This document shows positions 1 to 64,000 of a DNA stretch of 64,000 nt, in pieces. Origin of the DNA: Pseudoxanthomonas wuyuanensis (GTDB lineage: Bacteria > Pseudomonadota > Gammaproteobacteria > Xanthomonadales > Xanthomonadaceae); the NCBI RefSeq assembly GCF_900215535.1, contig NZ_OCND01000001.1, positions 372,001 to 436,000 of the forward strand, read 5' to 3'. The position numbers and the translations under genes are program-made. Under the pieces are notes generated by a model, which was not told the origin of the DNA, made no database searches, and saw only the letters and a list, made by a program, of their open reading frames with translations. Numbering within the stretch: the stretch's first letter is position 1; each line of letters begins with the position of its first letter.

Positions 1-132
1 TCGTTCCTGCACAGGTCACGAGCGACTTCGCCTCCAAGCGTTGGCCTTCCTTGGCTGCCGCAAGGCGAATCCGGGCTTTTCTTGCGTTGGGTGCGTTCGA
101 CCGACCGGCACAAGCTGTGCGCCGTTGCGGGC

Positions 133-837
133 CTACCGCGCCTGCGCCGTTGCCGGTGGCGTCGCGGTGTCCTTGTTCGCGGCTACCCAGCGGCTGGCGG
201 CATCGCCCATCAGGGCTACACCGGCCAGGGCGAAGATCCATAGCGTGGCTTCGCGCGCGCCTCGTTGCAGACGTGCGCGCCAGCGGGCGAAGCGTTCGTC
301 GGTGCGGCGGCCCAGCAGGGCATGCAAACCAAGCAGCAGCAACGGCGGTGCGATGAAGATCAGGTTGTAGCCTACCAGTAGCGGCAGCCACTGCGCGGCT
401 CCAAGTTCGGCGCCTATCATCAGGGCGATGGCGGCGAAGTAGGGCAGCGCGGTCACCAGTTCTGCGGCGGTCACCGCCATGCCCAGCGCAACGAAGCCCA
501 GCAGTTTTCCGGTGGCCGGCAGGTTCGGTTGGTGCGCTGAGTGAGCGGTGGACGGCGCGAAGATGGCGTATACCAGCAGCGCAGCGCCCAGCAGGCCCTG
601 CACGATTAGGGCAATCGGGTGATCCAACGCCTGGCCCAGACGCTGGCTCAGTGCGGTGAAGCCCAACATCATGGCGGCACCCAACGCCAGGTAGCTCGCC
701 AATATGCCGGCCACGTAGGCAAGCAGGCGCGGCGCGGGTTGCGGGCGGGAAAGCAGCCACAACGCCACGACCAGGGCGGAGGGATTCAGGCTGTCCAGCA
801 AGGCCAGCAGCAACAGGCTCGGCAGCAGGGTGTCCAT
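133..837 (-). CDS. GAP-family (Sap/LysE-like) integral membrane protein
   Basis: This 234-residue, very hydrophobic protein has about six predicted membrane segments. It opens with a helix containing LLDSLNPSALVVALWLL, the N-terminal signature of the GAP/Sap (sulfolipid-addressing, LysE-superfamily) proteins, whose members are thought to export small molecules. The middle carries a second helix pair around TAAELVTALPYFAAIALM, which repeats the first half as is usual in this fold. The substrate cannot be read from the sequence. The gene stands alone, with no partner on the same strand. No clear Shine-Dalgarno sequence precedes the ATG. The family call is good; transport is inferred from the family. 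Confidence 0.75.
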   Translation of the reverse strand: MDTLLPSLLLLALLDSLNPSALVVALWLLSRPQPAPRLLAYVAGILASYLALGAAMMLGFTALSQRLGQALDHPIALIVQGLLGAALLVYAIFAPSTAHSAHQPNLPATGKLLGFVALGMAVTAAELVTALPYFAAIALMIGAELGAAQWLPLLVGYNLIFIAPPLLLLGLHALLGRRTDERFARWRARLQRGAREATLWIFALAGVALMGDAASRWVAANKDTATPPATAQAR

Positions 838-1074
838 TCGGGTGAGGAGTATCGAGGGTGCGGCAGATTACCGCAGTCGCGTCATATGCGCCGCCCGCGC
901 CGCCACGCGTTCGCGCGCCCTGCCGGATGGGCCGCGTCTTGTACCTGAGTCAAGCCGCAAGTGCTCCCGCGGATTCGCGCCGTGGGCTGTTGCTGGGCAA
1001 CCGTGCCGTGGGCTCTTTCGCGGGCGCCTGGCATCGGTTAACTTGCGTGCGGGGATTGGAAAACGGGGAACGGA

Positions 1075-2661
1075 ATGAAGGAACGCATGCGCCGTGGTTG
1101 CGCAATGGTCGTGCTTGGATTGCTGGCCCTGCCGGCCTTTGCCCAGCAGTTGGGACACGTGCCAGCGCATGTAGCGCCAAAGCCGCCCGAGGCCTTGGCC
1201 GCGTATTTCGCGCAAGTGCGCCAGGCCGAGCAGATAACCGACCCGGAAAAGCGCTGCCTGGCCTATCCGGATCTTCCCGGCAACCAGTGGCCCGCGGGCG
1301 CGGCAGAATGGCGCTGCCTCATGCTGCGCGCACCGGTGTTGCCGCTGGAGGAGATAGAAGCCAGGCTGGCCACGCCCGACGGTGCCGCGTGGCTGGAACA
1401 GCGGCTGGAAGCATTGCTGGAGGCCAACTACAACGATCCGCGCGAACGCGACCGCCTCTTCCCGGTGTTCAATCTCTTCGACAGCAGCGAGCGTGCCGGC
1501 AATATCGCCACGCTATGGCTGCGCCAGATGCCGCAAAGCCCGTTCGCCCTCACCGCCATGGGCAAGCATCGCGCCGCACAGGGCTGGGACGCGCGCGGTG
1601 GGGCGTACATCAGCAAAACTTCCGAGGCGCAGCTGAAACGCATGAGCCAGTTGTTCGCCGGCGCGGCGCCGTTGCTGGCCGAGGCACTGGAGCGCGAGCC
1701 CCGCCTCACGCCAGCCTGCCTGGCTCTGGCCGGAATCGGACGGCAGTCGTCCGATGCCTTGCAACAACAAGCGCTGGCGCAATGCCTGAGTGCCGATCCG
1801 GCGTCGTACGACGTGGTATGGGAATGGATGACCGCCGCCATGCCCAAGTGGGGCGGCTCCCTGCGGGCGATGAACCAGGTTGGCGCCCATGTATTGCAGC
1901 ATGGCCCTGAAAATCCAAAGCTGTATTCGCTGCTTGCGGAGCCGCCGGGCTACGAAGCCGCGCAGATGGATACCTATGCCGAAGGCAGGGAAGGCTTCGT
2001 CGCCGCCTCTCGCGCCGGCCCTGGCGCTCGGATGATGACCAGCGCGGGTCGTGCCTATTGGGCGAAGGACGATTCCTGGACGGCGCTGGTGTATTTCTCG
2101 CAAGCGCTGCGTTTCTGGCCCCGTTCGCAGGAGGTGGGTAGGCTGCGCGGCGTGGTCCTGCAGCAGCTGGGGGACTACGCGTGGGCGCTCGAGGACCTGT
2201 TGCCTACCGTCGCCGCGGACTCCGAGGACATGAATACGGATGCCGACATGGACATACGGATGGATGCCCAGTACGCCATTGGGCACGCATTGCTCTCGTT
2301 GAACCGCATCGAAGAATCGCGGCCATACTTCTTGCGTGCACGGCAGCACCCGGCGCATGAACTCAACGCGCTGGAGAATTACTGCTTCACCTATGTCTAT
2401 ACGGCCGAAGCCGCAGGCACCCAGCAGGCGCGTGACTGCACGGCGGAGCTGGTGAAGCGCAGGCCGAGTCATGCCATGAGCTGGTTTTGGCGTTACCAGG
2501 CGCTCGTGGCTGCGCGAGACGAGCGATGGGTGGAGGCGGCCGGGCAGTTCGTGTTGCATGCCGATCCCAATGATTCCTGGCAGCAATCGGTAAAGAAGGA
2601 AATGCTGGCCGGCGGCGTGCAGCCGGCCAGATCCGTCGGCGAAAAACAGGCGAAACCATGA
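1075..2661 (+). CDS. exported TPR-like protein of unknown function
   Basis: The product is 528 residues and starts with a Sec signal peptide (positive MKERMRRG, hydrophobic core, cleavage after AFA). The ATG follows GGGGAACGGA, a usable ribosome site; a second Met four codons later is an alternative start. The mature part is alpha-helical, and residues roughly 290-480 contain TPR-like pairs such as RAYWAKDDSWTALVYFSQAL and YAWALEDLLP, so it is probably a periplasmic or surface scaffold. I do not recognise a named family. Its stop overlaps the start of the next gene by 4 bp (ATGA), so the two are translationally coupled and probably work together. Confidence 0.8.
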   Translation: MKERMRRGCAMVVLGLLALPAFAQQLGHVPAHVAPKPPEALAAYFAQVRQAEQITDPEKRCLAYPDLPGNQWPAGAAEWRCLMLRAPVLPLEEIEARLATPDGAAWLEQRLEALLEANYNDPRERDRLFPVFNLFDSSERAGNIATLWLRQMPQSPFALTAMGKHRAAQGWDARGGAYISKTSEAQLKRMSQLFAGAAPLLAEALEREPRLTPACLALAGIGRQSSDALQQQALAQCLSADPASYDVVWEWMTAAMPKWGGSLRAMNQVGAHVLQHGPENPKLYSLLAEPPGYEAAQMDTYAEGREGFVAASRAGPGARMMTSAGRAYWAKDDSWTALVYFSQALRFWPRSQEVGRLRGVVLQQLGDYAWALEDLLPTVAADSEDMNTDADMDIRMDAQYAIGHALLSLNRIEESRPYFLRARQHPAHELNALENYCFTYVYTAEAAGTQQARDCTAELVKRRPSHAMSWFWRYQALVAARDERWVEAAGQFVLHADPNDSWQQSVKKEMLAGGVQPARSVGEKQAKP

Positions 2662-3377
2662 ACAAGAAAATGCCTGGGGTGTTGTTGTTGTGCGGCGTCT
2701 GGGCCGGTGCCGCTTTGGCGGCACCGCCATCTGCGCCCAAGCAGCCCACCGTGCTGCCGTTGACGGCGCAGGTAGAAGGCAAGGGTTATGCCCAGTTGTC
2801 GGCGCAGTGGTGGCAGTGGGCGTTGTCCATGCCGGTTGAACCCTATCTTGATCCCGACGGACGGTTCTGCGCGATCGGGCAGGACGGCCCGATATGGTTC
2901 CTGGCGGGAACGGACGGCAGTTTCGATGCGCTGCGCGAATGCAAGGTGCCGTTGGGCAAGCATCTGTTTCTGCCGGTGATCAACATGATCCAGCAGACCC
3001 CGTTGGGCGTGAAGAAAGGCAAGACGGTGATGTCGTGCGATCGCCTGCAGGCGTCGGTGGCGGTCAACAACGATCATCTGGCCAGTGCAGTGGTCCTGAT
3101 CGACGGCGTAGCGGTGAAAAACGTGGCCAGCTACCGGGTGCGCAGCGATGGTTGTTTTCCCATATATCCGGATCTGCCAGAAGATGACCGATACATCACG
3201 CCGGTGGCGGCCAGCGATGGGTACTGGCTGTTGATCCCGCCACTGCCGGTGGGAAGGCACACCATCGTGGTGGGGGCGAACTACGGCGCGCCCGAAGGCG
3301 GCTTTCACCGCATGATGCAGAACTTCGAATATGTGCTTTGGGTTGGCATGGGCGACGGATTCGCAATGCGCGATTAG
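2658..3377 (+). CDS. exported hypothetical protein with WWQW motif
   Basis: This 239-residue protein has a Sec signal peptide ending near ALAAPPSAP. A Trp-rich motif, AQWWQWALSMP, lies at about residues 50-60. Proteins with a similar SxxWWqWalS motif are known as secreted hypotheticals in many proteobacteria, without an assigned reaction. Four cysteines remain in the mature part (FCAIG, ECKVP, SCDRL, GCFPI), which would allow two disulfides in the periplasm. The rest looks beta-rich and ends in a well-ordered segment (PPLPVGRHTIVVGANYG) typical of an immunoglobulin-like sandwich. It is coupled by ATGA overlap to the preceding TPR-like gene. Function unknown. Confidence 0.78.
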   Translation: MNKKMPGVLLLCGVWAGAALAAPPSAPKQPTVLPLTAQVEGKGYAQLSAQWWQWALSMPVEPYLDPDGRFCAIGQDGPIWFLAGTDGSFDALRECKVPLGKHLFLPVINMIQQTPLGVKKGKTVMSCDRLQASVAVNNDHLASAVVLIDGVAVKNVASYRVRSDGCFPIYPDLPEDDRYITPVAASDGYWLLIPPLPVGRHTIVVGANYGAPEGGFHRMMQNFEYVLWVGMGDGFAMRD

Positions 3378-3463
3378 CCTGTGGGCTTGTTGTCGCGGGT
3401 CGAACTTGGTCCCAGAACACGGGTACGTGAAACTGATTCCGTTCATCCGGTCCGTAGGTTCAA

Positions 3464-3490
3464 CGCCCTCTCCCACTTGCGGGGAGGGCG
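3464..3490. repeat. GC-rich intergenic hairpin (CCCTCTCCC type)
   Basis: CGCCCTCTCCC and GGGGAGGGCG are near-complementary arms separated by six bases. This resembles the dispersed CCCTCTCCC...GGGAGAGGG intergenic element common in this family. No T-tract follows, so it is not an obvious intrinsic terminator. Confidence 0.5.
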
Positions 3491-3613
3491 GAGGGGCAGG
3501 GCAGCGGGACCATAGCGAGCACAAGGCAAGCGGAATGTCCGGCGGACGGACGAAGGTGCGTTTTCCTCTGCGAAGCGACCGCAAGCTGCGGTCTGCACGG
3601 AAGGGAGAACGAC

Positions 3614-4210
3614 ATGCCGCTTCGTCACCTGTTGGTTGTCTTGTGGGCCGTGGCCGCCTCGTGCGCCGGTACCAGCGCCTGGGCGCAGGCCGAAGCGCCG
3701 GCCAGGCAGCTCAATCCTGTGGTCGATCCTGCGACAGCGCTTTGCCTGCGCACGCCGGCCAAGTGCCCCAGCTTCAAGAACACGCTCAGCTTTCCTGCGC
3801 ATGCCTTGTCGCGTTCGAGTTTCGGAACTTTTTCCGTGCATACGCGCGGAGTGAACTGGAATGGCAACAATGGGGCCATGTCGTTCACGATGCGCCGGCC
3901 AGCGGGATTCAAAGGCAACCGTCTGCGGCTGCGTTTCTTCTACGAAATCACCGACGACAGCGGCGGCGATCTGCAATGGCTGGTGACAGCGGTATCGCTG
4001 AAGCATGGAAGCGGTTTTGAAACCTACGGCAGCGTCGGTACCGCCAGCGGCCCGGTGCCGGAATCGCCCACGATTCTGCAGGAAAGCTCGTTGATCGTCT
4101 CGCCGGGGCAGGGCTGGACTCCCGCCGGCGATTGGTGGTATTTCGAGATTGGCCGGCAAGGCAGTTTCCAGGGCGGGTTGCGGCTGATGTCGGTGGCCGT
4201 GGAGTACTGA
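3614..4210 (+). CDS. exported hypothetical protein, beta-rich
   Basis: This 198-residue protein has a signal peptide (MPLRHLLVVLWAVAASCAG..., cleavage near AWAQA). The ATG follows GGGAGAACGAC, a good ribosome site. The mature part contains two Cys close together (ALCLRTPAKCP), then a pattern of alternating hydrophobic and polar residues consistent with a beta-sandwich that ends in DWWYFEIGRQGSFQGGL. I do not recognise the family. It lies on the same strand as the two exported proteins upstream but 236 bp away with a hairpin between, so common transcription is uncertain. Confidence 0.7.
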   Translation: MPLRHLLVVLWAVAASCAGTSAWAQAEAPARQLNPVVDPATALCLRTPAKCPSFKNTLSFPAHALSRSSFGTFSVHTRGVNWNGNNGAMSFTMRRPAGFKGNRLRLRFFYEITDDSGGDLQWLVTAVSLKHGSGFETYGSVGTASGPVPESPTILQESSLIVSPGQGWTPAGDWWYFEIGRQGSFQGGLRLMSVAVEY

Positions 4211-4349
4211 TGCGCCGGCAAAGCGCAGCAGGCGGAACGAGCCTGCGCTGCGCGCTGTGAAACGGGCACGGCTGGCTGCACAACGGCCGCAGTCCGGCGT
4301 ATCTTCGGCGCAGGCCGTGCCTGACGGCGGATGACAACCAGGGGGCACC

Positions 4350-4871
4350 ATGTCGTCGGATCAACTGATTGCAGTGGCCACGGATGCATTGCGTGGCTTG
4401 ATGCAGGCCGCCGTGCCGCCCGCTACCGCGGTGGTCGTGGGACCGCCTTCGCCCGAGGGCGAAGAGCTTTCAGGCCTTTCCGTGCATCTGTACCGCATCG
4501 CCGTGCTGCCGCTGGTGCGTGCGGTGCCGGTGCTCGGCAACGATGGGCGGCGGAAGCGGCCTGAGCTGGGACTGCAGCTGGATTACCTGATCAGCGGACT
4601 GGGCGGCGAGGCGCTGGAAGAACTCGGACTGCTGGGCGCTGCGCTGCAGGCGTTGACGGACTCGCCGGTGCGTGAGCGCCAGCGGTTGCCCGAACTGTTG
4701 TCGCAGCCGGATCGGTTGTCCACGGTGTCGCCGGGGACGCTCACCATCCAGTGGCGGGTACTGGACATGCCGGCCGATCAGATGTCGGGCATCTGGCTGG
4801 CAAGCCGGATGCGCCAGCGGGGCGGGGTGTTCTGCAGGGCGGAAGCGGTCTGGCAGGCAGTGCGGGAGTGA
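4350..4871 (+). CDS. Pvc16/DUF4255-like protein (orphan contractile-tail cap protein)
   Basis: The product is 173 residues, the usual size of the Pvc16 N-terminal domain family. The order of motifs fits: LSVHLYRIAVLP (family: LSLYLYhv), PELGLQLDYLISGLG (family: P.LaLdLhYLlt.yG), LLGAALQALTDSPV (family: lLG.alraLhd.Pv), then LTIQWRVLDMPADQMSGIW (family: ...slEelskLW). In extracellular contractile injection systems and related phage tails, this protein caps or terminates the tube and sheath. No sheath, tube, baseplate or ATPase gene is near, so this copy is an orphan and may serve another role. The ATG follows CAGGGGGCACC, a good ribosome site. Confidence 0.68.
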   Translation: MSSDQLIAVATDALRGLMQAAVPPATAVVVGPPSPEGEELSGLSVHLYRIAVLPLVRAVPVLGNDGRRKRPELGLQLDYLISGLGGEALEELGLLGAALQALTDSPVRERQRLPELLSQPDRLSTVSPGTLTIQWRVLDMPADQMSGIWLASRMRQRGGVFCRAEAVWQAVRE

Positions 4872-4906
4872 GCCTGGAAGGTTCCAACCGGACAGGTTGA
4901 AGGCGC

Positions 4907-5869
4907 CTACAGGTTTGCCCGCGCATGGCCGAACGCGGCCCGGTATGCGGCCGGTGCGATACCGATCCTGCCGGCGAAATGCTGCCGTAGCGAATCCGCG
5001 CTACCCAGGCCGCAGGATTCGGCGATGCGCTCCATCGGCAGCGCGGTGGTTTCCAGCAGTTCGCGGGCCCGTCCGAGCCGTTGCTGCAGCAGCCACTGCA
5101 ACGGGCTGGTGCCGGTTTCGGCGCGGAATTTTCGCGTCAGGGTGCGTTCGCTCAGATGCGCGCGCCGGGCCAGCTCGGCCAGCGAGATCGGTCTGTCCAG
5201 GTGCCGGCATGCCCATTCGCGCAGCGGCGCCAGCGAATCTCCGCGTTGCTGGCTGGCCGGGCGCGGAATGAACTGCGCCTGGCCGCCAGCGCGGACCGGC
5301 GCCACCACCGTCATGCGGGCCACCTCGTTGGCGACGGCCGCGCCGTAGTCGCGCATCACCAGATGCAGGCACAGGTCGATGCCGGCGGCAACGCCGGCGG
5401 AAGTAACGATGCTGCCGTCTTCGACAAACAGCACGTCCGGCCGCACCTCGATGGCGGGGAAGCGGCTACGCAGTTCGTCTGCGCGCAGCCAGAAAGTGGT
5501 GGCGCCGCGTCCTTCCAGCAGACCCGCCTGGGCAAGCGCGAAAGCGCCTGTGCACAGCGATACCATCCGCCTGCAAGCCTTGTGCGCCCGCTGCAAGGCA
5601 CGGATGACCACCGGGTCGAGCGGCTCGCGCGAGCCGGAGCCGACAACGATGATGGTGTCCGCCTGACGCAGGATGCCCAGGCCCTGGCGTATGACCAGGT
5701 CCAGGCCTTGCGCGGCATCGGCGCTGGCCACGGTGCCGGGGCGCGGGGTGCACAGCTTCACCTCGTAGCCGGGCGCGCCATCGACCCGCGCATTGCCGAG
5801 GATCAGCCCGGGAATCGCAAGATCGAACGCGGTGACCGGCGGCAACGCCAGGACGGCGACATGGTGCAT
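4907..5869 (-). CDS. GlxA-type transcriptional regulator (DJ-1/PfpI plus AraC HTH)
   Basis: This 320-residue protein has two parts. Residues about 1-190 form a DJ-1/PfpI-like domain with the nucleophile-elbow motif MVSLCTGAFALAQAGLL and TSAGVAAGIDLCLHLV. Residues about 215-320 form an AraC-type double helix-turn-helix, with LAELARRAHLSERTLTRKF and IAESCGLGSADSLRQHF. Such regulators sense small amines, amides or amino-acid-like ligands and act as cytoplasmic activators. It is divergent from the cupin/metallo-hydrolase pair that starts at 6036, with a 166-bp shared region, so control of that pair is the natural guess. The ligand is unknown. Confidence 0.9.
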   Translation of the reverse strand: MHHVAVLALPPVTAFDLAIPGLILGNARVDGAPGYEVKLCTPRPGTVASADAAQGLDLVIRQGLGILRQADTIIVVGSGSREPLDPVVIRALQRAHKACRRMVSLCTGAFALAQAGLLEGRGATTFWLRADELRSRFPAIEVRPDVLFVEDGSIVTSAGVAAGIDLCLHLVMRDYGAAVANEVARMTVVAPVRAGGQAQFIPRPASQQRGDSLAPLREWACRHLDRPISLAELARRAHLSERTLTRKFRAETGTSPLQWLLQQRLGRARELLETTALPMERIAESCGLGSADSLRQHFAGRIGIAPAAYRAAFGHARANL

Positions 5870-6035
5870 GGCTGGAATATCCCGATCAATGTCAATCCGG
5901 CCACTAGTCTAGCGTCCCGTGAAACCGGACAGTAGCGCTGGACCGCCCGGGTTCTCCGGACGGTGTCTGACAGCCGGCCGTGCCGATGTTGCGCCATGCG
6001 CAGCGGCACCGCCCTTATCCGATGAGCGAGACCCC

Positions 6036-6386
6036 ATGCATAACCCCGAAACCCAGGACGTGCTGCCCGATGTGCAGGCAGTGGATATCGACACGGTGGC
6101 GCCGATTGCGATCGGGCCCGGATGCCTGCGCCGGGATCTGCCCTCGCGCAGCGGCGTGCGGATCTGGGTGGTGGATATGGCGCCCGGCAGCGTGTGGCCG
6201 CATGTGGACCAGCACGACGCGCAGGGCGAGGATGTGTACGTGATCAGCGGCACGATGATCGATGGCGCGCACTCGTTCGGCGCCGGCAGCTATCTCAAGT
6301 TCGCCGCGCACAGCCGGCACCAGCCACGTACCGAGACCGGCGTGCGCCTGTTCGGGTTCAATCTGCTTGCAGGGACAGCGCCATGA
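6036..6386 (+). CDS. small cupin-domain protein (ChrR-like cupin)
   Basis: The product is 116 residues and forms one beta-barrel cupin. VDMAPGSVWPHVDQHDAQGEDVYVISG supplies His and Glu residues at the place of cupin metal-binding motif 1 (key residues H, H, E), and AAHSRHQPRTETG carries motif 2 His residues. The ATG at 6036 was chosen over an in-frame ATG at 5919 because the extra 39 residues look like non-coding sequence. The stop overlaps the next start (ATGA at 6383), so it is coupled to the metallo-hydrolase. Substrate unknown; it could be an isomerase/dioxygenase or a sensor. Confidence 0.75.
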   Translation: MHNPETQDVLPDVQAVDIDTVAPIAIGPGCLRRDLPSRSGVRIWVVDMAPGSVWPHVDQHDAQGEDVYVISGTMIDGAHSFGAGSYLKFAAHSRHQPRTETGVRLFGFNLLAGTAP

Positions 6387-7237
6387 CCCGCGGCCCATCT
6401 GCCGGCGGCATCGGCCGGCGCGGGTTTCTGAAGGGCGGGATTGCCGCGGCGGTTTCGCTGGGGCTGGGCGTGCCCGCCGTGCGGGCGACCGGCAACGATG
6501 CGCTGCGCGTGCAGCGGCTTGCCTGGGCCGGTATTCGCCTGCAACTGGCCAACGCCACGCTGTTCGTCGATCCGTTGATCGATCCGAACATCTGGGCATC
6601 GGCGCTGGCCGATCCGATGGTGGCCGTCGACGACGCCGTCGGCGACAGCTACGTGCTGGTCACCCATCGCCACCCGGACCACTACGATGCCAGCGCGGTG
6701 GCCGCTGCGCTGCGCAACGGCGGCACGCTGGTGCATGCGGAAGGGACTTCGTTCCATCCGCTACCGGCCAATGTGCGCGAGCGGCTCTCGCCGCCGTGGG
6801 AGCCGCAACTGCTGGGGGATTTCACCGCCACTCCGGTTCCGGCCGTGGACGGGTACGGCGATCGGCAGGTTTCCTGGGTGGTTTCCGCCGGCGGACGGCG
6901 GATCTTTCACGGCGGCGACACCATGTGGCACGGCAACTGGTGGCGCATCGGCCGCCAGTTCGGGCGCTTCGATGCGGTATTTCTGCCGGTCAACGGCGCG
7001 CGCTTCTCATGGCGCAAGCCGGCCAGCGACGAGTCGGCGGTGTTGACCCCGGAGCAGGCGATGTCGGCCGCGACGATACTTGGGGCCAGGTACCTGGTGC
7101 CTATCCACTATGGCGTCAGCGGTGCGGAAGGGTATGCCGAAGTGGACGACGTCCTGGGGCGCCTCCAGCGCGCGGCCGCGCCCGGCGGCCCGCAGGTGCG
7201 GATTCTGCGGCCCGGGGAATGGCTGGATTGGGACTGA
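6383..7237 (+). CDS. Tat-exported MBL-fold metallo-hydrolase
   Basis: The protein is 284 residues. A twin-arginine signal (GRRGFLKGG, then a hydrophobic stretch to VRAT) predicts folded export, which suits a metal enzyme. The metallo-beta-lactamase motif is THRHPDHYD (HxHxDH), followed by further ligands in FHGGDTMW and VPIHYG. The layout resembles the UlaG/RomA-like lactonase or phosphodiesterase branch (LFVDPLIDPN near the start). The start at 6383 is fixed by the ATGA overlap with the cupin gene and by the Tat motif directly after it. The substrate is not evident. Confidence 0.85.
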   Translation: MTRGPSAGGIGRRGFLKGGIAAAVSLGLGVPAVRATGNDALRVQRLAWAGIRLQLANATLFVDPLIDPNIWASALADPMVAVDDAVGDSYVLVTHRHPDHYDASAVAAALRNGGTLVHAEGTSFHPLPANVRERLSPPWEPQLLGDFTATPVPAVDGYGDRQVSWVVSAGGRRIFHGGDTMWHGNWWRIGRQFGRFDAVFLPVNGARFSWRKPASDESAVLTPEQAMSAATILGARYLVPIHYGVSGAEGYAEVDDVLGRLQRAAAPGGPQVRILRPGEWLDWD

Positions 7238-7314
7238 GACCGCGCAGGCCAATCCTTCCGTGGGTGCGGGAGCGGCTCCGAGCGGCGCAAACCCGGCCGG
7301 CTTGAGCGTCATGC

Positions 7315-7803
7315 GTGCGCCGTGGGATCATCGCGCCCGTGACCCGTCCATCTGCCCCGGCACATCATCTGCGCGATCTCGCACGGCTGCGCCGCGTGCG
7401 CGACCGCATCGATCGCGAATACGCAAAGCCGCTCAATGTCGAGGAGCTTGCCGGCGGCGTCCACATGTCCGCCGGGCATCTGAGCCGCGAGTTCAAGCTT
7501 GCCTTCGGCGAGTCGCCTTACAGCTACCTGATGACCCGGCGCATCGAGCGGGCGATGGCGTTGCTGCGCCGCGGCGACCTCAGCGTCACCGAGATCTGCT
7601 TCATGGTCGGCTGTTCGTCGCTGGGCACCTTCAGCACGCGCTTTGCCGAACTGGTCGGCGTGCCGCCCGGCGTTTACCGGCGGGAGGCGGCGCGGGCGAC
7701 CAAGGGAATGCCGGCCTGCGTGGCGCGGCAGGTGACCCGGCCGGTCAGAATGAAATCGGTCAGGAATGAAGAAGCGGCGGCCACCGAGCCGAGTCTAGGA
7801 TGA
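7315..7803 (+). CDS. AraC-family helix-turn-helix regulator
   Basis: This 162-residue protein consists almost only of an AraC DNA-binding domain: LNVEELAGGVHMSAGHLSREF (first HTH) and VTEICFMVGCSSLGTFSTRF (second HTH), with the family PxxYR ending as VPPGVYRRE. There is no separate ligand domain, so the sensing partner may be the VOC protein encoded next. Its stop codon overlaps the start of the VOC gene, a well-known AraC-VOC pairing in proteobacteria. Confidence 0.88.
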   Translation: MRRGIIAPVTRPSAPAHHLRDLARLRRVRDRIDREYAKPLNVEELAGGVHMSAGHLSREFKLAFGESPYSYLMTRRIERAMALLRRGDLSVTEICFMVGCSSLGTFSTRFAELVGVPPGVYRREAARATKGMPACVARQVTRPVRMKSVRNEEAAATEPSLG

Positions 7804-8255
7804 TGGCCCAACCCAAACCGAGCCAGTTCACGATGAGCACGACTACCATGGACATCCGCATTCACGCCAGTTTCCTTCCGCACAGCGACCCGGACGCCTC
7901 GCTGGCGTTCTACCGCGACATCCTTGGCTTCGAGGTCCGCAACGACGTTGGCTACAACGGCATGCGCTGGATCACGGTCGGGCCGCCCGCTCAACCGGCG
8001 ACGTCCATCGTCCTGTACCCGCCGGAGGCCAGCCCGGGCGTCAACGACGACGAGCGCCGCACCATTGCCGAGATGATGGCCAAGGGCACGTTCGCCACCT
8101 TCCTGATGGCCACGGCCGATGTCGATGCCGCTTTCGAGCGGATACAGGCCAAGGGCGCCGAGGTGGTGGAAGAACCGACCGACCAGCCGTACGGAGTACG
8201 CGACTGCGCCGTCCGCGATCCCGCCGGCAACCTGATCCGCATCCAGCAGCATTGA
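7800..8255 (+). CDS. VOC-family (glyoxalase/bleomycin-resistance fold) protein
   Basis: The protein has 151 residues with the vicinal-oxygen-chelate fold. The beta-alpha-beta unit FLPHSDPDASLAFYRDILGFE is followed by a second half ending in YGVRDCAVRDPAGNLIRI, the standard VOC C-terminus. The start used overlaps the regulator stop; Met at 7848 (MDIRIH) is a likely alternative because homologues begin there. The metal-ligand pattern does not decide between an isomerase, a dioxygenase and a binding protein. The gene is coupled to the AraC regulator, suggesting detoxification or binding of a small molecule that regulator responds to. Confidence 0.88.
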   Translation: MMAQPKPSQFTMSTTTMDIRIHASFLPHSDPDASLAFYRDILGFEVRNDVGYNGMRWITVGPPAQPATSIVLYPPEASPGVNDDERRTIAEMMAKGTFATFLMATADVDAAFERIQAKGAEVVEEPTDQPYGVRDCAVRDPAGNLIRIQQH

Positions 8256-8428
8256 ATCCAGTGGAGTGAAGTGAGGCCGCAAGCCGTAGGCTGGGTTGGT
8301 TTCACCAACCCGGCAGATGGGCTCGCGACGCATCGCAGAAAGGCCCTGTGCCCAATGTCACATGCGCATCCGCGTTCGCATCGTAAAGATGCGCACGCGC
8401 CCATGGGCGCTCTTAACTGGAGGCGTGC

Positions 8429-9484
8429 ATGAGCAAGCGATGGGCGAAGTGGTGGTGGGCGTTGGCGCTGGCGGGGCCGGCCGTGGCGCAGGCGCAGGTC
8501 GATCTGACCGTGCTCGACAAGGACATGAGCGGGGCGCCTGCCCAGGTCCTGGTGCTGGGGTCGGTGCACCTGAGCGGGATGCCGGATAGCTTCAAGGCCG
8601 AATCGCTGGAGCCGGTGCTCGACCGGCTGGCGGCGTTCAAGCCGGACATCATCGCCATTGAGGCGATGTCCGGAGAGGAATGCGATCTGGCTGCCCGTCA
8701 TCCCACCGTTTACGGACTGGATTACTGCGGAGATACCGATGCGGCGAAGGCGGCGACCGGACTGGACGTGCCTGCCGCCATTGCCGAGGTCAACCGCCTG
8801 CTGGATTCATGGCCCGCGCAGCCGCTGCCGTGGCAGCGGCGCCAGCTGGCGTCGCGGTTGCTGGCGGCCAACGACCGCGCTTCCGCGCTGGTGCAGTGGC
8901 TGCAGTTGCCGGTCGCCGAGCGGCGTGCGGGCGATGGCCTGGATGATGCGCTGGTGGTGATGCTGCAAGCGCTTGAGACGCGCAACAACGAGAGCTACCA
9001 GATTGGCGCGCAGCTGGCCGCGCGGCTGGGCCTGCAGCGCGTGCATGCCGTCGACAACCACACCGGCGACAACGTCCGCGTCGCCGACGAGGAGGCATTC
9101 GGCAAGGTGCTGCAGGCGGCCTGGGATTCGGGCAGGGCGGCGCTGTCGGCAATGGAGAAACGGCAGGCCGCATTGACGAAGAAGCACGACATGCTGGGGC
9201 TGTACCGCGACATCAACCATCCCGAAAACATGGCGATGCTGGCCGACCTCAATGCCGGCACCGCGATGCGCTTGAGCTCGCCGGAGCGCTATCCGCAGGT
9301 GTGGGTGGCGGGTTGGGAAATCCGCAACCTGCGCATGGTCGCCAATATCCGCGAAACCTTCCGCGAACGCCCCGGCGCGCGCGTGCTGTCGGTGGTCGGC
9401 GCCTCGCACAAGCCGTGGTTCGACAGCTGGCTGGGGCAGCTGCAGGGCGTGGAGATTGTCGATGCGGCGCAGGTGTTGGAGTGA
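8429..9484 (+). CDS. exported DUF5694 protein
   Basis: This 351-residue protein has a Sec signal peptide (KRWAKWWWALALAGPAVAQA). The mature region starts with VLVLGSVHLSGMPDSF and PDIIAIEAMSGEEC, followed much later by GARVLSVVGASHKPWFDSWL. These His and Glu blocks are the DUF5694 signature and recall the TraB/EreA-like (GxxH...E...H) fold, where they form an active site. An enzymatic role is therefore likely but not proven. The preceding 173 bp contain no gene. Confidence 0.82.
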   Translation: MSKRWAKWWWALALAGPAVAQAQVDLTVLDKDMSGAPAQVLVLGSVHLSGMPDSFKAESLEPVLDRLAAFKPDIIAIEAMSGEECDLAARHPTVYGLDYCGDTDAAKAATGLDVPAAIAEVNRLLDSWPAQPLPWQRRQLASRLLAANDRASALVQWLQLPVAERRAGDGLDDALVVMLQALETRNNESYQIGAQLAARLGLQRVHAVDNHTGDNVRVADEEAFGKVLQAAWDSGRAALSAMEKRQAALTKKHDMLGLYRDINHPENMAMLADLNAGTAMRLSSPERYPQVWVAGWEIRNLRMVANIRETFRERPGARVLSVVGASHKPWFDSWLGQLQGVEIVDAAQVLE

Positions 9485-9644
9485 GCGCCGGTCGCGCAAA
9501 GCCGCCGGTTCGCCGGAACCGATATCCGTCATGATGACCAGCCCAGCAACGACCTGACGCGACGATGCCCGGCATGCGCGCGGCGGGCCAGCCGGGTGGA
9601 AGATTCCACCCGGCCGGCGCATCGCTCCGGCGGTTGGCGCCGGA

Positions 9645-10250
9645 CTATTGCCCGCGCTTGGTGTAGGTGATCTCCATCATCTTGGCTTCCTTGCCGTCCG
9701 GGCCCGGCGCATACATGTCGAAAACCTCGGTGGAGGGGTTGGTCCAGCGGGTGGTCATGCGGGTGGTCTGCAACTGCTTGGTGACCGGGTCGTGGTGGCG
9801 GCCGGTATAGGTGCACGACAGGTTGGCGTCGCAGCTGCCTTCGCTGACCATCAGACCGGTGCTCATGCTGTCGACCCAGGTTCCCCAGTACTTGCCGGTG
9901 ACGTTGTCGTAGCCGTGCAGGCCCTGGCCGCTGAAGGACTGGCCCATCATCTGCGAGCTCACTTCCTCCACCATCACCCGGCCGCCCAGGATCATCCTGC
10001 GCGTGGCGGTGCCGGTGTCGGTGGTCGGCTCGCCGCCTGGGTTGTGCCAGCTCTTGATCGTCAGGTCGTAGGTGCCGGCCATCGAGGCCAGCTTCTGGTG
10101 TTCTGCGCCGGGGGTGCCGGCCTTCTGGAACGCCTCCATCATCGCCTGCATCTCGGGCGTCATCTGCGGCGGTGCGGCTTCCTGCGCGGCGAGCGGGCCG
10201 CCCAGCAGCAGGGCGAGGGCGGCCATCGAAACAGCTTTCTTGCGGTTCAT
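9645..10250 (-). CDS. exported DUF1579 protein
   Basis: This 201-residue protein has a Sec signal peptide (MNRKKAVSMAALALLLGGPLAAQ). The mature part carries the DUF1579 pattern: LASMAGTYDLTIKSW, then RMILGGRVMVEE and GLHGYDNVTGKYWGTWVDSM. This is a calycin-like beta-barrel family of periplasmic proteins with unknown ligand. It is transcribed leftward, downstream of the methyltransferase gene by about 100 bp, and could share its transcript. Family assignment is firm; function is open. Confidence 0.88.
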   Translation of the reverse strand: MNRKKAVSMAALALLLGGPLAAQEAAPPQMTPEMQAMMEAFQKAGTPGAEHQKLASMAGTYDLTIKSWHNPGGEPTTDTGTATRRMILGGRVMVEEVSSQMMGQSFSGQGLHGYDNVTGKYWGTWVDSMSTGLMVSEGSCDANLSCTYTGRHHDPVTKQLQTTRMTTRWTNPSTEVFDMYAPGPDGKEAKMMEITYTKRGQ

Positions 10251-10352
10251 GCGGTGCCTCCTGGTGGCGGGAATCGATTGTGCGGGAGTATGTGCGCCAG
10301 GCCGCGCTCAGACGGCGTGAAGAAGCCGCCCGGCCGGTACCGCGCTGCCGGT

Positions 10353-11195
10353 TCAGCGCCGCATTGCCGCCACGCCATCCAGCGCCGATTGCGCCTTGAA
10401 TCCCGCCCTTTCCAGCCGCCTGGCCACTTCGCGCGGCACATCCCGTCCGCTGGTGAGTCTGTTCGGGCTGCCGGTGTAGTGGAACAGGCGGCCGCCCTTG
10501 CGCAGCACCCGCGCCAGCTGGTCGTAGAAGACCTGCGAGTAGAGCTCGCCGGCGATGCCGAAGCGCGGCGGGTCGTGCAACACGGCATCCACCGAGGCAT
10601 CGGAGACCTGCGCGATCGCCTGCGAGATGTCGGCATGGGCAAGTTGCAGGCGGCCGCCGCTTTCGGGATCTTCCGGATCCGGAGACCAGGGATTGAGCGT
10701 GCGCAGCCAAAGCACATCGGCGTTCTTCTCGAACGAGCGGATGCGTGCGGCACCGGCCTCCAGGCAGCACGCGGCGAAGTAGCCCAGGCCCCCGCAGGTG
10801 TCCAGCACCATCTTCCCGCGCGGTTCCACCAGCGCAACCTTGCGCCGGGCATCCTGCAACGGCGATTCCTTCGAAGTGGGCAGCATCTTGATGCCGTCGA
10901 TCTCGAAAGTGGGCGCGCCCCATTCGCTGGGCACCAGTTTGATCAGCGAGCCGGAATAGCGGGAAATCGGCGCGAATTCGTCGCCATCCCAGTAGTGGAT
11001 CGTGCGGTCTTTCAGCTTTCCCGGGTAGGGATAGAGCTCGCCCCGCCATTGCCAGGTGTCGGCCTCCAGCAGTGCCTCTCCGCTTGAGCGCCCCAGATCC
11101 AGCGAACCCGTCCATGCGCCCATCCCGCCATCGCGCGCGGCCAGCAGCGCCTGGCCAACGTCGCGGGTGAGCAGAGGGCCGGAATAATGGGGCAT
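10353..11195 (-). CDS. class I SAM-dependent methyltransferase
   Basis: The protein is 280 residues from the ATG at 11195 (MPHYSGPLL). The frame stays open 80 codons further upstream, but that part has no protein character. The Rossmann motif I is KMVLDTCGGLGYFAACCLEAGA, and motif IV is VDAVLHDPPRFG (DPP-type, as in RNA or base N-methyltransferases), followed by LRKGGRLFHYTG. The N-terminal ~110 residues are a distinct domain. The closest described relatives are annotated as MnmC-like or archaeal-type methyltransferases; the substrate is not determined by these motifs. Confidence 0.85.
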   Translation of the reverse strand: MPHYSGPLLTRDVGQALLAARDGGMGAWTGSLDLGRSSGEALLEADTWQWRGELYPYPGKLKDRTIHYWDGDEFAPISRYSGSLIKLVPSEWGAPTFEIDGIKMLPTSKESPLQDARRKVALVEPRGKMVLDTCGGLGYFAACCLEAGAARIRSFEKNADVLWLRTLNPWSPDPEDPESGGRLQLAHADISQAIAQVSDASVDAVLHDPPRFGIAGELYSQVFYDQLARVLRKGGRLFHYTGSPNRLTSGRDVPREVARRLERAGFKAQSALDGVAAMRR

Positions 11196-11433
11196 GGCGG
11201 GCGATCTCCTGGAACGCCGATGGAATGGTCGGCTTTGTTTCCAGTGGCTAGTTTGACGCCTGCGTGGCGATAACGCATGGCTGTTCGGTGGCTGCATCGC
11301 CGCGGCGCCTTGCGCCGGCGAAACGTTTGGATTGGCCAAGCCCGCCGACCAGGAGCGGTTGCGGGCGACGGCAACGCCAACCTGCGGTGATAAAGTGCCT
11401 CGCTTCCCGGATGCCAGCAGAGCGAACGACACC

Positions 11434-12399
11434 ATGACGAGCCATGCCTTCTATCCCATCGGTACGCCCGGCCAGCCGTGGGGTGACGCGGAAAAAGCCG
11501 AATGGCGGTCGCGACAGACACGCCAGCGCAGCTATCAGGAGGACGTGCTGACAGTGATCGACCGGCTGCGCAGCCGTTTCGACGTGGTGCAGTACGGCGA
11601 ACTGGATTACGCGCCGGACGGCGTCTATCCGTTGTTCGCCATCCGCAGCCGCGACTGGGACGACGCGTTGCCTTGCGCGCTGGTGACCGGCGGCGTGCAC
11701 GGCTACGAGACCAGCGGTGTGCACGGGGCGCTGCAGTTCGCCGAACGGCATGCGGCGGGCTACGCGGGCCGGATCAATCTGCTGGTCGCGCCGTGCGTCA
11801 GCCCTTGGGGCTATGAGCGCATCCACCGCTGGAATCCGGATGCGGTCGATCCCAACCGCTCGTTCCGCGAAGACAGCCCGGCGCAGGAGTCCGCGGCACT
11901 GATGCAGTTGGTGGCGCCGCTGCGCGATCATGCGCTCGTGCATATCGATCTGCATGAGACCACCGACACCGACGAGTCGGAGTTCCGCCCGGCGCTGGCC
12001 GCGCGCGAAGGCCACGCGTTCGAACCCGGAGAAATCCCCGACGGCTTCTACCTGGTCGACGACAGCGAGAATCCCCAGCCCGAGTTCCAGCAGGCGGTGG
12101 TGGCGGCGGTTGAGAAAGTGACCCATATCGCCCCGGCCGACGCCAACGGCGAGATCATCGGCTCGCCGGTGGTGGCGCACGGCGTCATCGAGTATCCGTT
12201 CAAGCGTCTTGGCCTGTGCGCGGGCGTCACCAACGCCCGCTACACCACCACCACCGAGGTCTATCCCGACAGCCCGAAAGCCAGCCCAGAACAATGCAAC
12301 GCCGCGCAGGTGGCGGCGGTCTGCGCAGCCATCGATTTTGCGTTGGCGCATCGCCTGGCGCAGCTGCGCGCCGCACAGTCGCCGGCTGCGGGCGCGTAG
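11434..12399 (+). CDS. M14-family zinc carboxypeptidase-like enzyme
   Basis: The protein has 321 residues. GGVHGYETSGVHGA supplies the HxxE zinc pair of the M14 clan, WNPDAVDPNRSF is the substrate-binding NR motif, and VHIDLHETTDTDESEF supplies the third His. There is no signal peptide, so it acts in the cytoplasm, as is typical for the small M14/succinylglutamate desuccinylase-like branch. The ATG at 11434 was chosen because an earlier in-frame ATG at 11332 adds 34 residues without conserved character. It is divergent from the methyltransferase gene across about 240 bp. Confidence 0.87.
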   Translation: MTSHAFYPIGTPGQPWGDAEKAEWRSRQTRQRSYQEDVLTVIDRLRSRFDVVQYGELDYAPDGVYPLFAIRSRDWDDALPCALVTGGVHGYETSGVHGALQFAERHAAGYAGRINLLVAPCVSPWGYERIHRWNPDAVDPNRSFREDSPAQESAALMQLVAPLRDHALVHIDLHETTDTDESEFRPALAAREGHAFEPGEIPDGFYLVDDSENPQPEFQQAVVAAVEKVTHIAPADANGEIIGSPVVAHGVIEYPFKRLGLCAGVTNARYTTTTEVYPDSPKASPEQCNAAQVAAVCAAIDFALAHRLAQLRAAQSPAAGA

Positions 12400-12526
12400 C
12401 CGCCGCGGCTGCGCCCGCAGGCCAATGACGGCTGGTTCCAGCCAGCCGACCATGTCCTTGGTCACCGCCAGCGCCCTGCAATCGGTTTTCCGGTCCCAGG
12501 GCGCCATGCGCCGGATCCTGCAGTCG

Positions 12527-13012
12527 TCAATTGTCCTTGCCGTCGTCTTTTTCCTGCTGCTCCTCGGCCTTCGGGGCGCCCTGGCGACTTTGCGGTGTCG
12601 TTGCTTGCTGTTGGGCAGGTTGGCCGGCCTGCTGCTGGTTACGCTGCATCCCTGCGCCGGCGCCCGGACCCATGCCTCGGCCCATGCCCATGCCGCCAGC
12701 TTGGCCCAACGGCACGTCCGGCAACTTGACCCCGCGCTCGGCCGCGCGCTGCTGCATTTGCTGGTGATGCTGCATACGGAAGGCGTCGCGCTCTTGCTGG
12801 GTCTTGAGGCTGCGCAGCTGGTTGCGGTGCGCGGCGCGCTCTTCCGGCGTCATCAGCTGGTAGCCGTAAACCTGATCCTGATCGCTCTGCTGCTGGTTGC
12901 CCAGGCTTTGTGGCGCCTGGGCGCCTTGTCCGCGCCCTTGCTGCGCATAGGCGGGCGCGCAGACGGCCAGAGCAAGGCCGGTGGCGACAACGAGTGCGGA
13001 TATTCTGGACAT
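12527..13012 (-). CDS. exported low-complexity protein with TPEER/LPD motif
   Basis: The product is 161 residues from the ATG at 13012, which follows AGAGGTGTCCC. It has a Sec signal peptide (cleavage after AYAQ), then a Gln-rich linker, then the block LMTPEERAAHRNQLRSLKTQ and RAAERGVKLPD. The same block recurs in small periplasmic proteins of many proteobacteria. The C-terminal third is Gly/Met then Gln-rich and likely disordered. Function is unknown; the helical block resembles Spy/CpxP-type helices only loosely. Confidence 0.78.
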   Translation of the reverse strand: MSRISALVVATGLALAVCAPAYAQQGRGQGAQAPQSLGNQQQSDQDQVYGYQLMTPEERAAHRNQLRSLKTQQERDAFRMQHHQQMQQRAAERGVKLPDVPLGQAGGMGMGRGMGPGAGAGMQRNQQQAGQPAQQQATTPQSRQGAPKAEEQQEKDDGKDN

Positions 13013-13259
13013 GGGACACCTCTTGCGTGTGGATGTACTCCGCATCATTCGCCGTTCCGCGGGAATGTCATTGATGCGAATCAATCGGAAAAAATGGCAG
13101 GCGGGCGTTTATCTTGCCGTCACCTTGACGGCAACCGGCCGGCACAAGGCCAGGCTGGGGACGCCCCCGCCGTCGCGCCAGGGCAGCTTGAAATGGAGCG
13201 GTATCCGCCGCATCTAGGTCGAACAGGGCATCAGGCAGACAGTGCGGGAGGTAACGACC

Positions 13260-13526
13260 ATGGCAACCGGATGGGCGGGCGATGGTGCAGTGCAAGACCA
13301 GATAGATGCCACGGTGAAGGACGGGATCGAACGGGCGCGGCGCAAGCTCCCCGCCGGGCCCAGCCAGAGCCATTGCGAGGAATGCGATGCGCCCATCCCG
13401 CTGGCGCGGCGGCAGGCCGTGCCCGGCGTGCGGCTATGCGTGGCCTGCCAGGAAGCGGCCGACGAGGCGGAACACGCCGCCGGCCTGTACAACCGCCGCG
13501 GCAGCAAGGACAGCCAGCTGCGCTAG
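13260..13526 (+). CDS. DksA/TraR-type C4 zinc-finger protein (YbiI-like)
   Basis: This 88-residue protein is cytoplasmic. A helical N-terminus is followed by a C4 zinc finger, with Cys39 and Cys42 (CEEC) and Cys60 and Cys63 (CVAC). That is the DksA/TraR finger, and the length matches the short YbiI-like members. The family binds RNA polymerase in the secondary channel, but the acidic coiled-coil tip of DksA is not evident here, so a DksA-like role is uncertain. The ATG at 13260 was chosen because GGGAGGTAACGACC gives a strong ribosome site; an upstream in-frame ATG at 13242 lacks one. Confidence 0.88.
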   Translation: MATGWAGDGAVQDQIDATVKDGIERARRKLPAGPSQSHCEECDAPIPLARRQAVPGVRLCVACQEAADEAEHAAGLYNRRGSKDSQLR

Positions 13527-13626
13527 CCATGCGGTTCCGTCGTCGCCGGCGGCGATTGCCGCACCGGGTCGATGGCGTGGGTTCCCTGTAAAGTTGCGGG
13601 CCTGTTTGCGGCCACCGATACCGTTC

Positions 13627-15483
13627 ATGCCCACGAAAATATCCTTGCTCGTTCTGGGCGCCGTTTGCCTGCTGGCCGGTGCCGGTGCCGTTGCGGCGGT
13701 GCCTGAGCCCGCGGCCACTGCGCCGTCGTTCAACGCGATGATCGATGCGCAGACGATGCGCGCCATCAACGCCAATCCGGAACTGCGCACGATGCTGGGA
13801 ATCGGCGGGACCGGGGACGATACTTCCGATCGCCTGACCGACGTTTCGCTGGCCCGCCGCGACGGGATAAGAGCAGATCTGGCCGACAGCCTGAAGCGGA
13901 TCCAGGCCTGGGATCGCAATGGGCTCGATGCCCAGGAGCGGCTGACCTACGATCTGGCCACCTGGTTCTACAACTCCCAGATCGAACTGATGGCCCATGC
14001 ATGGGCTCCGGCATGGATGCCGATGGGGGACAGCACCTATGCCGTGGATCAGTTGTTCAGCGCGCCGGTCAATCTGCCGCAGTTCATGGACAATCACCAC
14101 GCGGTCGGCGACGAGGCCAGCGCACGGAACTACATCGCAAGGTTGCGCGCGATGGGCGACCGGCTGGACCAGGTGCGGGAAAATTTCGAAATGCAGGTCG
14201 GGCAGGGCGCAGTGCCGCCGGAAGTGGCGTTGCAGGGTGCCGCCAGCCAGTTCCGCGCCTTGCTGCAGCCGGTGCCGCAGGACAGCGTGTGGGTGCGTTC
14301 GCTGCAGCGCAAGCTGGACAAGCTGCCGGCCATTGCGCCGCAACGTCGCGCCGAACTGCTGGCCGAGGCCGCCGCCGCCGTGCAGGAACGCACCAATCCC
14401 GGTTATGCCCGATTGCTGGCGAGCGTGGACGAAGTGCTGGCCCGGAAGCCCGGCAATCATGGCGTCTGGGCCGCGCCGCAGGGCGCGGCGTACTACGACG
14501 CGGCGCTGCGCTGGTATACCAGCACCGGGCTGGATGCCGATGCGATCCATCGGATCGGCGTGGAAGAAGTCGCAAGGCTCGAACAGGCAATGGACGCGCG
14601 CCTGCGGCAGATCGGCCTGGGCAACGGCGCGGTGGCCGACAGGATGGGCCAGTTGCGCGATGACCCGCGCTACCGCTATGCCGACTCGGCGGAAGGGCGC
14701 CAGCAACTGATCGAGGACATGGAACGCCGCCTGGCCGATCTGGAACCCATCCTGCCCGGATACTTCGGCCGGCTGCCGCCGCAGAAGCTGGAAGTGAAGC
14801 CGGTGCCCGAGCACGCGCAGGCGACATCGCCCGGCGGTTACTACTATCCGCCGGCGCTGGATGGTTCGCGCCCGGGGACCTTCTTCATCAATCTGGGCGA
14901 TATCGAAACCAACACGCGCTGGAGCACGCCGACCCTGGTCTATCACGAAGGGGCGCCCGGCCATCACTTCCAGATCTCGATCGGCCAGACCTTGAGCGAT
15001 CTGCCATTGCTGCGGCGCTCGCTCAATCCCAGCGCCTTTACCGAAGGCTGGGCACTGTATGCCGAACAACTGGTGGCCGAAGCCGGCGTCTATCGCGACG
15101 ACCCGGCCGGCGACATCGGCCGCCTGCAGGCGGAGATGTTCCGCGCGGTGCGGCTGGTGGTCGATACCGGCCTGCACCGCAAACGCTGGACGCCGGAGCA
15201 GGCCATCGACTACATGCGCGGCAAGACCGGCATGAAGGAGTCCGACGTCCGCCTGGAGGTTCACCGTTACCTGGTGCAGCCGGGCCAGGCCTGTTCCTAC
15301 AAGATCGGCCACCTGAAACTGGTGGAACTGCGCGAACGCGCACGCACGCAACTGGGCGACCGGTTCGACATCGGCGCCTTCCACGACCTGATCCTGGGCA
15401 ATGGCGCGCTGCCGCTGTTGCTGGTCGAACAGGTGGTGGATGAGTGGATCGCCGCGGGTGGGGTTGCTGTCGCCAGCAAATAG
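13627..15483 (+). CDS. exported DUF885 protein (putative metallopeptidase)
   Basis: This 618-residue protein has a Sec signal peptide (MPTKISLLVLGAVCLLAGAGAVAA). DUF885 proteins carry an HExxxGH-type motif, here VYHEGAPGHHFQ, preceded by FFINLGDIETNTRWSTPTLV and followed by FTEGWALYAEQL, all of which are present. By analogy to gluzincins this is a zinc active site with the downstream EGWALY Glu as third ligand. The reaction is probably peptide or ester hydrolysis in the periplasm; this is inferred. The in-frame region upstream of 13627 is not part of the gene. Confidence 0.9.
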   Translation: MPTKISLLVLGAVCLLAGAGAVAAVPEPAATAPSFNAMIDAQTMRAINANPELRTMLGIGGTGDDTSDRLTDVSLARRDGIRADLADSLKRIQAWDRNGLDAQERLTYDLATWFYNSQIELMAHAWAPAWMPMGDSTYAVDQLFSAPVNLPQFMDNHHAVGDEASARNYIARLRAMGDRLDQVRENFEMQVGQGAVPPEVALQGAASQFRALLQPVPQDSVWVRSLQRKLDKLPAIAPQRRAELLAEAAAAVQERTNPGYARLLASVDEVLARKPGNHGVWAAPQGAAYYDAALRWYTSTGLDADAIHRIGVEEVARLEQAMDARLRQIGLGNGAVADRMGQLRDDPRYRYADSAEGRQQLIEDMERRLADLEPILPGYFGRLPPQKLEVKPVPEHAQATSPGGYYYPPALDGSRPGTFFINLGDIETNTRWSTPTLVYHEGAPGHHFQISIGQTLSDLPLLRRSLNPSAFTEGWALYAEQLVAEAGVYRDDPAGDIGRLQAEMFRAVRLVVDTGLHRKRWTPEQAIDYMRGKTGMKESDVRLEVHRYLVQPGQACSYKIGHLKLVELRERARTQLGDRFDIGAFHDLILGNGALPLLLVEQVVDEWIAAGGVAVASK

Positions 15484-15527
15484 GTGCCGCAGAACTCACC
15501 TGCGGCCTGGCTGCGCCTGCTTGGGAA

Positions 15528-15592
15528 GTTGTGGGATCGAGGTCAGTTGCGGCCACGAGCAACGGTGTCGCGACTGACGTCGCTCCCACAAC
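15528..15592. repeat. REP-like intergenic hairpin, degenerate copy
   Basis: GTTGTGGGA...GTCAGT and its imperfect complement ending ACTGACGTCGCTCCCACAAC form a long stem around a GC-rich loop. The right arm matches the GTGGGAGCGACGTCAGTCGCGAC unit also found at 52419 and 57890. It sits between the DUF885 gene and the MarR-GNAT gene. Confidence 0.7.
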
Positions 15593-15700
15593 GGAACGCC
15601 TGCTGGGTTCGACATATCAGCGCAGCTGCCGTTCCCAGTTCGCGATGTACCGTCGTATGCGGATCTTGCGAGCCCAGCCTAAGCGGCTCCCGTTCGATGG

Positions 15701-15732
15701 TTGACGCCTCCCGATTGTCTGACTAAAGTCAG
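15701..15732 (+). promoter_or_regulatory. promoter with operator for the MarR-GNAT gene
   Basis: TTGACG (15701-15706) and TAAAGT (15724-15729) are separated by 17 bp, a plausible sigma-70 promoter. The -10 box lies inside CTGACTAAAGTCAG (15719-15732), a perfect 6+2+6 palindrome that is a natural MarR-type operator. Transcription would begin at about the ATG at 15736, so the mRNA may be leaderless. Confidence 0.55.
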
Positions 15733-15735
15733 CTA

Positions 15736-16626
15736 ATGGACGAAGCGCAGATTCAGCAGGTCCGCCACTTCAATCGCGCGGTGACGCGGCGCATCGGGGT
15801 GTTGACCGACGACTACCTGGGCCGCGGGCGGCCGCTGGCCGAATCGCGGCTGCTGTTCGAGATCGGCGGCGGTGCGGACGTGCGCGAGCTGCGCGCACGG
15901 CTGTCGCTGGATTCGGGCTACCTGAGCCGGTTGCTGCGCGCCTTGGAGGGACAGGGGCTGGTTGCAGTGCAGCCGTCGGCTGAAGATGCCCGCGTGCGGC
16001 GGGTGACGCTGACCCGCAAGGGACAGCGCGAACTGGGGGCGCTGGACACGCGTTCGCAAACGCTGGCCAGTTCCTTGCTGGCGCCGTTGGGCGCCGCCCA
16101 GCGCGAACGCCTGATCGCGGCGATGGCGGAAGTGGAGCGCTTGCTGCGGGCATCGGCCGTGGAGATAGCCATTGCCGATCCGGCCAGCGCCGACGCGCAT
16201 GCCTGCATCGATGCCTACCTGGGGGAACTGAATCTGCTGTTCGACGGCGGTTTCGATGCGTCGCGCTCCGTGTCCGCCGATCCCGGCGAACTGGTGCCGC
16301 CGTGCGGGGCATTCGTCATCGCCCGGTTGGACGGCGTGGCCATCGGCTGCGGCGGACTGAAGGGCACCGGTAACGGCGAGGGCGAAATCAAGCGCATGTG
16401 GGTGGCGCCGTCCGCGCGCGGGCTGGGCATCGCGCAGCGGCTGCTGGATGCGCTGGAAGCGCAGGCCGCCATCATGAACCTGCACACGCTGCGGCTGGAT
16501 ACCAACCGCACCCTGACCGCTGCGCGTGCGCTGTACGCCCGCAACGGCTACCGTGAGATACCGCGCTACAACGACAATCCCTACGCCGACCACTGGTTCG
16601 AAAAGCGCCTCGATTCTGCTGCATGA
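15736..16626 (+). CDS. MarR-GNAT fusion: regulator with acetyltransferase domain
   Basis: The protein has 296 residues. Residues about 1-140 form a MarR winged helix (LSLDSGYLSRLLRALEGQGL as recognition part, then the wing DARVRRVTLTRKG). Residues about 150-296 form a GNAT acetyltransferase with the acetyl-CoA loop WVAPSARGLGIAQRLLDALE and the late motif ARALYARNGYREI. This bifunctional fusion is a known family; the acetylated substrate is usually unknown. The wing may bind the palindrome that overlaps its own promoter. No Shine-Dalgarno sequence precedes the ATG. Confidence 0.92.
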   Translation: MDEAQIQQVRHFNRAVTRRIGVLTDDYLGRGRPLAESRLLFEIGGGADVRELRARLSLDSGYLSRLLRALEGQGLVAVQPSAEDARVRRVTLTRKGQRELGALDTRSQTLASSLLAPLGAAQRERLIAAMAEVERLLRASAVEIAIADPASADAHACIDAYLGELNLLFDGGFDASRSVSADPGELVPPCGAFVIARLDGVAIGCGGLKGTGNGEGEIKRMWVAPSARGLGIAQRLLDALEAQAAIMNLHTLRLDTNRTLTAARALYARNGYREIPRYNDNPYADHWFEKRLDSAA

Positions 16627-16850
16627 CAGGGCCGAGCTAGCCCGGCTGGCGGGAACGCCAGGGCAGCGTATCGAACTTCGTTCTACCTACCGGTCACGGT
16701 TATCGCTCGGCCGACACGCGCACACCGCGCAGGCCCGGCACCACCTGCAGACCAACCTCCGGCACGGGTCGCCGACGGACGCGGCCGGTATCCTGTCCGA
16801 CACCCGCGTGGCCAGTGTCGCGCCGAACGCATTGCATCCGGAGAGATCCC

Positions 16851-18968
16851 TTGAAGAAGACCCTGTTGTCCGCCGCGACCCTGCTGGCGCTGAGCCTGGC
16901 CGCCCCGCTGGCCGCGCATGAAGACCACGGCTGCCTCGACGATGGTTGCATCACGCAGCTGCTGTTCGCCGAAGGCGGTGTCGCCGGCACCCACAGCGGT
17001 ACCATCGCCGCCCAGCGTTTCGGCAGCTGGGGCATCGATACCGCCGGCATGGACCGCAGCGCCAGGCCGGGCGAGGATTTCTTCCGCTACGTCAGTGGCA
17101 CCTGGGCCAACACCACCGCCATTCCCGCCGATCGCTCCAGCTATGGCGCCTTCGCCATCCTGCGCGATCTGTCCGAGGCCCGTCTGCGCGCGCTGGTGGA
17201 AAGCTACCCGCCAGGCAACCCGGAAACCGATGGCGACGCCGCCAAGATTGCCGCGCTGTACCAGGCGTTCATGGACGAGGCGACCATCGAAACGCTGGGC
17301 AGCAAGCCGGTCGCGCCACTGCTGGCCGCCATCCGCGCCGCCCGCGACAAGGACCAACTGGCGGCGCTGATGGGGCAACGTGGCGGCCTGTCCGGCAGTT
17401 TCTTCGGCCTGACCGTCAGCGACGACCAGCGCGATCCGGACCGCTATGCGCTGTACCTGAGCCAGTCCGGGCTGGGCCTGGGGGATCGCGAGATGTACCT
17501 GCGCGAGAGCTTCGCCCCGCAACGAGAACGCTACCAGGCCTATATCGCGCAGATGCTGCAACTGGCCGGCTGGAACCGGCCGGAAGCCAACGCCCAGGCC
17601 ATCCTGGCGCTGGAAACCCGCATCGCCCAAGCGCACTGGACGCGCGCCGAAAGCCGCGACCGCGACAAGACCTACAACCCGCTGGCGCTGGCCGATTTCG
17701 GCGCCAATGCGCCGGGCTTCCCATGGGCGACGTTCTTTCGCGCCGCCGGTGTGGACAATGCGCCGCGTGCGGTAGTGCGCCAGGACAGCGCGATTCCGAA
17801 CATCGCCGCCATCTACGCCGACACCGATGTCGCCACGCTGCAGGCGTGGCAGGCCTTCCATACCGTGGACGCGGCCGCGCCGCTGCTGTCGCAGGCCTTC
17901 GTGCAGGCCGAGTTCGAGTTCCGCAGCAAGTTCCTGTCCGGGCAGCCGGAGCAACGCGACCGCTGGAAGCGCGGCGTGGCCCTGGCCGAGAGCGCGATGG
18001 GCGAGGCCATCGGCCGCGACTACGTGGCGCTGTATTTCCCGCCCGACGCCAAGGCCAAGATGGACGCGCTGGTCGCCAATGTGAAAGCGGCGATGGGCGC
18101 GCGGCTGGACGCGCTGACGTGGATGGGTCCGCAGACCAAGACCGAAGCGCGCGCCAAGCTGGAGAATTTCGGCCTGAAGATCGGCCATCCGGACCAGTGG
18201 CGCGACTACAGCGGGCTGACCGTGCGCAACGGCGACGTTTTCGGCAACGCGCTGCGTTCGCGCCAGTTCGAATGGGACTACCGCCGCAGCCGTATCGGCC
18301 AGCCGGTGGACAAGGGCGAGTGGGGCATGACTCCGCAGACGGTCAACGCCTACTACTCGTCGGTGAAGAACGAAATCGTGTTCCCGGCCGCCATCCTGCA
18401 GCCGCCGTTCTTCGACCCCGACGCCGACCCGGCGGTGAACTACGGCGCCATCGGCGGCGTGATCGGCCATGAGATCATCCACGGTTTCGACGACCAGGGC
18501 CGCAAATCCGACGGCAACGGCCTGTTGCGGGACTGGTGGACCGCCGAGGATGCGGCCAAGTTCGAAGCGCAGGCGAGCAAGCTGGGCGCGCAGTACGAGG
18601 CATACACATTCCCGCAGTTGCCGGGCATGCACATCAACGGCAAGGTGGCGATGGGCGAGAACATCGGCGACCTGGGCGGCCTGACCATTGCGTTGGAAGC
18701 CTATCGCCGCTCGCTGGCCGGCAAGCCGGCACCGGCGATCGATGGCTTCAGCGGCGAGCAGCGCCTGTTCATGGGCTGGGGCCAGGTATGGCGCACCTTG
18801 TGGCGCGACGACGCCCTGCGCCAGCAACTGGTCAACGGCACTCATTCGCCGGGCCATATCCGTGCGTTTGCGCCGCTGCGCAACGTCGATGCGTGGTACG
18901 AGGCCTTTGGCGTAACGGAAAACGATCCGCTGTGGATCGCACCGGAAGACCGCGTCCGCATTTGGTAA
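16851..18968 (+). CDS. M13-family (neprilysin/PepO-like) zinc endopeptidase
   Basis: This 705-residue protein is exported. The start is the TTG at 16851, which follows GGAGAGATCCC and directly opens a signal peptide (KKTLLSAATLLALSLAAPLAA); an upstream ATG at 16815 would add twelve poor residues. The zinc site is HEIIH at residues 540-544, with the third ligand Glu603 and Asp607 in ENIGDLGG. PETVNAYY-like MTPQTVNAYYSSVKNEIVFPA just upstream is the family NAYY substrate motif. Full length for M13. It likely cleaves peptides in the periplasm. Confidence 0.95.
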   Translation: MKKTLLSAATLLALSLAAPLAAHEDHGCLDDGCITQLLFAEGGVAGTHSGTIAAQRFGSWGIDTAGMDRSARPGEDFFRYVSGTWANTTAIPADRSSYGAFAILRDLSEARLRALVESYPPGNPETDGDAAKIAALYQAFMDEATIETLGSKPVAPLLAAIRAARDKDQLAALMGQRGGLSGSFFGLTVSDDQRDPDRYALYLSQSGLGLGDREMYLRESFAPQRERYQAYIAQMLQLAGWNRPEANAQAILALETRIAQAHWTRAESRDRDKTYNPLALADFGANAPGFPWATFFRAAGVDNAPRAVVRQDSAIPNIAAIYADTDVATLQAWQAFHTVDAAAPLLSQAFVQAEFEFRSKFLSGQPEQRDRWKRGVALAESAMGEAIGRDYVALYFPPDAKAKMDALVANVKAAMGARLDALTWMGPQTKTEARAKLENFGLKIGHPDQWRDYSGLTVRNGDVFGNALRSRQFEWDYRRSRIGQPVDKGEWGMTPQTVNAYYSSVKNEIVFPAAILQPPFFDPDADPAVNYGAIGGVIGHEIIHGFDDQGRKSDGNGLLRDWWTAEDAAKFEAQASKLGAQYEAYTFPQLPGMHINGKVAMGENIGDLGGLTIALEAYRRSLAGKPAPAIDGFSGEQRLFMGWGQVWRTLWRDDALRQQLVNGTHSPGHIRAFAPLRNVDAWYEAFGVTENDPLWIAPEDRVRIW

Positions 18969-18984
18969 CGGACGAGGCGCCGGA

Positions 18985-19942
18985 TCTCGTAGGATGCGGT
19001 GAGCGAAGCGAACCGCATCGAACGCGAATTTCAGGCCTCGTAGGAAGCGGTGAGCAAAGCGAACCGCATCGTTCGCGAATGTCGGAGCCGGAGTGGAGCG
19101 TGGTTGCGTTCAAGACGCGATCGATGCGGAGCGCCTGCGGCTTACCGCATCCTACGGATTCTGGTGCTTGGAAGGGGGGAACGCGAGCATCCTCGCCAAC
19201 CCGGACCGTGGTATGGAACAGGCCTCGTAGGATGCGGTGAGCGAAGCGAACCGCATCGTTCGCGAATGTCGGAGCCGGAGTGGAGCGTGGTTGCGTTCAA
19301 GACGCGACCGATGCGGAGCGCCTGCGGCTTACCGCATCCTACGGATTCTGGTGCTTGGAAGGGGGGAACGCGAGCATCCTCGCCAACCTGGACCGTGGTA
19401 TGGAACAGGCCTCGTAGGATGCGGTGAGCGAAGCGCACCGCATCGTTCGCGAATGTCGGAGCCGGAGCGGAGCGTGTTTGCGTTCAAGACGCGATCGATG
19501 CGGAGCGCCTGCGGCGTACCGCATCCTACGGATTCTGGTGCTTGAAAGGGGGGCGCGAGCATCCTCGCCAACCCGGACCGTGGTATGGAACAGGCCTCGT
19601 AGGATGCGGTGAGCAAAGCGAACCGCATCGTTCGCGAATGTCGGAGCCGGAGTGGAGCGTGGTTGCGTTCAAGACGCGACTGATGCGGAGCGCCTGCGGC
19701 TTACCGCATCCTACGGATTCTGGTGCTCGGAAGGGGGAACGCGAGCATCCTCGCCAACCCGGACCGTGGTATGGAACAGGCCTCGTAGGATGCGGTGAGC
19801 AAAGCGAACCGCATCGTTCGCGAATTTCGGGTCCCGTAGGATGCGGTGAGCGAAGCGAACCGCATCGATCGGAGCGTCGTTTCGTTTCGTTCAAGACGCG
19901 ATCAAAGCGGAGCGCCTGCGGCTTACCGCATCGTTCGCGGAT
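18985..19942. repeat. tandem array of ~187-bp repeats with internal hairpins
   Basis: The boundary word CTCGTAGGATGCGGTGAGC (with small changes) starts at 19037, 19224, 19411, 19596 and 19782, giving periods of 187, 187, 185 and 186 bp. Partial copies start at 18986 and 19833. Each unit contains GATGCGGT...ACCGCATC (8-bp arms, 11-base loop) and, about 100 bp on, GATGCGG...CCGCATCCTAC. These are two hairpins whose outer arms are also complementary to each other. Copies differ by scattered substitutions. The open frames across it are repeat artefacts. No transposase lies nearby. Confidence 0.9.
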
Positions 19943-20010
19943 TCACGTCTCATGCCCGCTGCAGGGATACATGCGGCGCGCCCGCCGAAGGTGGGCGCGT
20001 ATGAATCCGC

Positions 20011-20163
20011 TCAGGTTTCGCCGGCGGGCGGCTTTGGCGCGGAATCGGCGGCCGCCCTGGCGGCTTCGCGCGCCTCGCGCTTGCGCGCGTCCTTCTCGTC
20101 CTGCTGCTTCTTCTTCGCAATCTCGCGCTGGCGCTTTTCGAATGAGTAATTGGGCTTGGCCAA
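20011..20163 (-). CDS. small Lys/Arg-rich cytoplasmic protein, TTG start
   Basis: This 50-residue protein starts at a TTG (20163) after GAGGTATTCGC, a suitable ribosome site. The sequence begins (M)AKPNYSFEKRQREIAKKK, continues as a charged single helix (QQDEKDARKREAREAARAAA) and ends PKPPAGET. Very similar short proteins starting AKPNYSFEKRQRE are, as I recall, widespread in this family. The charge suggests RNA, ribosome or DNA contact, but no function is established. It would be missed if only ATG starts were considered. Confidence 0.82.
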   Translation of the reverse strand: MAKPNYSFEKRQREIAKKKQQDEKDARKREAREAARAAADSAPKPPAGET

Positions 20164-20303
20164 GCGAATACCTCGGTAAGGGGAGGGCACCAGTGTACGC
20201 GGTGAGGGTCTCAGGGGCGCGGGAGGCGTGGGAAGGCGGGACCGGGCAGCGGTCGGGGTTTATCATGTCAGGCCAGTGATTGCGGTCCGGAAAGGTCCAA
20301 GCC

Positions 20304-20840
20304 ATGCGTAATCCCCTGCAGGAACAGCTGCTGAAGGCCGGCCTGGTCAAGAAATCCCAGGTGGCCCAGGTGGCGCGTGAGCAGGCCAAGCAGCGCCACG
20401 GCAAGGCCGCACCAGCGCCGACCGCCGAGCAGGTCGAAGCTGAACGGCTGCGGCTGGAGAAGGCCGAGCGCGATCGCGCGCTGGCCGCGGAGCGCAATGC
20501 GCAAGCCAGGTTGCAGGAACAGCGAGCGCAGGCGCGGCAAATCGTTCAGCAGAACCAGGTGCGGGCCGAAGGCGAGATCGCCTACCACTTCGCCGACAGC
20601 GGCGCCATCAAGACGATCTGGATCAATGCGCCATTGCGTGCGCAACTGGCCAGCGGCAGTCTGGTAATCGTCCGTCATGATCAGGGCTATGCACTGATTC
20701 CCCGCGCCGCGGCGGAAAAAGTCTACGCCCGCGATCCGGCGATGGTGGTGCTGGATCATGCCCGCAGTTCGACGGACGGCTCCGATAGCGATGACGAGTA
20801 CTACCAGCGCTTCCCGGTGCCGGACGATCTGAGCTGGTAG
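20304..20840 (+). CDS. DUF2058 (YaiL-like) nucleoprotein
   Basis: The protein has 178 residues from the ATG at 20304 (MRNPLQEQLLKAGLVKK). The N-terminal half is a long charged coiled coil typical of DUF2058, and the C-terminal half is the conserved globular part (IAYHFADSGAIKTIWINAPL ... GYALIPRAAAEKV). E. coli YaiL is described as nucleoprotein or polynucleotide-associated; the exact role is unclear. It is cytoplasmic. The gene ends 12 bp before a strong hairpin terminator shared with the converging gene. Starting eight codons earlier is possible but less supported. Confidence 0.9.
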   Translation: MRNPLQEQLLKAGLVKKSQVAQVAREQAKQRHGKAAPAPTAEQVEAERLRLEKAERDRALAAERNAQARLQEQRAQARQIVQQNQVRAEGEIAYHFADSGAIKTIWINAPLRAQLASGSLVIVRHDQGYALIPRAAAEKVYARDPAMVVLDHARSSTDGSDSDDEYYQRFPVPDDLSW

Positions 20841-20852
20841 CAATGCCATGGA

Positions 20853-20878
20853 AAAACGCCCGGCATGCCGGGCGTTTT
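20853..20878. terminator. bidirectional intrinsic terminator
   Basis: AAAACGCCCGGC and GCCGGGCGTTTT flank AT, forming a perfect 26-bp palindrome with A/T runs on both sides. It lies between two converging genes and can stop transcription from both. Confidence 0.9.
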
Positions 20879-20887
20879 CATCTGGAC

Positions 20888-22177
20888 TCAGTGGCTCAGC
20901 GCCTGCAGGCCCAGCACGGTAGCCAGGATCGCCGCCAGGATCACGTAGTTGCCATCGTCGCCGCGGCGGCCGTAGCGGTAGTGGCGGCTGTAGCCGTCTT
21001 CGTAGCCGCGCTGGAAGCCTTGCCGGAAGTAGTAGGCGTACTCGTCATGCCCCAGGTAGTAGCCGTTGTAGCCATAGCTGGCGTCGCGGTAGGCGTAGCT
21101 GCCGCGGTAGTCGCTGCGCCAGCCGTCCTGGCTGTCGGCGCGGCCGGCGCGCAGGCCTTCCTGGTAGCCGTAGTTGACGGCCTGGCGCATCAGATCGGCG
21201 CCATAGCGGTTGGTGGTGCGGTAGCTGCCGCCGTAGTAGTAGCGGTAGCTGGCGGGAGTGTAGTAGTACGGATCGTTGTAGTGGTTGTAGTTGCGCGCGT
21301 TCCAGCGCAACTGCTGCTGGCGCAGGCGCTCGAAGTACTGCTGCTGGTAGCGGTACTGGGCCATCCGGCGCTGCTGTTGCAGATCGCGGCTGCGCTGCTC
21401 GGCCAGGCGCTGCTGTTGCTCGCGCTCGCGGTGATAGCGCTCGGCGCGCTGGCGCTCCTCGCGGATACGGCGCTCCTGCTGCTCGCGGCTTAGCCGCAGC
21501 TGTTCGTTGCGACGGTCGTCGGCGCTGCGGTCGTCGCTGCGGCGCGGCGGCTGGTTGCCGCCTACCACGCGCTGCGGCTGTTCGCGGCGCTGCTGCTCGC
21601 GAACCTGCCGCTGTTGCCGCTCGTGGCGGTCCCATTGGCGGCGATCCTGCTCGATACGCGCGGCGGCGTCGCCGCCGGTGAGGCGCGCAGGCTGGCCCTG
21701 GCGTTGCGCGGCTTCGCGCTGCGATGCGATGGCCTGCCGCTGGCGATGGGCCTGCTCGCGCGAGCGGGAGGCGCGCTGTTCGCCGGCCTGGCGTTGCTGC
21801 GCCTGCCATTCGCTGGAACGCTGGCGCTGGGTTTGTTGGCGCTCCTGGGCGGCACGCTGTTCGCTGGCGCGCCGCTGTTGCGCCTGTTCTTGGCCGGAGC
21901 GTTGGCGCTGGGCCTGCTCGCGCTGCATCCGCTCGCGCTGTTGCGCCTGTTGCTGGCGCTGCGCGTTCTGCCGGGACTCGGCCTGCTGTTGCGCGGCCTG
22001 CCGGCGCTGCTGGCCTTCGGCGCGGGCGTCGTTGCGTTCCTTTTCCCGCTCCTTCTTCTGCTGTTCGGCGCGCGGGTTGTCCTGGGCGGCAGCCGCAGCG
22101 GGGGCGGCGGAGCCGACGGCCAGAGCCACGGCGAGCGCGACCATCCACAGGGTTTGTGCGTTGGCGGAAAGTTTCAT
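20888..22177 (-). CDS. exported Gln/Arg-rich protein with Tyr/Gly-rich C-terminus
   Basis: This 429-residue protein starts at 22177 and has a signal peptide (MKLSANAQTLWMVALAVALA..., cleavage after AAAA). About 250 residues of Gln/Arg/Glu-rich, repeat-like sequence (QQKKEREKERND, AQQRERMQREQAQRQR) are predicted coiled coil or disordered. The C-terminal 120 residues hold GYQEGLRAGRADSQDGW and YYFRQGFQRGYEDGY, a doubled YxxGxxxGxxDG motif seen in other exported hypotheticals. The end, LAAILATVLGLQALSH, is hydrophobic enough for a membrane anchor. I do not recognise a named family; an envelope-attached role is inferred. It shares the terminator at 20853. Confidence 0.8.
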   Translation of the reverse strand: MKLSANAQTLWMVALAVALAVGSAAPAAAAAQDNPRAEQQKKEREKERNDARAEGQQRRQAAQQQAESRQNAQRQQQAQQRERMQREQAQRQRSGQEQAQQRRASEQRAAQERQQTQRQRSSEWQAQQRQAGEQRASRSREQAHRQRQAIASQREAAQRQGQPARLTGGDAAARIEQDRRQWDRHERQQRQVREQQRREQPQRVVGGNQPPRRSDDRSADDRRNEQLRLSREQQERRIREERQRAERYHREREQQQRLAEQRSRDLQQQRRMAQYRYQQQYFERLRQQQLRWNARNYNHYNDPYYYTPASYRYYYGGSYRTTNRYGADLMRQAVNYGYQEGLRAGRADSQDGWRSDYRGSYAYRDASYGYNGYYLGHDEYAYYFRQGFQRGYEDGYSRHYRYGRRGDDGNYVILAAILATVLGLQALSH

Positions 22178-22399
22178 GTCGGTACCTCTGGTTCTGCATG
22201 CCAACGCGATCGTCGGCCTGGTACCTACTTGGCGGCTTTGGCGATGAATGGATTCTGAGAATCATGGGGTCGGCCGGAATCGTTCAGCAGGCGGAAGGCG
22301 TAATCGGTTACAGGCTTCCACAGCCGCAACGCAGCGTCTTTGCAGGCGTGTCAACCCTGGGCCGTTAAACTGATCGGCCTTCCCCCTGCGCGGACCTCT

Positions 22400-22879
22400 A
22401 TGCGAATCATCGTTCTTGCTGCGGCATTGCTGTGCTGCGCATCGGCGCATGCCTGGCCTTCGCCAAGGCAGGCGGTCGATCAGTTCCTGCGGTTCGACCT
22501 GGCCGGTGGTCGTTTGCAGAGCTGGCCGTTCCACAAGTACCTGGATGTGGATGCCGGCTACGACGAACCGGGCTGGGACATGATTCATGTCGTTCGGAAC
22601 TACAGGATCGCGTCCATCAGATGCCGCAAGGGCGTGTGCAGGGCGGCGGTGGTTTTCGCCTATCCGGATATCGCGCTCGCCTCCGAGCGGATCCATCCGC
22701 ATGCCGCCGGAGGGAGCGAGACGGTGGTCTTCACCGTGGTAAAGGCCAATGGCAACTGGTTGCTGGCCGGTTCCGAGGGAGCGCCGCGGATATCGCAGGC
22801 CGAATTCGAACGCCGTTTCCCGAACGGGTCCTGGGGGCTGTTGCCGTTTCCTGCGCAGGCTGCGCAGCGAACGCGGTAG
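22400..22879 (+). CDS. exported hypothetical protein, 159 residues
   Basis: The ATG at 22400 opens a Sec signal peptide (MRIIVLAAALLCCASAHAW). The mature part starts PSPRQAVDQFLRFDLAGGRL and ends FERRFPNGSWGLLPFPA. Two Cys (IRCRKGVC) could form a disulfide. The layout, with an N-terminal helix and then a curved beta-sheet, resembles NTF2-like or DUF4440-type small periplasmic domains, but no motif makes that firm. It converges with the YbaK gene across only 77 bp. Function unknown. Confidence 0.72.
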   Translation: MRIIVLAAALLCCASAHAWPSPRQAVDQFLRFDLAGGRLQSWPFHKYLDVDAGYDEPGWDMIHVVRNYRIASIRCRKGVCRAAVVFAYPDIALASERIHPHAAGGSETVVFTVVKANGNWLLAGSEGAPRISQAEFERRFPNGSWGLLPFPAQAAQRTR

Positions 22880-22956
22880 TGGCGGGCCGCCATCAGCCTA
22901 GGAAGGGTGCGAACCGGCTGCAGTCCGCTTGCGCGCCCGCAGCCGATCCGCGCCGG

Positions 22957-23424
22957 TCACATCACATGCGCCAGATAGAGCAGCCGCGGTTCGGCCAACC
23001 GTTCGAACTCGGCATACGGCATCCGTACCACGTCGGTGTGCGAACCGGCATTGAACGCGATCTCCGCCCCTCCGGTCAGGCGCGCATCGACATACACCGG
23101 TATGCCGTAGAGGTTGCCGAACGGCGGCATGGCGCCGACTTCGCAGTCGGCAAAGATGTCCTTGAACTCGTCCTCCTGCGCGAGTTCGACTTCGCTTCCG
23201 CCCATGGCGCGCGACAGGCGGGTAAGGTCGACCCGGTAAGCGGCCGGCATCACCATCATCATCAGGGAGCCATCGACCTTGAGCATCACGGTCTTGGCGA
23301 AATTGCGGCTGCCGACGTGCGCGGCATCGGCGGTTTCCTGCGCGGTGATGGTGCGTTGGTGGGAGAGCGTCGTGTACGGCACATGGCGCTCGTCTAGGAA
23401 GTGGTGCAGGCGTGGGGAGAGCAT
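22957..23424 (-). CDS. YbaK/ProX-type aminoacyl-tRNA deacylase
   Basis: This 155-residue cytoplasmic protein belongs to the YbaK/EbsC family, which hydrolyses mischarged aminoacyl-tRNA (Cys-tRNA(Pro), Ala-tRNA(Pro) and similar). NFAKTVMLKVDGSLMMMVMPA holds the conserved Lys region, and EVGAMPPFGNLYGIPVYVD is the GxxPPfG loop. Start MLSPRLHHFL at 23424; the frame is open for another 150 codons upstream but that portion has no protein character. The specificity among family members cannot be told from sequence alone. Confidence 0.9.
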   Translation of the reverse strand: MLSPRLHHFLDERHVPYTTLSHQRTITAQETADAAHVGSRNFAKTVMLKVDGSLMMMVMPAAYRVDLTRLSRAMGGSEVELAQEDEFKDIFADCEVGAMPPFGNLYGIPVYVDARLTGGAEIAFNAGSHTDVVRMPYAEFERLAEPRLLYLAHVM

Positions 23425-23792
23425 GGTCGCCTCCGTTGCAGCGCCGGTTGCCATCCCGTGCAGCGGCACCGTCTTGTGGGCTGGACGCGCGCATCCGGCG
23501 TCGCATCGCCGCGGGTGTGCAGGGGAGCATGCCCGCAAGCGCAGCATACTCCTTGCCGTGAAGGGATCGTGAAGCATTGGCACCGGTGCGGCGTCTGGGC
23601 GATGAACGGAGCGCGCTTGGCAGGCGCCGGGGCGGAGCCGATCAGCCGGCGGTGGAGCGGGCTGGCGCGGCGCGGTCACTGCCCGCATCCGCTGGTGCGC
23701 AGCCTGCCGGTGTTGCCCGAAGATTGCGCGGCCACAGCGGTGAACGGAAAATGGAGAATGGAAATGAGAAGGGGCGCGACGCGCCTGCATCG
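23425..23792. other. 368-bp intergenic region without a recognisable gene
   Basis: The stretch separates the divergent YbaK and TolA-C-like genes. I see no credible coding frame, RNA gene or strong hairpin in it; it must hold the promoters for both neighbours. Confidence 0.5.
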
Positions 23793-24269
23793 ATGAATCG
23801 CATGGGTGACGGCGTGGAAAGACCAGCAGGTAGTGAGACAGGGACTTCGGATGCGGCCCGCAGGGCAGGGGCACGGCCTACATTCGCGGCGTGCGCAGGC
23901 ATCCTGATGGTTGCGCTGTGGGCCATCCATCCGCTTCAGGCCCAGGATGCCGCGCACATGCCGGAGGGCCCGGCCGAACGGATGGAACAGACCCAGGCCT
24001 ACGGACAGGCCTTGCGCAGGGCTGTCCAGCAGGTGTGGACAATGCCGGCCACGCTGGCAACCGGAGAATCCTGCCGGGTGCACATCCGGCAATTGCCTGG
24101 CGGAGAAGTATTGGATGCGGAAGTGCAGCCGGATTGCGTTTTCGACGATGCCGGCAGGCGCTCGTTGCAGGCGGCGGTGCTGAAAGCCAGCCCGCTGCCA
24201 TATGCCGGATTCGAAGCGGTATTCCAGCGCAATCTGGTGTTGAACTTCGTTGCCGGCGAGAGGCGCTGA
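23793..24269 (+). CDS. exported protein with TolA C-terminal-like domain
   Basis: This is a 158-residue protein with an N-terminal hydrophobic signal or anchor (FAACAGILMVALWAIHPLQA). The last ~95 residues match the TolA C-terminal domain: YGQALRRAVQQVWTMP, CRVHIRQLPGGEVLDAEVQ, DDAGRRSLQAAVLKASPLPY and GFEAVFQRNLVLNF. In TolA this domain sits in the periplasm and binds TolB, Pal and phage or colicin proteins. The long helical TolA domain II and neighbouring tol genes are missing, so this is a stand-alone TolA-III-like protein. The start at 23793 is the first that gives a plausible N-terminus and is uncertain. Confidence 0.78.
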   Translation: MNRMGDGVERPAGSETGTSDAARRAGARPTFAACAGILMVALWAIHPLQAQDAAHMPEGPAERMEQTQAYGQALRRAVQQVWTMPATLATGESCRVHIRQLPGGEVLDAEVQPDCVFDDAGRRSLQAAVLKASPLPYAGFEAVFQRNLVLNFVAGERR

Positions 24270-24301
24270 CCGGTTCGATGCGCCTTTGCGGTAAACTCGA
24301 T

Positions 24302-24328
24302 GCGGGGGCGGCGACCTGCCGCCTCCGC
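24302..24328. terminator. GC-rich hairpin between converging genes
   Basis: GCGGGGGCGGC and GCCGCCTCCGC pair over 11 bases with one G-T wobble around a GACCT loop. It lies between the TolA-C-like and amidase genes, where a terminator is needed; the T-tract is poor. Confidence 0.5.
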
Positions 24329-24347
24329 AAAGAAGCCCCGACGGGAC

Positions 24348-26258
24348 TCAGTTCCTGATCTGAACGTCGTCGATGTAGACGTTGACGTCGTAGGCGGTCT
24401 GCGCGCGGTACAGCCAGATCGCATCCAGATGGACGCTGCTGGCGGTGATGGCGCCGTTGGCGTTGCCGACCCAGGCGTTCCATTGCGCCGAATCGGTCAG
24501 GCTCCACTCGACATAGGTCCAGGTATTGGCCGCGAGCGCGCGGCTGACCGAGCGTTCGGTGCCGTCGCTGTCGTCGATGCCGACCGCCACGCTCATGCCG
24601 CTGCCTCCGCTGTAGACCCAGAAGCCGACGCGGCCGTTGGCGCGGGTCAATGCGACATTGCCGGACGGACTGCCGCTGGCCGACAGCAACCGCACCGCCC
24701 AGTCGGCCGAACTGGCGGTGTTGTCCTTCAGCAGCACCCGCAGCGAACAGTTGCCGTTGCGGCGAGTGCTGCAGTCGCGGGTGGCGCTGGAGGTGGCGGC
24801 AATGCCGGTGGTGCTGCCGGAGTAGCTGGGACTGGTGTCGAAGTGGCCGACGGAACTTTCGAAGGTGTCGAGCAGCTTGGTGGTGCCGCCGCTGCCCGGG
24901 TTGAGCAGGGCGTAGTAGCGCGGCCAGTCCCAGTTGATGCCAGGGTCGGTATGGGTCTGGTTGCTGTAGTGCTGGTGGCCTTTGATCTTGACGCTGGTCG
25001 GCAGCACGTTGATGCCGCTGCTGGCGGCGCCGTTGTAGGCGCTGGCGCAGGTAATGCCGCTGTAGCTTGCGCAGAAGTGGCGCACCAGGGCGCTGGAGGC
25101 GTTGTACATCGCGGTGGTGTACCAGGAGCTGTTGTTGACGTAGCCCTCGTGCTCGATGCCCAGGGTGTAGCTGTTGTGGCTGCCCACGTGCCAGGCGGTA
25201 TGGGCGTGGCGCACCATCTGGGTGACCTGGCCGTCGGAGCTGCGGATCACGTAATGGGCGCTGACGTTGGCCGAGGAATTCTTGAACCAGGAAATGGTGC
25301 CGGCGTAGCTGCCTTGCGCGGTATGGATGGTGACCGCGCTGACCGCCTGGCTGCGCGAAGCGGTGTAGTTGGACGAATGCGCCGGGTCCCAGATGGCCGG
25401 GCCATAGTCGGTGCTGAGGATGCCGACGTCGGTGGCATTGGTTTGGACGCGTCCGTCGGCGCCAGTGCTGGCGCGGCGCAGCGTTTCGGTGCGCGGATCG
25501 ATGGCGAACTGCTCGGTGAAGACGCGGTCGCCGGCCACATCCAGCCGCACGAACGGTGCCCGCTGCTGGATCAGTTGCTCGGGGTTGAATGCGCGTTCCC
25601 AGCGCACCGGGCGCTCGGGCACGACGATGCCGCGGTCGTCGACGCCGCGGTCCTGCGCCAGCAGCACATCGAACGCGAAACTGGTGCGGGCGAAATCCTC
25701 GATTTTTCCCGGCCGGGGCGAATAGCCGGCGTAGCGCATCAGCGCCGGGGCGATCTCGTCGCTGGCCGGGTTCAATTGCGTGCTGCCGGCGCGGATTTCG
25801 CGGTCGAGCAGCGCGGCGGCGCCGAGCACATTGGTCAGCGGGTCTTCGGCCACCCGCGATGCGGGCACGCCCAACAGCCGCGCCGCCTCGCCGACCTGAT
25901 CGGCGAAGCCTTCGCCCTGGTACAGGCCCATCACGCCGTAGGCCTGCGGCATGTGGTGGTGATTGCCGCCGTGCGCGGCGGGGTCGGGAGCCAGGTGCAT
26001 CCAGCGGCTCTGCACATAGGCGATGGCTTCCAGCGTGCCGGCCGGAATCGACGGATAGCGCGCGTAGGCCTGTCTGAAATGACTGGCAAATTCGGCCCTT
26101 TGCGGCCGCAGCCGGTTTTCCTCGGTTTGCAGCCGGGTGGCGAGTGCGGGATCTCCCTGCGCCAGGGGCGCGCTGGTCATTGGCGGAGCCGCCGTTGCGC
26201 CTGCCGCCAGCAGGCCGCTTGCGATGGCCGACATCATCCGTACCGAATACGTTTTCAT
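24348..26258 (-). CDS. exported N-acetylmuramoyl-L-alanine amidase, three domains
   Basis: This 636-residue protein has a signal peptide ending near ATAAP. Residues about 60-190 look like a lysozyme/SLT fold (GTLEAIAYVQSRW; later YGVMGLYQGEGF), but the usual catalytic Glu-Ser is Gln-Ser, so this domain may only bind glycan. Residues about 290-445 are an Amidase_2/PGRP domain with zinc ligands in VTIHTAQGSY, GIEHEGYV and THTDPG. Residues about 460-636 form a beta-sandwich of carbohydrate-binding type (DTFESS...YIDDVQIRN). It should cut peptidoglycan outside the membrane, for cell-wall turnover or against other bacteria. Confidence 0.9.
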   Translation of the reverse strand: MKTYSVRMMSAIASGLLAAGATAAPPMTSAPLAQGDPALATRLQTEENRLRPQRAEFASHFRQAYARYPSIPAGTLEAIAYVQSRWMHLAPDPAAHGGNHHHMPQAYGVMGLYQGEGFADQVGEAARLLGVPASRVAEDPLTNVLGAAALLDREIRAGSTQLNPASDEIAPALMRYAGYSPRPGKIEDFARTSFAFDVLLAQDRGVDDRGIVVPERPVRWERAFNPEQLIQQRAPFVRLDVAGDRVFTEQFAIDPRTETLRRASTGADGRVQTNATDVGILSTDYGPAIWDPAHSSNYTASRSQAVSAVTIHTAQGSYAGTISWFKNSSANVSAHYVIRSSDGQVTQMVRHAHTAWHVGSHNSYTLGIEHEGYVNNSSWYTTAMYNASSALVRHFCASYSGITCASAYNGAASSGINVLPTSVKIKGHQHYSNQTHTDPGINWDWPRYYALLNPGSGGTTKLLDTFESSVGHFDTSPSYSGSTTGIAATSSATRDCSTRRNGNCSLRVLLKDNTASSADWAVRLLSASGSPSGNVALTRANGRVGFWVYSGGSGMSVAVGIDDSDGTERSVSRALAANTWTYVEWSLTDSAQWNAWVGNANGAITASSVHLDAIWLYRAQTAYDVNVYIDDVQIRN

Positions 26259-26315
26259 CTGGTTTCGTCCTTGCGTATGGAAGGTAGGGTGTTGCCCGCC
26301 CTTTCTACTTTGTCG

Positions 26316-26356
26316 ATATTTTATTTACCGACGACCAGGTCATATAAATAAAATAT
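26316..26356. promoter_or_regulatory. AT-only 12-bp inverted repeat upstream of the amidase gene
   Basis: ATATTTTATTTA (26316-26327) and TAAATAAAATAT (26345-26356) are perfectly complementary arms around 17 bp. The centre lies about 80 bp upstream of the amidase start. Such AT richness is exceptional in this sequence and suggests an operator or upstream promoter element. Confidence 0.55.
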
Positions 26357-26539
26357 TCCTTCGGTGGTGCCGCCGTCTGCCGACGAACGGGCGGCGTTTC
26401 CGCCAGCGGCGGCATCGAGCGTTGTTGCCCGGGCGCCGACGGTTCAGACTGCGCCAGGCTGTTGCCGTGGGCCAATCACGGGCGCCCTTGGTCCCGGCAC
26501 CCGCGCCAAAGGCTATGGCGCTTACTCGGAGAGACGCGT

Positions 26540-27112
26540 GTGATCGGGTTGATTCTGGGATTGCTGATATTTCTGGGCGTGCACTCGGTGCATCTGCTGG
26601 CCCCGCGCTGGCGCCAGACGCGAATCGCGGCCTGGGGCATGGGGCGCTGGAAGGGGCTCTACAGCGCGGTGGCCATCGCTGGATTCGTGTTGCTGGTGTG
26701 GGGTTATGGCCAGGCCAGGATGCATTCGCCGGTGCTGTTGTGGGTGCCGCCGCCGGGCCTGCGCCACGCGGCCGCGTTGCTGACGTTGCCCGCGTTCCTG
26801 CTGCTGGCGGCCGCGTATGTGCCGCGCAACCGCATCAAGGCATGGCTGGGCCACCCGATGCTGCTGGCGGTCGCGCTGTGGGCCGTGGCGCATCTGCTGG
26901 TCAACGGTTGGCTGCATGGCGTGTTGCTGTTCGGCAGTTTTCTGATCTGGGCCGTCCTGGGTTTCCGCATGGCGCGGCGGCGCGAACCGGCGCCGCGCAG
27001 CGGCGGGACGCTGGTCGGCACGGCAGCGTCATTGGCGATCGGAATGGCCGCCTGGTACGGCTTCGCGTTCTACCTGCATGCGCGCTGGATAGGTGTGGCG
27101 CCATTCGGGTAA
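26540..27112 (+). CDS. NnrU-family membrane protein
   Basis: The protein has 190 residues with about five or six membrane helices. The GTG at 26540 was chosen because GGAGAGAC precedes it and the protein then begins IGLILGLLIFLGVHSVHLL, the standard NnrU N-terminus. WKGLYSAVAIAGFVLLVWGY, ARMHSPVLLW and AVAHLLVNGWLHGVLLFGSF match the family. NnrU was named from denitrification clusters, but stand-alone copies are common and their role is unclear. No nitrate or nitrite genes are nearby. Confidence 0.9.
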   Translation: MIGLILGLLIFLGVHSVHLLAPRWRQTRIAAWGMGRWKGLYSAVAIAGFVLLVWGYGQARMHSPVLLWVPPPGLRHAAALLTLPAFLLLAAAYVPRNRIKAWLGHPMLLAVALWAVAHLLVNGWLHGVLLFGSFLIWAVLGFRMARRREPAPRSGGTLVGTAASLAIGMAAWYGFAFYLHARWIGVAPFG

Positions 27113-27219
27113 TGCGGCGACCGGCCGCATAGCGGCTGGCCGTTAGGGACTCCGGCCGGCGTTGAATCAACGTGCGTCTTGCATTACGGTCCGCGGGACC
27201 GGACACCGGAGGACAGGCA

Positions 27220-28533
27220 ATGCCAGTCACACGACGCGGATTCCTTTCTGCCCCGGCCGCGTTGACCGCGACCCTGCTGCCGACCGGCCTGCTGGCCGCG
27301 CTCAATGCCCAAATCCCGGCGCCGCCGGATCTCTCCAACTGGGAAGCGGTGCGTGCGCAGTTCGCGCTGGATCCGGCGTATCTGCATTTCGCCAGTTTCT
27401 TCATCGCCAGCCATCCGGCGCCGGTGGCGGCGGCGATTGACGGCTATCGCCGCCTGATCGATCGCAATCCGTTCCTGGTGGTGGAGCAGGGGTTGTTCGA
27501 AACGGCCGAGCAGAATCTGCCGCTGCAGGTGCAGACCGAAATCGCCGATTACCTGGGCGCGCGTGCGCAGGAGGTCTGCCTGACCGGCAATACCACCACC
27601 GGCCTGGCGCTGGTCTACCAGGGCCTGCCGCTGCAGCCGGGCGACGAGGTGTTGTGCACCACCCACGACCACTATTCGCACCATGAGTCCATCCGCCTGG
27701 CGACCGAGCGCGCCGGGGCGAGTATGCGCAAGATTCCGTTGTTCGATGACGCCGCCACCGCCACTACCGATGCGCTGATCGCTGCGATGCTGAAAGGCAT
27801 CGGTCCGAAAACCCGCGTGCTGGGGCTGACCTGGGTGCACTCGAGCAGCGGCATCCGCCTGCCCATCCGCGAGATGGCGGCTGCGTTGCGGGCGCGCAGC
27901 GGGCCGCCGGTGCTGCTGGTGGTCGATGGCGTCCATGGCCTGGGTTCCACCGACGAAACCGTGGCCACGATGGGCTGCGACTACTTCTGTGCCGGCACCC
28001 ACAAATGGATGTTCGCGCCGCGCGGCACCGGGCTGGTGTGGGCCAGCGCCGACAACTGGGCGCGGCTGCGTCCGTCGATCCCCAGCTTCAGCGATGAAGA
28101 CCAGTACGTGGCCTGGGAACGGCAGAGCGCGCCGGCTTCGCCCAACAACGCCAACCGCATGAGCCCCGGCGGCTTCCATGCCTATGAACACCAGTGGGCC
28201 ACCGCCGCCGCGTTCCGCATGCACAGGCAGATGGGCCGGGCGCGGGTGGCCGCGCGCATCCGCAGCCTCAACGAGCAATGCAAAGCCGGCCTGGCCGCCA
28301 TTCCCAAGCTCAGGCTGCATACGCCGATGTCTTCGGATCTTTCCGCGGGACTGGTGTCGTTCGAAGTGGACGGCATCCGCCCGCCGGAGCTGGTGAAACG
28401 GTTGCTTGCGCGCAACGTGATCGCCAGCACCAGCCCGTATGCGATCTCCTATGCGCGGTTGGCGCCCAGTCTGGTGAACAGCCCGGAGGAAGTGGAGCGC
28501 GCGGTGCGCGCGGTGCGCGAAATCTCCATGTGA
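27220..28533 (+). CDS. Tat-exported class V (PLP) aminotransferase-like enzyme
   Basis: This 437-residue protein resembles isopenicillin-N-epimerase and cysteine-desulfurase-like fold-type I enzymes. The PLP Lys is K262 in CAGTHKWMFAPRG. Other cofactor contacts are in LTGNTTTGLALVYQGL and VVDGVHGLGS (Asp/His). An N-terminal twin-arginine motif (TRRGFLSAP) plus a hydrophobic run suggests Tat export, which is typical for periplasmic PLP enzymes of this type. The start at 27220 follows a GGAGGACAGGCA ribosome site. The substrate is unknown. Confidence 0.9.
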   Translation: MPVTRRGFLSAPAALTATLLPTGLLAALNAQIPAPPDLSNWEAVRAQFALDPAYLHFASFFIASHPAPVAAAIDGYRRLIDRNPFLVVEQGLFETAEQNLPLQVQTEIADYLGARAQEVCLTGNTTTGLALVYQGLPLQPGDEVLCTTHDHYSHHESIRLATERAGASMRKIPLFDDAATATTDALIAAMLKGIGPKTRVLGLTWVHSSSGIRLPIREMAAALRARSGPPVLLVVDGVHGLGSTDETVATMGCDYFCAGTHKWMFAPRGTGLVWASADNWARLRPSIPSFSDEDQYVAWERQSAPASPNNANRMSPGGFHAYEHQWATAAAFRMHRQMGRARVAARIRSLNEQCKAGLAAIPKLRLHTPMSSDLSAGLVSFEVDGIRPPELVKRLLARNVIASTSPYAISYARLAPSLVNSPEEVERAVRAVREISM

Positions 28534-28642
28534 GACGGCGGGCCGGAAGAGCGGAGAACGCAGCAATGGCGGCAGGCGCTGGCAGCGTGGGGAACCGGCG
28601 CCGACAGGCCGTTTCCGAGTTGCGCCGTGGCTGGTGGGCCAG

Positions 28643-29302
28643 TCAGTCGCGGTCCGGCGCGCCGAGCGGGAAATAGGAGCGATACGGGCGCGCTTCTTCG
28701 ACTGCGCGGGCGAACGATGGCCGCGCCAGCAAGCGTTGCCGGTAGGCGCGGACATGGGGGAAGCGAGCGCCGATGGGGTGCGACCAGTCGGCGTAGAACA
28801 GCGCCGGGGCGGCGGCGCAATCGGCCAGGCTGAACGTATTGCCGGCGGCCCATTCCCGCCCGGCGATGAATCCGTCGAGCCAGGCATAGGCGCTGTCCAG
28901 CATCGTGCGCGCTTCGGCGACTCCGTAGGGGTCGCGATCGGCTTCGGCACGGATGCGGTCGAATACGATTTTCTGTTGCGGGGTGGACACGTAGTTGTCG
29001 AAGAAGCGGTCCAGCATCCGCACTTCCAGCGCCGCCTGCAGGTCCTGCGGAACCAGCCGCACCGGTCCGGGATGATGCACGCCCAGGTGTTCGATGATGA
29101 TGCTGGACTCCAGCACCGTGTGGCCGGCATCGACCAGGACCGGGAAGCGCTTGAGGGGCCAGAGCGCTTCGAATTCCTGCATGGCAGGGCTGCCGGGCGC
29201 TTCGAGCAGGCGCCACTCGAACGCGGTGCCGTTTTCGTACAGCGCAATCAGGACCTTCTGGCAATAGGATGAGAACGGATGGGCATAGAGTTTCGGAAGC
29301 AT
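28643..29302 (-). CDS. glutathione S-transferase
   Basis: This 219-residue cytoplasmic protein has both GST domains. The thioredoxin-like N-terminal domain starts KLYAHPFSSYCQKVLIALYE and has the cis-Pro and Ser loop PLKRFPVLVDAGHTVLESS. The C-terminal helical domain includes NTFSLADCAAAPALFYA, the N-cap/hydrophobic staple motif. The start at 29302 was preferred to an in-frame ATG at 29377, which adds 25 residues not seen in GSTs. The thiol-activating Ser or Cys is in FSSYC. Substrate unknown; it stands alone and is divergent from the ThpR gene. Confidence 0.92.
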   Translation of the reverse strand: MLPKLYAHPFSSYCQKVLIALYENGTAFEWRLLEAPGSPAMQEFEALWPLKRFPVLVDAGHTVLESSIIIEHLGVHHPGPVRLVPQDLQAALEVRMLDRFFDNYVSTPQQKIVFDRIRAEADRDPYGVAEARTMLDSAYAWLDGFIAGREWAAGNTFSLADCAAAPALFYADWSHPIGARFPHVRAYRQRLLARPSFARAVEEARPYRSYFPLGAPDRD

Positions 29303-29456
29303 CGGTCGTCCTGTGGCTTGGCAATGCGTGGGGCGTCTACCATCCATATGACGAACGGGAGATTCCGGAATCGACACGGCCGGGCGATCGGGCGCGGCGA
29401 TGCGCGGATGCCCGGCGATGGCATCATGGACGGCCCGCTACGCACGCCCGGCCGTC

Positions 29457-30029
29457 ATGTCCTTTCCGCAGGAAAACCTGTTCGCATCTTCGGCGCCCGT
29501 CCACCGGCTGTTCTTTGCGTTGCTGCCAAGCCAGCAGGAGCGTGAACGGCTGGCGCAGCTCGCTGCTTCGCTGCATCCGGCTTTTCCCGATGCGCGCTGG
29601 ATACGGCCGCAGCGCTACCACCTGACGCTGCATTACCTGGGGGAGAGCGAAGGCCGGCGCGAAGCGCACATACGGGCGGCACTGGCCGCCGCCAACGGGC
29701 TGGAGGCGGCGCCGTTCACGGTCGCGCTGGATCATCTGCGCGCCCTGGGCAATCCTGCCGGCCCCGCATTGACGTTGGCCGCACGCGCAGCGCCGGCGCC
29801 GCTGGAAGCGTTCTGGCGGACGTTGCAGGTGGCGCTGATCCGGGCCGGCTTCAAGCAGCATGTCGGTCATGGCTTCGTCCCGCACCTGACGTTGGGCTAT
29901 GTCAAACCGGACCCGGCAATGGGCGAGGTGGCCCCGGTCACGCTGCGGCCGCAGTCGTTTCATCTGATCTCCAGCGTACAAGGCCAGCCGGAGTACGAGA
30001 TCCTGGGGACCTGGCCGATAGCCGCGTAG
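29457..30029 (+). CDS. thpR: RNA 2',3'-cyclic phosphodiesterase / 2'-5' RNA ligase
   Basis: The protein has 190 residues and belongs to the 2H phosphoesterase superfamily. Two HxT motifs, YHLTLHYLG and VPHLTLGYVK, form the paired active-site His residues. It begins with RLFFALLPSQQERERL, typical of ThpR. The known activity is hydrolysis of 2',3'-cyclic phosphate RNA ends, with reversible 2'-5' ligation. The start at 29457 gives a short, ordinary N-terminus; an in-frame ATG further upstream is unlikely. Cytoplasmic. Confidence 0.92.
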   Translation: MSFPQENLFASSAPVHRLFFALLPSQQERERLAQLAASLHPAFPDARWIRPQRYHLTLHYLGESEGRREAHIRAALAAANGLEAAPFTVALDHLRALGNPAGPALTLAARAAPAPLEAFWRTLQVALIRAGFKQHVGHGFVPHLTLGYVKPDPAMGEVAPVTLRPQSFHLISSVQGQPEYEILGTWPIAA

Positions 30030-30061
30030 CGCTGCGCACCCGGCTTTCGCGGCGGATGGAG

Positions 30062-31141
30062 TTATTCCTGCTGTTGCCGCAACCGGTCCAGCTTGGCCTG
30101 GTACAGGCCGCGGGTATCGCCTTCGCTCAGGGCGTGCGCACGGGCCAGCGCGCGGCCGGCCTGGCGCGCCTGGCCCAACTGCAGGTAGGCGCGGGCCAGG
30201 CCGAAATGGAAGCGGTGCTCGCTGTCATGCAGGCGGATGGCGCGCTGGTAGTGGGTCAGCGCGCGCCGGTAATCGCCGGTCTTTTCGTACTGCACCGCCA
30301 GCAGGAAGTGATGGAAGGGATCCTTCTCGCGGACGGCTTTCAGCTGCTTCTGGTAGCCGCGCGCCTGCTCCTGCCGGCCGGTTCGCTGGTACAGGGACAC
30401 GATGTTGAACAGCGCTGCGGCGTGCAGACGGTCCAGTGCCAACGCCTTGGCGTAGGCCTGTTCGGCGGCTTCGGCATCGCCGTTGCGCATATACAGCACG
30501 CCGGCATTGCTCCAGTTGGCCGCGTAGGCGGGATCCAGTTCCAGGGCCATGGCCATGTACTGGCCCGCGGCAGCACGCTGGTTGTCGCTCATCAGTTCGA
30601 CGGCGCGATTGCCGTAGTACAGGCCCAGCAGGCGCCGGTCGGAAATCCGTTGCGGCGGCTCGCGGGCAATCAGCGTGTCCCAGGCCACGTCGATGGTGAA
30701 GCGCTGGTGGCCCGGACGGATGCCGGCATTGACGTGGTTGGTGCGATAGATGGTGTTCTGCTCGTGGCGCCAGCTCAGGGTCTCTTCGATTTCCTGCCCG
30801 TAGGCTTCCAGCCCGGCCTCGCGCGCCAGCGCAACTGCCAGCAAGGTGAAGGTCAGGCAGTTCGCGCGCCGGGTCAGGTAGGCCTGCTCGACGGTATAGG
30901 TCGCATCGTGCTGGTACTGCATGCCCAGGCCGGTCTGGGCGAACATGAAATCCACCAGTCGTTCCAGGCGACGAAGCTGGGTGCCGCCGGGGCTGAGGAC
31001 CTGCTGCTGGAAAAGCGCGTGCAATTCCGCAGGTATTGCCATGACCTGCTCCGGGCGCGGCGGTTCCGGTGCCGCCGCCACCGCCGGGGCGGGGAGGGGA
31101 GGGGAAAGCGCCAATGCCGCAGCCAAAACCCAGGTGATCAT
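30062..31141 (-). CDS. exported transglutaminase-like domain plus TPR protein
   Basis: This 359-residue protein has a signal peptide (MITWVLAAALALSPPLPAPAVAA). Residues about 50-160 resemble a transglutaminase-like cysteine core, with Cys95 in RRANCLTF, His136 in TNHVNAG and Asp151 in TIDVAWD as a possible catalytic triad. Residues about 165-355 are consecutive TPRs (ANWSNAGVLYMRNGDAEAAE, FLLAVQYEKTGDYRRALTHY). This domain order occurs in conserved periplasmic hypotheticals. Enzymatic activity is inferred from the triad only. Confidence 0.83.
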   Translation of the reverse strand: MITWVLAAALALSPPLPAPAVAAAPEPPRPEQVMAIPAELHALFQQQVLSPGGTQLRRLERLVDFMFAQTGLGMQYQHDATYTVEQAYLTRRANCLTFTLLAVALAREAGLEAYGQEIEETLSWRHEQNTIYRTNHVNAGIRPGHQRFTIDVAWDTLIAREPPQRISDRRLLGLYYGNRAVELMSDNQRAAAGQYMAMALELDPAYAANWSNAGVLYMRNGDAEAAEQAYAKALALDRLHAAALFNIVSLYQRTGRQEQARGYQKQLKAVREKDPFHHFLLAVQYEKTGDYRRALTHYQRAIRLHDSEHRFHFGLARAYLQLGQARQAGRALARAHALSEGDTRGLYQAKLDRLRQQQE

Positions 31142-31284
31142 GGGGAACCCCCGCGCCTTTGGCGGGAATGTTTGCCTGGCGCCAGTCTAGTCCTTTTTCC
31201 AGCGCGGAGAATGCGCAGAAACCGGCAAAAAGCTGCCGTCCGTCGTGCGTTCAGGCTGCGGCCTGCCGCTGCGCGGAAACGGTT

Positions 31285-31316
31285 CCTGATTGCGCGGTCC
31301 CTGATTGCGCGATAAT
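31285..31316 (+). promoter_or_regulatory. direct repeat and -10-like box upstream of yjdM
   Basis: CCTGATTGCGCG occurs twice (31285-31296 and 31300-31311), 15 bp apart. The second copy runs into GATAAT, a -10-like hexamer 28 bp before the start codon. The paired direct repeat could be a binding site. Confidence 0.4.
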
Positions 31317-31343
31317 GCGCGCTCTTTTTCTGTCAGAACGCCC

Positions 31344-31682
31344 ATGCCCACACCTTCCGCCTGCCCGCAATGCACCCTGCCCAATATCTACCCTGACGGC
31401 GGCAACTTCGTCTGCGCGGACTGCGGATACGAATGGCCGGCCGCTGGCGAGGCGGTGGAAGACGCAATGGCCGTGCGCGACAGCAACGGCAACGCGCTGG
31501 CCCAGGGCGACACGGTGGTGGTGATCAAGGATTTGAAAGTGAAGGGCTCTTCGATTCCGCTCAAGCAGGGCACGGTCATCAAGAACATCCGCCTGGTCGA
31601 CGGCGATGCCGAACATATCGAAGGCAGCTCCGACAAGATCAAGGGCCTGGTGCTGAAAACCTGTTTCCTGCGCAAGGCCTGA
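31344..31682 (+). CDS. yjdM: zinc-ribbon protein of the YjdM/PhnA family
   Basis: This 112-residue cytoplasmic protein has an N-terminal zinc ribbon with Cys7, Cys10, Cys24 and Cys27 (CPQC...CADC), then the conserved YjdM domain with DSNGNALAQGDTVVVIKDLK and GLVLKTCFLRK. Although named alkylphosphonate uptake protein in older work, the family is not a phosphonate enzyme; function remains uncertain. The ATG at 31344 begins MPTPSACPQC, as in homologues. Full family length. Confidence 0.93.
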   Translation: MPTPSACPQCTLPNIYPDGGNFVCADCGYEWPAAGEAVEDAMAVRDSNGNALAQGDTVVVIKDLKVKGSSIPLKQGTVIKNIRLVDGDAEHIEGSSDKIKGLVLKTCFLRKA

Positions 31683-31777
31683 TCTGCGTCTGCGCCGGGC
31701 GGCGCTTCTCTTTACCGCCGTCCTCCGCAGGCCAGGCGATATTCGGCTGCCGACACTGCCGGCGCCGGTTGTCGGGG

Positions 31778-31876
31778 CTACTTTTTCTTCTTTTCCTGCT
31801 TGGCGGCGCGCTTTTCGTCGAAGGTCTTGGCGGGAGCCTTCTTCTTGTTCTTCTTCTGATCCATGCCCTTGCTCAT
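31778..31876 (-). CDS. 32-residue Lys-rich small protein
   Basis: This tiny protein starts at 31876 after GAGGTTGTC, a good ribosome site. The sequence begins MSKGMDQKKNKKKAPAKTFD and ends AAKQEKKKK, with about 15 lysines. Short proteins of this exact style are, as I recall, conserved in the family. It converges with YjdM. The composition suggests nucleic-acid or ribosome contact. No function is known. Confidence 0.78.
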   Translation of the reverse strand: MSKGMDQKKNKKKAPAKTFDEKRAAKQEKKKK

Positions 31877-32040
31877 GACAACCTCGTTGGTGGATGAATC
31901 GATGGAGTGCCCGGCATGGACAGCGGCATGCCCATGTGGGCGGCCAGTGTAGTCCCATCCACGCTAAAAAAAGCGATGGGCAGCCAGCGGGCGCCGGACA
32001 GCACGACACCGCTGCCGCTACCGCTGCATCGTTGGGCAGG

Positions 32041-33906
32041 TCAGGGCAGGTATTCCACCCGCAGTTTCGCGCTGGCGCCGTTGCCGATCCACAGGTAGTG
32101 GGTGGCGGCCGGGTTGGCGCTGAAGCGCAGCCGCAGTTGCGTACGGCCGGTACGGTTGATGGCGTTCAGGCCGGCACCGCTGAACAGGTTGCTGGTCTGG
32201 CTGCCGCCGGAAAACGGCTGCAGTTGCGCCACCGCTTCGGCGCTTACCGTGCCGGCATAGTCGCCGGTTTCGATGGCGCAAGCGCCGCGGCAGCCGTGGT
32301 TGGCATCGATGACCAGGGTGTTGCCGCTGGGGTTGCCCCAGGGATTGCCATAGGCGCTGCGGTAGCCCACGGTCAGGGTGGCCGACAGCAGCGTGGCGTT
32401 GTCCGGCAGTGCCGAGGTATCGAACGACAACAGGCTGCGGTTGAATTTGCCGTCGCTGCCGCGCCCCAGCGCCAGCCCCGAGTAGGGCTCGAGCGTGCCG
32501 ATGGCCGGGGCGCTGCCATCGGCATTGGCCTTGACGTAGCCGTCGTTGGCGTCCTCGTTGGCGAATTCCAGCACCAGCGGCGTGCCGCCGCCGCCGCCGT
32601 TGACCACGTTGACGTTGACCGCCGCCGAAGTGCCGACGTTGTCGGCCACGTCCACCGCGCGCGCATGCAGCACATGCGCGCCATCGGTGGTGCTGGCGCT
32701 GTTCCAGGTCAGCGAATAGGGGGCTGTGGTGTCCGTGCCCAGCAGCGCGCCATCGAGCAGAAACTCGACCCGCTCCACGCCGATATCGTCGCTGGCGGTC
32801 GCGGTCAGGCTGATGCTGCCGCTGACGTTGGTGCCATTGGCCGGCGAGGTCAGCACCACGGTGGGCGCGTTGCCGTCCAGATCGTCCAGCCCCCAGAAAC
32901 GGCCGATGTAATAGCTGGAGCAGATATTGGCATCCAGGATGTAGGCGCCTGCGCTACCGCACTGGCTTTCGCCGCTGCCCGGATCCACCGGCGTACCGTG
33001 GCCCATGCCGGTGATGGTGAAGGTTTCCACCCGCGGATTGCCGCCGGCATCCTTGTACACGCGATGCGGGTAGCCGGCGACGGTATCGCTGGCATCGGCG
33101 GTCTGGTCGATGCCATGCACATTGGTCCACTGCTCCATGCTTTCGGTCAGATTGGCCGGGCGCACCACGTAGTCCGCATCGCCGTGCCAGATCGACACCG
33201 TGGGCCAGGGCCCGGCATGGCCGCTGGCTGCGCGCACCTTGTCGCCCCATTGCGCCGGCGTCAGGTCGCTGCCCGGATTCATGCAGCCGAAGGCTGCGCT
33301 CTGGCTGCTGGCGCAACGGTAGGGCAGGCCGGCGACGATGGCGCCGCCGGCGAATACGTCCGGATAGGTGGCCATCATCACCGCGGCCATCGCGCCGCCG
33401 GCCGACAGTCCGGTGACGTAGATGCGCGATGCATCGCTGCCGTGGTCGGCCTTCATGCGGTCGACCATCTGCTTGATCGACAGCGGTTCGCCCTGGCCGC
33501 GGGCGGTGTCGGCGGTTTCGAACCAGTTGAAGCAGCTGCTGGAGTTGTTGCCGCTTTGCTGTTGCGGCAGCAGCAAGGTGAACCGCCAGCGATCGGCCAG
33601 CATCTGCCAGCCGGTTTCGGCATCGTAGCTGGACGCGCTTTGCGCGCAGCCATGCAGCGCCACCACCAGCGGCGCACCGGCCGGCAGGCCTGGGGGCACG
33701 TACTTGAACATGCGCAGGTTGCCGGGATTGCTGCCGAAACCGGTGACTTCGGTCTGCGCCAGGACCGGCGCCGCCGTGCCCAGGAGGATCAACAGGATGG
33801 CGGGGCAGCCGAACCAGCGCAGGATGCGGCGGCGGCAGCGAACGACGAATGCCGTCGGGGCGCTTGCGCAGCGCCGGTGATAGGCGGCGGACAATGGCTG
33901 GGTCAC
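32041..33906 (-). CDS. secreted PHB-depolymerase-like esterase with Ig-like and C-terminal domains
   Basis: The protein is 621 residues from the GTG at 33906, which follows AAGAGGAGCTGTCCCC. A long basic N-terminus and hydrophobic run to PVLAQ form the signal. The esterase domain (about 55-330) has the nucleophile Ser168 in VTGLSAGGAM, an acid in IWHGDADYV and His303 in ITGMGHGTP. This is the PHB-depolymerase/feruloyl-esterase family. Residues about 345-435 are a bacterial Ig-like domain (PTVVLTSPANGTNVSG). Residues about 440-621 form a beta-sandwich (DNRLRE-like, LSFDTSALPDNATLLSATL). It probably degrades an ester polymer outside the cell. Confidence 0.88.
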   Translation of the reverse strand: MTQPLSAAYHRRCASAPTAFVVRCRRRILRWFGCPAILLILLGTAAPVLAQTEVTGFGSNPGNLRMFKYVPPGLPAGAPLVVALHGCAQSASSYDAETGWQMLADRWRFTLLLPQQQSGNNSSSCFNWFETADTARGQGEPLSIKQMVDRMKADHGSDASRIYVTGLSAGGAMAAVMMATYPDVFAGGAIVAGLPYRCASSQSAAFGCMNPGSDLTPAQWGDKVRAASGHAGPWPTVSIWHGDADYVVRPANLTESMEQWTNVHGIDQTADASDTVAGYPHRVYKDAGGNPRVETFTITGMGHGTPVDPGSGESQCGSAGAYILDANICSSYYIGRFWGLDDLDGNAPTVVLTSPANGTNVSGSISLTATASDDIGVERVEFLLDGALLGTDTTAPYSLTWNSASTTDGAHVLHARAVDVADNVGTSAAVNVNVVNGGGGGTPLVLEFANEDANDGYVKANADGSAPAIGTLEPYSGLALGRGSDGKFNRSLLSFDTSALPDNATLLSATLTVGYRSAYGNPWGNPSGNTLVIDANHGCRGACAIETGDYAGTVSAEAVAQLQPFSGGSQTSNLFSGAGLNAINRTGRTQLRLRFSANPAATHYLWIGNGASAKLRVEYLP

Positions 33907-34424
33907 GGGGACAGCTCCTCTTGGCGGTGGACCAGATGGCTGACGCGGGCCCGTGCAGACGGCGCGGGTGTATGGGGCGCAGTCAGTGACCGCTGCAGTA
34001 GGCCAGCGGCTGCGGCCGGCGGCCATCGTCCTTTAGGGAAAGCTGCGATGCAGCAATGTCCGCATTTGCGGACGCGGTCGCACTTCGCACCGGATGCGGT
34101 CGCCGCAACGCGGCGGATTCGCGCACATCGCTCACCTCGACAGCGAAATGCAGGATGTCCGGTCAATGAATGATCGCCATCGACGGCGGCGTTGTCGTCT
34201 TCGAACGGCCTTGCCGTAAACATCGAGGCGCTAGCGGTGCGGGATGAACCGCCGGCGTTGACATTCCCTGTACCGGCATATCACGCGGGTTTCATGGCGC
34301 GGCAGATAGTGTTGCGCACAGCGCGAAGAACGCGCACTGCCCGCGGCGTACTCCCGCAACGCCCGCAGTCATCCGGCCGGATCGGCAGTACTTCTGGATC
34401 CGCGCCCCCACAATGGAGCCATCC
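33907..34424. other. 518-bp intergenic region with a possible promoter
   Basis: No convincing gene is present. TTGACA (34258-34263) and TATCAC (34279-34284) with a 15-bp spacer form a weak promoter candidate for the DUF2383 gene at 34425; the leader would be about 130 nt. The left part carries the control region of the esterase gene. Confidence 0.4.
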
Positions 34425-34886
34425 ATGAATCATTCATCCAAACACACCACTCCCCATACGCTCAACGATCTGATCGCCATTGCCCGCGACGGCAAGTCGT
34501 TCTACGAAGAAGCCGCACAGAAAGTCGACAGCGCCGAACTGAAGACGCTGTTCAACCGTATCGCCGGCATCAAGGCTCATGTGGTCGCCGAATTGAGCGC
34601 CGTTGTGCAGGCCGCCGGCGGCGAGCCGGAAGACTCCGGCACGCTGGTGGGCGCCATGCAGAAGTTCTACGGCAAGGTCCGTGCGACGCTGGGCGACAAG
34701 GAATTCGGCTATATCGCCGAGCTGGAGGAATCCGAAGATCGCCTGAACAACGCCTTCAAGCAGGTCATCCAGGATCCGGGCACACCGGAAGCCGCGCGCG
34801 CGGCCGTCACCCGGCTGCTGCCGGAGGTCCGCTCCTGCCACGACGTGATGCGCGAGCGCAAGCTGGCGATGAAGCGCGCCGCATGA
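34425..34886 (+). CDS. PA2169/DUF2383 four-helix-bundle protein
   Basis: The protein has 153 residues, and all of it is helix-forming. LNDLIAIARDGKSFYEEAA and ELKTLFNRIAGIKAHVVAEL match DUF2383 (ferritin-like four-helix bundle, PA2169 family), usually linked to stress. ATGGAG precedes the ATG at 34425 by six bases and supports it over an in-frame ATG at 34413. No metal-binding residue set can be confirmed. It ends before a strong terminator. Confidence 0.88.
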   Translation: MNHSSKHTTPHTLNDLIAIARDGKSFYEEAAQKVDSAELKTLFNRIAGIKAHVVAELSAVVQAAGGEPEDSGTLVGAMQKFYGKVRATLGDKEFGYIAELEESEDRLNNAFKQVIQDPGTPEAARAAVTRLLPEVRSCHDVMRERKLAMKRAA

Positions 34887-34927
34887 CCGCGATGGGGCAA
34901 TAGCGCATTCGCTTCAGACGTTATCCG

Positions 34928-34952
34928 CCGGCGGGGAAACCCCGCCGGTTTT
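34928..34952 (+). terminator. intrinsic terminator after the DUF2383 gene
   Basis: CCGGCGGGG, AAA, CCCCGCCGG form a perfect 9-bp stem followed by TTTT, 42 bp after the DUF2383 stop. Confidence 0.88.
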
Positions 34953-35064
34953 GCTTGAGCGACGCGGTTTCATGCGCCCGCGGAGGGGACGGATCTGGAC
35001 GAGAACGCTGCTGCCCGCCATCATTTGCGGCACGAACGGGGATGATTGCGGGGAACAACACAGG

Positions 35065-36006
35065 ATGAGCAGGCAGGCGGTGAGCCAGGCCGATGCGCTG
35101 AGCCGCGTGGGCAGGCTGGACTTCGAGCGCTTGATTGCCGACCACTATCGTGGCCAGGGGTACCAGGTCGACGAACGAGAGGGTGAACAGCAACGGCTTC
35201 AGGAGCCGCCAGTCCAGAAGCAGGAGGAGGCCGACGGCAGCGGGTCGCCGTTGCGGCTGCAGCGGGCGGGGCGCGGGTTGCTGGTGTTGTGCCGGCACGG
35301 GCAGCCGCCGCCGGTCGGTGCCGACGAAGTGCAGGCGCTGCTCGCAATGCTGGACGATGCCGGCGCGCAGACCACCGCCCTGCTGATCACCACCGGCGAG
35401 TTTTCCGGAGAGGCGTTGCAAGTGGCTGCCGCTTCGGAACGGCTGCAGCTGATCGATGGCGCCACATTGCGCGCGATGATCGGTCCGGTCCCCGAGCCAT
35501 CCGGATCCCGCCTGCCGCCGCCGCTGCCGCTGCCGCTGAGCGACGATTCGCCGGCTCGGCTCACCCGGTTTTCTCCGTGGCGCTCGCGGCTGCGCGCACG
35601 GCTGGCCGCGTGGGACAAGCGGCAATGGGCGCTGGCCGCCTTGCCGCTGGCATTGTTGCTGGTGGCTGTGTGGGGCTATCCGCAATACCTGGCTGCGCGC
35701 GTGCAACGGGCGCAACGGGATGCGCTGGCGCAGGCACGGCGTCCGGTGTTCGTAGCGCCGGCGCAGCCCGAAGCTGCGCCGGCCAAGAAGGAGCGGCTGA
35801 CCGGGCTGTGGAATCCGCTTCCCATCCGGACCGTGGCCGACAACCGGCCCAGGCCGCGCCCGCCTGCGCCCGCCGAGCCGGACCCGGAACTCGTGCGGCT
35901 GACCGAAAGCAATGTCTGGACCGAGCAGGAACTGGCCGAGTGGCAGCGCCGCCAGGAGGAATCGATCCGCACCCTGGAGCGCAGCAGCCCGGCTTCGCCC
36001 ATCTGA
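35065..36006 (+). CDS. membrane-anchored Mrr-like protein with degenerate nuclease motif
   Basis: This is a 313-residue protein. Residues 18-140 resemble the restriction-endonuclease-like (Mrr_cat) fold: LDFERLIADHYRGQGYQVDE at the start, then a strand with GRGLLVLCRHG, a segment TTALLITTGEFSGEALQVA, and LQLIDGATLRAMIG at the end. In active enzymes the strand reads QxK; here the positions are Leu75 and Arg77, so nuclease activity is doubtful. One membrane helix follows at about 188-206 (WALAALPLALLLVAVWGY), and a Pro-rich tail faces the other side. Function unknown. Confidence 0.75.
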   Translation: MSRQAVSQADALSRVGRLDFERLIADHYRGQGYQVDEREGEQQRLQEPPVQKQEEADGSGSPLRLQRAGRGLLVLCRHGQPPPVGADEVQALLAMLDDAGAQTTALLITTGEFSGEALQVAAASERLQLIDGATLRAMIGPVPEPSGSRLPPPLPLPLSDDSPARLTRFSPWRSRLRARLAAWDKRQWALAALPLALLLVAVWGYPQYLAARVQRAQRDALAQARRPVFVAPAQPEAAPAKKERLTGLWNPLPIRTVADNRPRPRPPAPAEPDPELVRLTESNVWTEQELAEWQRRQEESIRTLERSSPASPI

Positions 36007-36154
36007 GCGCCCCTGGCCCAGGCTGAATCCGGGAAACGCTGTCATCGGCGATGGCACAGAATGCCGGCCACTTGCGTTGAAATACGCAAGAGACCGGCTT
36101 CGCCGCGACTGTTCCGCCCGCATGGCGGTCCTTTTCCCCATCTGCGCCGCTGCC

Positions 36155-37291
36155 ATGTCACCTTTGGCCACTTTCCGAAAACCGTTGCTGTTGGCCGGCA
36201 TCGCCGCCATTGCCTTCTGGTGGTGGACGCACGGTGGCCGCACGGCAGGCTCCGCGGGGACGGACATCACCGGCGTTTCGCCGCCGCCGTTTGCGGTGGT
36301 GGGCGATTCCGACAGCCACTCCTACCAGGATCGCGTGTCGTTTCCTGCCGGTTCCCCGTTGCGCGGCGGTGCCTATCGCGACAGCACGCTGCAGTGGACC
36401 GAGGTGTTGGCGCGGCTGCGCGGACGTGAGCTGGACCCCGGCCAATGGGGCGTCTACGGCGGCAACGGGCTGCTCGCCAGGGCTTACGAACTGGCAGGGG
36501 GCCAGGCGCGCGCGCCGCGCAAGCAGGACTACCGCTACAACTTCGCCGTATCCGGGGCCGGCTGCGAAAGCCTGATGGGAGGCCGCATACGTCAGGTGCC
36601 GCGGCTGGTCCGGCTGATGGATCAGGCGCCGCACCGCTGGCGGGAAGGGGTGGTGCTGATCCGCATCGGCGTGAACTCCTTTGGCACTGCCGACTCGCTG
36701 GATCGTCTGGCCCGGGATCCGGCAGATGGCGCGGTCCAGGGCGTGATTGCCGGATGCATCCGGGCCGCGAAGGCATCGGTGGAGACCATCCACCGGCATC
36801 ACCCCGAAACCCGCATCGTGCTGGTCGGCATCTTCGACAACAGCCACTGGACCAAGTACCAGGACCGCTGGCAATCGCCGCGGCAACTGGCCAACATCCG
36901 CCAGGGGCTGGATGCGTTCGACCATGCCCTGGCGCAAATGGCGCAGCCCGACCCGCGCCTGGCGTTCTTCGACGACCGCGCCTGGTTTGCCGGCCATTGG
37001 GGCGGCCGCGACGCGGCCGGCCGGCCCGCCTACCGGTCCATCGAGTTTGGCGGCCTGCGTGTCGAAAACTCCGCCGGCGACAGCCCCGACCACGCCACCC
37101 TCGCCGACGGCCACGCCGGCCTGGTCTGGAATGCGCTGTGGGCGCAGTCGCTGGTCGACCTGTTGAATGCCGGGTTTGGCATGGGAGTGACTCCCATCGG
37201 CCAGGATGAACTTCTGGCGCTGCTCCCGGTTGGGCCGAGTTTGCCGCCACCCCCGGCCGGCCAAGGACAAGACGTAGAAGCTAGCCGATAA
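36155..37291 (+). CDS. SGNH/GDSL-type hydrolase, membrane-anchored
   Basis: This 378-residue protein is exported or anchored by an N-terminal hydrophobic helix (RKPLLLAGIAAIAFWWW). SGNH block I is FAVVGDSDSHSYQD (Asp51, Ser52), block III is IRIGVNSFG (Gly, Asn), and block V is DHATLADGHAGLVWN (Asp, His). The nucleophile is within GDSDS, which is slightly different from the classical GDS(L). It may be an esterase or O-acetyl esterase in the periplasm. The ATG at 36122 is an alternative start, 11 residues longer. Confidence 0.8.
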   Translation: MSPLATFRKPLLLAGIAAIAFWWWTHGGRTAGSAGTDITGVSPPPFAVVGDSDSHSYQDRVSFPAGSPLRGGAYRDSTLQWTEVLARLRGRELDPGQWGVYGGNGLLARAYELAGGQARAPRKQDYRYNFAVSGAGCESLMGGRIRQVPRLVRLMDQAPHRWREGVVLIRIGVNSFGTADSLDRLARDPADGAVQGVIAGCIRAAKASVETIHRHHPETRIVLVGIFDNSHWTKYQDRWQSPRQLANIRQGLDAFDHALAQMAQPDPRLAFFDDRAWFAGHWGGRDAAGRPAYRSIEFGGLRVENSAGDSPDHATLADGHAGLVWNALWAQSLVDLLNAGFGMGVTPIGQDELLALLPVGPSLPPPPAGQGQDVEASR

Positions 37292-37383
37292 AAATCAGTA
37301 CGGCCGGCTGTCGAGTCGTGCCACAATCGGGCAACGGTGGATGAGTAGTGCAGGGTACGTCAGGTGGCGCTCGAGATTCGGTT

Positions 37384-37400
37384 GCTGTGGCCGGCACAGC
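37384..37400. promoter_or_regulatory. palindrome upstream of the GNAT-borosin genes
   Basis: GCTGTG, GCCGG, CACAGC form a perfect 6-bp inverted repeat 28 bp upstream of the GNAT start codon, a possible operator. No confident -35/-10 pair could be set in this 136-bp region. Confidence 0.35.
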
Positions 37401-37427
37401 CATGATCGGCAGGGCTTTTCATAAGCA

Positions 37428-37988
37428 ATGCCGATGAGAGCGTTCGGGACCGAACGGTTGTGGGTGCGCCCTCTCGGCACTGGCGACCAGGCGCTGTACT
37501 GTCGTTTGTATACCCATCATGACGTCATGAAGCATGTGGGGCAGCCGCTGACTTACGAGGCCGCCCGGGCTGGTTTCGCTCATGTGTGTCGGTCGAACGA
37601 ACAGGGCGACTTCCTCCACCGGTGCTGGGTCATATCCGAACGGGGTACGGGGTTGGAGGCAGGAATCGTCGCCGTAACCAGGCATGGGGAAAAAGCGGAG
37701 TTTGGGATGCTGCTTTTGCCCCAATGGCAAGCGAAAGGAATTGGCAAGGAAGTCGTTCCTCTGTTGATGGATTATGTCTTCCGGACCTCCGAAATCAGCG
37801 AGATGTTCAATTGCCACCGGCTGGAAAACACCGGCGTAGTGAGAGTGATGCAGGCGTTGCAGTTCGAGGCCATGGAGACGACGGCACGAGGCGAAGGATG
37901 GGGCGGATGGCGGCGTACGCGTTCCCAATGGAGTGCTGCGCGCAACCGACCCCATCCAGATAAACCAACCACGAATTCAGTGGCATGA
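37428..37988 (+). CDS. GNAT acetyltransferase next to the borosin-like genes
   Basis: The protein has 186 residues. It belongs to the RimJ/RimL-like acetyltransferases: TERLWVRPLGTGDQALYCRL at the N-terminus, the acetyl-CoA loop LLPQWQAKGIGKEVVPLLMD (QxxGxG) and the late segment ENTGVVRVMQALQFE. It ends six bases before the methyltransferase start, so the two are co-transcribed and probably coupled. It may acetylate the precursor peptide, the mature product or an unrelated amine; only the first two would explain its place. Cytoplasmic. Confidence 0.82.
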   Translation: MPMRAFGTERLWVRPLGTGDQALYCRLYTHHDVMKHVGQPLTYEAARAGFAHVCRSNEQGDFLHRCWVISERGTGLEAGIVAVTRHGEKAEFGMLLLPQWQAKGIGKEVVPLLMDYVFRTSEISEMFNCHRLENTGVVRVMQALQFEAMETTARGEGWGGWRRTRSQWSAARNRPHPDKPTTNSVA

Positions 37989-37994
37989 GCGCAA

Positions 37995-38792
37995 ATGATC
38001 AAACAAGGTAGCTTGGCTTGTGTCGGTTTGGGTATGACATTGGGCGCCCATCTTGGGCCGCGTGCGCGCAGTTGCATTGAACAGGCCGATGTCGTTTTCG
38101 TCGCGGCGTCGGATCCGCTGGTCGAGCTTTGGGTGCAGGGCATGAACCGGGACGTTCGCAGCCTGCAAGGGTTTTACGCCGATGGGAAGTCGAGACATCG
38201 CAGCTACCGTGAAATGGTGGACGCCATCATGTGCGAGGTCCGGAGCGGTCGCGACGTCTGCGGAGCCTTCTACGGGCATCCTGGCGTATTCGCAATGGTG
38301 CCGCACATGGCCATTGCAAGCGCTCGCGAAGACGGCTATCAGGCTTTCATGGAAGCGGCGGTTTCTGCCGAGGACTGCCTTTACGCGGATCTGGCCATCG
38401 ACCCGGGCAGCGTTGGTTGCCAGCATTACGAGGCCAGCCAGTTCATGTTCTATCGTAGAAGGATCGAGCCCTCGGCCTATCTCATGCTCTGGCAGATCGG
38501 CGTGGCAGGGGACAGGACATTCAGCGTTGCCACGACCGGAACGGGCTATCGCCAGGTACTGTTGGAAATACTCGCCGAAGATTACCCGATGGAGCACGAG
38601 GTTATCGCGTACGAGGCGGCAACTCTGCCGATATCGCGGCCGAGAAAGGAGCATATGGCTCTGTCCGGACTGATAACCGCAAGACTGAATCCAGAGACGA
38701 CCCTGGTCATTCCGCCTGCGCGAAGACCGGAGCGAAACAACGAGGTCATCAGGCGGATAGAGGAAATCGAGCAGGCGATGCTTGTTGCATAA
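37995..38792 (+). CDS. split borosin-type peptide alpha-N-methyltransferase
   Basis: This 265-residue enzyme has the tetrapyrrole-methylase fold but the motifs of borosin peptide-backbone N-methyltransferases. LACVGLGMTLG is the SAM loop; YGHPGVF is at 93-99, SAEDCLYADLAIDPG at 124-138, EASQF at 146-150 and LWQIG at 165-169. Tyr61, Arg67, Tyr71 and Tyr93 match by spacing Tyr66, Arg72, Tyr76 and Tyr98 of fungal OphMA (from memory). Unlike OphMA there is no fused C-terminal clasp or core, so it is a split enzyme like SonM of Shewanella, acting in trans on the peptide encoded at 38929. No cobalamin gene is near, which argues against a corrin methylase. Confidence 0.9.
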   Translation: MIKQGSLACVGLGMTLGAHLGPRARSCIEQADVVFVAASDPLVELWVQGMNRDVRSLQGFYADGKSRHRSYREMVDAIMCEVRSGRDVCGAFYGHPGVFAMVPHMAIASAREDGYQAFMEAAVSAEDCLYADLAIDPGSVGCQHYEASQFMFYRRRIEPSAYLMLWQIGVAGDRTFSVATTGTGYRQVLLEILAEDYPMEHEVIAYEAATLPISRPRKEHMALSGLITARLNPETTLVIPPARRPERNNEVIRRIEEIEQAMLVA

Positions 38793-38808
38793 ATTGTTGA
38801 TAGTATTG

Positions 38809-38844
38809 CCGTTTCCGCCAGGCCTTCGTCCGGACCGGAAACGG
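38809..38844 (+). other. hairpin between methyltransferase and precursor genes
   Basis: CCGTTTCCG (38809-38817) and CGGAAACGG (38836-38844) are perfect 9-bp arms around 18 bases. No T-run follows, so it could reduce rather than stop read-through, or protect the downstream precursor message as a 5' stem. Confidence 0.55.
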
Positions 38845-38928
38845 TCGTTCGATGATGGGTTATAGGGGTATGCGGAACTTCGCTCCAGGGCGAATGGAAA
38901 TCAATCGAATTTTCGAAAAACGGGGGGA

Positions 38929-39201
38929 GTGGTGAACGCTATTAGGTTTCTCGAGACGGTAGGGAGCGATGCCCGGCTCAGTGGGGCTTCTGCGGGTGTT
39001 CTGGCGGCCGCGCTTGATTCGTTTGATATGGGGGCGGAGGAGCGGCGAGCGCTGCTCGATGCAGATATTCCTGCATTGACTGGCCTGCTGAAGGGCCGAG
39101 AGAAGATGTTTTGCATGATCATCGCTCCCGATGGTGCCGAAGAGAAAGAGTCTCCCGATGAGCCGGTTGACCAGCCGGAAGAAGAAAGTCCAAAAGAGTG
39201 A
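38929..39201 (+). CDS. borosin-like precursor peptide with helical leader domain
   Basis: This is a 90-residue peptide. Residues 5-54 form a small helical domain (IRFLETVGSDARLSG, AEERRALLDADIPALTGLL) of the pattern FLxxLGxDAxL...LxxEExxALLxxDxxxL. That is the borosin-binding domain of split borosin substrates such as SonA, often auto-annotated as a LigA dioxygenase subunit. A hydrophobic segment MFCMII (60-65), which aligns with the methylated YLVIS of SonA, is followed by an acidic, Pro-rich tail (68-90). The start is one of two adjacent GTG codons (38929 or 38932) after GGGGGGAG. It lies 136 bp after the methyltransferase gene. I infer that it is the substrate of that enzyme. Confidence 0.83.
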   Translation: MVNAIRFLETVGSDARLSGASAGVLAAALDSFDMGAEERRALLDADIPALTGLLKGREKMFCMIIAPDGAEEKESPDEPVDQPEEESPKE

Positions 39202-39247
39202 CCACCCTTAGGTGCTCGTCGGCGTGAGCTGGCGCAAGGAGTCGGCT

Positions 39248-41095
39248 ATGAAGGTTGGAATGGCAAAAGCGTTGATGATGGCGTTAGTGCTGTGTTTCGC
39301 CTGCCATCCGGCGCTTGCGCAAGACTCGGCGGCTTCATTGCTAAAGCGGGCCGACGCCGTCCGCACTTCCGATCCGACCGAGTTCGCCAAGCTGCTGGGT
39401 TTGCTTGAGGAACGCACCGATTACGCGTCTTCTGAAGAGAAGATGCGTTTCAAACTGCTCAAATCCCATGCCTTTCTTATGAAGGGCCAGTACGAACTCG
39501 CCGTCGGAGAACTGAAGGAAATCCGGGAAACGGCGGTTGACGACGAACTGATCTTTCGCGCCGGCTCGATGCTGGTCAACACATATGCATTGACCAGGCA
39601 GTTCGAGGAGGGGCTGAGGACGTTGAACGACACGCTTCCCTTGGCCGACAAGGTTGCCGATGCGGATATCAGGCATAGAGGCTGGCTTGTAGCGGGGGTG
39701 CTTTACAACCAGGTGGGCGAGTATGCGCTCGGGGAGCACTATTCCGACAAGGTTGCAGGCGATTCTCCGGTGGGCAGGAGCAGATGCGCAGCCGGAAACC
39801 TGAAGATCGAGTCGCAGATGGGACTGAAGCGCTCCGTGGATGAGGGGGCGGTGCAGCAGGTAATCGAAATCTGCGAAGAGCAGAAGGAGCCTCTTCTGGC
39901 GGGCCTGACGCGGACGTACCTGGCGCGGGTATGGGCCGAAGCTGGCAAGATAAAATCTGCGGTTGCGTTACTCGAGCGCTACTTGCCCGATGTTCAGAAG
40001 AATGGATATCCGCTCCTAATTAGCGAATACCATTCTGTAATGGCTGATCTCAAACTCCGGCAGGGCGAAGACGCCGCTGCGGAGAGCCATGCGCAGAAGG
40101 CGGTCGAGAACAGCACTCGGTTGCTTGGGTCGCAGCCGCTGGTTTCAGCTTATCGCACGCTTTATGAGATCGCCGAGCATCGCAGCGACAGCGAGTTGGC
40201 GTTGAAACGTTATCGCGATTATGCCGATGCGGAAAAGGCGTATTCCAATGACATGAAGTCTCGGCAGCTTGCCTATCAGATAGTTCGTCAGCAGATACTT
40301 CAGAAGAATCAACAAATCGATCTGTTGGACAAGCAGAACCAGGTGCTTCAGCTGCAAAGCAAGCTGAACCAGCAATCGGCACAGAACACCAGGCTGATGG
40401 TCATCCTGCTGGTGGTCCTGGTCGCCTCCATCGGCTATTGGGCCTACAAGATCAAGCGAGTGCAGGTGTCGCTGAAGAAGATGGCCGAGACCGATGCGCT
40501 GACGGATCTTTGCAATCGCCACCATTTCACGCTGCAGGCCGAGCGCAGCCTGGCGCAATGCGCCCGCAGCGGTGAAGAGGCCGCGTTGATCATGTTCGAT
40601 CTGGATCATTTCAAGCAGATCAACGACCGTTACGGCCACCAGACCGGCGACTGGACGCTGAAGCAGGTGGGTGAGATCTGCAAGGCCTTTTGCCGCCGGG
40701 TCGACACGGTGGGACGGTTGGGCGGCGAGGAGTTCGCCTTCCTGATGTACGGCTGCGATATGCGCGCGGCCAAGCGCCTGGCCGAGGACTGCAGGGTGCG
40801 CATCGCTGCCATCGACAGCCGCGAGTCCGGCCATGTATTCGCCACCACGGCCAGTTTCGGCGTCGCCTCGACGCTTGCCTCCGGCTACAGTCTGGCCAGA
40901 TTGCTCTCGCATGCGGACAGGATGCTGTACCGGGCCAAGCATCTGGGCCGCAACCGTGTCTGCGGTACCGACGACGACACCGTCACGCCGTTGCACGGGC
41001 CGCAGCTGCAGGACTCGACCGTTGTCGCCGACCAGCATGCCGACCCGTCCGAGCCGGCGCTGGCCGCCCGCCGGATTGAACGCGTGGTTTCCTGA
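39248..41095 (+). CDS. exported TPR sensor fused to diguanylate cyclase (GGDEF)
   Basis: This 615-residue protein has a signal peptide (cleavage after ALAQ), then a periplasmic TPR region to about residue 340 and a coiled coil (LQKNQQIDLLDKQNQVLQLQ). One membrane helix lies at about 382-402 (LMVILLVVLVASIGYWAY), followed by a cytoplasmic GGDEF domain. The active site is GGEEF at 492-496, with an intact inhibitory I-site RRVD at 483-486, so an active, product-inhibited c-di-GMP synthase is expected. AAGGAG precedes the ATG at 39248. The gene begins 46 bp after the precursor peptide, and its N-terminal half looks less GC-rich than the rest, as do the borosin genes. Confidence 0.93.
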   Translation: MKVGMAKALMMALVLCFACHPALAQDSAASLLKRADAVRTSDPTEFAKLLGLLEERTDYASSEEKMRFKLLKSHAFLMKGQYELAVGELKEIRETAVDDELIFRAGSMLVNTYALTRQFEEGLRTLNDTLPLADKVADADIRHRGWLVAGVLYNQVGEYALGEHYSDKVAGDSPVGRSRCAAGNLKIESQMGLKRSVDEGAVQQVIEICEEQKEPLLAGLTRTYLARVWAEAGKIKSAVALLERYLPDVQKNGYPLLISEYHSVMADLKLRQGEDAAAESHAQKAVENSTRLLGSQPLVSAYRTLYEIAEHRSDSELALKRYRDYADAEKAYSNDMKSRQLAYQIVRQQILQKNQQIDLLDKQNQVLQLQSKLNQQSAQNTRLMVILLVVLVASIGYWAYKIKRVQVSLKKMAETDALTDLCNRHHFTLQAERSLAQCARSGEEAALIMFDLDHFKQINDRYGHQTGDWTLKQVGEICKAFCRRVDTVGRLGGEEFAFLMYGCDMRAAKRLAEDCRVRIAAIDSRESGHVFATTASFGVASTLASGYSLARLLSHADRMLYRAKHLGRNRVCGTDDDTVTPLHGPQLQDSTVVADQHADPSEPALAARRIERVVS

Positions 41096-41212
41096 AAGCG
41101 GCTTGCCGCTCGTCCGGACTGGACGCGCGCGCAATGGCGCCTGGCGCGCGCCGGGGCGAGTCGGCTTCGGCGCGACTTCCGGTCGGCTGCGGGTTGGCCT
41201 TATCCTTCCGGC

Positions 41213-41875
41213 ATGAGCAATGTCGGAATCGAGCCACTCTTTCGTCTCCCGGTGGCACCGCGGCAATGGGGCGGTTTGGCGGCCATCGCCCTGATCGGGT
41301 TTTTGCTGGTGGCCGTTGCGCTGCAGTTCGTCCGTGCCGATCTGGATTGGCAGCGTGCCACCCTCAGCCGCTATCTGACCGGGCCGTACGGGTTGCTGTT
41401 GAGGTCCATGTACTGCCTGCTGGGACTGGCCATCATCGGTCTGGCCGTGGGTCTGTACGGCGGATTGCAACGCTCGGCCCGCAGCGCCGCGCCGGTGCTG
41501 CTGTTCGTGGTGGCGGCCCTGGCATTGGCCACGGTGTCCATCGGCGATTCCTATCTGCCTGCACTGGCGCCGGACCTGCACCGTTTCGTGCATGCCACCG
41601 CGGCGCAGACAGCGTTCCTGTGCGTCACTACGGCAATGCTGCTGCAGGCGTGGCGCTTTCGCGGCGATCTGCGCTGGCGGAGGCGATTCCCATTGGCGTT
41701 CGTGTTTGCCGCGGCATGCTTCCTGTTGCTGTGGCTGCATGTGCTGTGGCGTCCGGCGGCGGGCGGCGGCATCCAGAAGCTGATCATCCTGCTCGTCGTC
41801 TCGTGGCTGACCCTGCATGCGTGCTGGCTGTGGCGCATGGACGCCGATGCCGCGGACAGGCCGATGGCCGGATGA
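41213..41875 (+). CDS. DUF998-type integral membrane protein
   Basis: This 220-residue protein has about six membrane helices. LSRYLTGPYGLLLRSMYCLLG and DSYLPALAPDLHRFVHATAAQ resemble the DUF998 family (serpentine-like, unknown function; the Ser-x-Tyr and His residues are typical). The gene ends 64 bp before the RidA gene on the same strand and may share its transcript. No substrate or partner can be named. Confidence 0.78.
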   Translation: MSNVGIEPLFRLPVAPRQWGGLAAIALIGFLLVAVALQFVRADLDWQRATLSRYLTGPYGLLLRSMYCLLGLAIIGLAVGLYGGLQRSARSAAPVLLFVVAALALATVSIGDSYLPALAPDLHRFVHATAAQTAFLCVTTAMLLQAWRFRGDLRWRRRFPLAFVFAAACFLLLWLHVLWRPAAGGGIQKLIILLVVSWLTLHACWLWRMDADAADRPMAG

Positions 41876-41939
41876 TCCTGCTGGCGCTAAGCTCTATGGC
41901 CGCTTTTTGTCTACTTCCCCAAGCACCGGAGATGCAAGC

Positions 41940-42284
41940 ATGATTCAGAGATTCGATGTCGGTCCGCGCATGTCCGAGATGGCCGTTCACAACGGCGTGG
42001 TCTACCTGGCCGGGCAGATTGCCGAAAATTCCGCAGACAGCATCTGCGGGCAGACCCAGCAGGTGCTGGATGCGATCGACAAGCTGCTGGCCGAGGCTGG
42101 CACCGACAAGAGCAAGATTCTGCATGCGCAGATCTTCCTCAAGGACGTGATGGATTTCGAGGCGATGAACCGGGTCTGGGACAGCTGGGTGGTGCCCGGG
42201 CATACGCCGCCGCGCGCTACCGTGCAGGCGGAGCTGGCCAATCCGCACTGGTTGATCGAAATCGTGGTGACTGCGGCGGTTTGA
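41940..42284 (+). CDS. RidA-family protein (enamine/imine deaminase type)
   Basis: The protein has 114 residues and forms the RidA/YjgF fold. It starts MIQRFDVGPRMSEMAVHNGV and has VYLAGQIAENSADSICGQT, HAQIFLKDVMDFEAMN and PGHTPPRATVQAELANPHWL. The catalytic Arg of RidA (R105 in E. coli) corresponds to the Arg in PPRATVQ. Other members act as chaperones or as deaminases of reactive enamines, and this RidA1-7 branch is not certain. The ATG at 41940 follows CCGGAGATGCAAGC. Confidence 0.92.
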   Translation: MIQRFDVGPRMSEMAVHNGVVYLAGQIAENSADSICGQTQQVLDAIDKLLAEAGTDKSKILHAQIFLKDVMDFEAMNRVWDSWVVPGHTPPRATVQAELANPHWLIEIVVTAAV

Positions 42285-42472
42285 GAATGGAAACGCCGTT
42301 CGTCGACGGCCGGCGACAGGATGTGAGCCAGGTCGCAACGCGCTGCGATGTCATAAATCCGACCGCTGGCGCTAACCGAAATTGAACGCGGTAACCGCTA
42401 TCTTGCGCGCACGCCCCGCAATCGCTGCGTGCCGGATTCCTCCCTCCGGCCGCAGCCCCTGCGGGCGACCAA

Positions 42473-43726
42473 TCACTCCGTCGCTGGCGCCTTCAACCAC
42501 TGCGCCGCACCCAGGCCGGCGCGGCGGCCGCTGGCAAAGCAGGCGCTCAGCAGATAGCCGCCGGTCGGCGCTTCCCAGTCCAGCATCTCGCCAGCGGCAA
42601 ACACTCCCGGCAACGCCTTGATCATCAGCGCATCGTCCAGGGCTTCCAGGCGGATGCCACCGGCGCTGCTGATGGCTTCCTGCAGCGGACGCGCGCGCTT
42701 CAACCGCAATGGCAGGCGCTTGATCGCGGCGGCCAGCGCGAAATTGTCCGCTTGCGTCTGCCGCCCCAGTACCTCGTAGATAAGGTTGGCGCGTGCGCCG
42801 GTCAGGCCGGCCTCGCGCCGCAGGTGTTCGCTCAGGCTGCGGCCGCCGCGTGGTTTGGCCAGGTCGCGCTGCAACCGCGGCAGGTCGCGGCCGGGCGCAA
42901 GATCCAGTTGGATGTCGACCTGGCCATCGCGGGCGATGGCGTCGCGCAACGGGCCGGAAAGCGCATAGATCAGGCTGCCTTCGATTCCGGTTTCGGTGAT
43001 CACGCATTCGCCCTGCAGGCTCTGTTCCAGCCCCACCGCGTTGCGCCAGTAGATGACCACCGGCTTCAGCGGCGCACCGGCGTGATGCTTGACGAAGTGA
43101 TCGCTCCAGCCGATGTCGAAGCCGCAATTGGACGGTTGCAACGGCGCCACATCGACCCCGCGCTGCGCCAACAGCGGTTGCCAGGCGCCATCGGAGCCCA
43201 GTTGCGGCCAACTGCCGCCGCCCAGCGCCAGGACCACCGCTTCGGCGGCGATCTCGCAGGTTCCGTCCGGCGTGACAAAGCGCAATGCGCCGGCTTCGCT
43301 CCAACCGGTCCAGCGATGGTGGACGTGGAAGCGCACGCCTTGTTCGCGCAGCCGGCGGACCCAGCCGCGCAGCAGCGGCGCGGCTTTCAGATCCAGCGGG
43401 AAGACCCGGCCGGAGCTGCCGATGAAGGTTTCCACGCCGAGTCCTGCGGCCCATTCGCGCAACGCATCCGGGCCGAAATCGCGCAACCATGCGGCCACTT
43501 CCTGCTGGCGGGAGCCGAAACGGCGGACAAATTCCCCTGGCGGCTCCGAATGGGTCAGATTCAGTCCGCCCTTGCCGGCGATCAGGAACTTGCGTCCCAC
43601 CGAACCCTTGGCCTCATAGACATCGACTTGCAGGCCGGCGGCGCGCGCCGTTTCCGCGGCCATCAATGCGGCCGGGCCGCCGCCGACGATGGCGAGGGTG
43701 GGGGCGGCGGGTTGGGATTCTGGCAT
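42473..43726 (-). CDS. TIGR03862-type FAD-dependent flavoprotein (HI0933-like)
   Basis: This 417-residue cytoplasmic flavoprotein opens with the FAD-binding loop TLAIVGGGPAALMAAETA. It then carries GRKFLIAGKGGLNLTHS, the HI0933 signature, and ends with VFAAGEMLDWEAPTGGYLLS, the FAD C-terminal motif. The closest described group is TIGR03862. A second, different HI0933-like flavoprotein lies at 55356 in this window. The start at 43726 was chosen because the family begins a few residues before the FAD loop. The reaction is unknown; BaiN-like reductase activity is one possibility. Confidence 0.9.
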   Translation of the reverse strand: MPESQPAAPTLAIVGGGPAALMAAETARAAGLQVDVYEAKGSVGRKFLIAGKGGLNLTHSEPPGEFVRRFGSRQQEVAAWLRDFGPDALREWAAGLGVETFIGSSGRVFPLDLKAAPLLRGWVRRLREQGVRFHVHHRWTGWSEAGALRFVTPDGTCEIAAEAVVLALGGGSWPQLGSDGAWQPLLAQRGVDVAPLQPSNCGFDIGWSDHFVKHHAGAPLKPVVIYWRNAVGLEQSLQGECVITETGIEGSLIYALSGPLRDAIARDGQVDIQLDLAPGRDLPRLQRDLAKPRGGRSLSEHLRREAGLTGARANLIYEVLGRQTQADNFALAAAIKRLPLRLKRARPLQEAISSAGGIRLEALDDALMIKALPGVFAAGEMLDWEAPTGGYLLSACFASGRRAGLGAAQWLKAPATE

Positions 43727-43851
43727 CGGCGCATTATGCCAGCGGCCCGAGTGCAGGAGCGTCCGCCGCAAACGCGATGACCGGCGGCACGGGGCGACCG
43801 CGCGTCAATGCAGTATCGTCGCGGCTGGATTGGCCGATCACAGGAACCGGA

Positions 43852-45468
43852 ATGCGACCGTATGCTCCCGCCATCGCAGCGCCGTTGCTGCTGCTTTTCT
43901 CCCTGCTGCGCGCAGTGCCCGCGCTTGCGCAGGCAGCGGCAACACCGGATGCGCTGCAGCGCTTGGATACCCATGTGGAAGCGGTGCGCCGGGAATTTGA
44001 CGTTCCGGGTATGGCCATCGCCATCGTCAAGGACGGCCAGGTCGTACTGGAACGCGGCTATGGTGTGCGCGAGACAGGCAAGCCCGAGCCGGTGGATGCG
44101 CATACGATGTTCGCCATCGCCTCCAACACCAAGGCCTTTACCGCCGCCTCGCTGTCGATACTGGCCGATGACGGCAAGTTGAGCCTGGACGACAGGGTCA
44201 TCGATCATCTGCCCGGTTTCCGCATGGCCGATGCCTATGTCACCCGGGAGATGCGCCTGCGCGACCTGCTGGTGCACCGCAGCGGGTTGGGTCTGGGGGC
44301 GGGCGATCTGCTGTTCTGGCCGGCAACGACCTACAGCAATGCCGAAGTGGTGCAGCGCCTGCGCGACGTGCCGCTCAATGGCGGATTCCGCAATCAGTAC
44401 GCCTACGACAATATCCTGTATGGCGTTGCCCAGCAGGTGATCGAAACCGTCAGCGGGCAGAGCTACGAAGCCTTCCTGCGCACGCGCATCCTGCAGCCGC
44501 TGGACATGCGCCAGACGCGCTACAACAGCGACTACCTGTTGCCTGGCGACAACGTCGCCAGCGGCCACGCCAAGGCGGATTTCTCCAGATTGCAGCCGGC
44601 GCCGCGGATGAGCTGGTCGAACGTGGCCGGCGCCGGCGGCCTGTATTCCAGCGCCCACGACATGGCCCGCTGGATACGCGTGCAGTTGGCCGGCGGCGTC
44701 TATGCCGGTGAAGATGGAACGGAGCGGCGCCTGTTCAGCGCGGCCCGGCAGAAGGCGATGTGGTCGCTGGTCACGCCGATACCTGTGGCCGAACCCAAGG
44801 TGGAAGCGTTGAAGGCGGCGCGGCCGAATTTCCTTGGCTACGGCGAGGGCTGGATGGTGTCCGACTACCGCGGACAGAAGCTGGTCTGGCACACCGGCGG
44901 CTGGCCCGGCATGGTTTCCCGGGTGACCCTGGTCCCGGAACAGAAGCTGGGCATCGTGGTGCTGACCAACCAGGAGGTCGGCGCCGCCTTCAATGCGGTG
45001 ACGATGCAGGTGCTGGATGCCTTTCTCGCGGCCCCGCCGACCGACTGGCTGGCGGCATACGCCGCGCTGGTGGCAAAGAACCAGGGCGATGCCGACGAGC
45101 GCTGGGTCAAGCTGCAGGCCGAGCGCGACCGCAAGTCGCGGCCGTCATTGCCGCTGGCGCGCTACGCCGGCAGATTGCGCGATCCCTGGTATGGCGAGGT
45201 GGACGTGACCGAGGAGGGCGGCAGGCTGGTGCTGCGTTTCAGCCGCACGCCGGCGCTGGTCGGCGATCTGTCGCACTGGCAGCACGACACCTTTATCGTG
45301 CGCTGGCGCGATCGCGGCCTGAATGCCGATGCGTTCCTGAGCTTCGCGTTGAAGCCCGACGGCGCGATCCGCGAGGCGCGGATGGAAGCCATCTCGCCGC
45401 TGACCGATTTCAGCTTCGATTTCCACGATCTGCGGTTGACGCCGGTGGCGGAAGATTCGGCGAGGTGA
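43852..45468 (+). CDS. exported serine hydrolase of the beta-lactamase/DD-peptidase fold
   Basis: This 538-residue protein has a signal peptide (MRPYAPAIAAPLLLLFSLLRAVPALAQ, cut near AQAAA). Class C-type motifs are present: SNTK with Ser91 and Lys94, YDN at 185-187 (YxN), and HTGG for KTG. The C-terminal third (about 400-538) is a DUF3471-like lipocalin domain (LARYAGRLRDPWYGEVDV). Such enzymes are mostly esterases or D-aminopeptidases rather than true beta-lactamases. It acts in the periplasm. Confidence 0.92.
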   Translation: MRPYAPAIAAPLLLLFSLLRAVPALAQAAATPDALQRLDTHVEAVRREFDVPGMAIAIVKDGQVVLERGYGVRETGKPEPVDAHTMFAIASNTKAFTAASLSILADDGKLSLDDRVIDHLPGFRMADAYVTREMRLRDLLVHRSGLGLGAGDLLFWPATTYSNAEVVQRLRDVPLNGGFRNQYAYDNILYGVAQQVIETVSGQSYEAFLRTRILQPLDMRQTRYNSDYLLPGDNVASGHAKADFSRLQPAPRMSWSNVAGAGGLYSSAHDMARWIRVQLAGGVYAGEDGTERRLFSAARQKAMWSLVTPIPVAEPKVEALKAARPNFLGYGEGWMVSDYRGQKLVWHTGGWPGMVSRVTLVPEQKLGIVVLTNQEVGAAFNAVTMQVLDAFLAAPPTDWLAAYAALVAKNQGDADERWVKLQAERDRKSRPSLPLARYAGRLRDPWYGEVDVTEEGGRLVLRFSRTPALVGDLSHWQHDTFIVRWRDRGLNADAFLSFALKPDGAIREARMEAISPLTDFSFDFHDLRLTPVAEDSAR

Positions 45469-45487
45469 GAGGTTCCAGCGCCTACAG

Positions 45488-45511
45488 CCCCACAACATGG
45501 CTCTTGTGGGG
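45488..45511. terminator. hairpin between converging genes
   Basis: CCCCACAA and TTGTGGGG form a perfect 8-bp stem around CATGGCTC, 20 bp after the serine hydrolase stop and just before the end of the converging FKBP gene. Probably a weak bidirectional terminator. Confidence 0.55.
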
Positions 45512-45532
45512 CGCCATGCGTCGGCCGGCGGC

Positions 45533-45973
45533 TCAGCGCGGCTTGACGTCCAGCAGCTCGACCTCGAATACCAGCGAAGCATTCGGCGGAATCACGCCAC
45601 CGGCGCCCTTGCGGCCATAGCCGTATTCCGATGGAATCAGCAGGACGCGTTTGCCGCCGACCTGCATGCCGGCTACGCCGTCGTCCCAGCCGCGGATAAC
45701 CTGGCCGGCACCCAGCAGGAAGCTGAAAGGCTGGCCGCGGTCGACCGAGCTGTCGAATTTCTCGCCGCGCTGCTGCGGCGCGTTCTCGTCGTACAGCCAG
45801 CCGGTGTAGTGCACGCTGACTTCCATGCCGCTGCGGGCCGTATCGCCCGTGCCGGTCGCTTCATCGATGCGCTGGAGTTCGGCCACGCTGCCGCCGGGCG
45901 GCGGTCCCGGATCCTGGCAGGCGGACAGCGACATCGTGGCAAGCAGCAACAACGGAAAAAGCAGGCGGCGCAT
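45533..45973 (-). CDS. FKBP-type peptidyl-prolyl isomerase lipoprotein
   Basis: The product is 146 residues. The N-terminus ends in a lipobox (MSLSAC), so the mature protein is lipid-anchored. The FKBP domain follows: VSVHYTGWLYD, GEKFDSSVDRGQPFSFLLGAGQVI (split FKBP motif), GMQVGGKRVLLIP, and PPNASLVFEVELLDV. All conserved active-site positions (Tyr, Phe, Asp, Val, Ile) appear present. It catalyses prolyl isomerisation in the periplasm, likely to help folding. The ATG at 45973 was chosen over a GTG six codons upstream. Confidence 0.93.
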   Translation of the reverse strand: MRRLLFPLLLLATMSLSACQDPGPPPGGSVAELQRIDEATGTGDTARSGMEVSVHYTGWLYDENAPQQRGEKFDSSVDRGQPFSFLLGAGQVIRGWDDGVAGMQVGGKRVLLIPSEYGYGRKGAGGVIPPNASLVFEVELLDVKPR

Positions 45974-46098
45974 GGAGTGGTTCCGGAACACAGGGCGTAC
46001 AGGGTAACCGATGGCCGGGCAGGCGATCGGCTGGCCAACCGCAAGGCCAATAGGGCCCTGGCCTGCCCAACCGCGTTGGCAGGCCCTAGACTGGACGG

Positions 46099-46464
46099 AT
46101 GAGAAAACTGCTGCTGAACCTGCGCAACGTACCCGACGACGAGGCCGCGGAAGTCCGCGAGTTGTTGAAGCGGCATGAGATTGCGTTCTATGAAACGCAA
46201 CCTAGCCCGTGGGGAGTTTCTGCGGGAGGAATCTGGCTGCAGGACGGCGCCGATTTCCCGCGCGCCAAGCCGTTGCTGGACGCCTACCAGGCCGAGCGCG
46301 CCACGCGGGCGAGGGCCGAGCATGCCGAGGCCTTGCGCGAAGGCCGCGCCGAAACCTTCTTCGGTCAGTTGAGGCAGAAGCCGCTGTATGTGTTGGGCAT
46401 GCTGGCCGCGGTGGTGGCGATCCTGCTGCTGACGCTGGCGCTGCCGTACCTGTTCCTGCGCTGA
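46099..46464 (+). CDS. DUF6164 membrane-anchored small protein
   Basis: This 121-residue protein starts MRKLLLNLRNVPDDEAAEV and is cytoplasmic up to about residue 93. A single C-terminal membrane helix follows (YVLGMLAAVVAILLLTLALPYLFL). The N-terminal part includes SPWGVSAGGIWLQDGADFPRA, typical of DUF6164, a small gammaproteobacterial family. The fold resembles a ferredoxin-like DUF2007 signal-transducing domain. Function unknown. Confidence 0.88.
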   Translation: MRKLLLNLRNVPDDEAAEVRELLKRHEIAFYETQPSPWGVSAGGIWLQDGADFPRAKPLLDAYQAERATRARAEHAEALREGRAETFFGQLRQKPLYVLGMLAAVVAILLLTLALPYLFLR

Positions 46465-46580
46465 CCCATCCTGGCGCGGGTGCGGGAAGACCCCCCTGCC
46501 ATCGAGGTTGCGTATGCGCTGCCCGGAACCGGCGCCGTCTATCTGAAGGCCGTCCACGCCCGGAAGAAGGGGCGGCGCCG

Positions 46581-47009
46581 CTAGAACTTCCGCACCTGGA
46601 ACGGAATACCGGTTCCGTCCTCGCAATACTGCTTCAGGCTCAGCAGGAACATCGCCCAGTTGTAATTGCAGGAACGATAGAACTCGGTCAACTCGCGCCA
46701 GCCGGTGTGCCGGAGAACGACGGAAGTCCTGCCGTTGCTCTGGGCGAGTTCGAAACTGACATCCGTACCGATCCATTCCGGGTCCGAATCGACGCAGTGC
46801 CAGACCATTCGCTTGTCGGGGACCAGTTCGGTGATTTCCATTCGGGTCGGCGCTTCGTCGCCAAAGCTGAACTCGTTGATTGCCCCTTCCTGAGCGGTGA
46901 AGGCGAGTTCCCGGGTCCAGATCTCGGCCAGGCCGTCGGCGGTGGTCAGGGCACGGTAGACCTCGGCTATGGGGGTTTTCACGTACTGGATGTGTTCTAT
47001 GTCCGGCAT
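46581..47009 (-). CDS. SRPBCC/AHSA1-like protein, last gene of the ArsR operon
   Basis: This is a 142-residue START-like (AHSA1) domain protein. It starts MPDIEHIQYVKTPIAEVYRA with the typical first strand and helix, then EIWTRELAFTAQEGAINEF and MEITELVPDKRMVWHC, and ends with the long C-terminal helix (WAMFLLSLKQYCEDG). It has a hydrophobic pocket for a small lipid-like ligand. It is the fourth of four such genes in a row behind an ArsR regulator, 34 bp from its neighbour. The ligand is unknown. Confidence 0.9.
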   Translation of the reverse strand: MPDIEHIQYVKTPIAEVYRALTTADGLAEIWTRELAFTAQEGAINEFSFGDEAPTRMEITELVPDKRMVWHCVDSDPEWIGTDVSFELAQSNGRTSVVLRHTGWRELTEFYRSCNYNWAMFLLSLKQYCEDGTGIPFQVRKF

Positions 47010-47043
47010 GGCGATGTTCCTTTGATGCGGCGCCGCGGCCAGT

Positions 47044-47592
47044 TCATGGCTTCGGCGGGAACAGGCGCTGCGCGTACTGGCTTTCGAGCTGTGCGTGCGT
47101 CACCCAGAAATTACCCGGTTCGCGCCCTTCCAGCCGGTCGGCCAGGATGCCGACATGGGTATGCCAGCCGCTTGCCACCTCGATCAGTTCATCGCCATCG
47201 CGCAGGCGGCTGTGGGTGATGGTCAGCAGCACGCGCCCGTTCTGCTCGCTGAGATCGAAGCGGACTTCCGACTCGCTGCCATCCGCCTCGCCCCAGGTGT
47301 AGCCCAGCCGGTGCGGAGGCTCGCACAGCGTGACGCGGCCATCCATGGCGGCGCCGTCTTCCATGCTCTTGTACTTTTCCGGAACCGGCGCCTGCTGCGG
47401 CGACAGATCGGCATGACGGAAGAACAGATGGACCTTGCCGCCTATTTGCAGTTCCATCCGGCCGGTCGCCAGCCATTGGCCGCGCTTGTCCGATTCGGTC
47501 AGATAGGCCCAGACCTTTTCAATCGGGCCGGGCAGGGAGCGCTGAAGACGCAAGGTATCCGCTGCAATCAGGCTGCCGTAGCTGTCGTTCAT
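47044..47592 (-). CDS. SRPBCC/AHSA1-like protein, third in the ArsR operon
   Basis: The protein has 182 residues and the AHSA1 fold. LQRSLPGPIEKVWAYLTESDKRGQWLATG holds the first strand, helix and Trp motif; LGYTWGEADGSESEVRFDLSE forms central strands, and the last helix is ASGWHTHVGILADRLEG. It is longer than its siblings because of a loop (FFRHADLSPQQAPVPEKY). The four proteins are clearly diverged, which argues for distinct ligands. Confidence 0.92.
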   Translation of the reverse strand: MNDSYGSLIAADTLRLQRSLPGPIEKVWAYLTESDKRGQWLATGRMELQIGGKVHLFFRHADLSPQQAPVPEKYKSMEDGAAMDGRVTLCEPPHRLGYTWGEADGSESEVRFDLSEQNGRVLLTITHSRLRDGDELIEVASGWHTHVGILADRLEGREPGNFWVTHAQLESQYAQRLFPPKP

Positions 47593-47633
47593 CAGAAATC
47601 TCCGGTAGGGCGAATGCGGTACACATCAGGCAT

Positions 47634-48104
47634 TCAGGGGTTGCCATCTGTTTTGACGTGCGCATCGGGGTTGTGGTCGGCGACCAGGCCAAGTTCGACG
47701 CCGTGCTCCAGCAGGGCCTTGCAGCCGGCGAGGGCGAAGCTGAAACCGCCCATCGAATCGATTGCCTGCGCGACTTTTTCGTCATCGCTGCCGGAAAAAC
47801 CTGATGCGGTGATGGTCACGAAGGTGGTGCCGTCTTGCCGCGGCGCGAATGTCCATTCGACCGGCGTCGGCCATTCGATCAGGATTCTGCGGAGGGGTTC
47901 GACCGCCTTGACCGCAACTTCGGCGGAAACCCCGTACATGTCCCAGTGCCAGGTGACGGTCCGGCCTTCCTGCAGCCGCGAACTTCCGCGCGTGAACCAG
48001 AATCTGCTGGTGATCGCAGGATCGACGAAGGCTTCAAAGACTTGCTCTACCGGTTTGCGGATCAGCATTTCGGTGCGGGCAACGGGAGCGGCTTGAAGGT
48101 TCAT
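47634..48104 (-). CDS. SRPBCC/AHSA1-like protein, second in the ArsR operon
   Basis: This 156-residue protein has the START-like fold: TEMLIRKPVEQVFEAFVDPA, then ITSRFWFTRGSSRLQEG, WHWDMYGVSAEVAVKAV, and a C-terminal helix with GGFSFALAGCKALLEHGVEL. It lies 9 bp after the first SRPBCC gene, so the operon is tight here. The final residues (HNPDAHVKTDG) are a polar tail seen in related proteins. Confidence 0.92.
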   Translation of the reverse strand: MNLQAAPVARTEMLIRKPVEQVFEAFVDPAITSRFWFTRGSSRLQEGRTVTWHWDMYGVSAEVAVKAVEPLRRILIEWPTPVEWTFAPRQDGTTFVTITASGFSGSDDEKVAQAIDSMGGFSFALAGCKALLEHGVELGLVADHNPDAHVKTDGNP

Positions 48105-48113
48105 GATTTTCTC

Positions 48114-48587
48114 CTAAGGCGTGGGGTTGCCTGCTTGTCCGGCGCCGTACAGGCGCTGCAGGGCATCGAGCATGGTGCTCCAGCCTTGCTGCGTGCGTCC
48201 GGCATAGTCGGCCCATTGCGCAGGCAGCCAATGGGTCAGGACAAGCTCGCAGCCATCCGCTGTGGCGCCGATGTCGATCGCCACACGGCTGGCATCGTCA
48301 TCGGACATGCCGCGGATGGCCCAGGTGAAGACCAGACGGTGCGGCCGTTCGATTTCCAGATAGGTTCCGATGTGGTCGATAGGTTGTCCGTCGCGCTCGA
48401 CCAACATCGAGAATGTGCCGCCGACACGCGGATCGACGTCGAGCCGGACGATCTTCTCGTCGCGCACATCGGCACCGAACATCCATTGGCCGAGCAGCCG
48501 CGGCGTCAGCCAGGCGTCGAACACGCGTTCGGGCGTTGCATTGAAATGGCGGCGGACCTGCACTTCGGCGCCGGTTTCCAGGGTCAT
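48114..48587 (-). CDS. SRPBCC/AHSA1-like protein, first in the ArsR operon
   Basis: The protein is 157 residues from the ATG at 48587, which overlaps the ArsR stop by 4 bp. VQVRRHFNATPERVFDAWLTPRLLGQWMFG is the family start; PHRLVFTWAIRGMSDDDASRV and LVLTHWLPAQWADYAGRTQQGW finish the fold. Pairing of an ArsR regulator with an SRPBCC gene is a common arrangement; the regulator probably controls all four. The small-molecule ligand is not known. Confidence 0.92.
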   Translation of the reverse strand: MTLETGAEVQVRRHFNATPERVFDAWLTPRLLGQWMFGADVRDEKIVRLDVDPRVGGTFSMLVERDGQPIDHIGTYLEIERPHRLVFTWAIRGMSDDDASRVAIDIGATADGCELVLTHWLPAQWADYAGRTQQGWSTMLDALQRLYGAGQAGNPTP

Positions 48588-48961
48588 CGTTGGCTCCTTG
48601 GCGATATCGATTGGGCGGCCGGTGTCGCGGGCGCGGATTCGGCGTTCAAGGCCGCTTCCAGCGCATCCAGCCGCTGGTTCCAGAACTGCTCGTAATGGCG
48701 CAGCCATGCCTGCCCGGCGGCCAGCGGTTCAGGCCGGAGGCTGCACAGATGGGTGCGGCCCTGCACGTTGCGGGTGACCAGGCCGGCGCGTTCCAGCACC
48801 TTGATGTGCTTGGACGCCGCGGCCAGCGAAATCTGGAACGGCGCGGCCAGTTCGCCGACGCTGCACGGGCGGGTGGACAGGCTGCGCAGCATGCGGCGGC
48901 GGGTGTTGTCGGCCAGGGCGTGGAAAACCGCGTCGAGCCGTTCGGGATGATGTTCAACCAT
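48584..48961 (-). CDS. ArsR-family regulator of the SRPBCC operon
   Basis: This 125-residue protein has a winged helix-turn-helix: LDAVFHALADNTRRRMLRSL, then VGELAAPFQISLAAASKHIK (recognition helix) and the wing LVTRNVQGRTHLCSL. No metal-binding Cys pair of the ArsR/SmtB type is visible, which places it in the SdpR-like, metal-independent branch. The ATG at 48961 lies in a perfect 16-bp palindrome, and no Shine-Dalgarno site precedes it. The frame is open 28 codons upstream, but that part covers the promoter. It likely represses its own operon. Confidence 0.9.
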   Translation of the reverse strand: MVEHHPERLDAVFHALADNTRRRMLRSLSTRPCSVGELAAPFQISLAAASKHIKVLERAGLVTRNVQGRTHLCSLRPEPLAAGQAWLRHYEQFWNQRLDALEAALNAESAPATPAAQSISPRSQR

Positions 48962-48969
48962 ATGGTTGA
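48954..48969. promoter_or_regulatory. operator 1, overlapping the arsR start codon
   Basis: TCAACCATATGGTTGA is a perfect 16-bp palindrome covering the start codon of the ArsR gene. The same pattern (TCAACC-N4-GGTTGA) recurs exactly 40 bp away. Confidence 0.75.
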
Positions 48970-48997
48970 GGATTGCACGGGCTTCTCCAATTGTCAA
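48969..48997 (-). promoter_or_regulatory. promoter of the arsR-SRPBCC operon
   Basis: On the minus strand TTGACA (48997-48992) and AATCCT (48974-48969) are separated by 17 bp. The -10 end is 7 nt before the ATG, so the transcript would be leaderless. The -35 overlaps operator 2 and the start site overlaps operator 1. Confidence 0.6.
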
Positions 48998-49009
48998 CCG
49001 TTTGGTTGA
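48994..49009. promoter_or_regulatory. operator 2, overlapping the -35 box
   Basis: TCAACCGTTTGGTTGA has perfect 6-bp arms and matches operator 1 at 12 arm positions. Its start is 40 bp from that of operator 1, about four helical turns, which would put two repressor dimers on the same face. Confidence 0.72.
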
Positions 49010-49107
49010 ATAAGGTGGTGGCGGGAGAGCAGCTGCTGCGACCAATGGCAGCGAACGGCAACAGCCCCTAGGTCGAAGTTGCTGCGTCCGGGGCGTAAAA
49101 TGACGCG

Positions 49108-49845
49108 ATGATCGTCAATATCGCTGCCTACCATTTCACTGCCATCGATGCGCCGGACGTGCTGGCCGCGCGGCTGCGCGAGCGTGCGCAGGCGCTGTCG
49201 CTGCGCGGCACCGTGCTGGTGGCCGCGGAGGGCATCAACCTGTTTCTCGCCGGCGCGGACGGCGCCATCGCGCCGTTCGTCGATAGCCTGAAGGCCGATG
49301 CGCGCTTTGCCGATATCCGCATCAAGTTCAGCCGCAGCCAGGCGCAGCCGTTCGCGCGGCTGAAGGTCAAGGTCAAGCCGGAGATCATCAGCTTCCGCCG
49401 CGAAGGCAGTACGCCGCAGGGCCATCGTGCGCCGTCGGTCGAGCCGGCCACGCTGGCGCGCTGGCTGCAACAGGGCCATGACGACGAGCGCCGGCGGGTG
49501 GTGATGCTGGATACCCGCAACGAGCAGGAAATCGAATACGGCACCTTCGCCGGTGCGTTGACGCTGCCGATCCGCAAGTTCACCGACCTGCCGCAGGCGC
49601 TGGCGCCGCACCGCGAGTCGCTGCAGGACGCCACCGTGGTCAGTTTCTGCACTGGCGGCATCCGCTGCGAAAAAGCCGCGCTGTGGATGCGCGCCGACGG
49701 CATGGACAACGTGCTGCAACTGGATGGCGGCATCCTGGGCTATTTCGAACAGGTCGGCGGCCAGGGCTACGACGGCCGCTGTTTCGTCTTCGATGAGCGC
49801 GTTGCGCTGGATCCTGAACTCAAGCCGCTGGTGGACCCAGCCTGA
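49108..49845 (+). CDS. trhO: tRNA uridine(34) hydroxylase, rhodanese type
   Basis: This is a 245-residue protein of the TrhO/YceA family, which with oxygen makes 5-hydroxyuridine at position 34 of tRNAs. An N-terminal ferredoxin-like domain (IAAYHFTAIDAPDVLAARL ... GTVLVAAEGINLFLAG) is followed by a rhodanese domain with the catalytic loop FCTGGIRCEKAA (Cys181, Cys187) and LQLDGGILGYFEQVGG. Full length and conserved motifs make the call firm. It is divergent from the arsR operon. The stop codon lies in the left arm of an inverted repeat. Confidence 0.95.
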   Translation: MIVNIAAYHFTAIDAPDVLAARLRERAQALSLRGTVLVAAEGINLFLAGADGAIAPFVDSLKADARFADIRIKFSRSQAQPFARLKVKVKPEIISFRREGSTPQGHRAPSVEPATLARWLQQGHDDERRRVVMLDTRNEQEIEYGTFAGALTLPIRKFTDLPQALAPHRESLQDATVVSFCTGGIRCEKAALWMRADGMDNVLQLDGGILGYFEQVGGQGYDGRCFVFDERVALDPELKPLVDPA

Positions 49846-50028
49846 TAACCTGTCCAAGGTTGCTGCGCTTGCCACCTGGCGCGCGTGCTGTGCTCGGTTG
49901 CTCACGTCCCTGTAGGTACGCTGCCCGCTCTGCCACTACGCGCTCTGCGCTCCGCCACGCGCCACCCCGTATCCAGTGCGGGGCAGGCTCTGGCTGCGCT
50001 CACGACAGACTTTGAACAGGTTATCAGG
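49841..50028. mobile_element. inverted-repeat-flanked 188-bp segment (MITE-like candidate)
   Basis: CCTGATAACCTGT (49841-49853) and ACAGGTTATCAGG (50016-50028) are perfect 13-bp inverted repeats bounding a non-coding GC-rich segment between trhO and selO. The left arm contains the trhO stop, the right arm ends 11 bp before the selO ATG. No transposase and no clear target duplication; a non-autonomous element is inferred. Confidence 0.5.
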
Positions 50029-50039
50029 GCGGTATATAG

Positions 50040-51599
50040 ATGCATCGGCTGCATTTCGACAACGCCTTCGTCCGCGAACTGCCGGGAGACCCGGAAAGCG
50101 GGCCGCGTCGCCGTGAGGTGCTGGGCGCGCTGTGGTCGCCGGTGCTGCCCACGCCGGTCGCCGCGCCCAGGCTGATCGCGCATTCGCCCGAATGCGCGCG
50201 TTTGCTCGGCATTGCCGAAGCCGACATCGCCTCGGCCGAATTCGCGCAGGTATTCGGCGGCAATGCGTTGCTGCCGGGCATGCAGCCTTATGCGGCCAAT
50301 TACGGCGGCCACCAGTTCGGCCAGTGGGCCGGGCAACTGGGCGATGGCCGCGCGATCACGCTGGGCGAAGTCGTCAACCCGGCCGGCGAGCGTTGGGAAA
50401 TCCAGTTGAAGGGCGCCGGCCCGACGCCGTATTCGCGTAGCGCCGATGGCCGCGCGGTGTTGCGTTCGTCGATTCGCGAATTCCTGTGCAGCGAGGCCAT
50501 GCACCACCTGGGCGTGCCGACCACGCGCGCCTTGAGCCTGGTCGGCACCGGCGAGTCGGTGGTGCGCGACATGTTCTATGACGGCCGCCCGCAGGCCGAA
50601 CCGGGCGCCATCGTCTGCCGAGTGGCGCCGTCTTTCCTGCGCCTGGGCAACTTCGAGCTGCCTGCCTCGCGCGATGACATCGAGCTGCTGCGGCAACTGG
50701 TCGATTTCTGCATTCGCCGCGATTTTCCGCACCTGCACGGCGAAGGCGAGGCGCTGTATGCGGCCTGGTTCGCTGAAGTCTGCCGGCGTACCGCGGCGAT
50801 GGTGGCGCACTGGATGCGGGTGGGCTTCGTGCATGGCGTGATGAATACCGACAACCTGTCGGTGCTGGGGTTGACCATCGACTACGGCCCCTACGGCTGG
50901 ATCGACGACTACGATCCGGACTGGACGCCCAACACCACCGATGCGCAGGGTCGGCGCTACCGGTTCGGCTGGCAGCCGAAGGTGGCCTACTGGAACCTGA
51001 CCCGGTTCGCGCAGGCGCTGTCGCCGTTGTTCGCCGGCATCGAGCCGCTGCAGGACGGTCTGCAGCAATATGGCGAGACCTTCGCCGCCGCCGAGCGCGG
51101 CAACATCATCGGCAAACTCGGCCTGGGCGAATACCGCGAGGGCGATTCGGACCTGTTCGAGCAATTGCTGGCGTTGTTGCAAGCCGGCGAAGTGGATATG
51201 ACGCTGTTCTTCCGTGCACTGATGGATGCGGATCTGCAGGCGGGGTCGCTGGATGCGTTCGACGCTGCCTTCTACGACCCGGCCAGGCGCGAATCAGCAA
51301 GCGAAGGATTGCTGGCCTGGCTGGCGCGCTACCGTCAGCGTTTGCAGGACGACCCGTTGCCCGCCGCGCAACGGCGCGAGCGGATGCGGCTGGCCAACCC
51401 GCGTTACGTGCTGCGCAACTACCTGGCCCAGCTGGCCATCGACCGTGCCCATGCAGGCGATGAGGCCGGGATCGGCGAATTGCTGGAAGTGATGCGGCAT
51501 CCGTACGACGACCAGCCCGGCAACGAGCGCTTCGCCCAGCGCCGGCCGGATTGGGCACGCGACCGCGCCGGTTGCTCGATGCTGTCGTGCAGTTCGTGA
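50040..51599 (+). CDS. selO: SelO pseudokinase-fold protein AMPylase
   Basis: This 519-residue protein belongs to SelO/YdiU, which transfers AMP to protein Ser, Thr or Tyr, mainly on redox-related targets. [23 protein letters not shown] is the family signature (nucleotide loop), [20 protein letters not shown] holds Lys and Arg residues, and [13 protein letters not shown] and [15 protein letters not shown] carry the metal-binding Asn and Asp. The C-terminus is CSMLSCSS, with Cys where some eukaryotic homologues have selenocysteine. The start is at 50040; no Shine-Dalgarno site is seen because the inverted-repeat segment ends just upstream. Confidence 0.95.
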
Positions 51600-51730
51600 G
51601 CGTGGCCATGCGCGGCTAGCCCGCGCGCTGACCATTGCCAGGACGCCGGCATGGTGCATGCTTATGGCTTCCGGCACTACGGCAACGGTTGTAGTGCGGC
51701 TAGGCTTCATCACCGCCACCGGAGATGCCC

Positions 51731-52402
51731 ATGATTACGGTTCACCACCTCAACAACTCCCGCTCGCAACGCGTGCTGTGGATGCTGGAAGAACTGGGAC
51801 TGGACTACACCGTGATCCGCTACCAGCGCGACCCGGAAACCATGCTGGCGCCGCCGTCATTGCGCGCGGTGCATCCGCTGGGAAAGTCGCCAGTGCTGGT
51901 GGACGGCGGGCATACGCTGGCCGAGTCCGGCGCGGTGCTGGAATACCTGGTTGAACGTTATGACGCGGCCCGGCGCTTCGCGCCTGCGCCGGGCACGGCC
52001 GAACATCTGCGCTACCGCTATTGGCTGCACTATGCCGAGGGTTCGGCAATGCCGCCGTTGCTGCTGAGCCTGGTGTTTGCGCGGATCAAGCGGGCGCCGA
52101 TGCCGTTCTTCATCAAACCGATCGCGCGCGGCATTGCCGACAAGACCCTGCAGAGCTTCGTCTCGCCGCAGGTGAAGCTGCACCTGGACTACATGGAAGG
52201 CGAGCTTGGCAGGCAACGCTGGTTTGCCGGTGAGGATTTCAGCGCCGCCGATATCCAGATGAGTTTCCCGCTGGAGGCCGCCGCCGCGCGCGCCGGTCTG
52301 GGGCAGTACCCGAAGCTGCAGGATTTCCTGCAGCGCATCCATGCGCGTCCGGCCTACCAGCGCGCGCTGGAGCAGGGCGGTCCGTTCGATCTGTTGAGCT
52401 GA
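51731..52402 (+). CDS. glutathione S-transferase
   Basis: This 223-residue GST has a thioredoxin-like domain starting ITVHHLNNSRSQRVLWMLEE (active Ser in NSRSQR). GSH contacts are in GKSPVLVDGGHTLAESGAVL, and a helical domain ends in FSAADIQMSFPLEAAAAR. GGAG lies six bases before the ATG at 51731, better than for an ATG two codons upstream. It is close to yeast/bacterial Gtt1-like GSTs in layout. Cytoplasmic; substrate unknown. Confidence 0.92.
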   Translation: MITVHHLNNSRSQRVLWMLEELGLDYTVIRYQRDPETMLAPPSLRAVHPLGKSPVLVDGGHTLAESGAVLEYLVERYDAARRFAPAPGTAEHLRYRYWLHYAEGSAMPPLLLSLVFARIKRAPMPFFIKPIARGIADKTLQSFVSPQVKLHLDYMEGELGRQRWFAGEDFSAADIQMSFPLEAAAARAGLGQYPKLQDFLQRIHARPAYQRALEQGGPFDLLS

Positions 52403-52418
52403 AAGCGGATTGTTTCCT

Positions 52419-52470
52419 GTGGGAGCGACGTCAGTCGCGACAAGCTTCGGCAAAGCCTCATCGCGGCTGA
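52419..52470. repeat. REP-like element, half copy
   Basis: GTGGGAGCGACGTCAGTCGCGAC is followed by TCGCGGCTGA, which pairs with TCAGTCGCGA imperfectly. The outer arm is missing its partner. It is the same element as at 57890 and 15528. Confidence 0.75.
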
Positions 52471-52644
52471 CCCGTACCGGCATGCAGGCATGACTCCTCA
52501 GCAGGGACTGCCACATCCTCCTCGCGACCTGCCGGAACTGACGTCATCCGATATGGGACGCGGGATACTGCGTCCCGAAACGCAGCACTGGAAAGCTCGA
52601 ACGATGTCCCCATGTCGTAAGCCATCGTCTTTGCAGGAGCTGCC

Positions 52645-53628
<984 letters not shown>

Positions 53629-53680
53629 GCATTGTCGCCGCGGACGCAGCGATGGGATGGCGGTCACGAAGCGGGGCCGC

Positions 53681-55282
53681 CTACAGGGTTCCCCGCTGCA
53701 CAAACGGCACCCGCTCGTACAACCTGCGTTCGCCGCCGCGCGGGTCGTCGACCAGGCGGGTATCGTCGTCGAACACCAGCGTTTCGCGCGCCGGCAGCGA
53801 ATACGGCTTCCACTCCGGAATGCCGGCATGGTTGGGATGGCCGTTGCGGGCCAGCGCCAGCAGCGCCTGGCTCATGCGTTCGGCCATCCGCCGTGCGGCG
53901 GTGCCGGTGCCGGTCTTCGAGCCCTCCGCGGCGATGTTGTCGAATACCAGCGGGATGTCCAAGGTATGGAACGCGCGTCGCTTCTCGTCGACGGTGCGGC
54001 CCCAGTCCAACTGGTACACCCAGGTGAGTGGCCCCTGTCTGGCGCGTTCCTCGGCCTCGATGATCGCGCCGCGCCACGAGCGCCCGGCAGTGGTGGCGGC
54101 GAAGAACACTTCCGACGGCGTGTAGTGCGGATACAGCCGGCGGTATTCGGCAATCACCACCTCCGGCGACAGATCCACGTACTGCTGTTCGCGCAGCCTG
54201 GCGGGCAGCTGTTCCCAGCCCAGCTCGAAGTTGGCCGGGTCGCCGCCCAGGAAGGCCCGGGTTTCGTCGCGGGTGTTGCCGATGATCATCGGGATGCGCG
54301 CGGACTGGGCCGGCGCATCCGGATAGAACGGATGCCGCGGCAACGAACGCGAATCCAGCACCGGGCCGAAATACAGCGCCGAGTTTTCCACCCGCGACGG
54401 ATCCCGCGCCTTGGTCGCTTGCAGCAGCCGCTGCACCGGCAGCGTGCGCAGCGCATCGGCTTGGCCTGGTTTCAGGTCCAGCGCCTGCAGGAACAGCTCG
54501 GCGCGCTGGGTGGCCGCGCGCGGGCCGGCGGCGGTGACCTGCTGGCCGCTCATCGTCATCGCCTTGTGGAACAAGCCCTCGGCCTGCGGCATTGCCATCA
54601 GCGTGGCGATCTTGGCGCCGCCGCCGGACTGCCCGAACACGGTAACGTTGCCGGCATCGCCGCCGAACTCGTGGGCATGCTCACGCACCCACTGCAGCGC
54701 CTGGATCAGATCCAGCTGGCCGAGGTTGCCCGAATCGGCCAGTGCGTCAGAGCCCAGCTCCGCCAGATACAGATAGCCGAACGCGTTGAGCCGGTGATTG
54801 ACGGTCACCACCACCACGTCGCCGCGCCGGCACAGGTTGCCGCCGTCATACAGCGGGTGCGAACCGGAGCCATTGTTGAATCCGCCGCCGTGGATGTAGA
54901 ACAGCACCGGCCGCTTGCCGCCGTCGCGCAGGGCAGGGGTGAAGATGTTGAGGAACAGGCAGTCCTCGGCAATCGGCTGGCCATCGGCATCGCCGGCCTG
55001 CGGCGCCGAGGCGCCGAACGCCGCCGTTTCGCGCACGCCGCGCCATGGCGTTTCCGGCAGCGCGGGCTGGAAGCGGCGGCCGCCGGTGTCGGCGCCGTAG
55101 GGCACGCCCTTGAATATGTGCACTCCGTTTTCGATGCGTCCGCTGATGCGGCCGCTACGGGTCGTCGCCAGCGAGCGGGGTGGGTGGGTCCGAGCCGAAG
55201 CGGCCAGCGGCAGCGCCGATGCCAGGGCAGCGCCCAGGCCGAGTTGCAGGAAGTGGCGACGCGAAGAAACCGTGGAATTCAT
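53681..55282 (-). CDS. Tat-exported type B carboxylesterase/lipase
   Basis: This 533-residue esterase has a twin-arginine signal (SSRRHFLQLGLGAALASALP). The oxyanion loop is FYIHGGGFNNGSG, the nucleophile Ser is in VTVFGQSGGGAKIA, the acid is in MIIGNTRDETRAFLG, and the His is probably within the AFHTLDIPLVF segment, where the canonical motif reads gaxHgxDipf (here H-T-L-D). The start at 55282 was preferred to an ATG eight codons upstream, because the Tat region follows directly. It probably hydrolyses esters in the periplasm. Confidence 0.93.
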   Translation of the reverse strand: MNSTVSSRRHFLQLGLGAALASALPLAASARTHPPRSLATTRSGRISGRIENGVHIFKGVPYGADTGGRRFQPALPETPWRGVRETAAFGASAPQAGDADGQPIAEDCLFLNIFTPALRDGGKRPVLFYIHGGGFNNGSGSHPLYDGGNLCRRGDVVVVTVNHRLNAFGYLYLAELGSDALADSGNLGQLDLIQALQWVREHAHEFGGDAGNVTVFGQSGGGAKIATLMAMPQAEGLFHKAMTMSGQQVTAAGPRAATQRAELFLQALDLKPGQADALRTLPVQRLLQATKARDPSRVENSALYFGPVLDSRSLPRHPFYPDAPAQSARIPMIIGNTRDETRAFLGGDPANFELGWEQLPARLREQQYVDLSPEVVIAEYRRLYPHYTPSEVFFAATTAGRSWRGAIIEAEERARQGPLTWVYQLDWGRTVDEKRRAFHTLDIPLVFDNIAAEGSKTGTGTAARRMAERMSQALLALARNGHPNHAGIPEWKPYSLPARETLVFDDDTRLVDDPRGGERRLYERVPFVQRGTL

Positions 55283-55355
55283 GGCGGGCAAGGGTTCCAT
55301 TGACACCGGTTACCAAGCCTAGCAAACCTGCCGCGGCCGGGAACGCCGCAGTGCG

Positions 55356-56558
55356 TCAGGCCGCCATGCCCGCCGCATGGCCCGAAGCCCAGGCCCACTG
55401 GAAGTTGTAGCCGCCCAGCCAGCCGGTGACGTCGACCACTTCGCCGATGAAATACAGCCCCGGTACGTGCCGGGACATCATCGTGCTGGACGACAGGCCG
55501 TCGGTATCGACGCCGCCCAGGGTGACTTCGGCGGTGCGGTAACCCTCGGTACCGCTGGCCACCAGCGGCCAGTTGCCCAGCGTCTGGGCGACCTGGCGCA
55601 GCTGCGGCTCGTTGTACTGCCTCATCGGCCGGTTCGGCAGCCAGATTTCGCACAGCCGCTGGGCGAAGCGGCGCGGTAGCGCGTCCGACAGCACCGTCTT
55701 CAGTTCGGCGGCCGGCCGCTGGTTCTGCTGTTCGCGCAGCCATGCCCATGCGTCCTGGCCGGGCAGCAGGTCCAGCCGAAGCGTCTGGCCCGCAGCCGAT
55801 GCCGGGTCGCCCGGTTGCCAGTACGACGAAATCTGCAGGATCGCCGGGCCGCTGACGCCGCGATGGGTGAACAGCATGAAATTGCGGAAGCTCTGCTTGC
55901 CGCAGTGCGCCTCCACCGGTACCGCCACGCCACTGAGATCCTGCAGGCGTTCCTGGTGCTTGCCGCTCAAGGTCAGCGGCACCAGCCCGGCGCGGGTGGG
56001 CAGCACCGCATGGCCGAACTGGCGCGCCAGTTCGTAGCCGAAACCGGTTGCGCCCATGCTGGGAATCGACAACCCGCCGCTGGCCACCACCAGCGAAGGA
56101 GCGGCAAAGCTGCCGCCGCTGGTCTTGACCCGGAAGCCGCCATCGCCATGCTGCACGCTGCCGATGCTGCAGCCGGTTTCGATGCGGACCTGCGCGGCCG
56201 CGCATTCGTCCAGCAGCATCCTGACGATCAGCTTGGACGAGATATCGCAGAACAGCTGGCCCAGTTCCTTTTCGTGGTAGGCGATGCCGTGGCGCTCGAC
56301 CAGTTCGATGAAATGCGCCGGCGTGTAGCGCGCCAGCGCCGACTTGCAGTAATGCGGATTGGCCGACAGGTAGTTGGCCGGCGATGCCCCGGTATTGGTG
56401 AAATTGCAGCGGCCGCCGCCGGACATCAGGATCTTCTTGCCGACCCGGTTGGCATGTTCGAGCAGCAGCACGCGCCGGCCGCGCTGGCCGGCGGTCAGCG
56501 CGCACATCAAGCCGGCGGCGCCGCCGCCGATGACGATGACGTCATGCGTGGCCGTCAC
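55356..56558 (-). CDS. HI0933-like FAD-dependent oxidoreductase (BaiN/RdsA type)
   Basis: This 400-residue flavoprotein has the FAD loop VIVIGGGAAGLMCALTAGQRG and the HI0933 signature KKILMSGGGRCNFTNTG. VTLGGVDTDGLSSSTMMSRH and YFIGEVVDVTGWLGGYNFQWAWASG form the conserved C-terminal FAD region. The family includes BaiN, a bile-acid-modifying reductase, but most members have no assigned substrate. The gene ends 5 bp before the YaeQ stop region and runs in the same direction, so the two probably form an operon. Confidence 0.93.
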   Translation of the reverse strand: MTATHDVIVIGGGAAGLMCALTAGQRGRRVLLLEHANRVGKKILMSGGGRCNFTNTGASPANYLSANPHYCKSALARYTPAHFIELVERHGIAYHEKELGQLFCDISSKLIVRMLLDECAAAQVRIETGCSIGSVQHGDGGFRVKTSGGSFAAPSLVVASGGLSIPSMGATGFGYELARQFGHAVLPTRAGLVPLTLSGKHQERLQDLSGVAVPVEAHCGKQSFRNFMLFTHRGVSGPAILQISSYWQPGDPASAAGQTLRLDLLPGQDAWAWLREQQNQRPAAELKTVLSDALPRRFAQRLCEIWLPNRPMRQYNEPQLRQVAQTLGNWPLVASGTEGYRTAEVTLGGVDTDGLSSSTMMSRHVPGLYFIGEVVDVTGWLGGYNFQWAWASGHAAGMAA

Positions 56559-56562
56559 GGTG

Positions 56563-57120
56563 TCAGGCCACCGGTTCGGTGGCTGCCTGCCGTACCCCCG
56601 GCCGTATGGCGAGCGTCAGATCATCGCCGATCAGCTGCAGTTCGCCGTCCTGCACCATCACGTTCAGGCGCATGCTGCGCACCATCAGGCCGACCAGGGC
56701 CTCGACCGTATCGGTCGCGATGTCCAGCACGGTCAGGTTGCGGTGCCGCGCCAGCGCGGCGGCGTTCTTTTCCCACCACAGATCCGAGGCGCGGCCGCCG
56801 TAGGTGATCACGACGACGTCGCGGGCGCGGCCGCAGGCCTTGCGGATGCGCGACTCGTCGGGCTGGCCCAGATCGATCCACTGCTCGATTTCGCCGGTAT
56901 AGCCGCGCCGCCACAGGTCCGGCTCTTCCTCGGTGCTCAGGCCCTTGCCGAACTGCAGGCGCTCGTCGGCGAACAGCGCGAACGCCAGCAGCCGCACCAT
57001 CAGCCGCTGGTCGGTCTCGGAGGGGTGCTGGGCCAGGGTGAGGGCATGGTTGGCGTAGTAGTGCCGATCCAGGTCGCTGATCTGCAGGTCGGCTTTGACG
57101 ACGGTGGCCTTGAGCGCCAT
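56563..57120 (-). CDS. yaeQ: YaeQ-family protein
   Basis: This is a 185-residue protein. It begins MALKATVVKADLQISDLDRH and contains YANHALTLAQHPSETDQRLM, FGKGLSTEEEPDLWRRGYTG and WWEKNAAALARHRNLTVLDI, all characteristic of YaeQ. The fold is PD-(D/E)XK-like, but nuclease activity has not been shown. E. coli YaeQ was reported to suppress an rfaH mutation, though that link was later questioned. The start at 57120 is clear. It is upstream of and close to the BaiN-like gene. Confidence 0.93.
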   Translation of the reverse strand: MALKATVVKADLQISDLDRHYYANHALTLAQHPSETDQRLMVRLLAFALFADERLQFGKGLSTEEEPDLWRRGYTGEIEQWIDLGQPDESRIRKACGRARDVVVITYGGRASDLWWEKNAAALARHRNLTVLDIATDTVEALVGLMVRSMRLNVMVQDGELQLIGDDLTLAIRPGVRQAATEPVA

Positions 57121-57601
57121 GGCGAATCCGGGGAAAGAGGGGCGCCATGATAGAGCTTGACGGCATGGGCTGCTCGGCAGGCGCCGCAAGGGCCAGTCGC
57201 GGCGGCGCTGGGTATCGGCCGGGGCCGGGAAATCCGTTGCCCGCTGGACCGGCGGTGTTGCGCAGGCCAGGGACAATATGCCCCTGGCTTGGTCCAAGGC
57301 GCATGGCATGGGCCAGGGCCGGAATCGCCGAAACCCTTGTGGCTGAACGGCTTCCCGGCAAAAACGGTGCGCGAAGGCGGTTTCCGGCGGGGGCCGAATA
57401 AAAAGACTCGCTTTTGTCACGCAACCCGAGTAGAGTCCGCGACACTGTGCTTGCCAGGGTCACCGTGAATCGTGAGCCTGATGCGGTAGAACCATCTGCT
57501 ACATCTCCGCCGCTTTACCAACGCCTGCAACTCAGTCTCGGTCCGGAACGTTCCGTGCCGCGATTTATTTCCACCCTTATGTTTTTCAGGAGTTAGTAAA
57601 G
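57121..57601. other. 481-bp intergenic region with long cold-shock leader
   Basis: No gene is visible. The right part should be the leader of the cold-shock gene. It contains CGGAACGTTCCG, a perfect 12-bp palindrome at 57544-57555, and AGGAG at 57588-57592 as ribosome site nine bases before the ATG. GTAG...CTAC pairs near 57490-57510. Confidence 0.5.
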
Positions 57602-57811
57602 ATGTCAGAACGTCAGAATGGAACCGTCAAGTGGTTCAACGATGCCAAGGGCTTCGGCTTCATCACCCCGCAGAGCGGCCCGGACCTGTTCGTGCATTTC
57701 CGCGCGATCCAGGGCAACGGCTTCAAGTCCCTGAAGGAAGGCCAGAGCGTCAGCTTTGTCGCCGTCCAGGGCCAGAAGGGTATGCAGGCCGACGAAGTGC
57801 AGCCGCTGTAA
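57602..57811 (+). CDS. cold-shock domain protein (CspA family)
   Basis: This 69-residue protein is a single cold-shock domain. RNP1 is KGFGFITP and RNP2 is LFVHF, with the N-terminal NGTVKWFND. It binds single-stranded RNA or DNA and melts secondary structure. A leader of more than 100 nt and a strong terminator after the gene are typical of csp genes, which are controlled at mRNA stability and translation. The variant with [16 protein letters not shown] matches constitutive or cold-induced members alike, so the trigger is unknown. Confidence 0.96.
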
Positions 57812-57836
57812 TCCAGCGCTGAACCCGTTATGCCGA

Positions 57837-57868
57837 AACGCCGGGGGCGCAAGCCTCCGGCGTTTTTT
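57837..57868 (+). terminator. intrinsic terminator of the cold-shock gene
   Basis: AACGCCGGGGGC and GCCTCCGGCGTT pair around GCAA, followed by TTTTTT (57863-57868), 25 bp after the stop. Confidence 0.92.
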
Positions 57869-57889
57869 GTTTTCGTGTTTATGGGTTTG

Positions 57890-57952
57890 TGGGAGCGACG
57901 TAAGTCGCGATGAGGCTTTACCGACAACGCGTCGCGACTTACGTCGCTCCCA
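57890..57952. repeat. REP-like element, perfect 21-bp hairpin
   Basis: TGGGAGCGACGTAAGTCGCGA (57890-57910) and its exact complement (57932-57952) surround 21 bases. It lies between the converging cold-shock and DbpA genes, the usual place of such elements. The arms are identical in type to the copies at 15528 and 52419. Confidence 0.88.
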
Positions 57953-57970
57953 AGCATCACCGGAAGCGCT

Positions 57971-59350
57971 TCAGATCTTGCGCACGCGGAAGCTGCGGCC
58001 CTTGATCTTGCCCGAGCTGAGCCGCTGCAGCGCTTGTGCGGCCTGGGCGCGGGCGATGGCCACATAGGAGCGGGTGGCGAAGATGTTGATCTTGCCGATG
58101 GCGCTGCCGGGCAGGCCGGTGTCGCCGGTCAGCGCGCCCAGGATGTCGCCGGGCCGCAGCTTGTCGGTCTTGCCGGCGTCGATGCGCAGCGTGGCCATTG
58201 CCGCGGCCGGTGCGCTGCGCGCCTTGGGCGCGGCAGCGGCGGCGCGTTGCCAGCGCAGCGGCTGGCCCAGGCGTTCCTCGATCACCGCCGTACGCGGCAG
58301 TTCGCGAGGCGTGCACAGGGTCAGCGCCAGCCCGCTGCGGCCGGCGCGGCCGGTGCGGCCGATGCGGTGCACGTAGGTATCGGCATCGCTGGGCACGTCG
58401 TAGTTGACCACCACCGCCAGGTCTTCGATATCCAGGCCGCGCGCGGCCACGTCGCTGGCGACCAGCACGTTGCAGCTGCGGTTGGAAAACAGCACCAGCA
58501 CTTCCTCGCGGTCGCGCTGTTCCATCTCGCCGTGCAGCGCCAGCGCCGAGAAACCGAAGTGCGCCAGCGAGCCAGCCACCTCGTCGACGTCGCGCCGGGT
58601 ATTGCAGAACACCACGCAGGATTCGGCACGTTGCTCCAACAGCAATCCCGCCAGCGTGGTCTGCTTTCTGGCCGGGTCCACTTCGTAGAAACGCTGTTCG
58701 ATGTCGGCCTGCTGCTGCACGCTGCTTTCGACGGTGACTTCCAGCGCATCGCGCAATGCGCTGCGGCCGATCTCGCGCACGCCCTCGGCGAAGGTGGCCG
58801 AAAACAGCAGGCTCTGCCGATCCTTGGGGACGCGGCCGATGATTTCGCGGATGGCTTCCTCGAAGCCCATGTCCAGCATGCGGTCGGCCTCGTCCAGCAC
58901 CAGCAGCCGCACCCCGCCCAGATGCAGGGCCTTCTTGCGCATCAGCTCCTGGATGCGGCCGGGCGTGCCGACCACCACCTGCGGGTCATGCGCGGCCAGC
59001 GAACTGAGCTGCGGGGCCAGCGGCAGGCCGCCGCACAGGGTCAGCACTTTCAGGTTGGGAATGCCGACCGCCAGCTTGCGGAGCTGCCGCGCCACCTGGT
59101 CGGCCAGTTCGCGGGTCGGGCACAGCACCAGCGCCTGGGTGCGGATCAGCGCCGGGTCCAGCCGGTGCAACAGGCCCAGGCCGAAGGCGGCGGTCTTGCC
59201 GCTGCCGGTGGGGGCCTGCGCGATGACATCGCGGCCGTCCAGGATGGCCGGCAGGCTTTCGGCCTGCACGGGGGTCATGGCGTCGTAGCCAAGGGCTTGC
59301 ACGCCCTGCAACAGCAGCGGCGAAAGGGGCAGGGAGGCGAACTGGTTCAT
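57971..59350 (-). CDS. dbpA: ATP-dependent RNA helicase DbpA
   Basis: This is a 459-residue DEAD-box helicase. Motif Q and motif I are MTPVQAESLPAIL and APTGSGKT; PTREL, GTPGR, DEADRMLDMGF, SATF, HGEMEQRDRE, SDVAARGLDIE and HRIGRTGRAG follow in order. The C-terminal ~75 residues (LRIDAGKTDKLRPGDILGAL...GRSFRVRKI) are the DbpA/CsdA RRM that binds hairpin 92 of 23S rRNA. It assists late assembly of the large ribosomal subunit. The start is MNQFASLPLS at 59350; six codons earlier another ATG is less likely. Confidence 0.96.
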   Translation of the reverse strand: MNQFASLPLSPLLLQGVQALGYDAMTPVQAESLPAILDGRDVIAQAPTGSGKTAAFGLGLLHRLDPALIRTQALVLCPTRELADQVARQLRKLAVGIPNLKVLTLCGGLPLAPQLSSLAAHDPQVVVGTPGRIQELMRKKALHLGGVRLLVLDEADRMLDMGFEEAIREIIGRVPKDRQSLLFSATFAEGVREIGRSALRDALEVTVESSVQQQADIEQRFYEVDPARKQTTLAGLLLEQRAESCVVFCNTRRDVDEVAGSLAHFGFSALALHGEMEQRDREEVLVLFSNRSCNVLVASDVAARGLDIEDLAVVVNYDVPSDADTYVHRIGRTGRAGRSGLALTLCTPRELPRTAVIEERLGQPLRWQRAAAAAPKARSAPAAAMATLRIDAGKTDKLRPGDILGALTGDTGLPGSAIGKINIFATRSYVAIARAQAAQALQRLSSGKIKGRSFRVRKI

Positions 59351-59403
59351 ACGCCATGATCGCAGCAATGCCGCCCGCTGCGTAGGCCCCTGGCGGCCGG
59401 GCC

Positions 59404-59841
59404 TCAGTTGATCTCGGAAAAGTCGCTTTCCGGCAGGGCCAGGAAGGCCCAGAACGGCACATCCTGGCCGGCCCAGGCCTGTACCGCCTCGTCCAGGACG
59501 TCCAGCAGCGTTTCGAAACCGCTTTCGTCGACTTCGCGCAGATCGCCGGCATCCCGGAACAGCAGCGCGTAGCCTTGCGCCGGCAGCCAGCCGAGGTCGC
59601 GCAGGCGGTCCGACAGCGCGTCCCAGTTGCGGCCCGAGCCGCTGGGGAAATCCATCGCCATCGCCATCCGTAGCATCAGCGTGGGTTTGTCGCGGCAGCC
59701 GGCCAGATCGACCCGGCGCACCAGCAGGCCGGCATCGCGACCGGCCGCCGCGATCGGATCCAGATCTTCTTCGGCGACGAAGAACACGCCGGCGCGCTTG
59801 GCATCGTCCAGGCCCAGATCGAAGCCGGTTTCGCTCATCAT
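59404..59841 (-). CDS. barstar-family inhibitor
   Basis: This 145-residue cytoplasmic protein has a barstar fold: VRRVDLAGCRDKPTLMLRM (first strand and helix), FPSGSGRNWDALSDRLRDLGW (the barnase-contact helix with the conserved NWDAL and Asp), and YALLFRDAGDLREVD at the end. It overlaps by 4 bp the stop of the ribonuclease gene upstream, so it is translated with it. It should neutralise that ribonuclease in the cytoplasm. Confidence 0.92.
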   Translation of the reverse strand: MMSETGFDLGLDDAKRAGVFFVAEEDLDPIAAAGRDAGLLVRRVDLAGCRDKPTLMLRMAMAMDFPSGSGRNWDALSDRLRDLGWLPAQGYALLFRDAGDLREVDESGFETLLDVLDEAVQAWAGQDVPFWAFLALPESDFSEIN

Positions 59842-60386
59842 GGGGTTCCTTGTGCCGGCCAGTCGAAGCGCCGGAAACTTTCGTAGTGATCGTCGGTGTA
59901 GTAATAGACCTGCGGCGGTTGGCCGCCGGTGACGATGCGGCGGGCGCCCCTGTGGTTCAGAGCGGGCGTGGCGACGGTGTACTCGCGGTAAAAGCCGCGT
60001 GGCTGCGCCGGCAACCGCCCCTCGCGATTGCCGAAGACGCCGCCGTCCTGGCGGTGCGGGAACGGCCCGCCGCCGGCGATCAGCCGCAACGTGTCGTGCG
60101 CTTCCGCGGGCAGGAAGGCTGAACCGGAGGGTTTGCCGGACTCAGGGGGCCTGGCAGGGACGGGTTCGGGCGATTCCTGCGGCGGCAGCGGCAGCGGCTG
60201 GCTCCGGGTCGCACCGCCGGGCGTTGAGGTCTCGGGTATGGAGACATCGGGCGGGGCCTCCGGATTTTCCGCAATCTGCGAGCGCTGGTGCCAGAACCAA
60301 CCGCCCAGCAGCACCAGCAGCGCAATGACGATCAGCAGCGGCTTGCGGCTTCCCGTTTTTTTACGGCTGCGCGAACGTAACGGCAT
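59838..60386 (-). CDS. membrane-anchored or secreted barnase-type ribonuclease
   Basis: The protein has 182 residues. A basic N-terminus (MPLRSRSRKKTGSRK) precedes a single hydrophobic helix (LLIVIALLVLLGGWFW), then a Pro/Ser-rich linker to about residue 95. The C-terminal domain is the N1/T1 microbial ribonuclease: RLPAQPRGFYREYTVATPAL, HRGARRIVTGG and YYYTDDHYESFRR. Glu135, Arg149/150 and His167 match the barnase catalytic Glu73, Arg87 and His102 in order, with a slightly longer last spacing. It is encoded with its barstar. Whether it is released, anchored or delivered to other cells is not known. Confidence 0.9.
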   Translation of the reverse strand: MPLRSRSRKKTGSRKPLLIVIALLVLLGGWFWHQRSQIAENPEAPPDVSIPETSTPGGATRSQPLPLPPQESPEPVPARPPESGKPSGSAFLPAEAHDTLRLIAGGGPFPHRQDGGVFGNREGRLPAQPRGFYREYTVATPALNHRGARRIVTGGQPPQVYYYTDDHYESFRRFDWPAQGTP

Positions 60387-60396
60387 GGCGGATTCC

Positions 60397-61086
60397 TCAC
60401 TGGCCCAGGTAGCGGCCGCAACCCCGATAGCTGCGTTCGCCGACGGTCAGCGCGATCGCGGCGGGGTAGCTTTGATCGCTCATCCCGTCGCTGCAGGTTT
60501 CGCGCCGAATCCGCAGTTCCACCGCCACGCCATCGCCGGTGCTGCCGCGGTACCCGCCGGCGAACGCCTCGGCGTTGGCGACATCGACGATGCGTTCGCC
60601 GTAGTCCAGTTCGGCATGCAATGCAGGTGCCGCACCGGAGCCGACTTCGATCAGCCAGCCAGGCTCGGTGCCGATGCCGCGGAACGCCAGCCCGCGCGCT
60701 TCGGCCTGTGCCCAGGGCGATGGCAGATCGGCCTGCGTGCATTCGACCGGCGGCTGGCCCTGCAGCGTCAGCGTGGCCTGGCTGCCCTTGCTCCAGAATT
60801 CGTTGCCGCGCTCGTCGGCGTAGCGCGCACCGGAAGCGGAGGGCGCCTGCGGCAGCGTCAGCGCGCTGCCCGGCAGCGACAGCTCGGCCTGTTTGGCGGC
60901 AGCGTCGAAACGCAGGCTCAGGCGCGTCTCGGCGCACTGCCAGTGCGTGGTGTCGGTATTCGCGCCGGCGCCGGCAGTGGCCGCTTGCTCTGCCTGGACC
61001 GCGTTATCGGTAGAAGGTTCGGATTGTTTGGCCTGGCATGCGGTCAGTGCCAGCGCAATGGCGGTGGGAAACCACAGGGATTTCAT
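60397..61086 (-). CDS. lipoprotein with MliC-like and COG3650 domains
   Basis: This 229-residue protein has a lipobox (ALALTAC) and is lipid-anchored. Residues about 45-115 resemble the MliC/PliC lysozyme-inhibitor fold (HWQCAETRLSLRFDAAAKQA...NEFWSKGSQATLTL). Residues about 120-229 match COG3650 (FRGIGTEPGWLIEV, YGERIVDVANAEAF, CSDGMSDQSYPAAIAL, YRGCGRYLG). In related proteins the two are fused. It may protect peptidoglycan by inhibiting lysozyme. The start is the ATG at 61086. It is 10 bp upstream of the ribonuclease gene on the same strand, so the three may form one operon. Confidence 0.9.
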   Translation of the reverse strand: MKSLWFPTAIALALTACQAKQSEPSTDNAVQAEQAATAGAGANTDTTHWQCAETRLSLRFDAAAKQAELSLPGSALTLPQAPSASGARYADERGNEFWSKGSQATLTLQGQPPVECTQADLPSPWAQAEARGLAFRGIGTEPGWLIEVGSGAAPALHAELDYGERIVDVANAEAFAGGYRGSTGDGVAVELRIRRETCSDGMSDQSYPAAIALTVGERSYRGCGRYLGQ

Positions 61087-61306
61087 GCCGGGATCCCGCA
61101 GCGATTGAAGGGGCGCCAGCATAGCGCGCGGCGGGCAAGGGTTTCGTGACGGTGCGGTGCTCTGCCGCGGTCCGCCATGGGTGCGGCAGCCAGGAGGCGG
61201 CCTTCGGACGTTGACATCGCCGCAATGCGGCTGCCGCGTACCATCCGGATGTGTTGTTCCCGCAGGTTGGCTTTGCTGGAGCACGGTCCTTGACGGAGTC
61301 CGCTGC

Positions 61307-62194
61307 ATGAACCGAGTGCTGCAACCGTTCGCATCCACCCGGCCAGCCGCCGCCTGGCCTTTCATCACCGGCTCGCTGCTGGTGGCGCTGGCATGCCTGT
61401 GGCTGTTGCAGTGGACCGCCGCGCCGCGACTGCAGGAAAGCGGCGTATGGATGGGATTGCGCGGCGGCGCCCTGTGCGGGCTGGCCACCGCTATCGGCGC
61501 GCTGCCGGTGCTGGTGGTGCGCAGCATCCCGCAGCGGCTGGCCGACGCGCTGCTGGGTTTCGGTGCCGGCGTGATGCTGGCCGCCTGCGCGTTTTCGTTG
61601 GTGCTGCCCGGGCTGGAGGCGGCCCGGGCGATGGGCCATTCGGCATGGGGCGCCGGCTGGCTGGTCAGCGCCGGGCTGATGCTGGGCGCGCTGGCGCTGT
61701 TGGGGCTGGACAAGACGCTGGTCGACGAGCCGTTGGATGCCCAACGCGCATTGGTGCCATCGCGGCTGGTGGTATTCGTGCTGGCCATCGTGCTGCACAA
61801 CATTCCCGAGGGCATGGCGGTGGGTGTGGCTGCCGGCGGCAGATTGCCTGAGGCTCCCGGCCTGGCGATGGGCATCGCATTGCAGGATCTGCCGGAAGGG
61901 CTGGTGGTGGCGTTGGTGCTGGCCGGCGCCGGCATGGGGCGGGCCAAGGCAGTGTTCATCGGCGTGCTGTCGGGCGTGGTCGAACCGATGGCGGCCGTGC
62001 TCAGCGCGGCGGCGATGACGATCTCCAGCGTGCTGCTGCCGTGGGGCCTTGCCTTTGCCGCCGGCGCCATGTTGATTGCGGTGGCGCACAGCGTGATTCC
62101 CGAATCCGGCCGCCACGGCCACGGCATCATCGCTTCGGCCGGTCTGGCGATCGGTTTCTGCCTGATGATGATGCTGGACACCGCATTGGCCTGA
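61307..62194 (+). CDS. ZIP-family metal transporter
   Basis: This 295-residue protein has about eight membrane helices. The ZIP metal-site helices contain VLHNIPEGMAVGV (HNxPEG) and ALQDLPEGLVVAL (an analogue with QD in place of HN). The His-containing loop normally between helices III and IV is short. ZIP proteins move zinc, iron or manganese into the cytoplasm, and the GufA/ZupT branch is probable. The ATG at 61307 follows GGAGTCCGCTGC; the frame is open 50 codons further upstream, without protein character. Confidence 0.92.
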   Translation: MNRVLQPFASTRPAAAWPFITGSLLVALACLWLLQWTAAPRLQESGVWMGLRGGALCGLATAIGALPVLVVRSIPQRLADALLGFGAGVMLAACAFSLVLPGLEAARAMGHSAWGAGWLVSAGLMLGALALLGLDKTLVDEPLDAQRALVPSRLVVFVLAIVLHNIPEGMAVGVAAGGRLPEAPGLAMGIALQDLPEGLVVALVLAGAGMGRAKAVFIGVLSGVVEPMAAVLSAAAMTISSVLLPWGLAFAAGAMLIAVAHSVIPESGRHGHGIIASAGLAIGFCLMMMLDTALA

Positions 62195-62253
62195 GCGCTT
62201 GACCGGTCCCGCTGGCGCCGGCAGTCTGCGGACTTCGCAGCAGGAGCCGCGCG

Positions 62254-63006
62254 ATGAACCGACCTGTCCGCATCATCGGCAACTACCTTTCGCCTTATGT
62301 GCGCAAGGTGCTGGTGTGCCTGCAATTGAAGGGCATCGATTACGAAATAGATCCGATTGCGCCGTTCGTGGGCGATGAGCGCTTTTCGCAGATCAGCCCG
62401 CTGCGGCGGATACCCGTACTGATCGATGGCGATCTGGCGCTCAACGATTCCAGCGTGATCTGCCAGTACCTGGAAGACCGGCAGCCGCAACCGGCGCTGT
62501 ACCCGGCCGATATCGCCGCCCGCGCCCGCGCGCGCTGGCTGGAGGAATACGCCGATTCGCTGCTGGGCGATGTGATCGTCTGGCGGATGTTCTACCAGGT
62601 GGGCGTCAAGCGGCTGTTGTTCAACGAGGCCACCAACGAGGAGGTGGTGCGCAAGGCGCGCGAGGAAGAGCTGCCGGCGGCGTTGGACTACCTGGAGCCG
62701 CAGATGCCGGAGAGCGGATTCCTGTTCGGCGACGTGTCCATCGCCGATGTCGCCATCGCCTGTTTCCTGCGCAATGCCGCATTCGTGCGCTATCAGATCG
62801 ATGCGCAACGCTGGCCGCACACCGCGCAATGGCTGCAGCGCACGCTGCAGCTGCCTGCGTTCCAGTCCCTGGCCGTATACGAAAACCACATGCTGCGGGT
62901 GCCGGTGCAGCAGCAGCGGCAGGCGCTGGCGGCCATTGGCGCGCCGTTGACCGCCGACACGCTGGGCAATGCCGCACCGCGCCGGGGCGTGATGCGGCTG
63001 GAATGA
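62254..63006 (+). CDS. glutathione S-transferase
   Basis: This 250-residue protein has a thioredoxin-like domain starting VRIIGNYLSPYVRKVLVCLQ (Ser in LSPYVRK). PLRRIPVLIDGDLALNDSS holds the cis-Pro and glutathione Ser, and the helical domain contains FLFGDVSIADVAIACFL. It is about 30 residues longer than usual because of a C-terminal tail (QQQRQALAAIGAPL...). It lies 59 bp behind the ZIP gene on the same strand. Substrate unknown; cytoplasmic. Confidence 0.92.
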   Translation: MNRPVRIIGNYLSPYVRKVLVCLQLKGIDYEIDPIAPFVGDERFSQISPLRRIPVLIDGDLALNDSSVICQYLEDRQPQPALYPADIAARARARWLEEYADSLLGDVIVWRMFYQVGVKRLLFNEATNEEVVRKAREEELPAALDYLEPQMPESGFLFGDVSIADVAIACFLRNAAFVRYQIDAQRWPHTAQWLQRTLQLPAFQSLAVYENHMLRVPVQQQRQALAAIGAPLTADTLGNAAPRRGVMRLE

Positions 63007-63043
63007 ATGCGCGGGGCCGGCGCCTGGCCGGGACGCGCCTGGT

Positions 63044-64000
63044 TCAGCGCGGCGCCACGTCCGTACGCATGACCGGATACAGGTTGTAGCGTTCGTCCCA
63101 GGATCGATGCCGCTGGTAGAAGAACTGCAACCGGGCCGCCGGGTCGCCGGCGAAGGCCTGGTCATCGCGCAACCGCTGTTCGAATGCGGCCTTGACCGCC
63201 GGATCCTCCAGCATCTGGCGCGCGACCTGTTCGGCGACGTAGTCTTCCATGTACTCCTTGGCCTCGAACGCGTTGTTGAACCCGCCCCAGGCCAGCAGCG
63301 AATCCGGCGCCGCCGGCTCCAGCAGCGCCATCGCCAGCCGCGCCTTGGGCTGCGCTATCGGCACGAACAGAGAACCGTTGCCGATATCGCGGCGCTCGCG
63401 CGACCACGCGCCTTCGACGCTCAGGCGCTGGCGGCCTTCCACCGACTGTTTGGCGAAGTCGGTCTTGCTGGCGCGGTAGGTCTCCACCGCGGTACCGGTC
63501 TGTGCAGCGGTTCGGCGGAACTGGATGCCGTGCAGTTTGAGTTTCTCGCCCACCCACGCCGCATGCGCGGCCGGCACGATATAACCGGCGCCCGGAGCGG
63601 TCACGCTGATGGCCGGCTGGATGTCGTCGCGCAACGGTACCTGCCAGATTTGCGGGGTGGTTTCGTCGTAGCGGGTCATCAGCGCGCCGGACACTTCCGA
63701 CGGCGTGCGCGTATAGGCATAGCCGCGGAAATCGATGGTGCGTGCGCGGGGGCTGGCCGCCCAGGTCAGCGGGGCAGGCTGGCCGGCCAGCGCCGCCGCC
63801 GTCGCATCGGCGCTGTGCGCGGCCTGCAGCCAGTGGCCGCCGTTCTGCGCGGTGCGCTCGAGCACCGAGATAATGGTGTTGCGGGTAATCCGCACCCGCA
63901 CCGGGTACTCCTTCCACGAATGCGTTTCCACCAGCATGCCGATGCGGTTGCGCAGCAGGAAATAGCCGTGCGAGAACCGCGGCGGCGGTACGCCATCCTC
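63044..64000 (-). CDS. M14-type exported zinc peptidase, C-terminal part
   Basis: The gene runs off the right edge; the visible 318 residues are the C-terminal part. RNRIGMLVETHSWKEYPVRV holds the conserved late Glu/His segment of the M14 family, followed by a long domain with helices and strands that ends HRSWDERYNLYPVMRTDVAPR. The M14 zinc-binding HxxE would lie upstream, beyond the window, so the call is from the C-terminal fragment only. Large exported M14 peptidases of this type are common in the family. It is transcribed leftward. Confidence 0.75.
   Translation of the reverse strand, partial: EDGVPPPRFSHGYFLLRNRIGMLVETHSWKEYPVRVRITRNTIISVLERTAQNGGHWLQAAHSADATAAALAGQPAPLTWAASPRARTIDFRGYAYTRTPSEVSGALMTRYDETTPQIWQVPLRDDIQPAISVTAPGAGYIVPAAHAAWVGEKLKLHGIQFRRTAAQTGTAVETYRASKTDFAKQSVEGRQRLSVEGAWSRERRDIGNGSLFVPIAQPKARLAMALLEPAAPDSLLAWGGFNNAFEAKEYMEDYVAEQVARQMLEDPAVKAAFEQRLRDDQAFAGDPAARLQFFYQRHRSWDERYNLYPVMRTDVAPR

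Follow-up and report, generated by a model that had tools for sequence, protein, structure and literature searches.

We found that a split borosin locus of Pseudoxanthomonas wuyuanensis, located in a 64,000-nucleotide stretch of DNA that was analyzed as a whole (the window), carries next to its precursor gene a putative receptor of TPR-transmembrane-GGDEF architecture, and that between close relatives with such loci the precursor core and the receptor ectodomain change together. Based on the comparison of approximately 200 related loci, we consider it probable that the mature borosin serves as ligand for this neighboring receptor and sets c-di-GMP, with the four genes of the locus acting as a peptide-signal module. 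The proposal draws on the families of enzyme and precursor, the architecture of the receptor, gene linkage, co-occurrence, gene fusion, and the co-variation of core and ectodomain, all of which were read from sequence.

A split borosin methyltransferase and an adjoining acetyltransferase

The methyltransferase gene (37995 to 38792, plus strand) encodes a 265-amino-acid protein of the SonM type, of which a search of its own genome detected one copy. All of its matches in the PDB were borosin methyltransferases save one marginal hit (E 0.29), i.e., SonM (6.5e-70), dbOphM/OphMA (approximately 1e-50), and MroMA (3e-45), with OphMA and MroMA, which are fungal fused borosins, spanning 1e-45 to 1e-51, and its identity to SonM-type enzymes is approximately 47-50%. 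The motifs YGHPGVF, SAEDCLYADLAIDPG, and EASQF named in the original prediction are present in this open reading frame, and the predicted borosin Tyr/Arg/Tyr/Tyr spacing was recovered by an alignment in which Y61, R67, Y71, and Y93 correspond to the active-site residues Y58, R67, Y71, and Y93 of SonM. Pfam assigned the protein only to the broad TP_methylase family, while precorrin-type and YabN models gave weak matches (7e-4 and 8.6e-8, respectively), far under their own cut-offs. With borosin enzymes dominating the PDB matches, SonM at 6.5e-70 versus YabN at 8.6e-8, the enzyme groups with borosin methyltransferases and not with precorrin or diphthine methylases, and a precorrin-type identity was rejected. 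In agreement with the predicted absence of a fused core, no clasp or core was found on the 265-residue enzyme, and a 90-amino-acid precursor is encoded by a separate gene approximately 137 bases downstream. Altogether, sequence, fold, active-site residues, and conservation back the split-borosin identification, and by these measures the locus is a bacterial split borosin of the SonM/OphMA type. At one related locus (L100), a 450-amino-acid borosin-type methyltransferase with a C-terminal extension (6290-7642, minus strand) adjoins a 304-amino-acid open reading frame with a TEVTTEVTTEV repeat (5333-6247, minus strand).

For comparison, loci were taken from GTDB genomes (63 loci), from genomes of the same family, 77 of 198 of which carry the enzyme, and from Shewanella, in which 34 of 40 genomes carry it. 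At the window locus, a gene for a 186-amino-acid GNAT acetyltransferase (37428 to 37988, plus strand; Acetyltransf_3, RimL-like; Pfam PF13302, E 1.1e-18) ends 7 bases ahead of the methyltransferase gene. A GNAT gene on the same strand and within 2.5 kb of the enzyme was detected at at least 46/63, 22/30, and 13/31 loci of three samples; these counts, like those given below for a protease gene, are lower bounds because many loci have short flanks. The acetyltransferase is a candidate tailoring enzyme, which might, for example, acetylate the N terminus of the released peptide.

A precursor related to SonA

The gene at 38929 to 39201 (plus strand) encodes the 90-amino-acid borosin precursor. Searched as a single sequence against Pfam, NCBIfam, and the PDB, the precursor matched nothing useful; when the profile of its family was used against the PDB, the best match was SonA at 6.2e-14, with SonA and its variants spanning 6e-14 to 1e-12 and all other chains scoring no better than 0.5. 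Comparison of this profile with SonA-type precursors by hhalign gave 96.7% (E 3.6e-10) and was ungapped over 59 columns. AlphaFold2 predicted a five-helix bundle (helices 2-13, 15-18, 22-30, 36-43, and 47-53) as the borosin-binding domain, or leader, of residues 1-53 (38929 to 39087), and the layout of these helices is that of the SonA borosin-binding domain, residues 1-53. Foldseek searches with the model placed SonA chains at the top, with TM-scores of up to 0.75 on the target and E-values of approximately 1, weak values for a domain of this small size. The precursor was the sole match in its own genome, and homologues adjoin the enzyme at 58/63, 30/30, and 28/31 loci of the three samples; the open reading frame at 38929 is therefore not due to chance.

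The leader is followed by the core region, residues 60-67 (MFCMIIAP; 39106 to 39129), which is placed by the ungapped register with SonA, and by an acidic tail, residues 68-90 (39130 to 39198), in which acidic residues prevail across 93 homologues and which presumably is cleaved off or belongs to the follower. The helical domain of the borosin type, the hydrophobic segment at residues 60-66 (MFCMIIA), and the acidic tail had each been anticipated from the window, and all were confirmed here. SonA is methylated at L63 and I65 (PMC8429565), and by the shared register M63 and I65 are the expected methylation sites of the window core. Of 92 precursors of the window type, 72 retain Cys62. No signal peptide was found on the precursor. 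The Pfam model LigA matched 5 of 52 precursors, the window precursor not among them. Precursors of other loci vary in form, with a long lysine-rich, not acidic, C-terminal tail at two of them (L022, 7426-7854; L028, 7470-7898) and with two or three differing precursors in a row ahead of one cyclase at others (L073, 2343-3179; L015, 6831-7443; L105, L106, and L107).

The neighboring TPR-GGDEF protein has the architecture of a membrane receptor

The next gene (39248 to 41095, plus strand) encodes a 615-amino-acid putative receptor, a TPR-transmembrane-GGDEF diguanylate cyclase (PF00990, E 3.1e-41). A predicted Sec signal peptide, MKVGMAKALMMALVLCFACHPALAQ, forms its hydrophobic N-terminal stretch (39248 to 39322) and is followed by a TPR ectodomain, residues 28-311 (39329 to 40180), which is an all-helical repeat in the structural model (pLDDT 90.7). 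Hydropathy places a transmembrane segment at approximately residues 383-399 (40394 to 40444), within a long signaling helix of the model, residues 315-414, and the catalytic GGDEF domain (40484 to 40957; PF00990) contains GGEEF at 40721-40735 and an RxxD inhibitory site. Among 77 homologues of the cyclase, two hydrophobic segments precede GGEEF in 60, GG[DE]EF is intact in all 77, and the I-site is intact in 57.

A periplasmic location is predicted for the TPR ectodomain. Two of its cysteines, C180 (39785-39787) and C209 (39872-39874), are conserved without exception in the sequences spanning these positions, comprising 113-116 window-type, 16 SonM-type, and 5 fused sequences, and outside these two residues ectodomain identity can drop below 30%; this invariance suggests a periplasmic disulfide. 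The cyclase profile matched 27 proteins in the same genome, and only the borosin-adjacent one matched over the TPR part. When compared with solved folds, the TPR part aligned with the pheromone receptors Rap and NprR (Z of approximately 23-25 over approximately 305 residues; approximately 24-25 for peptide-bound Rap proteins), a likeness that is compatible with a receptor role and not specific to it, as unrelated TPR proteins align equally well.

The TPR-GGDEF gene is linked to the enzyme and, in some relatives, fused to it

A TPR-GGDEF gene was found near the enzyme at 61/63, 30/30, and 31/31 loci, i.e., 122 of 124, in many genera of Gammaproteobacteria, with most other neighbors of the enzyme changing between groups; the SonM/SonA loci of Shewanella likewise carry this gene. 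Both an acetyltransferase gene ahead of the enzyme and a GGDEF gene after it had been noted at the window locus, and both are present; the gene order had also been put forward as perhaps new, but the order acetyltransferase, methyltransferase, precursor, TPR-GGDEF proved to be common in Lysobacteraceae and other Gammaproteobacteria. Of the neighbors considered in that prediction, the GGDEF gene is the informative one. Ferrimonas has the precursor first, then the cyclase, and then the enzyme. Across the 198 genomes of the family, the ectodomain profile and the enzyme were both present in 73, the enzyme only in 4, the ectodomain only in 2, and neither in 119, giving a Fisher p of 1.5e-46 that ignores shared ancestry.

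In several Lysobacteraceae, enzyme and cyclase are joined in natural fusions of approximately 842-881 amino acids with the architecture TPR-TM-GGDEF-methyltransferase, the methyltransferase, which is of the SonM type, being at the C terminus (L096, 4868-7390, plus strand; L099, 7100-9634, minus strand; L101, 1-1740, plus strand; also L097, L098, and L102). Directly upstream of the fusion, 5 of the 6 loci carry a SonA-like small gene, and the core-like ends of these genes are similar (NHLIRTYED and variants).

Beside the borosin genes of other relatives (L012, L036, L041, L050, L054, L055, and many of L074-L115) lies a gene for a pepsin-like aspartic protease (Pfam Asp), counted at at least 6/63, 10/30, and 13/31 loci, whose product is a candidate leader protease. 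Shewasin A, for one, reportedly cleaves a borosin precursor. Different from the pepsin-associated loci of the shewasin type, the window locus carries no such gene, and a search of the same genome with one query detected none (E ≤ 0.001). No exporter or transporter was conserved across the loci.

Joint exchange of core and ectodomain in Shewanella

A test was set beforehand for the SonM/SonA clade, in which the ectodomain was predicted to follow the core and not the leader or the enzyme. In a set of 16 loci, close relatives agreed with this prediction; over all 16, a set of very uneven relatedness, the ectodomain is followed by the leader no less closely than by the core. A larger sample comprised 30 loci, and among the Shewanella SonA loci 10 cores of a Y type (YL[VI]IS...) and 9 of an F type (F[LVI]LVNHGNN) were distinguished. 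Ectodomain identity was 0.69-0.98 within either type and 0.47-0.62 between the two, with enzymes up to 0.99 and leaders up to 0.98 identical across types. Core type matched ectodomain type at 19 of 19 loci; the nearest ectodomain neighbor had the same core type in 19 of 19 cases, whereas for 12 of these 19 loci the nearest enzyme neighbor carried the opposite type. When enzyme and leader were controlled for, core and ectodomain showed a partial correlation of 0.58, a value reached by 0 of 2000 permutations.

The borders of the exchanged block were located in two pairs of loci of opposite type, L206 versus L208 and L216 versus L218, the precursor of L206 agreeing with SonA of the PDB over the 64 residues compared. 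In both pairs, DNA identity is 92-100% through the end of the leader, approximately 50% across core and TPR repeats, and 88-98% afterwards, with the upper break at approximately cyclase residue 295, where the TPRs end, ahead of the signaling helix. Control pairs of the same type exhibited no drop across the core-TPR block. At loci with two precursors (L210, L215, and L217), the copy adjacent to the cyclase fits the ectodomain type, and the upstream copy has the opposite core type and an altered or extended tail; these upstream genes were apparently left behind by allele replacement.

Exchange in other genera and its bearing on the window strain

Rheinheimera loci carry tandem precursor-cyclase pairs. 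In the first pair of L026, L030, and L042, the GGDEF domains are 96-98% identical, the ectodomains 28-29%, and the precursors 28-43%; in the second pair, precursor and ectodomain are both conserved. DNA identity between L026 and L030 is approximately 88%, falls to approximately 43% across precursor 1 and ectodomain 1, and recovers; it recovers likewise between L026 and L061, where the region of low identity takes in the acetyltransferase too. A drop over precursor and ectodomain was also found in Ferrimonas (L057 and L060). In 86 non-independent pairs with GGDEF identity above 0.8, precursor identity correlated with that of the ectodomain (rho 0.74) as compared to the GGDEF domain (-0.06) and the enzyme (0.26), and a Mantel test on the Rheinheimera tandem pairs was modest (rho 0.52, 26/5000). 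Over all 2011 pairs of loci, the precursor had partial correlations of 0.24 with the ectodomain, 0.22 with the GGDEF domain, and 0.24 with the enzyme, and with the mirror-tree over all loci undecided in this way, comparisons at matched relatedness were needed; the core-ectodomain signal is seen only between close relatives.

In the genus of the window strain, allele groups were observed whose GGDEF domains are 88-99% identical and whose ectodomains are 36-66% identical between groups; because the enzyme diverges as well, this set does not separate core from enzyme. The window shares gene content and gene order with these loci, with enzyme, precursor, and putative receptor each in a single copy, and the sharp exchange, observed in relatives and not between close relatives of this strain, would extend to it by homology.

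DISCUSSION

With enzyme, leader, and output domain conserved and core and sensor jointly exchanged, these loci have the pattern of a peptide-pheromone locus, and the simplest account would be that the ectodomain binds a core-derived peptide as its ligand. According to the mechanism we propose, the methyltransferase would dock the helical leader and methylate backbone amides of the hydrophobic core from N to C, with M63 and I65 expected, after which a protease would release the core peptide, which the acetyltransferase may then cap. The N-methylated mature peptide would then bind the TPR ectodomain, alter diguanylate cyclase activity, and change cellular c-di-GMP, and core and ectodomain would be swapped between strains as a single specificity unit, yielding pherotypes. 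These steps are our inference, from the methylation in this organism to proteolytic release, export, receptor binding, and the sign of the c-di-GMP response. Membrane permeation is a known property of N-methylated peptides, and that it takes the place of an exporter here is a guess; a wider reading that includes such methylation-enabled crossing of the membrane without a dedicated exporter is put forward tentatively, our doubts slightly outweighing our belief in it.

Some observations count against a receptor role, namely a precursor without a signal peptide, loci without a conserved transporter, and the fact that neighboring core and ectodomain segments could be moved by one recombination tract absent any binding relation; the ends of the exchanged tract coincide with the leader/core and TPR/helix borders. 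Further points against it are that the enzyme, too, diverges between allele groups in the genus of the window strain, where identities fail to set the ectodomain apart, that the partial correlations over all pairs of loci are alike, and that the likeness of the TPR part to pheromone receptors lacks specificity. It might be argued that the locus makes an ordinary split borosin natural product, be it an antibiotic or a metallophore-like compound, and that a linked cyclase, sensing something else, controls how much of it is made. Such control is conceivable, as the fused GGDEF-methyltransferase proteins indicate that a cyclase could regulate the enzyme, and fungal borosins are indeed bioactive peptides (PMC8429565), but we judge this account unlikely since it offers no reason for the ectodomain to follow the core in preference to enzyme or leader, nor for the sharp borders on either side of the block. 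It seems quite improbable, too, that the signal stays inside the cell, with a cytoplasmic TPR domain through which the cyclase would read the precursor or the enzyme-precursor complex and with no peptide exported. That scheme would suit a precursor devoid of a signal peptide, the fusions, which put enzyme and GGDEF on one, cytoplasmic, side, and the example of RcbAB, in which a cytoplasmic TPR domain represses the GGDEF domain and a partner relieves the repression (PMC12282931); it is at odds with the signal-like N terminus of most homologues, the transmembrane segment that separates TPR from GGDEF, and the two invariant TPR cysteines, which suit the oxidizing periplasm.

Co-variation of core and ectodomain could also arise from their being neighbors within a recombination hot spot, or from selection of the ectodomain by a phage or toxin with the core hitch-hiking. 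The two segments are contiguous, and surface receptors under outside selection, too, come in discrete types between conserved flanks. Nevertheless, two Shewanella pairs have an exchanged block that begins within the precursor gene, where the leader gives way to the core, the concordance is 19/19, and the left-over precursors of the other type lie upstream and do not adjoin the receptor, all of which renders these explanations decidedly improbable. Matched and exchanged polymorphic pairs and orphan left-over genes, as present at the Shewanella loci, are also typical of toxin-immunity loci, in which case the modified peptide would be harmful and the ectodomain would protect from it or sense kin. 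Such self-recognition or toxin/immunity appears highly improbable, given that the cyclase active site, needed for signaling and not for immunity, is intact in 77/77 homologues and that SonM-SonA was picked by its authors for easy overexpression and co-purification (PMC8429565).

If the borosin is indeed a signal for the TPR-GGDEF receptor, this would be the first function for split borosin peptides; none of the split borosin pathways has yet been tied to a final natural product, according to the authors of the SonM/SonA study (PMC8429565). It would also add peptide signals of a new chemical class together with a new type of receptor, which leads from a peptide straight to c-di-GMP, as well as a Gram-negative case of pherotype exchange, and chemists could assign peptides to their cognate receptors. 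With the core as the TPR-GGDEF ligand, the function would be directly testable in the laboratory strain S. oneidensis MR-1. GGDEF goes unmentioned in the SonM paper (PMC8429565), and a GGDEF domain is among the borosin architectures drawn in another article, in a Fig. 1 legend that follows Imani 2022, Cho 2022, and Lee 2024 (PMC11395268); an association or fusion of borosins with GGDEF is therefore at least partly known, and the excerpted text of that article states no receptor role for it. A limited literature search found no work assigning a signaling role to split borosins, of which an earlier mention may exist, and nothing relevant on borosins with diguanylate or on SO1480.

Split borosins are thus already known, and the enzyme and precursor of the window are further members; what is new is the matched neighboring receptor-like cyclase. 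The locus resembles SonM/SonA of Shewanella oneidensis, a split, type IV system, in its separate enzyme and precursor, active-site residues, five-helix leader, and core register (PMC8429565), and differs from it in its core, MFCMIIAP followed by a long acidic tail as compared to YLVISHGNGD in SonA, and in the GNAT gene in front. RcbAB of Vibrio vulnificus likewise involves the TPR domain of a GGDEF protein, whose repression there is relieved by a partner, but both RcbAB proteins are predicted to be cytoplasmic, the partner is a TPR protein, and a borosin enzyme goes unmentioned (PMC12282931). The TPR superhelix of the putative receptor is similar in size to those of the RRNPP family (Rap and NprR) and aligns with peptide-bound Rap structures at approximately 10% identity; those receptors are cytoplasmic and lack GGDEF, whereas the window protein has its TPR part ahead of a transmembrane segment and a GGDEF output, and it was not assigned to that family, the TPR fold alone being alike. 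In the ComX-ComP and CSP-ComD systems, a small peptide gene adjoins a membrane receptor, and ligand and sensor co-vary while the output is conserved. Window-type loci similarly pair a small peptide gene with a putative membrane receptor, and they are distinguished from these systems by a GGDEF output, a TPR sensor, a predicted backbone-N-methylated RiPP, and Gram-negative hosts.
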